NCBI RefSeq assembly: GCF_964199755.1
Contig: NC_133917.1
Location: 5,833,967-5,897,966 of the forward strand
Length of the DNA: 64,000 bases
Direction of reading: 5' to 3'
Source: Larus michahellis
Taxonomy: Eukaryota > Chordata > Aves > Charadriiformes > Laridae
The notes under the pieces: generated by a model
The model's database searches: none
Seen by the model: only the letters and a program-made list of their open reading frames with translations
What the model was told of the DNA's origin: nothing
Translations under genes and position numbers: made by a program
Shown: piece after piece, positions 1 through 64,000 of the stretch
How the letters are laid out: each line of letters begins with the position of its first letter
Position numbering within the stretch: position 1 is the stretch's first letter

Positions 1-733
1 CCGGAGGGGAGAGGCGAGGGCGGTTCCGCCATTCCCTGCCCCGTACGTTACGGATCAGCCGGGTAAAATCCGGGCAGCCCCAAGCGATGACCCTCGCCAT
101 AAGCACTGGGGGGCTCTGGGGGGACGAGGTCCGGCTCCGGGAGGGGTGAGGAGCCAGGATGGCTCCGGTTTTGGTTCTTTGCGAAGCCGGGGCTGGGGGG
201 GAGTCTGTCCAGCTGCAGGCTCCGAGGAGGAGCCAGAAGGTGCTTCCGAGGCAGGCGGTGCCCGTGTTGGACACCCGGAGGGGTAAGTCCCCTACATCAC
301 GGCACGTAGCCGAGTTCTGTTACTTATGGAAAACGCTCTTGGCAGTTCTCGCACTAGAAATATGGGCCGAGGGGGGGGGTTCGGTTCATGGTGGGGGCAG
401 GGGGGGACGGGCTTCGGAATTCAGCCGGTGGCGAGGGGAGGAAGCAGGGAGGTGACACTTTGCACTTGCAGAGGTTTGCGGCATCACCCGAGGCACACGC
501 ACAAGCACCTTTCATCCCCCCCATCGCCGGGGCACCGGGAGCTCCGGGGCTCACGCAGCATTATCCCCCACCCCCAGCCCTTTTCCCAACGGGAAGAGCG
601 TCCCCGAAGCTTGACGCCGTCAGCCCGAGACGGGGCTGGCAAGCGAAGCCCGTGCCCCCGATTCCCACCCTGCCGGGCCCCCGCTTCGTGGTTGTCCCCG
701 GAGCCGGGGCTGCGGCGTCGGGGCGGCACTGAC
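1..733. other. IKZF4 intron before the final exon (partial)
   Basis: This stretch follows the GT donor of the fourth-finger exon at 733. It is GC-rich and unique. I found no exon with splice borders, no repeat and no RNA gene here; the final IKZF4 exon must lie further left. Confidence 0.6.
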
Positions 734-18241
<17,508 letters not shown>

Positions 18242-18487
18242 CTTTAAGGTACTTCGCTGAAAGAGAAAGCAGAGCTCAGTCAGAGTTAGCCTCCAGAAGC
18301 TGCCGGGACTCTCCTCCTCCCGTCAAACTGCCCAACGGCTTCTCACCCCCGTGTTCCTTTCACGCTGCTTTGCAGCCCTGGGCTTAACACCCTCACCACC
18401 GACTTCACCACCGACCCCCGGGGGCTACGCCACGGTCCCTCCCCACCCCACTCCCGGTGAACGCCAAGGCCAGCAGCCAGCGGGGGG

Positions 18488-19020
18488 GTCACAGAATCCC
18501 AGACTGGCCGGGGTGGGAAGGGCCCTCTGGAGATCATCTCTTCCAACCCCTGGCCAGAGCAGGGTCACACACAGCAGGTGGCACACGGACGCGTCCAGGC
18601 GGGTTTGGGATGTCTCCAGAGACGGAGACTCCACCACCTCTCTGGGCAGCCTCTGCCAGGGCTCTGCCACCCTCAACGTCAAGAACTTCCTCCTCATGTT
18701 GAGGTGGAACTTCCCATGCTCAAGTTTGTGCCCGTTACCTCTTGTCCTGTCCCCGGGCACCACTGAGAAGAGCCTGGCCCCATCCTCCTGACACCCCCCC
18801 TTTCAGTATTTATAAGCGTTGATAAGATCCCCCCTCCGTCGTCTTTTTTCCAGACTGAAGAGACCCAAATCCCTCGGCCTTTCCTCGTCAGAGAGATGTT
18901 CCATCCCCTCAGCATCTCCCTAGCCCCTTGCTGTCCCCTCTCCAGCAGTTCCCCGGCCTTCTTGACCTGGGGAGCCCAGGACCAGACACATGGGTCCCGG
19001 GGGCGCCGCTGCGGACGAGC
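18488..19020 (-). mobile_element. CR1 LINE, about 530-bp 3' portion
   Basis: Read on the plus strand this is the reverse complement of a CR1 3' portion. It has 'cacagaatcccagactgg' at the 3' end, 'agatcatctcttccaacccc', then 'gtttgtgcccgttacctctt', 'gcctggccccatcctcctga', 'aagagacccaaatccctcgg' and 'gggagcccaggaccagacac', all landmarks of avian CR1. No reverse-transcriptase frame survives; it is 5'-truncated as usual. It lies in the IKZF4 5' intron, in the same orientation as the gene. Confidence 0.9.
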
Positions 19021-20580
19021 ACCAGGGAGGGTCTCACCCCCAGCACGCAGACCAGCACTGCAGCACGGGGTGAGCTCCTAAAGCCAAACCTGGGACACTG
19101 GGAGCGGGCGGAGATGGGAGAAGAGGAGATGCCAGCACCCCTGGGACAGGCGAGAGCCGGGAAGTCACCGGGACAGAGGGACAGAGCCGCTGCCACCCCC
19201 TCTGGTGATAGCAATTCGCTTCCCCAGCTCCGGTGAGGGGCCGACGCGGCAGCGGGGAGAGGAAACCGAAGCCCCTGGGCTTCATTTTATCAATGAAAAG
19301 ATCCGGGGTTGGGGACATCGTGCTCTGCCCACGGGCCTCGCAACAGCCCTTCCAACCACCACTCCAAAATAAAAGGGAAATCTGCCTTAGATTTTGCCGC
19401 TCGGCACCCCACGGAGATAATGAACATTTTATACATTCAAATGGCTTTTATTTGTCAATTAGACTGGCTGTTTAAGAAACAAAATGAGCCCAGTTTTAGA
19501 AACAGGAGTTTTGCTGTGTAGAGCCGGCTCTAATTGGCAGTTGATAGGGTCGGAAACGGAGCGTTTGCTGCAGAGAACAATTAAAAAAAAAAAAAAAAAA
19601 ACACAGCGATAATTTGTGGAGATGAATCGTCTCCTCAAAAAGGAAAAAAAAAGAAAAAAAATCAACGTGATTCGCAGAGCGGGAGCACACAGGAGCCGTG
19701 CGTTTCCCGCAGCCGGTGAGGTTTTCCCGGGGACCTCGGTGCTTTTCCCGAGCCGAAAGAAACCGCTCGCTCCCTTTGGACCTTTGAAAAGCAGATTTTT
19801 AACAATAACCGCGTCTTGGGCGAAGCGAGTCGGACAAGCCTTGCTCCTGGCGACGCAGCGCTTGAGATAAGTACGGATGCGGACGAGGCGCATTAGGCCG
19901 GGCTCGTTACCGTCCCCCCCCCAGACCCGACTTTTGGCTTGATGTTAATTAAGAAGAAAAGCAGAGCAACGGCGAGAGCGTTAACTGCAGACCTCACCCG
20001 GGGCGAGGCGGGGGGGGCTATCGATGGTTTTGGGGCAGCTTTGGGCACCGCTTTACACCCAGCCCAGCGACACCCTGCGGCAGGTCCCAGGCGGGGGGGC
20101 TCTGCCGGCCGTCCCCGCATGGGGTGGTCACAGGAGGGACAGGCGAGGACCCCCCTCCATCACCGCTACCCAGGTCCCACAGCCTGGGTGGGGAGGTGGG
20201 AGACGCCGAGGAGATGGAGACCACCTCCGATCCTACTGGCAGTGGGACGGAGGCTCCCAAACCTGCTCCGAATCCACAAAAGCTGCTCCGTATCCCGTGC
20301 TGCCACAGGCACGGGGAGGGGGGGGAGGAATTTAAATCAGTTTGAAGGGCTGCAGAGGAGAAGGAAGCGCGTGGGCCAGCACTGTGACACCCGCGCCGTT
20401 CCCTTCCCTTCCATCCGGATCTCCGGGAGGGATGGGGACAGCCTGGGAGGGACGGGGACATCCCGGGGAGGGACTGGGACGTCCCAGCCTGGGCAGTGAA
20501 GGAAGAGCCGAGCACTTCAGAGCTCCCCTGCCCACCCCGCAGCGGCCGTTAACTCTGGGAGATGACCATAATTTAGGTTG

Positions 20581-20583
<3 letters not shown>

Positions 20584-20615
<32 letters not shown>
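20584..20615. repeat. (TC)n microsatellite
   Basis: Uninterrupted TC dinucleotide run of about 16 units in the IKZF4 5' intron. Confidence 0.95.
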
Positions 20616-20618
<3 letters not shown>

Positions 20619-20765
20619 CGCCGGGTTACACAGGAGCTGGGGTTGCAAAACGCATCCTGCGGCTTGATTTTTGTTGAACCCGTAATTCTGCTTCTCCGTG
20701 TTAACACGCCCCCCGGCTCGCAGACCGGCCCCGCTCTGCACAAAGGGCAGGGCGATGCACTAATT

Positions 20766-20766
20766 C

Positions 20767-20798
<32 letters not shown>
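20766..20798. repeat. (AAAAC)n microsatellite
   Basis: Five or so pentanucleotide AAAAC units, followed by AT-rich sequence. Confidence 0.9.
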
Positions 20799-23700
20799 AT
20801 CAATTTTATTTAGAAAGTCCTTTCTCTCCCGTACCCCGCAAAGCCCTTGAAAATATGAAATTTAATAAATAATTAAAAAAACACCCCAAGCACCAGGCGG
20901 GACCCATGACAGCCCGGGCTCCCGGCTGAGCCCAGGGACCAGCAGGACCCCGGTGTCCCCTCAAAACCCAAGCGAGCGAGGAGCAAATAATTAATTTCCC
21001 TCCAAGTAATCAGCTAATAATCAGCCCAGCAGAACTGAGGAGCCAGTTCTGTAACTCCTACTTCCTACTCCTGCACGCGGTCTCATTAACGTTAACGGGA
21101 CGATGGGCAGTAAAAGAGATGGATTCCTCGCTCCTTTCTATTTTAAAAGGGGACGCAGAGGGGGGAAAAAAAAAAAAAAAAAAAGGCACCGGGAGGGTTC
21201 AGGAGCCCCGAGTGCCAGTGGTTATTTTCCTGAATTTTGGCTGAACGCGAGGCCTTCGCAAGCGGGAATCACAATTTCAAAAATTGCGAATGAAAATAAG
21301 GCAGCACCGAGCTCGCCTGAACCTAGAGCTCCGCAGTAACGACGGCCCATAATTAACCTCCGGCTAGAAAACGGTTCCGTGCGTCGTTTGTTCCCCGAGT
21401 CCTTCTAATTTTGAAAAGCAGCGCACAAAAGGCTGTGCCAGCCGGACTGCCAGAACCTGGGGGGAAAAACACATTCCCGGGAAAAAGGGGCTGCTCCGGT
21501 GTGATGCCGGCCGGCTCCGAGCTGCCCCTCAGCACCGCCAACCGCCGCGGGACATCTCTGCCGGGACAGACAACCCCCCACCGATCCCCACCGGAGCAGA
21601 GCCTGGCGTTTATCCCCTCTCCGGAGGGGAATTCGGGTCAGGCAGCGCGGTGAGGACTCAGAGCCGGGGACAAACCTCCACGCTGGGGAGCAAAGAGAAC
21701 GTCTCCGTCTCCGGCCTTTCCTTCCCAGCTTTCAGGTGTGATCATCGACTTGGGAATCGGGAGGCAGGAACGCACTAAAATTAGAGCAAAGTGCCTTCGG
21801 CGCGGCTCGACGCCCTCCTCCCCGTTGAAATAAGGACTTTTCCCCAAGTGGCAACACTCAAGGGGAAGAAAAAAAAAAAACCAAAACCCCACACACACAC
21901 ACCCCCCACACCCCCCCTGAGTCCTGAGAATTAGCCCAATTTAAAAAAAAAAACAAAACACCTCCATCTCAACATGATGCAATTTGGGAACATCGAGGGG
22001 CTGCTGCAGGCGGCCAGGCCTGGCTGTGTCCCCCCCCGCCGGCACCAGGAGAGGGGCCGAGACTCAGCTTCTTCCTGGGACAGCCAGAAATGTCCTAGAA
22101 ACGGGAAAAATCTCCCCGATCCCCCCCCTCTACTGCAGCCTCCAACGCCGGGCTCCCATCAGCCGGCGTTAACCCCCGGAGCCTTGGGGTCGTTGGGAGG
22201 CTCAACCTCTTTTTTTCCCCTGTTTTCCCCTTATTTCTCTTAATTTCTCCCCAACGCTTCACGCGCTGTGAAACGCTTCCCAACGCTCGGCGCCGGCAGC
22301 CAAACGGCGTCGGCAGGGAAAAGACACCCCCCCCCGCGCCGCCATCCCACCCCACCGAGGTATTTTCCAGGTTCTTTTTCAGACAACAATATCATTCCCC
22401 CCCCCTCCACCTCGAAGGGTAAATCCCCAGCTCCCGCCAGACTCGCGCAGAACCCGGCCAGAACCAGCAAAACCCTTTGGTCTGACCCATTTCTCTGCCC
22501 GCTCCGACAGCGGGGATTGCTTCCCGAAGGGTGCGGACACCCGGATCCCAACCTCCCCCGGCTCCCGCTGCACCCAACGCCCCCCAGACACCCCCCCACC
22601 CCCCACCCCCATCTCTCTCCGTGCCGGGGTTTGGCTCCCGTTCGGTGCCGGGAGCAGCGAGAGGAGAATCGGCACATCTGTGGCGGGGACACGGTGGGGG
22701 CGAACGTCCCCAAACCTCCTCCTCTCGGGGTAAGAATTAGTAAGTGCCGCAAAGGTCCCTGCAGTTTCTCTTTCCCCAACCATCGTTTCCATTAGCTGCC
22801 GGCTTTTTGGTTTTGGGTTTGATTTTTTTTTTTTTTTTTCCCCTCCAACGTGAGGACGTTTTTTCCACCTTTGCCGCAAAATAGAAGCTCGGCGAACAAA
22901 CCGGCTGCGCCAAAACACCGGAGTTTGTGTCACTGGAAACGCCTCAAAGCCCAGGGCAGCGGAAAGGTTTCGGGGAAGAGCCCCCGCCCTGCCAGCGGCC
23001 CCCGTTTAAATGCCGAGGAAAGGGGAAGACGCTCGCCGGGGAGAGACCGGCTCAACGGAGGCAGAAGCGAACGGAGCCGCCTCCCAAAAGCAAAAATTAA
23101 AGTGTTGTGACATGTTTTATCCATTATAAAATAGCTCCCATTGTTTCCATATTTTGAAATAGATTATTAAATAACATGAAGCGTCATTGCTAAAATAAAA
23201 AAATTGCCTCCGCGCGAGGCTGCAGCCGGAGGCCGGCCGCGTGGAGCTCCTCACCGCCGAGCCGGGGAGACCCTCGGCTCCTCGAGATGCCGCGGGGGGA
23301 AGAGAGGGACAGGAACGATCCCAGGGTCCTGCGCAGGGACGGGAAGGAAAGCGTCCCTCGCCCCCGCTGCTGGGCGCTGGCGTTTGTCACGCTGGACGAG
23401 GTGACGCGGATGCTGCAGCCGATGGCACGAGCCCGGCGTCGCAGATGAGTCCCGAAGCACAGGGAGAGGTCTGATACCAGCCCTGCGACACCCCGATTAT
23501 CAAGCGGAACCCCAGATAACCCAGCGTTATCTCCCAGATAACGCCAGCGTTTCAGGTGCCTTAAGCCAAGAGCTGAGCAAACACGGCTGCAGTTTCCGTC
23601 CTTTTTATAAATGAAACGGGGGAAGAGAGAGAGAAAAACCTCCAAGGAGCCAGCCCAGCGACCGACGCAGGTCCGGCAGCGGGCAGGGGAAGCGGGGATC

Positions 23701-25089
23701 CCGGTTTTTACTAATATTCACAGCCCGGAGAAGCTCCTCCCCACTGGAATTGCTCCTAACGCGAACACTACAGGACACGAGCCTTGCCCGCTTATTGATA
23801 TAATTTCGTTTAAAAGCCTGCTGATGGAAAAAGCGCCACAAACCAGGACGGAACGTCAAATTCCTCATCTTAAATGTGCTCCGGAGATTCAGCGACTTCC
23901 ACAAAGTTTGAATTCAAGGCGAACCCGGGGCCGCCTTCCACCGCGCCTTTGTTCAGCGCCTGAACCCGGGTTGTGCCCTCCGGGCATCACCACAATGCGA
24001 ATAAATAATAACCGTGAGCAACGCTGCTGAGCCCACAAAAGACGAAAAGAGGTTCCAGGCAGCGAGGGGAGGAAAGAGAAGTTCCTCCTTTCGGCGCTTA
24101 CTTGGACAGACGGATGGATACGGGCGGAAAGAGACCCCGGCCTGTAGGCAGCCGAGCCGCGCTGCGCTTTCCACGCCGTCGTTTGCAGCCCGACTTCGCT
24201 AACGACGCTCAGGCGCGTTTTAAATGGAACTGATCCACCGAGAGCGGAGAAGAATTAATCCTCTGTTGGATGCTCCTTCCTCGCACCCGTCCTGCGCCAG
24301 CTGCCCTCGGATAACCCCGCTCCGTCCTGGGAGCCCCTAATTCCCCGCGGGAGCAGGAATCGTTGCGGTGCCAACAAGAACCGGCAGCTCCCGGCTCCTC
24401 CGAACACCGGCACCTTCGCCAGGGTGCCCAAAGGTACCCGGGGGCTCAGACCTCACACGGAGCAACACAACCGGAGATCAATTTTACACCCACAGCTTCG
24501 GACCAAGAGCTTCTCCAGAGCTCCCCGTCACCCCCCCCGGTCTCTGGGTCCCCCCAGTCCCCGCGGGGTGCCGGGACAAGGCATCGGCACAAAGCTGCTC
24601 TTTGGGGCTGACGGATGCGTTCTCGCCCTCTGCGGGCGAAACGAGCCGGTCCTTGGCACTGCAGCTTCTCTTCGGGGCAGGAGGGCGATGGAGGGGGGGA
24701 GGGTGTTCAACGGGGAGGGAGCCGGGCAGCAGCCGGGACCCCGGCTCGGGGCTGTGGGGAACTTGCTCCCAGCTCCATCGGAGCCACGCGCTGCCTGTCC
24801 TGGTGCCCCCCCAGCCCGGGGAAGGGCTCCAGAGCGGCCACAGAACGGGTAACGGGGGGCAGAGGGACACAGGGGGACAGGAAAACAGGGAGGGGGGGCG
24901 AACCCCACATCGGAGCATCCCTGTCGCACAGCCAAAGAAGAGGCTCCGGAATTTACAGCCTGGTTGGGAAACCCCCCCCGGCCTGGAGCCAGCGGCTTCG
25001 CCCGGAGCACAGTGCCCCACACAGCCCCGACTGGAGCCGGGGTGGGGGGGGACCAGGAGCTCAGAAGAGGCTCCCCCTGAGACTACAGG

Positions 25090-25860
25090 GCAACATCCTC
25101 TGACACCCCACCCCCCCCCCAAACCTGACCGCAGAGGGGAGCGACCCCGAAGAACAGGGGGACACAGAACAGGGACACAACTCGGGGTGGGGGGCCGCTC
25201 CCCCCGCGCCTGGGGCAGCCACCAACACTGAAATGTCATTTCATCACCCAGCGCCCGCGGAAGGTCGGGGGGGGTGTCGCCACGGCCTCCCCACACACAC
25301 ACGCTTCCAGCCCCCCCGGCTTCTGCAGCGGCCAAGTTTTGGGGCTGCAAGAAGGGACACCCCCCCCCCCCCCGCCCAATCCCAAGCCGGCCCCGGCCCC
25401 CAGCCGGCCTGGGGAAAGGGGGTCGGGAAGGATTGTGGGGCGCAGCCCCCCCCCACCCACCGCCGGGGGGGTCACCCTGAAGCGCCTCCTGCTCCCTATC
25501 CCCCCTCCCCCGAGGCACAGATCCCACTCAAAACCGTGACTCCCCGCCAGACACAAGCCCGCAGGAGACGGACACCCCCAGCCAAGACCTCCCGACCCCC
25601 CTCCAAAAGACCCCCCCTCAAACCACCCCCCCCCCCCCCCCAACGGCGATCCCCCCGCCGGACCCACCCCCCCATCGCCCCCCACCCCAGACAGCCCCCC
25701 TCAGAGCCCCCGCCCCCTGACAGCCCCCCCCCCGCCCCGGTCACACCCCGCTCCCACCACCACCCCCCCCCCCCCCGCCCCCTGACAGCCCGCCCCCCCC
25801 CCGCCGCGGCCCAGCTGCCCCCCACCCCGCTCGGTCCCCCGACACCCCCCCATCTCTTAC
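25090..25860. repeat. C-rich low-complexity block
   Basis: Long runs of C broken by short purine interruptions, directly downstream (minus sense) of the candidate IKZF4 first exon. On the minus strand it is a G-run block able to form G-quadruplexes. Long apparent reading frames here are composition artefacts. Confidence 0.7.
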
Positions 25861-26310
25861 CGGCGGGGCTCGGGAAGGGCCCCCCCGGCCCGGCCCGGCC
25901 GCGGGGCGTGGGGGAGCGGCGGGGGGGTCGGGGGGGGGGCTCAGGGGCTCGGCGGCGGCGGCGGCTCCATCGGCGGCGGCTTCACCTGAGGAGGGCCCGG
26001 GCCCCCCCGCCCGCCCCGAGCCACTTCCGGCCCCCGCGCGCAGCCAGGCCGCGCAGCCGAGCGCCGACGCCCTCGAGCCGCCGGGAGGGGGGCGCCGCGG
26101 CCGCCATGGGCCGGCACGGGGGGGGCTCAGCCGAGCGCCGGCGCATCGAGTGGCCGCCGGCTGCCCAGGGGCGGGCAGCGGAGCGCCGAGCGGGGGAGGG
26201 GAGGGGGAGGGAGCGCCGAGGGCATCGATGGAGACAGGAGGGGGCTTGTGCGGGGGCGGCGATCGATAGCCAGTAATCGATAGCCGATAATCGATAACCG
26301 ATAAGGCCGG
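25861..26310 (-). promoter_or_regulatory. IKZF4: Candidate IKZF4 noncoding first exon and CpG-island promoter
   Basis: On the minus strand a good splice donor (CCG|GTAAGAG) begins at 25860. The coding exon at 18256 has an upstream acceptor and so needs a noncoding partner. The sequence just upstream (25900-26240) is an extreme CpG-rich block with GGC trinucleotide runs, as expected for a 5' UTR/promoter. At 26262-26305 lies a cluster of ATCGATA-type motifs. The exon start is unknown, and no TATA box or initiator was identified with confidence. Assigning it to IKZF4 is inference from position and orientation. Confidence 0.45.
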
Positions 26311-26504
26311 GACGGGCTCACGGACAGCAGCGACCACGCACTGAGAGGTACCGGGCCCCGTGATGGTCGCCCCGGGGGTCCCGGTACCGGGGACGGGCCG
26401 TGTGTGGGGCCGGGGGTCTCCTCGAGGCCGAGCCGGAGGGTCGGGGGGGCTGGGGGGGCCGGAGAGGGGGCATAGGGAGGCTGTAGGGTCGTGGCATGGA
26501 TGCC

Positions 26505-27095
26505 ATAGGGCCAGGGGGGTCCCATAGGGCCAGGGGTTATATAGGGTCAGGGGCTGCCATAAGGTCAGGGGTTATTTAGGGTCCCAGAGTTCCATAGGTC
26601 CAGGGGTTACATAGGGTCAGGGGGTCCCACAGGGTCAAGGGGTCCCGTAGGATCAGGGGGTCCCATAGGATCGGGGGGTTATATAGGGTCCCAGGGTCCC
26701 ATGGGGTCAGGGGTTATTTAGGGTCCCATAGGGTCAGCAGTTATATAGGGTCAGGGTGTCCTACAGGGTCAGGGGGTCCCATAGGATCAGGGGGTTATAT
26801 AGGGTCCCATAGGGTCAAAGGGTCCCATAGGATCAGGGGGTCTCATAGGGTCAAGGGGCTATATAGGGTCCCATAAGGTCTCATAAGGTCCCTGCGCCCC
26901 GTAGGGTCCCATAAGGTCCCAGGGTCCCATAGGGTCAGGGGGTCCCAGGGTCCCATAGGGTCAGGGGTTATATAGGGTCAGGGGGTCCCGTAGGGTCCCT
27001 TAGAGTCACAGAGTTCCATAGGGCCAGGGGGTCCCATAGGGTCAGGAGTTCTATAGGGTCAGGGGTCCCATAGTGTCCCAGGCTCACCTGGGGAC
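26505..27095. repeat. Minisatellite array between IKZF4 and SUOX
   Basis: Degenerate tandem copies built from 'cccatagggtcagggggt' and 'ttatatagggtc' modules, in variable order over about 590 bp. It is noncoding and lies between the SUOX 3' end and the IKZF4 promoter. Confidence 0.85.
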
Positions 27096-27245
27096 AGAGG
27101 TCTGGGGGGGCCGTGGGGGGGGGCCGTGGGGGTCCACTGGGGCCACCCCCCTGTCGTGTGTGTGTGTCCCCCCATCCCCCCCCGCCCCGTCCCGCTGCCC
27201 TGGCGCTGCCCCAGGAAACCACTGAGTCCATAAAACTGCGCAATC

Positions 27246-27251
27246 TTTATG
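27246..27251 (-). terminator. SUOX: Candidate SUOX poly(A) signal (CATAAA variant)
   Basis: The minus strand reads CATAAA about 125 nt past the SUOX stop codon. It is the only near-canonical hexamer I saw before the IKZF4-side array. A variant hexamer makes this tentative. Confidence 0.35.
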
Positions 27252-27374
27252 GAGCCACTTTCACACGTCGGGGGCTGTAAAAAAAAGCTGCGACCTTTGA
27301 GCCGCCGCCGGCGATCGAGCTGGGGAGCGCGGTGCCGCGGTGCCGGTCAGCGGGTGCCGGTGCCGCGGTGCCGG

Positions 27375-29719
27375 TCAGCGGGTGACGGTGACGCGGACGC
27401 GGTGCCAGGCGTTGCTGAGGACCCCGCGCAGGTTCCAGATGGGCGCCACGCTGTCGGGCTGCACGTTGTAACTGCCGTCCACCGCCTTGCAGACGATCTC
27501 CAGCTCGGCCCCCGCCGCCACCGGCGCCTGAAGCTCCCACAGCGCCCAAGCCCAGGCTCGGCCCGGCACCGGCCGCTCGCCCCCCAACCGGGCCACCCGC
27601 CAGGTCCGGCCGCCGTCCAGCGAGACGTCCACCCGCACCACCTCCCGCCCGCCGCCGCTCCAGGCGTAGCCCTTCACCGTCAGCTCCCCCGCCGGCACCG
27701 CCGCGCCGGGCGGCGGGTGGGTGATGGCCGACTGCACCGGCAGCTCCTGGATGGCGGGCGCCGCCGTGAAATCCACCGTGTCCCAGTCCACGCAGGGGGA
27801 GAAGCCCTTGTAGTCGTTCTGTTGCCAGTGGCTGGGGCTCTCGGCCGGGCTGACGGCCACCCGCTGCAGCCACTTGACGCTGCGGGCGCCCACCACGCCG
27901 GGCACCACCACGCGCAGGGGGAAGCCGTGGTCGCGGGGCAGCTCCTGCCCGTTCATCTCATAGGCCAGCAGCACGTCGGCCGCCAGGCTGACGGCGCGGC
28001 TATAAGGGATGGACGCCCCGTAGGGAGCCCCCCCGACGTCGGTGTCCAGCCCCTCGAAGCAGACGTGCCACTCGCCCTCCCGCTCCTCGCCGAAGCCGGC
28101 GTGCAGCAGCACGTCCCGCAGCCGCACGCCCCCCCAGCGCGCCGTGCCGATGGCCCCGATGCCCCACGCCAGCCCCTTGACGGGGCGGACGCGGCTCATC
28201 TCGGTCCGCCGGTTGCCGGCACACTGCAGGGTGGCCGTCACCTCGTGTTTGGGGAAGCGGCTGCGCAGCTCGGCCAGCGACAGCGTCACCCCCCGGCCCC
28301 CCGGCCCCTCCACCCGCAGCCGGTAGGTGCCGGGATCCACCAGCGGCACCGGGAGGTGGTTGCGGGTGAAGAAGAGCTCGTTGGGCGTCAGGAAGCGCTC
28401 GCCCAGCAGCTCGGCCGGCGGCTCGGCGTTGAAGGGCTTCTGGCTGTTGACGCGCAGCCCTGGGTGCCGGGGGGGGTCCCCGGCGAAGGGGTCCTGGGCA
28501 GTGGCGGGGGCCGGCGCCCCCTCCTCGGGGCTCAGCTCCCCCACCTTGTACTCCCGCAGCAGCTCCAGGACGTGGGGCTGGTTGTGGACGGCGTAAAGGG
28601 CCCAAAAGGGCTCCAGGGCCCCCCCGGCTGCCAGCATCAGCTTCTCGGCCCCCCCGGGGTGCAGCTCCACGAAGTCGGTGACGTCGAAGACCTCGGTGCC
28701 GTGGGTGACCCAGACGCGGTCCTGGGGGGAGCGGTGCCGCCCCACCTCCTCCCGCGTGTACCGGGGGTACTGGGGGGGCGAGGGGGCCTGGGCCGCCTGG
28801 GCGACCTGCGGGGGGGGGATGACCCCAGCCCCGTCAGCCGCACCCCAGGGCCCCCGACCCGGGGGTGCCCCCATCACCCCCCGCCAGGACTTCGGACTGT
28901 CCTCCCAAAAGCCTCCCCCCGGTGCGGTGACCCATAGCTGGGGGGGACATGTGGCACCCCCTGCCCCCCTCCCCGGCTGGACCCCACTGGCCCCATCCCA
29001 GATAAGGACCATGGCGGGGGGTGTCCTGGTGCTGCCCCCCCCTCCCCGGGACTCAGCCCCCCCCGGGATCCAGCCCCCCCAGTGCCCCCATCCTAAAGGG
29101 ACCCAGGGGGTACCCACCCCCCGGGAGGGTCCGGGCATCCCGGTGCTGTCCCCCCCCGCCGAGATCCAGCCCCCCCCAGCCCCCGTACAACACCCCTGGG
29201 CCCCCACCGTCCCAGTGCTGCCCCCCCACCCCATGACTCAGCCCCCCGGTGCCCCCGTCCCAAAGGGACCCAGGGGGTGTCCGCCGTCCCCCCAGAGGGT
29301 CCGGGCATCCCGGTGCTGCCCTCCGGGGACTCAGACACCACCACCCCCCGCCCGGTACCGAGCCCCCACCGTCACGGTGCTTTTCCCCCCGCCCCGGTGC
29401 CGCCCCCCCCCCCCGCCCCGCCCCGCCCCGCCCCGCCCCGCCCCGCTCCGCTCACCCGCCGCCGCCGCTCTCCGTAGGCCAGGACGGCCCCGAGGCCCAG
29501 CAACGCCGCCAGCACCGGGGCCGCCCCCGGGCGTCCCCCCGCCGCCGGGCTACTAGGGGGGAACCGGGAGCAGCCCCGACGGGGCAGCGGCAGCGCCGGG
29601 AGCCTGCGGGGAGAGCGGAGCTGGGACCGGGGCGGGGGGGGTGAGGTACCGGGGGTCCCCGGGGAGCCCCGACGGGGCGGCTCCTACCTGCGGCCGGCGA
29701 CGGCTCGGAGCAGCAGCAT
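27375..29719 (-). CDS. SUOX: Sulfite oxidase, mitochondrial
   Basis: Three coding exons: 29719-29688, 29603-29456, 28805-27375. They total 1611 nt and 536 aa, close to human (545). SUOX oxidises sulfite to sulfate in the mitochondrial intermembrane space, passing electrons through its heme to cytochrome c. The N-terminus [11 protein letters not shown] plus a hydrophobic [10 protein letters not shown] segment fits the targeting/membrane-sorting presequence. The cytochrome b5 domain (about 75-152) keeps both heme histidines, in HPGG (about H109) and YAVH (about H134). The molybdopterin domain has TLQCAGNRR with the Mo-ligand cysteine near 255, and the dimerisation domain ends with [13 protein letters not shown]. 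The start is the first ATG, directly followed by the MLLLRAV presequence, and all phases match. No break was seen. Confidence 0.97.
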
Positions 29720-30150
29720 CGCGGCGGCACCTGGGCGGGAGAGAGGGGCTGGGGCGGGCACCGGGAACCGGCCCCGTTACTGGGCACCGGCACCGGCCAC
29801 GGGGGAGCCCCCGCGGCCCCGGGGCAAGCGGGTACCGAGGGACCCGCGCGGGGCATCCCCCCCCCATCGCTTCGTTACCCCCCCCCAGCCCCGGCCCGGG
29901 CCCGGTCCGTCCCGCCGCGCACCTGCGTTACGGCTCCGGTAGCGCGATAGCCCGCTCGGCTCTGCCCCTTTAAGAGAGGGGCGGTGGGCGCGGCCTCGGG
30001 GGACGAGCCCTTTGGCCACGCCCTCTCCTGGGTCCGGAGGGGCGACGTGGGCGTGGCCTCCGCGCGGCGGGGTCCGCTTAAAGGGGCATCACGGGGCGGG
30101 GAGAGCGGGCGCGCTTAAAGGGGCAACGCCGAGCAGATTTAAAGGGCCAG
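29720..30150 (-). promoter_or_regulatory. SUOX: SUOX promoter region with repeated TTAAAGGG elements
   Basis: CpG-rich DNA directly upstream of the SUOX start codon. It contains an 11-12-bp element, CTTAAAGGGGC, at 29964-29973 (inverted) and at 30076-30087 and 30113-30124 (direct), with a relative (TTTAAAGGGCC) at 30136-30147. GC-box-like 'ggggcggg' sequences lie between them. No TATA box was seen. The repeated element is observed; its factor is unknown. Confidence 0.55.
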
Positions 30151-30554
30151 CGCAGCCAGCGGGTGGGCGACCGGGATCGGAGCCGTTCCTCCCCCAACCC
30201 CACCCGGGGCGAGCGGCGGGCGCCAGCCGGTGGTCACCGCCCAGCTGGTGGCTGCGATAACCGTTATCGGGGCAGGGCTGGGGCTTGGCCAGCTGCTGTT
30301 GGCAAGCGGTGGCCAAACAAGTCGTGTGTGTGTGTGTCCCCCCCCCCGCCCCGCCCCCAGATCCCGCCCTGAGCACACACACGGGGGCGGGTTGTTTTTC
30401 CTTCCTTTTTGTTTGTTTTGGTTTTTTTTGTTGTTTTTTTTTTTTTTGGTTGGTTTTTTTTTTTTTACTTACATTAAATACATCGGTAAATCAGCGGGTT
30501 GGCGTTCTGTTACCATGATTGTTATTTAAATGCGAGGGAGGGGCTTTCTCCAAG

Positions 30555-30680
30555 AAAAAAAAAAAAAAAACAAAAAAAAAAACAACAAACACAAACCCCA
30601 AAAATAAAATAATAATAATTATCAGAAAAGAAACAGAAGAAAAAGGAAAAAAAAGAAAAAGAACGAGAAAAGCCGCAGTG
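30555..30680. repeat. A-rich low-complexity tract
   Basis: A runs with CAAA, AAT and GAAA interruptions. In the RAB5B sense it is U-rich and lies in the probable 3' UTR. Confidence 0.8.
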
Positions 30681-31637
30681 TCCTCATTTGGTCCAGGGTT
30701 TGGGCCAGAAGATGGCCGGGGGGGGTGTCTCAGGAGGGTCAGGGTCACCATCGGGGGGGGGAAATGGGGTCCCCAGCCCCGGTTCAATACACGTCACCCA
30801 CTTGAGGGGGCTCCAGCAGCCGGCCCCCGGCACAAGAGGGGACCCAACCGTTGCCCAGCCCGTGGCACCGTCCCCGGGGGGGTCCCTGGTGGGGGGTGGT
30901 TCATGTGCCTGGGGGCTCTGCCCCTGCCGGGGGTGGGGGGGGGCTTCATACGAGACGGGTCCCTCCGCCCCACAGCCACGGGAGCGAGTGGGTCCCACGC
31001 TGACCCACGGCCGGGAGGAGGGGGCTGCCCAAAGTACACCCCCCCCTCCCCTCCCCAAGCAGGACCCCCCCCGGGGAGAGCGAGGAGCTCCCAGGGGGGC
31101 ACTGCCCTCTGCAGACGCATCCCCCATGGGGGGGCCCCTGCTCTGGGGTGTCCCCTGGCCCCCCACAAGCAGCACCCGGGGCGGGGGGGGGGTGCCACCC
31201 GCCTCCCCCTGCAGAGGAGTGTGTGGGGGGGGGGGTCTCCGCTGCTGGGACCCACCGACAGCACCTGGTGACGCCCCAACTGTCCCCAGCGCGGCCGAGG
31301 GTTTCTCCAGCCGAGAAAACTCCTTGGGGGGGGGGGGGGGGGGGGAAAGCAGAAACACAACGGGGTCAGCGCCGTGTCCCTCTGTGTCCCCGTGTCCCCC
31401 CCCAGGAAAAAATAACCAACCACGGTGCATCTTAACGGGACATTTCCAGGCCTAAAGTGCAAACCAGAGACACCCCCGCGGGGACGGGGACAACCGGCGT
31501 GAGGATCAGCAACGTGGGGGGGGGGGGGGGGGGAAGGGTCCCAGCGATGGGTGCTGGGGGGCCGGCAGTCACCCTGTATGGTCGTCGTCCCCCCCCGCCC
31601 CCGACTAAAAAGCCCCCAGGCACTTCCAATCCTCCGG

Positions 31638-31674
31638 AAAAAAAAAAAAAAAAAAAAAAAAGAAAAAGAAAAAG
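31638..31674. repeat. Poly(A) tract
   Basis: About 24 A followed by GAAAAAGAAAAAG. It reads as a U run in the RAB5B sense. Confidence 0.85.
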
Positions 31675-32060
31675 GCCACCTTGGAAGAAACGAAGGACAC
31701 TGCAGCTTTCCTGCCCCCCCCCACCCTCCCCGGCAGCCGAACAGAAGAAAGAGGGAGGCGGGGGGAGAAAACCAAAATCAAAACGAAGAAGAAATCCATG
31801 ACAGACCCCTCGGAAAAATCCCGCGTTTCTGGAGGTCTCTGGTTCCAGCTGGTTCGTCCCCAACGTGGAGCCACGAGGCCGATGCCGCCGCCGCCGCCGG
31901 TCTCTCCCCGCGAGGAAAGACGTTAACGGGACCCGGGGTTTGCCAAAGCAGAGGGGGAGGAGGGAGAGGGAGGAAAACGGAGGGAGAAAAATCAGAATAT
32001 TAGGTCGCTGTTTGCACCTATAATACAAAGTGAAGAAGAGTTTGTTGGTTTTTGTTGGTT

Positions 32061-32116
32061 TTCTTTCTTTTTTTTTTTTTTCTTTTTTTTTTCTCTCTCT
32101 CTCTCTCTCTCTCTTT
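32061..32116. repeat. T-rich tract with (TC)n microsatellite
   Basis: T runs merging into about ten TC units, about 220 bp past the RAB5B stop codon. Confidence 0.85.
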
Positions 32117-32337
32117 CGGAAGTTAAGTCCCCGGCTGCTCTCGTTCCACTGCCGTCGGGATGGTGGTCACGGGTGTCTGGTGGTGGTTTCGAAGCATTAA
32201 AAAGTGCAGTTAGAGGGAGCTCTCAGGAGGGGGTCGGGTTCAGACGGGGGCTCGGTGTGCCGTTACGGAGGTGAGGTGCGGACGGGGATGGAGGTTATAT
32301 CTTAGCTCTTCCTCTGGCGCCGGCGGAGGCCGCCTTT

Positions 32338-33780
32338 TTAGTTGCTACAACACTGGCTCTTGTTCTGCTGGCTCTGCTCGTGCAGGTCCACCCCTCTGCT
32401 CCTGCCGGCCGCGCCGCTCGTGCTCTGGGGCTCGCTCTTTGGCAGCTTCTTGGCTGGAGGAGGGGAGGGGAAAAGAGGGGATGGGGGTGGGGGCAGCACA
32501 CGGAGACCCCGAAACCAATCCCGAAGCCATCCCCGGCCGCGGCCGCCCAGCGGTTTCCCCTCTGATGACCTGGTGCTGAGCCCCGGTAGTGGCACCGCAG
32601 CCCGTGAGCGCCACCGGTGCCGGGCCAGGAGGAGCCGCGTTCAGCGGAGGGAGCGGGACAGGCACCGTCTGCATCCCCCCCACCCTCTCGGCCCCCCCCT
32701 GCCGCTCCCCCAGCCTCACCGATGGCCAAGAAGAGGTCGTTCACATTCATCGCTGTCTTGGCCGACGTCTCCATGAACAACAGGCTGTTGTCATCTGCGT
32801 AGGCTTGAGCCTCCTGCCGGAGACGCCAGCGGCCGGGTGAGGGTCCGCAGCCGAAGCCCCGGCAGCGCCAAAGCCAGGGTGTGGGGAGGGATGGGGACAG
32901 GCCGGGGTGGGGGGCTCACCCCGACCCCACACTTACTTCATATTCCACCATGCGTTTGCTGGCCAGGTCAGCCTTGTTGCCGGCCAGGGCGATGACGATG
33001 CTGGGGCTGGCTTGTCTCTGCAGCTCCTTCACCCATGTCTTCGCCCGCGCAAACGTTTCCTAGGAGCAGAGGTGGGAACTCAAGGCCGGTCCCACCGCTG
33101 GGCTGCAAGGTGGGCGGCTTAGAGGGACCCCCCGGCCACGGCAAGAGCCGCCCCCGGGAGACCCCACCCCCCACCCCCCTGCTGAGCCACGCCGGGGAGG
33201 TTCAACCACGGCGCCCGGCAGCCGAGGAGCGCGGCGGGGAGGGCTCCTACCTGGTTGGTGATATCATAGACCACGATGGCAGCTTGTGCCCCCCGGTAGT
33301 ACATGGGGGCCAGACTGTGGTATCTCTCCTGGCCGGCCGTATCCCAGATCTCAAACTTTACCGTTGTGTCGTCCAGGCAGACGGATTGTGTAAGGAACGC
33401 CGCTGGCGGGAGGGGGGAAAAAAAAAAAAAAAACAAAACAAAAAACCAAACATCGTCAGCATTGCAGCGGCCGCCCCCGCCACAGGCAGGGACCCGACGG
33501 GCAGCGGGGAACCCTCCCTGCACCCCGAGACGGGATGAGGACCTGGGGGCGCAGCCCGACCCCGCAGCCGTGCGCCATTAATCGAGCCCGTTCGCGGAGC
33601 TCATCGGCCCGACTCACCGCCAATGGTGCTCTCCTGGTACTCGTGGAACTGGCCCTTGACGAAGCGCAGCACCAGGCTGGATTTCCCCACCGCCGACTCG
33701 CCCAGCAGCACCAGCTTGAACTGACAGATTTTACTGGCTTGGGACTGCCCGTTCGGCCTGGCGGCTCCTCGGCTGGTCAT
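32338..33780 (-). CDS. RAB5B: RAB5B small GTPase of early endosomes
   Basis: Five coding exons: 33780-33618, 33402-33251, 33059-32937, 32813-32720, 32453-32338. They total 648 nt and 215 aa, identical in length to human RAB5B; the internal sizes 152, 123 and 94 are typical of RAB5 genes. The GTPase controls fusion and motility of early endosomes. Visible motifs are the P-loop GESAVGKS, switch I with the conserved T in QESTIG, WDTAGQE, NKADL, ETSAK, and the C-terminal QCCSN with two cysteines for geranylgeranylation. The start [12 protein letters not shown] and the tail [17 protein letters not shown] distinguish RAB5B from RAB5A/C. An acceptor just upstream of the ATG (near 33807) suggests a separate noncoding first exon further right. 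No damage was seen. Confidence 0.98.
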
Positions 33781-33807
33781 GGCCTGGGTGCTGCTGGCGC
33801 CGTGCGC

Positions 33808-36800
33808 CCTGCGAACCGGAGAGCCGGGAAGGCACCGAGGCGGCCGCGCGGGCAGGGGCTGGATGCAGGGTGCTGGCCTCGGCTCCGCTGTCCTGGGAGG
33901 AAAGAAGAAAGCCGTCAGCACGCCGGACACGCACGGCACAACGTCCCCACGTGTATCCCCCCTGCCAGCACCGTGTCACGGCCATGGAGACACGCTCTGC
34001 CCAGCCTCGGCCGGCAAAACTCTTCCTGCCTCAAGCCAGAAGACGTTCCCCGTTCCGGGGTCGTTCCCCGGGGTCTCTCCCCCCACGCTGGGGTCCTTCC
34101 CAGCCACGTGGCACAGACCCGCCGGCCATGGCTCCGCTTTCCGAGCCTTTATTCCTGAGGGATTTCACCCGAGCGGCAAATGGGTGGGAAGGAGCTAATC
34201 CCAGAGCCGGGCAGGCAGGATGTCGGCGGCCGCGGAGGCTGGGAGTGAGTCAGCATCCTCCGGCTCCCGGGACAGGACACCGGGTCAGCCGGAGAGTGAG
34301 GGGCTCTGGGCCTGGGCTGCTCCGGTGGCGTCTCCCGGCTGCTGCATAAACACCGGGTCTGGCTGCCTCCCCACCGGGAGGGGCTGGGAACAAACTTCAG
34401 CCCCGGTTTAGGGGTTTTTTCCCCCCCCCGCCCCCGTTTTTGCTTTGTTTTCCGCACGGGACAGGAGCAGCGGGATGAAGCTCTGACTGCATCCCCTGCA
34501 CGGCCGCAGGCGCTCGCGATTGCTTGCGGAGCCAGCGGGATGGAGCTCGGCACATGGAACGACACGACGCGGCTCCTCGAAGCCTGAGGGGGTGGGCGCT
34601 GGGAGGGGGCACTGGGAGAAGAGATAAAACCGGGGGGGGGGGGGGGGGTCACCGGGCAGCCGCACTTTTGGCTTCTGTTGTTCAAACACACACACACCCC
34701 CCCACCGCCAAAGAAAGCGGGAGAAAGTGGGATTTGTGTTTTTCTTTCGGAGCTGATCTCGCTCTCCCGTGGAACGCTCCTCTCCCAAGGTTGCGGGGCC
34801 GCAGCAGAGATTTATCTGCGCCAGGAGGAGGAGGAGGAGGAGGAGGAGGAGGAGGAGGAGGATCACAGAGACCAGAACCAACAAGCGGAAAGTTGTTTGT
34901 TACCAGTTCCCCTTCCCCATCTGCCCGCAGACGTAAGCGGGGCTAACGCCGGACAAACCCGGCAGGAAACGCTGGCTAACCACCGTCCTCACGCGGCACG
35001 GACACGGACCCCGACCCCTCCGGGAGAAGGGGGATCGCCCCCGCCCGCCCCCCCAAAGCACGGCGGAGCCGAGGGCTCAGCCACAGCCTCGGCAGCATCC
35101 CGAGCGGGGCTCGGCACGGCACGACACAGCTCGCCGGGAAGCAGCCGGCACAGCCCAAGCCGCCGGACTCCTGCCAGCTCTCCTTGGTTTGATGCAGACA
35201 GGCACCGGGAGAGCTCCCGGCAGGAGGAGGCCGGGCAGGGATGAAGTTCAGGACAGCTCCAGCCGAGCGTTACTCTCACGAGCTCACTGGCAAAGCTGAA
35301 GATTTTACAAGTATTTGAACTATTCTGAGCAGAAATCCCCGTCCCGGCGGCGACGCAGCCTGTGATAGGGCCAAGGCAGAGAGCTGGACCCGCTCCGGCG
35401 GCGGCGCCGGGGCACGACGCCCAGTTCGGATCCCAGCTGCACCCCCCCCAGCACCGGCCGCTGCCCGAACCCCTCAGCCTCCCCCCGCCAGCGAGAGCAG
35501 CTCCTGAAACAGCATTGTGCAACCGCTGCTGGAATCCGCTCTGGGAGCGGATCCGCCTGCCCTCTCCCGCTCTGCTCTCCCTCTCCTTGCCCAGCGCGGC
35601 CCGGCGCCCGTCCCCTCCGCAGGCCGGGAGCGCCAGCCTTGGCCTCAGCCCGGCTCCCCCCTTCCCTGGGGTGACTTCCCCGCCAAAAGCCGCTCTTCTC
35701 ACCGCCTGAGCTGCGCCCCGGTGCCGTTTCGGCAGCAGCCCGGGCTCCCGGCGGGCGCGGAGGTGGGGGGCAATGGCACAGACCGGGGACGCGAGGCAGC
35801 AGCTCAGCCCGTGGGGACTCCGCTCCACCACCCGCTCACCGGGGATTTACCACACCGGGTCCCGTCGTCCCACTCTGCAGCTTCAGACAGAGCCACCCGG
35901 CGAGAGCCCAGAACAGATTCTGTGTTTATGGGGGGGTGGGGGCGGGCTGCCAGGACCCGCAGGTGAGCGGCGAGACCCCGACACAGAGAGGGACCAGCCA
36001 GGACCCCCGACCGCAGGGACCGGCAGCGGCTTCACCGCCTGCTTGGCCTCACGCTGCACCTCTCCGCTGGCAGCCGTCCGGCACGAGCCCCACATCACCT
36101 CTTCCAGGACCTCAGGAGCCACGTGGCCCATGGATCCCGGCCGCCTGCGGACCCCTGGCCCCGGCATCGTGTGGGTCTCCTCCTCCTCCAGGCGGCGAGG
36201 TGGGTGCTGCCCGGGGAGAGCTCTGTGTGGAGCAAACTCCCGGACGAAGCCATCGCCGCCCCACGGAGCCATCGGCTGCTGGGAACGCTGGGGTTTGCTG
36301 GCAAAACAGCCCCGAGGTTTCGGCTGTTCTCACCCGACCCACCCACGTCTGGGGCTGGAGGGCTCCGTCCTTGTCCCCACCTCACTCAGCGGGACCCCAA
36401 GGCACCACCAGCCCTGGAAGGAGCCGCTTCTCCTGCCCTGGAGCTGCTCCAGGACACACACACGGAAAACACAGCGGCCATGAAATCCCACCCGCACCAG
36501 GGCTTCCTCGGAGGATTAAGGAAGACACAACCACCCCGATTCATCCTCCTTCCGACGAACCCAGGCTTCGGGGCATCCTCAGACCTCCGAGAAAACCACC
36601 TGCTCCCACCGGAACATCCCCACACCAGGTGAGAGCCGACTGTACATCCAGCCATAGGAGTCCGCAGCTATTTCTGGCGCGCTTTCATGTCACCAGCAAT
36701 TACTCTTAGCTGCCGGTTGAGCAAGATTTACAGCGCGAATGGGCCAGCACCGACAGCTATGAGCCAGGCTACAAAAAAGCCCTCCGGGGACGAATCCACG

Positions 36801-38470
36801 GAGCCCCGGCAGGGGAAGGCGCCGAGGCCGCCCGGGTGAGCCGGGAGAAGGGGGCATCCTCTGCAGGGCAGGGTTGCGACAGCCCGTCTGGGCTAACCGC
36901 TTTCCTGTTGCCAGCGATACTTTTCCTATGTCCCAATCGCACTCGAGCAAGAGCCCCGAGGCGCACGGGGGCTTGGCCCGCCACCGATTCACCGGGGTTG
37001 GGGGGGTGGTCCCGGTTATGGAGGGAGCCCGGCCTTCAGCAGCCTGAGCCGAGGGAGCTCCGGCTTGTGGAGCAAACCTGAGCTGGGAGATGCCACCGAG
37101 CATCCTACAAAGTCATCCCGCGGCTCTCCTCGTTAGGCGTCCCTTCTTCATGAAATCTTGCAATTCGACAGCCTGGACGAGACGTCGGGGAGCTCCCGTG
37201 GAGACCTGGCTCTCCCCCGAACCCGCACGGCGCGTGAACCCTCGCAACGACGCTGCCCGGGCTCCGGCCGTCGCCTGGCAGAGCCAGTTCTCAGCCCCGG
37301 CTGAGGGACGGGCTCCCCCCACGTTTCACCCGAGATAACGCCGGCACCACTCAAGGCCACTCCGGCAAAGCTTCCCGGCCTCCCAGGAGGGATCCGGGGG
37401 GTTCCGCTCCGGCGCTGAGCTACAGGTGCCCGGCACAAACCTGCCTGGACTCAAGGGCCGTGGGGGGCCGGCACTGCCGCAGGAGATGCCCTTTGGAAGG
37501 GGAGCCGGGCGAGCGGCTGCTCGGGCAGGAGATGGCTGTTTATTGATCCTCTCTTCTACCACAGCACCGGGTGCCTCCATCTTGCACCCATTGGGGCAGC
37601 TCCCGCTCCGGGCCGGCGGGTTTGGCACCGGCTGGGTCAGCCCCGACCGAGCTCCATGTGCCGGGGACAGGGACGCTGGCCCGACCTTCCTTGGGGTGGG
37701 CAAAGCCGCGGCCCAGGAGCCAACCCCACGGCCCGGCCAGCGCCTCGGGCCGCCGGCAGCTTCCCCCCGAGGAGGGGGCGGCTCAGGGCACCAAAACACC
37801 GGGCAAAAGCCCCCGGGAAGCCCCAACGCCGGGGGGAGCCACGGCCCCGCGGTGGGTCCGGTGCGGAGATAGGTGGGAAAGCTGAGAACCGGGCAGAGGC
37901 GGGGGGAACGGGCAGCCCCGTAGGTAGAACCGGGGCTTCTCCGGGAGCCTCACGCACCCACCGGGCCGGGGTCTCCGGGGGTGGGGGGAGGGGTCTCGGC
38001 CTCCGTCTCCGTGACACCCCCCCGCCCCGCGATGTACCTGGGCCTCGCACGGGCAGACGCGAAGGCGGACGGCGGGTACCGGGACGAACCCGGCCACCGG
38101 CGGCCCCTCGGGCACCCCGACCCCCCCGCAGCACGGCCCGGTGACACGGCGGGGACACCCCCCACACACACCTCCCCCGGGGAGGCCCAGACCCCGCTCC
38201 ACGGCCCGGGGCGGGGGGAGAACCAGACGCCGCGGCGGGGCCGCCCCACGGGGGAGCGATGGACCCTTACCCCCGCCCAGGCGCCGGCCTCCGCCCCCCC
38301 CGAGCCCCGGCCCAGCCCCGCCGAGCCCCGAGTCCCGCCCGGGCCTAGGCCCCGCCACAGCCCCAGGCCCCCCTCCGGTCCCGGGCCCCACCCCAACGCC
38401 CCCGGTATCCCCCCGGTCCCGTCCCCGCCCCAGTGCCCCCCCCCGACCCGCTCGGGCCCCCCCCCCCGGT
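33808..38470. other. RAB5B 5' noncoding intron
   Basis: About 4.7 kb of unique GC-rich sequence between the RAB5B start codon and its probable promoter. It holds a (GGA)n microsatellite at 34824-34861 and a G run near 34634. No coding exon, transposon or RNA gene was recognised. Confidence 0.5.
34824..34861. repeat. (GGA)n microsatellite
   Basis: About twelve perfect AGG units in the RAB5B 5' intron. Being purine-only on one strand, it is prone to triplex formation. Confidence 0.95.
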
Positions 38471-38472
38471 AC

Positions 38473-39200
38473 CTCAGGCCCGGCCCGGCCCTCCCGTCGC
38501 GGCCCCCGAGCGCACAAACAGCCGCTCAACCAAACCCTCCTGGCGGAGGCGGGATTAAGAGGCAGTTCATCCAATCGGCGGTGGGCAGGCAGGCGGCGGG
38601 CACACCTCTTCCTCTCCGGCGGGGCCAATGGGAACAGAACGGAGCGCGGCACCGCCTCGCCCCGCCCCAGAGAGCCAATTGGCGGTGGAGGAGAGGGCGG
38701 ATGGGCAGCGCCTCGAGGCCAATGGAAGCGAAGGGAGCGGCCGGCCAATGGCCAGCCGGAACGTCCTGGAGAAGGCGGGGTTTGAAGTGAGTGACGGGGC
38801 GTGAGGCCAACGGGAAGCGCCGCAGCGCGAGGGGCTGCACCATCAACAAATAAGGTGACCTAAGGGGGAGGATCCCCGCCGCGGCAGGAGCCAATGGGAA
38901 CGCCAGACGCTGCGGCGTCGCCCAATCACAGGGCAGAAGCCGCCCGGCCCGGCCAATCCGAGGCCAGCGGCGCCATGAGTGACGCGGGCTCGGGGGCGGT
39001 GCGGCGCGGCCAATCACGGGAGGCGTTGCCCATGATTGAAAGCCGGCGGGGCAGCGGGCGCAAGGGCCCCTGGGAGCTGCGGCCTCTGACCCCACCCCCT
39101 CCATCGGCGGCAGCGCCCTCGCCTGGGGGCGGGGCCGGGCCCAGCCAATAGCAGCGCTCCAGAGCGCGGGTGGGAGGAGTCGCGGCGATGGGCGGGGCCA
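38473..39200 (-). promoter_or_regulatory. RAB5B: Probable RAB5B promoter: CpG island with ten CCAAT boxes
   Basis: CpG-rich DNA with ten exact CCAAT pentamers, all on the plus strand, starting at 38571, 38625, 38675, 38719, 38745, 38891, 38922, 38953, 39010 and 39145. Several sit in a shared context, (G/A)GCCAATGGGAACG, suggesting local duplication. NF-Y is the known factor for CCAAT and works in either orientation. A possible minus-strand donor, CCTGAG|GTACC, ends a candidate noncoding exon at 38473. Assignment to RAB5B rests on position, because CDK2 ends to the right and its own promoter is at 44.4 kb. Confidence 0.6.
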
Positions 39201-39244
39201 AGGCCTGAGGAGCCCCCGCGGGCGGGGGGAGACACGGCGGGGCT

Positions 39245-40085
39245 CCCGTGGGGCCATAGAGAGCCATGGGAGCGCTTACAGGGGCCATACGGGAACCATA
39301 TAGTGGCGGGGGGAGCGGGGGGGCACCTATAGGGGCCATATGGCCGGGGGGTGAATGTACAGGGCCAGAGAGATCCACAGGGGTGCCTATAGAGGGCCAT
39401 AGAGCCGGGTGGGGGCATATATGGGGCCATAGAGAGATGCGGGCACCTATAGGGGCCCTACAGGAACCATGGAGTGTGTCTGTGTGGGGGGACACATGTA
39501 TGGGGCCATATAGAGCCATAGGGACACCCTATGGGGACCATATGATGGGGTGGGGGGCATGTACGGGGCCACAGAGAGAGATGTGGCCACCTATAGGGGC
39601 CATATAGAGCCACAGGGCTACCTATGAGGGCCATAGGGCAGGGTGGGGGGCATGTATGGGGTCATATAGAGCCATAGTGGCACCTATATGGGCCGTATGG
39701 GAAGCATATGGGGGGGGGGCAATGTATGGGGCCATATAGAGCCATAAGGGCACCTATGGGGGCCATATGGTGGGGAGGCGGTGTGTACGGGGCCATATAG
39801 AGCCAGAGAGGTACCTATAGGAGCCATACAGGAACCATATAGTGGGGGGGGACATGTATGGGGCCATACAGAGCCATAGAGGTACCTATAGGGGTCATAC
39901 AGCTGGGGGGGGAATGTATAGGGCCATATAGAGCCCTGGGGGCACCTATGGGGGCTATAGAGCCCCCAGGGCCCTGTGGCTGGCGGGGGGAAACAGCCCA
40001 CGGGCATGGGGAGAGGGGGGGGGCGTCCGTGTGCCATTGAGGGCCCCACAGCTATAGGGGGGACAGAGGGGACATATAGGAGAGG
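39245..40085. repeat. Minisatellite array between RAB5B promoter and CDK2 3' end
   Basis: Degenerate units of about 57-98 bp, mostly 60-70, built on 'catgtatggggccatataga', 'gccataggggcacctat' and 'gggggccatat'. Around twelve copies cover about 840 bp. No coding meaning. Confidence 0.85.
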
Positions 40086-40912
40086 CCCTGGGGGGTGACG
40101 GTGACGCGGTGACACGGCCCCCCCCCGCCCCCCCGCGGCGCCACAGACAGAGTCGGACATTGGGTACGAAATTGCAGAAGTTACAAAAGTTGCGAGGAAA
40201 CGGCGGGGGGGGGGGGCGGGCGGGGGGGGAAGAGGAGGGGGCACTGGGGGGGGGAAATCACTCTCCATGGGGGAGCCCCCTTCACCCCCCCACCCCCACG
40301 GCAAACCCCCCGCTCCCACTCTCCTTGGGCAGGGACACGGGGGGGGGGCACTGACCCCCCCAGGCTTCTCCTCCCCCCCCGCCCCCCCCGCCCAAGCCAG
40401 GGCCGTCCCAGTGCCATCATGAGGAGGAGGAGGATGGCGGGGATGAAGGTGCCCCCCCACCCCCACTGCCGGTCCCAGGGGCCCCCCCGGGGTGGGGGGG
40501 TGGGGGGGTGTAAGTGCCAAAAGTCCAGGCGAAGGGTGGGGGGGCCTTCGCCACATTGGGGAGTGGGTCAGGACAGGACCCCCCCCCCTGCATCCCCCAT
40601 CCCCGGGGTGAGGCGGGGGGGAGCTGGGCTGCATGGGGAGGGGGGGCTGGCAGCGCAGGGGGGCTCTGCCCAGAGCCATCCTGTGTTTGGGGCGGGGGGG
40701 GGGAAACAGGACAGGGGGGGCACAGGGGGGTCCTGAGCCCCCAGCCACTGCGTCCCCGAGGCCAGACGTCCCTTCGCTGGGGTGGGGGGTGCTTCTTGCA
40801 GGAGGGGGGCACAGGAGGCGGCCCCCCCCCGCCCCCCCCGCCCCCCCCCCCGCAGGCCCTCATCTCCCATCCTGAGCCCCCCCCCGAGCGTGGCCGGGGG
40901 GGAGAGGGGGGG
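40086..40912. other. CDK2: CDK2 3'-flanking region / 3' UTR
   Basis: Follows the CDK2 stop codon on the minus strand. It is mostly G- and C-run sequence with one less biased patch at 40140-40200. No AATAAA or ATTAAA was found on the minus strand, so the normal CDK2 cleavage site cannot be placed. Confidence 0.5.
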
Positions 40913-45766
<4,854 letters not shown>

Positions 45767-48700
45767 ATGCGGGTGCACGGGGCGATGGCGATTTTGGGGA
45801 CCCTCCTGGTCTTGGCTACGGCTCAGCGTCGTAAGTGGGGCTGGGGGGTCCGGGGTGTGTGTGTGGGGGGGACGACAACGACACAGGAGCAATCGGGATG
45901 GTCCCGTCCCAGGGATCCATCTGAACACCCCCCCCCCCAAAGCCAAATCATGTGGGGAGCAGGATTAGACCCCGTTAATCCCCCTGGGTGGGGGCTGCTT
46001 GGAGGCCACGGGGGGCTCATTGGGGGGTCCCCGTCCCTCTGCGGGATGTCGAGGGGGGGACACCAGCAGCCCTCCGGGAGTGGGGTGGAAGCTGGGGGTC
46101 CCCGTCCCTCCGTGGGGATGCTGTAAATGGCCGGGGGGGGGAATGACCCACATCTGTCTGGGAGCGAGGGGACGCAGAGGGGACCTGGCAGCCCCCTGGA
46201 ATTGGGGGGGGACATGGGAGTGACCTGGCAGCTCCATGAGAGTCGGGGGGGACATGGAGGGGACCCAGCAGGTCCCTAATAGTGGGGGGACATGGGGGGG
46301 ACCAAGCAGCCCCCCGTTAATCGGGGGGAGCTGGTGGGGTCCTGGCAGCCCCCTGGGAATGGGGGGATGTCGGGGGGACCTGGCAGCTCCCTGTGAATAG
46401 GGGGACATGGGGGGGTCCTGGCAGCCCCCTGGGAGTGGGGGGACATGGGGGGCAGTCCTGGCAGACCCCTAAGAGTGTGGGGGACATAGGGGGGACCTGG
46501 CAGGTCCCTAAGAATGGGGGGGACATGGAGGGGACCTGGCAGCCCCCTAAGAGTGGGGGGACATGGGGGGCACCCGTCATCCCCCTGGGAGCGGGGGGAC
46601 ATGGGGGGGTCCTGTCAGACCCCTAAGAGTGTAGGGGACGGGGGGGGACATCACAGGTCCCTAAGAGTGGGGAGGACATGGCAGGGTCCTGGCAGCTCCC
46701 TGGGAGTGGGGGGACATGGGGGTGACCCGGCGGCCCCCTGAGAGTGTAAGGGATGGCGGGGGTGGGGAGTGTGTGCTGGCAGCCCCCTGTTAATGGGGGG
46801 GACATGTGGGGGACCCAGCAGCCCCCTAAGAGTGGGGGGACATGGGGGGCACCCGTCATCCCCCTGGGAGCGGGGGGCCCTCGCCCCGTCCTGCCGGGTG
46901 CTGCCGGCGCCGGCTCAGCTGAGAGTCACATGCAAAGGCTTTGGGCAGCGCCGGGCGCCATGTGATGGGCTTTGCCCCGCGCCTGGCTCGGCCCCAGCCC
47001 GTCACGCGGCCCCCCGGGGTCCCCGAGGGTCCCCGCAGTCGGGGAGGGGGGGACCCACCTGGCTGCCCCCACGGGGGTGGCAGCGGGGTGGTCGGTGGCC
47101 ATCGCACGCTGCGGTTGCCACGTGCCCTTCTCCCGCAGGGGCCGGCGGCCGAAACCGTGGCCGGAGCCAGCCCTGGAGCGGGCGGCCGGCACCTTTCCGG
47201 AGCTGGGACGCGGGGCTGTACCGGCCGTGGCAGGAGGGGACGCGGCAGCAGCAGGACTGCTGGCGAGGTGGGTGCCGGGACGGGATGGGACGGGACGGGG
47301 GGGGCTGGGGACCGGCGGGTGCCACCCCTGAGCCGCCGTCCCCGCGTGCCTGGCAGGCGGCGACGTCACCTTCGACATCAGCAACGACGCTCCCACCATG
47401 GCGGGGGCCCAGGCCACCTTCTCCATCGCCCTCCGCTTCCCCAGCACCCAGGCGGTGCTGCCCGACGGCCGCGTCGTCTGGAGCCAGAACTGCACCGTCA
47501 ACGGTGGGTGTCCCCCTCCCCCTGCACCGCAACACCCCTCCCCCCACCCCGCCACCGCCGCGCGCCCCCCGTCACCCCCCTTCTCCCCGCAGGCACCCGC
47601 GTGGCCCAGGGCGAGCCCGTCTTCCCGGAGCAGCCGGACGAGGGCACGGACGGCGTTTTCCCCGACGGGCAGCCGTTCCCCGCCAGCGCCGGCGGCAAGC
47701 GTGGAAAATTCGTCTACGTCTGGTGGACGTGGGGTGAGGCCGGCACCGACCCCCGCCGGGGCTCGGGTGGGGTGTCCCCGCGGTGGCGCCTGACCCCGTC
47801 CCCGTCCCCGTCCTGCAGGGCGTTACTGGCAGGTGGTGGACGGTGCCGCGTCCCGGCTAACGGTGGCCACGGCGGGGGTGCCCCTGGGCTCCTACACCAT
47901 GGAGGTGGTCGTCTACCACTACCGCGGCCGCCAGAAGTTCATCCCCATCGGCCGCGCCAGCACCCAGTTCAGCATCACCGGTGGGTGGCGGGGCCGGGGG
48001 TAGGGGTGGGGGTGGTCGGGGGGTCCCGGTGGGGCCGGAGGAGCTGACGGTGCCCCGTCCCCGCGTCCCCACCCCCTTGCAGACCAGGTGCCCTTCGCGG
48101 TGGACGTGGCGCAGGTGGAGGACGCGGCGGAGGGCGACGGGCGCTTCGTGCGTAACCGCGCCGTGGCTTTCACCGTGCGGCTGCACGACCCCAGCCGCTA
48201 CCTGCGCGACGCCGACGTCTCCTACTCCTGGGACTTCGGGGACCAGAGCGGGACCCTCATCTCCCGCAGCCCCACCGTCACCCACACCTACCTGCAGACC
48301 GGCTCCTTCGCCGCCCGCCTGGTGCTGCAGGCCGCCATCCCCCTCAGCCCCTGCGGCACCTCCGTCGCCCCCGTCGTGGACCCCACCACCGGGCCGCCGC
48401 CGTCGGCGGCATCCACGGCCACGCAGCCCGCCGGCACCACGCCGGGGGGGCCCAGCACCGCCGGGACACCCAGCACCGGTAAGGGAACAGGGAGCTTCCC
48501 CGCCCCCCGCCTGCCCCCGGTGCTCGGGGGTCCCATGGGTGCCCCCTGCCAGGGGTGTCCCCTCCATCCCTGCTCTGCCCGCAGCACCCGCAGCCTCCGG
48601 CTCGCCCCCAGAGCCCACGGGGGGATCGGTGGCCGTGCCCTCGGACCCCGCTATCACTGAGCCTGTGGACACCGCCGTCACCGAGCCCATGGACGCCACT

Positions 48701-51395
48701 GTCACCGAGCCCTCAGACCCTGCTGTCACCGAGCCTGCGGACGCCGCCGTCACCGAGCCCGCGGACGCTGCTGTCACCGAGGCCTTGGATGCCACCGTCA
48801 CCGAGCCCGTGGACGCTGCCGTCACCGAGGCCACTCTCCTGACACTCAGCACTCCGGCGGCCGCCGCGGGTACCGCTGCCGCTGCCATCTCCGCCGCGGC
48901 ATCCACAGCGTCCCTGGCCCCCACCTCGGTGGCCCCATCCGGGGACGCGCTGGTCACCTTGGCTCCCACCCAGGGAACGGTGGCCACAGGTGGGTGCTTC
49001 CCCCGGGGCAGGGGTGGGGGGAGGACGAGGCCACCTCTGGGGGGGTCCCCGAGGGCTCGGTTGAGCCCCGGCGTTTTCTGCAAACTCTTCTCTGCTTCTC
49101 CTGCAGATGTGGCCACGGCGGGAGCCACGGCGGGAGCCACGGCGGGGGCCACAGTGGGAGCAACCGTGGGAGCCACAGCTGTATCCCTCGCTGCTGCCAC
49201 AGCCAGAGCCACAGCCGGAGCCACAGCTGGAGCCACAGTTGGAGCCACAGCCGGAGCCACAGCCGGAGCCACAGCTGGAGCCACAGCTGTCCCCACAGCC
49301 GGAGCCACAGCCGGAGCCACAGCTGTCCCCACAGCCGCCCCCGAGGGCACCGCCGAGCCGCTGGTGCTGGTGAAGCGCCAGGCGCCGGCCGCCGAGCCCA
49401 CCGGCTGCATCCTCTACCGCTACGGCACCTTCTCCACCCAGCTGGACATCGTCCGTGAGTGCCGGGCCCGGGGGGGCGGGGGGGTGACCCGGGGAGGGGG
49501 GTGTGTGTGTGTGTGGATTCCGAGCCCCCCCACTCCCTCCCACCCGGCGTGCCGTTGCAGAGGGCATCGAGAGCGTGGCCATCGTGCAGGTGGTGCCGGT
49601 GGTGCCGGAGGGCAGCGGGAGCAGCGTGGAGCTGACGGTGACCTGCGAGGGCAGGTGAGGGCGACGGCGGGGGGGGGTGTCTGCCCCCCACGCCACAATG
49701 TCCTCCCCCATGCCACCATGTCCCCCCACAACAGTGTCCCCCCTATGCCATGATGTCCCCCAACCCCATGATGTCCCCCCTATGCCATGATGTCCCCCCT
49801 GGCCACACTGTCCCCTGACACCAAGATGTCCTCCCATGCCACAGTGTCCCCACGCCATGGTGTCCCCCCCGTGCCACAATATCCCCCCCACGCCCCAGTG
49901 TCCCCTCCATGCCACAATGCCCCCCGACGCCCCGGCGGTCTGACGCCCCCCCAACCCCGCAGCCTGCCCGAGGAGGTGTGCACGGTGGTGGCGGACGCCG
50001 ATTGCCAGACGGCGCAGGCGCAGACGTGCTCGGCGGTGGCACCGGCCCCCGGCTGCCAGCTCGTCCTGCGCCAGGACTTCAACGGCTCCGGCCTCTACTG
50101 CCTCAACGTCTCCTTGGCCAACGGCAACGGCCTGGCGGTGGCCAGCACCCGGGTGGCCGTCGGAGGTGGGAGCGGGGCCGGGGAGGGGAGGGGGTATCTC
50201 GGGGGAGGGGTCCCAGTGGGAGCCAGGGGGTGCTGAGCCGCCTCTGCCCCCGCAGGTGCCACCCCGGTCCCCGGCAGGACCACGCTCTTCGTGGGGCTGG
50301 TGCTCATCGCTGCCGCCATGGCCACCGCCGCCTACACCTACAGGTCAGGGCGCCGCGGGGGGGGACAGTGTGGCACAGGGGGACAGCGTGGCGTGGGGGG
50401 ACAGCGTGGCATAGGAGGGACACTGACGTGGGGGGACATCATGGAGATGGGGGGGCACAATATGGCATGGGGGAATGGGGGGACATCCTGGCGTGGGGGG
50501 ACATTGTGGCACGGGGGGGACATTGTGGTGTCGGGGGACATCATGGCACGGGGGGGACACACTGGCTTGGGGGGACATCATGGCGCGGGGGGACATTGTG
50601 GTGTCGGGGGACATCGTGGCATGGGGGGGGACGCTGTGGCGTGGGGGGACATCCTGGTGTGGGGGGACATCATCGCATGGGGGAATGGGGGGACATTGTG
50701 GCATGGGGGGGACACTGTGGCATGGGGGAATGGGGGGACATTGTGGCATGGGGGGACGTTGTGGCATGGGGGGACATTGTGGCATGGGGGGGACACTGGC
50801 ATGGGGGGACATTGTGGTGTCAGGGGACATCATGGTGTGGGAGGACTCTGTGACGTGGGGGGACATCCTGGCGTGGGGGGACATCGTGGCATGGGGGGAC
50901 ACTGTGGCGTAGGGGGACATCCTGGTGTGGGGGGGACACCGTGGCGTGGGGGGGACAGTGTGGTGTTGGGGGACAGTGTGGCCAGGGGGGACATCATGGC
51001 GTGGGGGGACATTGTGGCACGGGGCAATGTGGGGACACCACGGTGTGGGGGGACGCTGGCATGGGGTGACATCATGGCGTGGGGGGGGACACTGTGGCGG
51101 GGAGAACATTGTGGCGTGGGGGGGACGCCGTGGCGTGGGGGGGGACACGCTGGGGACCCCGCCATCCCCTGTGTCCCCAGCGGTGCCCCCCCCCGGCACT
51201 AACCCCGCCCCCCCCCGTCTCTGTCCCCCCCCCAGGCGTGTGAAGTACAGCCCGCTGCTGGCGGCGGCCCCCCCGGCCCCCCGGCCCCGGGGCTGGCTGC
51301 CCCCCGGCTCTGCCCTGCGGCTGCTGCTGCGCCAGGCCTTCGGGGGGGCCCCCAGCGGGGAGAGCAGCCCCCTCCTCCGCCCCAACGCCGTCTAG
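45767..51395 (+). CDS. PMEL: Premelanosome protein PMEL (PMEL17/MMP115/Silver)
   Basis: Twelve exons: 45767-45830, 47139-47267, 47357-47503, 47593-47733, 47819-47980, 48083-48478, 48585-48989, 49107-49454, 49561-49654, 49963-50165, 50256-50343, 51236-51395. They total 2337 nt and 778 aa; every junction keeps phase. PMEL forms the amyloid fibrils on which melanin deposits in melanosomes. Features: signal peptide (1 to about 20), N-terminal region with DCWRGG, a PKD domain ([11 protein letters not shown]) in exon 6, an octapeptide RPT repeat in exon 7, a GATA-type tetrapeptide repeat in exon 8, the convertase site LVKR near residue 572, a kringle-like cysteine-rich region (exon 10), a transmembrane helix (about 704-724) and a cytoplasmic ESSPLL dileucine sorting signal. 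It is the only plus-strand gene, head-to-head with CDK2 and tail-to-tail with DGKA. Confidence 0.98.
46140..46875. repeat. PMEL intron 1 minisatellite
   Basis: About 17 tandem units of about 38-40 bp with the cores 'gggggacatggggggg', 'cctggcagccccct' and 'aagagtgggg'. It occupies more than half of intron 1. Confidence 0.9.
48628..48835 (+). repeat. PMEL: In-frame RPT octapeptide repeat of PMEL exon 7
   Basis: Eight 24-bp units encode variants of VTEPADAA ([32 protein letters not shown] and others). This corresponds to the PMEL RPT domain, which is Glu/Thr/Pro-rich and O-glycosylated in other vertebrates. Human RPT units are longer, so this array has evolved independently in length. Confidence 0.9.
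49116..49345 (+). repeat. PMEL: In-frame GATA/GATV tetrapeptide repeat of PMEL exon 8
   Basis: A 12-bp minisatellite (ggagccacagcc-like) encodes about 15 copies of GAT(A/V), interrupted by [12 protein letters not shown] and two AVPT units. It lies between the RPT domain and the convertase site. Length changes in multiples of 12 bp keep the frame. Confidence 0.9.
49665..49935. repeat. PMEL intron 9 minisatellite (C-rich orientation)
   Basis: About 13 units of about 20 bp like 'atgccatgatgtcccccc' and 'cacgccacaatgtcctcc'. These are the reverse complement of the units in intron 11. Confidence 0.9.
50345..51165. repeat. PMEL intron 11 minisatellite (G-rich orientation)
   Basis: About 38 units of about 19-21 bp such as 'ggggacattgtggcatgggg' and 'ggggacatcatggcgtgggg', filling nearly all of intron 11. 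It is the inverted counterpart of the intron 9 array. Confidence 0.92.
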
Positions 51396-51479
51396 GGCCC
51401 CCCCACCGCCCCCCCCGCTGCCCCCTGGGGGACACACACCGGGACATGGCCGGGGGGGGGGGGACAGGACACGGACGCG

Positions 51480-51485
51480 ATTAAA
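51480..51485 (+). terminator. PMEL: PMEL poly(A) signal ATTAAA
   Basis: ATTAAA 85 nt past the PMEL stop codon, followed by GT-rich sequence (ggttgtgtgtcttgg). A canonical plus-strand AATAAA also occurs at 51703-51708, which would extend the PMEL transcript into the DGKA 3' UTR. Confidence 0.7.
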
Positions 51486-51653
51486 GGCTCAGCTCAGCCG
51501 GTGCCTCCGCCTGGTTGTGTGTCTTGGAGGGGGGGATTTGGAGGGGCGGGGGGGGGGAGACGGGGGACACCCCCGACCTGCTGGGGGGGGTCCCAAGCCC
51601 GCTGCCCCCCCCCCCCCCCCTTTGGCACAGCCAGGGCTCATCTCACCATCAGC

Positions 51654-51659
51654 TTTATT
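51654..51659 (-). terminator. DGKA: DGKA poly(A) signal AATAAA
   Basis: Minus-strand AATAAA about 295 nt past the DGKA stop codon, in front of a G/T-rich stretch. It lies about 170 bp from the PMEL signal, so the two genes converge closely. Confidence 0.75.
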
Positions 51660-51952
51660 ACTGCAAGAGGCACTTGAAATTGGGGGGGGGGGGGTGTTAA
51701 TTAATAAATATGGGGGGCCCAGCGGGGTGGGCGAGGGGGGGGGTCCAGCCACTGCGGCACACACAGGCACATTCTTGGGGGGGGGGGGGCACACAGCTGC
51801 CACCGCTCCTGCCAGGGACACACATGGTGGCGGGGGGGGCGGGGGGGGGGGGGCTTGGTCCTTGTCCCCGGGCGCAGCTTTGGGGAGGGCAGGGGAGGGG
51901 AGGAGGGGAGGAGGGGGGGAGCCCGTCCCCCCCCCCCCCCATCCCGGCCCCT

Positions 51953-63675
<11,723 letters not shown>

Positions 63676-63737
63676 GGCCACCTGCGACACGTGTGACATG
63701 CGTGACACGTGTGACACGGGGACGCCCACACCTCTTT

Positions 63738-63815
63738 GGGGGGGGGGAGGCGGGAAAGGGGGTGCGTTGGGGGCGGACGCCCCCAACGCACCCCCTTTCC
63801 CGCCTCCCCCCCCCC
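63738..63815. repeat. Perfect palindrome: 38-bp arms, 2-bp spacer
   Basis: Bases 63738-63775 are the exact reverse complement of 63778-63815, separated by GA. I paired all 38 positions. Each arm holds ten G/C, then AGGCGGGAAAGGGGGTGCG and a G5 run. It ends 63 bp upstream of the DGKA start codon and lies in the DGKA 5' region. Confidence 0.97.
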
Positions 63816-64000
63816 TCGCCGCCATCTGCCCACGCGAACCCACACGCCAACGTCACGCGTGTGCGGGCCCCCGCCTTTGAGCTTTGAACCCCGGCCAGGC
63901 GTCACCCGTGGGTGGCACCGTGACGTGGGGGACATTCCCCCCCCTCCTTCCCCACCCCCCACCCCCCCCCCCGGACGAGACGGTAGGGTGACACGCGCCA
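63816..64000. other. DGKA 5'-flanking sequence
   Basis: Remaining 185 bp upstream of DGKA with C runs. A possible acceptor (GTCGCAG) lies just before the DGKA ATG near 63682, so a noncoding exon may lie here or right of the window. Nothing else was recognised. Confidence 0.4.

Follow-up and report, generated by a model that had tools for sequence, protein, structure and literature searches.

A perfect 78-bp palindrome upstream of the DGKA start codon in Larus michahellis, probably formed by local template switching

Introduction

The window, by which we mean the whole 64,000-nt stretch that was analyzed (C26:5833967-5897966), lies on a 7.03-Mb contig (C26) of a 1.4-Gb assembly of 616 contigs, and close to its end a long and exact palindrome stands just before the start codon of a gene that we take to be DGKA. 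How did such a structure arise at this site, could it be an artifact, and does it serve the gene beside it?

Results

Structure of the palindrome and its position relative to DGKA

All of the arm positions are complementary (38/38), and the flanking bases at 63737 and 63816, both T, do not pair, so the perfect palindrome reported in the initial annotation (63738-63815, 38-bp arms, 2-bp spacer) holds in both coordinates and exactness. Its placement just upstream of the DGKA start codon (63675-63673, minus strand) was likewise confirmed, the gap to the ATG being 62 bp. The features of the locus are as follows.

63738..63775, no strand assigned: left arm, 38 bp, G-rich on the plus strand (by sequence comparison)
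63776..63777, no strand assigned: spacer, GA
63778..63815, no strand assigned: right arm, 38 bp, exact reverse complement of the left arm
63738..63773, plus strand: G-quadruplex-type motif of the left arm (regular expression: four G-runs, loops up to 7)
63780..63815, minus strand: mirrored G-quadruplex-type motif of the right arm (regular expression)
63750..63757, minus strand: E2F-like TTTCCCGC of the left arm (one per arm)
63796..63803, plus strand: E2F-like TTTCCCGC of the right arm (one per arm)
63676..63737, minus strand: 62 bp from the palindrome to the ATG, with a candidate acceptor CGCAG/GTGG (exon side from 63681)
63609..63675, minus strand: DGKA first coding exon, from the ATG to a GTGAGT donor at 63608-63603 (by translation)
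61937..63530, no strand assigned: minisatellite in the DGKA intron after the first coding exon, with units of 174-176 bp and multiples

The G-quadruplex-type motifs of the two arms lie on opposite strands, which bears out the earlier remark that each arm carries G-runs with quadruplex potential, and the G/C runs of both arms are exactly 10 long (G10/C10). A further G-quadruplex-type motif occupies 63937-63972 on the minus strand, 120 bp past the palindrome.

Genomic setting

Contig C26 is GC-rich near the palindrome and abundant in G/C runs. The gene is assumed to be DGKA on the basis of the human DGKA N-terminus, a GGDGTVGW motif deeper in the gene, and the neighboring genes. Peptides of 12 genes were used as queries against a contiguous 104-kb block; six were recognized (RPS26, IKZF4, RAB5B, CDK2, DGKA, and PYM1), and ERBB3, SUOX, PMEL, MMP19, PA2G4, and TMEM198 gave no match in that block with the peptides used. 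The order found matches that of human 12q13 and fits a bird dot chromosome. PYM1, the second exon of which was recognized by peptide match, lies on the plus strand and starts at about L004:1725 (by eye), ∼2 kb off and head to head with DGKA.

Several other repeats and one distant match were observed. In the gap between DGKA and PYM1, a degenerate minisatellite built on CCCGGTAGAGCC (by eye; L004 ∼120-1150) makes up most of the first kilobase past the window. It ends at a CRE/GC-box-like stretch (∼L004:1190-1260) with a candidate donor CAG/GTACGG. Within DGKA, degenerate tandem arrays of GGAC type and CATCCC type are present at 58049-58769 and 59025-59661. On a large contig, C10:15555031-15555079 (L003) matches the DGKA first coding exon over 49 bp with 90% DNA identity; this is probably a diacylglycerol kinase paralogue.

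Chance expectation and scan for inverted repeats

We searched 20 order-4 Markov shuffles of the window, allowing spacers of up to 20, and the longest perfect arm of each was 10-16 bp. The genome sample for further comparison was 304 kb, made up of 224 kb of contig C26 (the window and 16 stretches) and 80 kb of other contigs (eight stretches). In it, the runner-up perfect arm with a spacer of up to 8 was 18 bp long, a T/A run in L005, and when spacers of up to 50 were allowed, a 19-bp arm with a spacer of 43 was present in L010. The 38-bp palindrome is far beyond chance.

The same 304 kb (the window and L004-L027) was scanned for near-inverted repeats with centers each 8 bp and arms within 120 bp, the reporting threshold being a score of at least 26 in the main scan and 24 for six further loci. 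The matches were as follows.

Window 63776, score 38: the DGKA palindrome
Window 30520, score 28: AT-rich run
L006 4696, score 42: RPS26 near-palindrome
L006 8280, score 27: AT-rich run
L021 1192, score 52: repeat-like pair with a long loop
L023 2088, score 24: the sole match at threshold 24 among the six loci

Besides the DGKA and RPS26 cases, the 104-kb block reached the threshold of 26 only at the two AT-rich runs. Facing T-rich and A-rich tracts ∼80-110 bp apart at 30406-30612 yield many overlapping imperfect inverted repeats. The inverted pair in L021 (∼1120-1275, contig C30), around GATATATGGAAATTTTGGAG, has a ∼60-nt loop, more matching sequence at its flanks, and, by eye, the look of a repeat element. 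Long-spaced inverted pairs (L017, L020; other contigs) were excluded from the count of short-spacer palindromes.

The maximum score in 300 short controls (order-3 Markov, 400 bp) was 17, and a 400-kb order-5 control sequence contained zero scores of 18 or above. The top scores in four 224-kb control sequences were 16, 18, and 20, with none of at least 16 in the remaining one; since one of these later controls reached 20, the weak end of the score scale is less clear-cut than the 400-kb control implied. At a threshold of 16, C26 gave 28 matches in 224 kb versus 1, 1, 1, and 0 in the four 224-kb Markov controls, and the contigs other than C26 gave 2 matches in 80 kb. The weaker matches at this threshold may largely be facing low-complexity runs.

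A near-palindrome upstream of RPS26

At L006:4636-4751 (C26:5828602-5828717), 69 kb from the DGKA palindrome, lies a near-palindrome with arms of 55 and 56 bp and the spacer ACTAC. Its full extent was taken from the inverted list of a self-BLAST, the direct-repeat counts of which went unused as too low for the visible tandem arrays. The arms are identical in 52 of the 56 aligned columns and differ by three substitutions and one indel; the score of 43 compares with maxima of 17 in the 300 short Markov controls and 20 in the four 224-kb controls. No further copy was found in the assembly. The structure ends 79 bp short of the RPS26 ATG, and a TATA-like box follows it. After it, the minus strand continues with CTATATAAAGG, a pyrimidine-rich stretch that by eye resembles a ribosomal-protein start site, ATG/GTGAG (A at L006:4556), and the RPS26 coding sequence. 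The energy of its RNA hairpin was −133.5 kcal/mol. The RPS26 case suggests that a large palindromic structure can occupy an otherwise ordinary-looking promoter.

Age and uniqueness of the arms

Age calculations assumed 2e-9 substitutions per site per year. With no difference among its 38 pairs, the DGKA palindrome comes out younger than ∼20 My (95%), and for the RPS26 arms three substitutions in 55 pairs correspond, at the assumed rate, to ∼14 My (range, ∼3 to 40). The initial description of the DGKA palindrome as possibly very recent was overstated: the data support the upper bound of ∼20 My and no narrower one, and the equal G10/C10 runs add little by themselves. Equal run lengths are not unusual; when G/C runs of at least 8 in the 104-kb block are paired at random, 26% of the pairs match.

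When up to 3 mismatches were allowed, the 28-bp arm core had two matches in the 1.4-Gb assembly, which are the two arms, and its reversed control had 0. The arm core thus occurs only as this pair, in immediate proximity, on genome-wide word counts that may be lower bounds, very common words having been skipped. The lack of further copies favors a local origin and disfavors a mobile element. A 400-bp query of the locus matched itself in full and in mirror image and gave one 49-bp match on C10, confined to the DGKA exon part of the query; with this query, neither an alternative haplotype contig nor another copy of the locus turned up in the assembly. When the arms were aligned to the flanks as a test of polarity and microhomology, similarity did not exceed the 95% level of the shuffles in any of four comparisons, and neither arm stood out as the original one.

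Predicted folding and consequences for the transcript

As single-stranded DNA, each strand can form a stem of 37 bp closed by a 4-nt loop, with a predicted −57.6 kcal/mol for the plus strand. The RNA hairpin is predicted at −97.2 kcal/mol, in agreement with the earlier expectation of a very stable hairpin if the palindrome is transcribed. Given this stem and the G-quadruplex-type motifs on opposite strands, hairpin and quadruplex would compete. A stable hairpin kept in an mRNA leader would very likely hinder ribosome scanning. As it would block the mature leader, DGKA is expected either to initiate transcription within the 62 bp or to remove the palindrome by splicing. The sequence would allow the latter, since L004:1185 is a modest donor and AG sites lie past the C-rich arm.

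Discussion

Origin of the palindrome

We consider it probable (roughly 0.7) that the palindrome is the product of a short-range template-switch event during DNA replication, a reading drawn from the product as it stands in one assembly. The nascent strand would have switched template at a G-run-rich site on a small chromosome, ∼38 nt of just-made (or sister-strand) sequence would have been copied in reverse, and the strand would then have returned to its template; the result would be an exact inverted duplication around a 2-bp center. Replication stalling at the G-runs may have been the trigger, and the palindrome may be near neutral; its persistence would fit a location that is probably outside the mature mRNA, either ahead of the transcription start or within an intron of the 5′ UTR.

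The perfect inverted repeat with its short spacer (38/38 pairs, spacer 2) and the confinement of the arm core to this pair are what such an event would leave, and template switching is reported to make perfect stems in one event (PMC8794818, PMC7954356). Both RNA genes and great apes have furnished descriptions of such events (PMC8794818, PMC7954356); the largest template-switch-like pattern of one of these studies, of up to 59 bp, failed quality control (PMC8794818). Much local sequence copying is described for avian dot chromosomes (PMC12954441). Support also comes from the G-quadruplex-type motif, from the repeat-laden surroundings, and from the second, decayed inverted duplication before RPS26 on the same contig. 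In the 80 kb of other contigs, a sample small for judging chromosome specificity, the sole comparable match is the repeat-like inverted pair with a long loop. The best explanation for both structures is template switching, the DGKA event being without visible decay and the RPS26 event decayed; recurrence rests on n = 2 cases, too few for a statistic.

The initial annotation held that a palindrome of this length and exactness is usually unstable. Long exact arms with little spacer are indeed described as risky, yet ∼180,000 near-perfect human palindromes >40 bp are reported in the same review (PMC7999016), so that the statement holds only in part. Examples from other systems are a 79-bp inverted repeat beside an induced break in hamster cells (cited in PMC7999016) and the 460-bp palindrome used in a study of E. 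coli (PMC4245961).

Alternative explanations

The palindrome would be an artifact if a fold-back or library template-switch read had become the consensus on a poorly covered GC-rich chromosome, one arm then being unreal. The G/C runs of exactly 10 in both arms, the richness of the neighborhood in GC and homopolymers, and the occurrence of fold-back reads at ∼0.55-0.6% of ONT genomic reads (PMC12870357) speak for this possibility, which was also raised in the initial annotation and which we regard as unlikely. Fold-backs as classed in that study have their mirror axis at the read midpoint and were all but missing from the HiFi data among its three PacBio samples (PMC12870357), whereas here the mirror stops after 38 bp and the flanks, judged in the assembly, differ on the two sides. 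Because these flanks have no second copy (apart from the 49-bp C10 exon match) and DGKA and PYM1 keep their expected head-to-head order, a fold-back artifact is a poor fit; moreover, the RPS26 arms differ at four places, as those of a fresh fold-back would not. A whole-read fold-back was rejected, the symmetry being confined to 38 bp between unlike flanks; a small library artifact is unlikely. It is scarcely credible that the palindrome descends from a transposable element with terminal inverted repeats: the arms are inverted with almost no interior, but no other copy of the arm core was found in the 1.4-Gb assembly with as many as 3 mismatches tolerated, and nothing beyond a single T could serve as a target-site duplication. 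A TIR transposon or MITE was rejected, no dispersed second copy of the arm core having been found.

That the inverted repeat is kept as a promoter dyad, with paired E2F-like sites or a cruciform/G4 switch tuning DGKA, seems to us improbable. The palindrome is 62 bp from the DGKA ATG, the RPS26 inverted repeat precedes a TATA-like box, each arm has an E2F-like site, inverted repeats are preferentially located upstream of transcription starts in many genomes (PMC13155455), and some non-B motifs change promoter activity in human MPRAs (PMC9105345). However, outside G4 and Z-DNA motifs no MPRA effect held in both cell lines (PMC9105345), and the DGKA and RPS26 palindromes had no match to each other in genome searches. 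The window contains 10 TTTSSCGC sites, the two arm sites included, against a mean of 9.24 in 100 shuffles, 41 of which reached at least 10. Since these sites are at chance level and inverted duplication doubles any motif, the E2F-like motif noted for each arm is present but selection on it is without support. Nor is the upstream position alone a sign of selection, given the general preference of inverted repeats for such positions (PMC13155455). We think it very unlikely that the palindrome closes a 5′ UTR intron at its 3′ end, with the C-rich arm as polypyrimidine tract, an arrangement whose origin might still be template switching. In a splice-site scan with a weight matrix, suggestive at most, the top-scoring donor of the 2.4-kb stretch was CAG/GTACGG at L004:1185, beside the CRE/GC-box-like stretch (by eye), the sequence from there to the palindrome is mostly minisatellite, like the local intron fill, and AG sites come after the C-rich arm. 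The donor score is nevertheless modest (4.0, with near rivals at 3.7, 3.7, and 3.4), pyrimidines make up just 56% before the consensus-like acceptor CGCAG/G, and the exon of the C10 paralogue seems by eye to reach well upstream of its ATG.

Significance and comparison with known systems

Many genes once thought missing lie on avian dot chromosomes, where local growth of direct repeats has been described (PMC12954441). Two strong inverted duplications on one small chromosome, the first perfect and the second slightly decayed, each end <80 bp before a start codon and suggest that strand switching may remodel regulatory sequence as well. This possible recurrence ahead of genes deserves further attention and can be tested directly with existing long-read bird genomes. 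More speculatively, promoter-proximal inverted duplications might be a recurrent, unreported instability of bird dot chromosomes and the inverted counterpart of the stuttering described below, in which G-run/G4 barriers would provoke strand switching and promoters would acquire, lose by decay, and re-acquire palindromes. Among the best-ranked matches in the open-license literature, none described palindromes of this type from bird dot chromosomes.

Correction of a quasipalindrome to a palindrome (the Ripley model, cited in PMC7954356) would perfect an imperfect inverted repeat but needs a prior quasipalindrome, of which there is no evidence here. The perfect inverted repeats surveyed across the tree of life (PMC13155455) have arms of at least 10 bp and spacers of up to 8 and, like the one here, lie upstream of genes, their preferred location; the longer eukaryotic arms in that survey are enriched in AT/TA, whereas the 38-bp arm at DGKA is GC-rich. 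Sequence stuttering on avian dot chromosomes (PMC12954441) shares with our locus local copying in GC-rich gene neighborhoods. It affects intergenic sequence too (PMC12954441), and the adjoining DGKA intron contains tandem arrays that resemble the intron repeat growth described for dot chromosomes. Stuttering, however, is depicted as imperfect direct repeats, chiefly in introns, and the DGKA structure is one perfect inverted copy in front of the ATG. The main text of that paper contains none of the terms "palindrom-," "inverted repeat," and "hairpin" (PMC12954441). Template switch mutations under the four-point model (PMC7954356, PMC8794818) have in common with the palindrome an exact inverted duplication, a tiny spacer, and an apparently local source. 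Our case differs from them in being very GC-rich with G-runs, on a small bird chromosome, and beside a start codon, and in being known from its product alone rather than by comparison with an ancestral allele. An inverted duplication made by template switching is nonetheless of a known kind.
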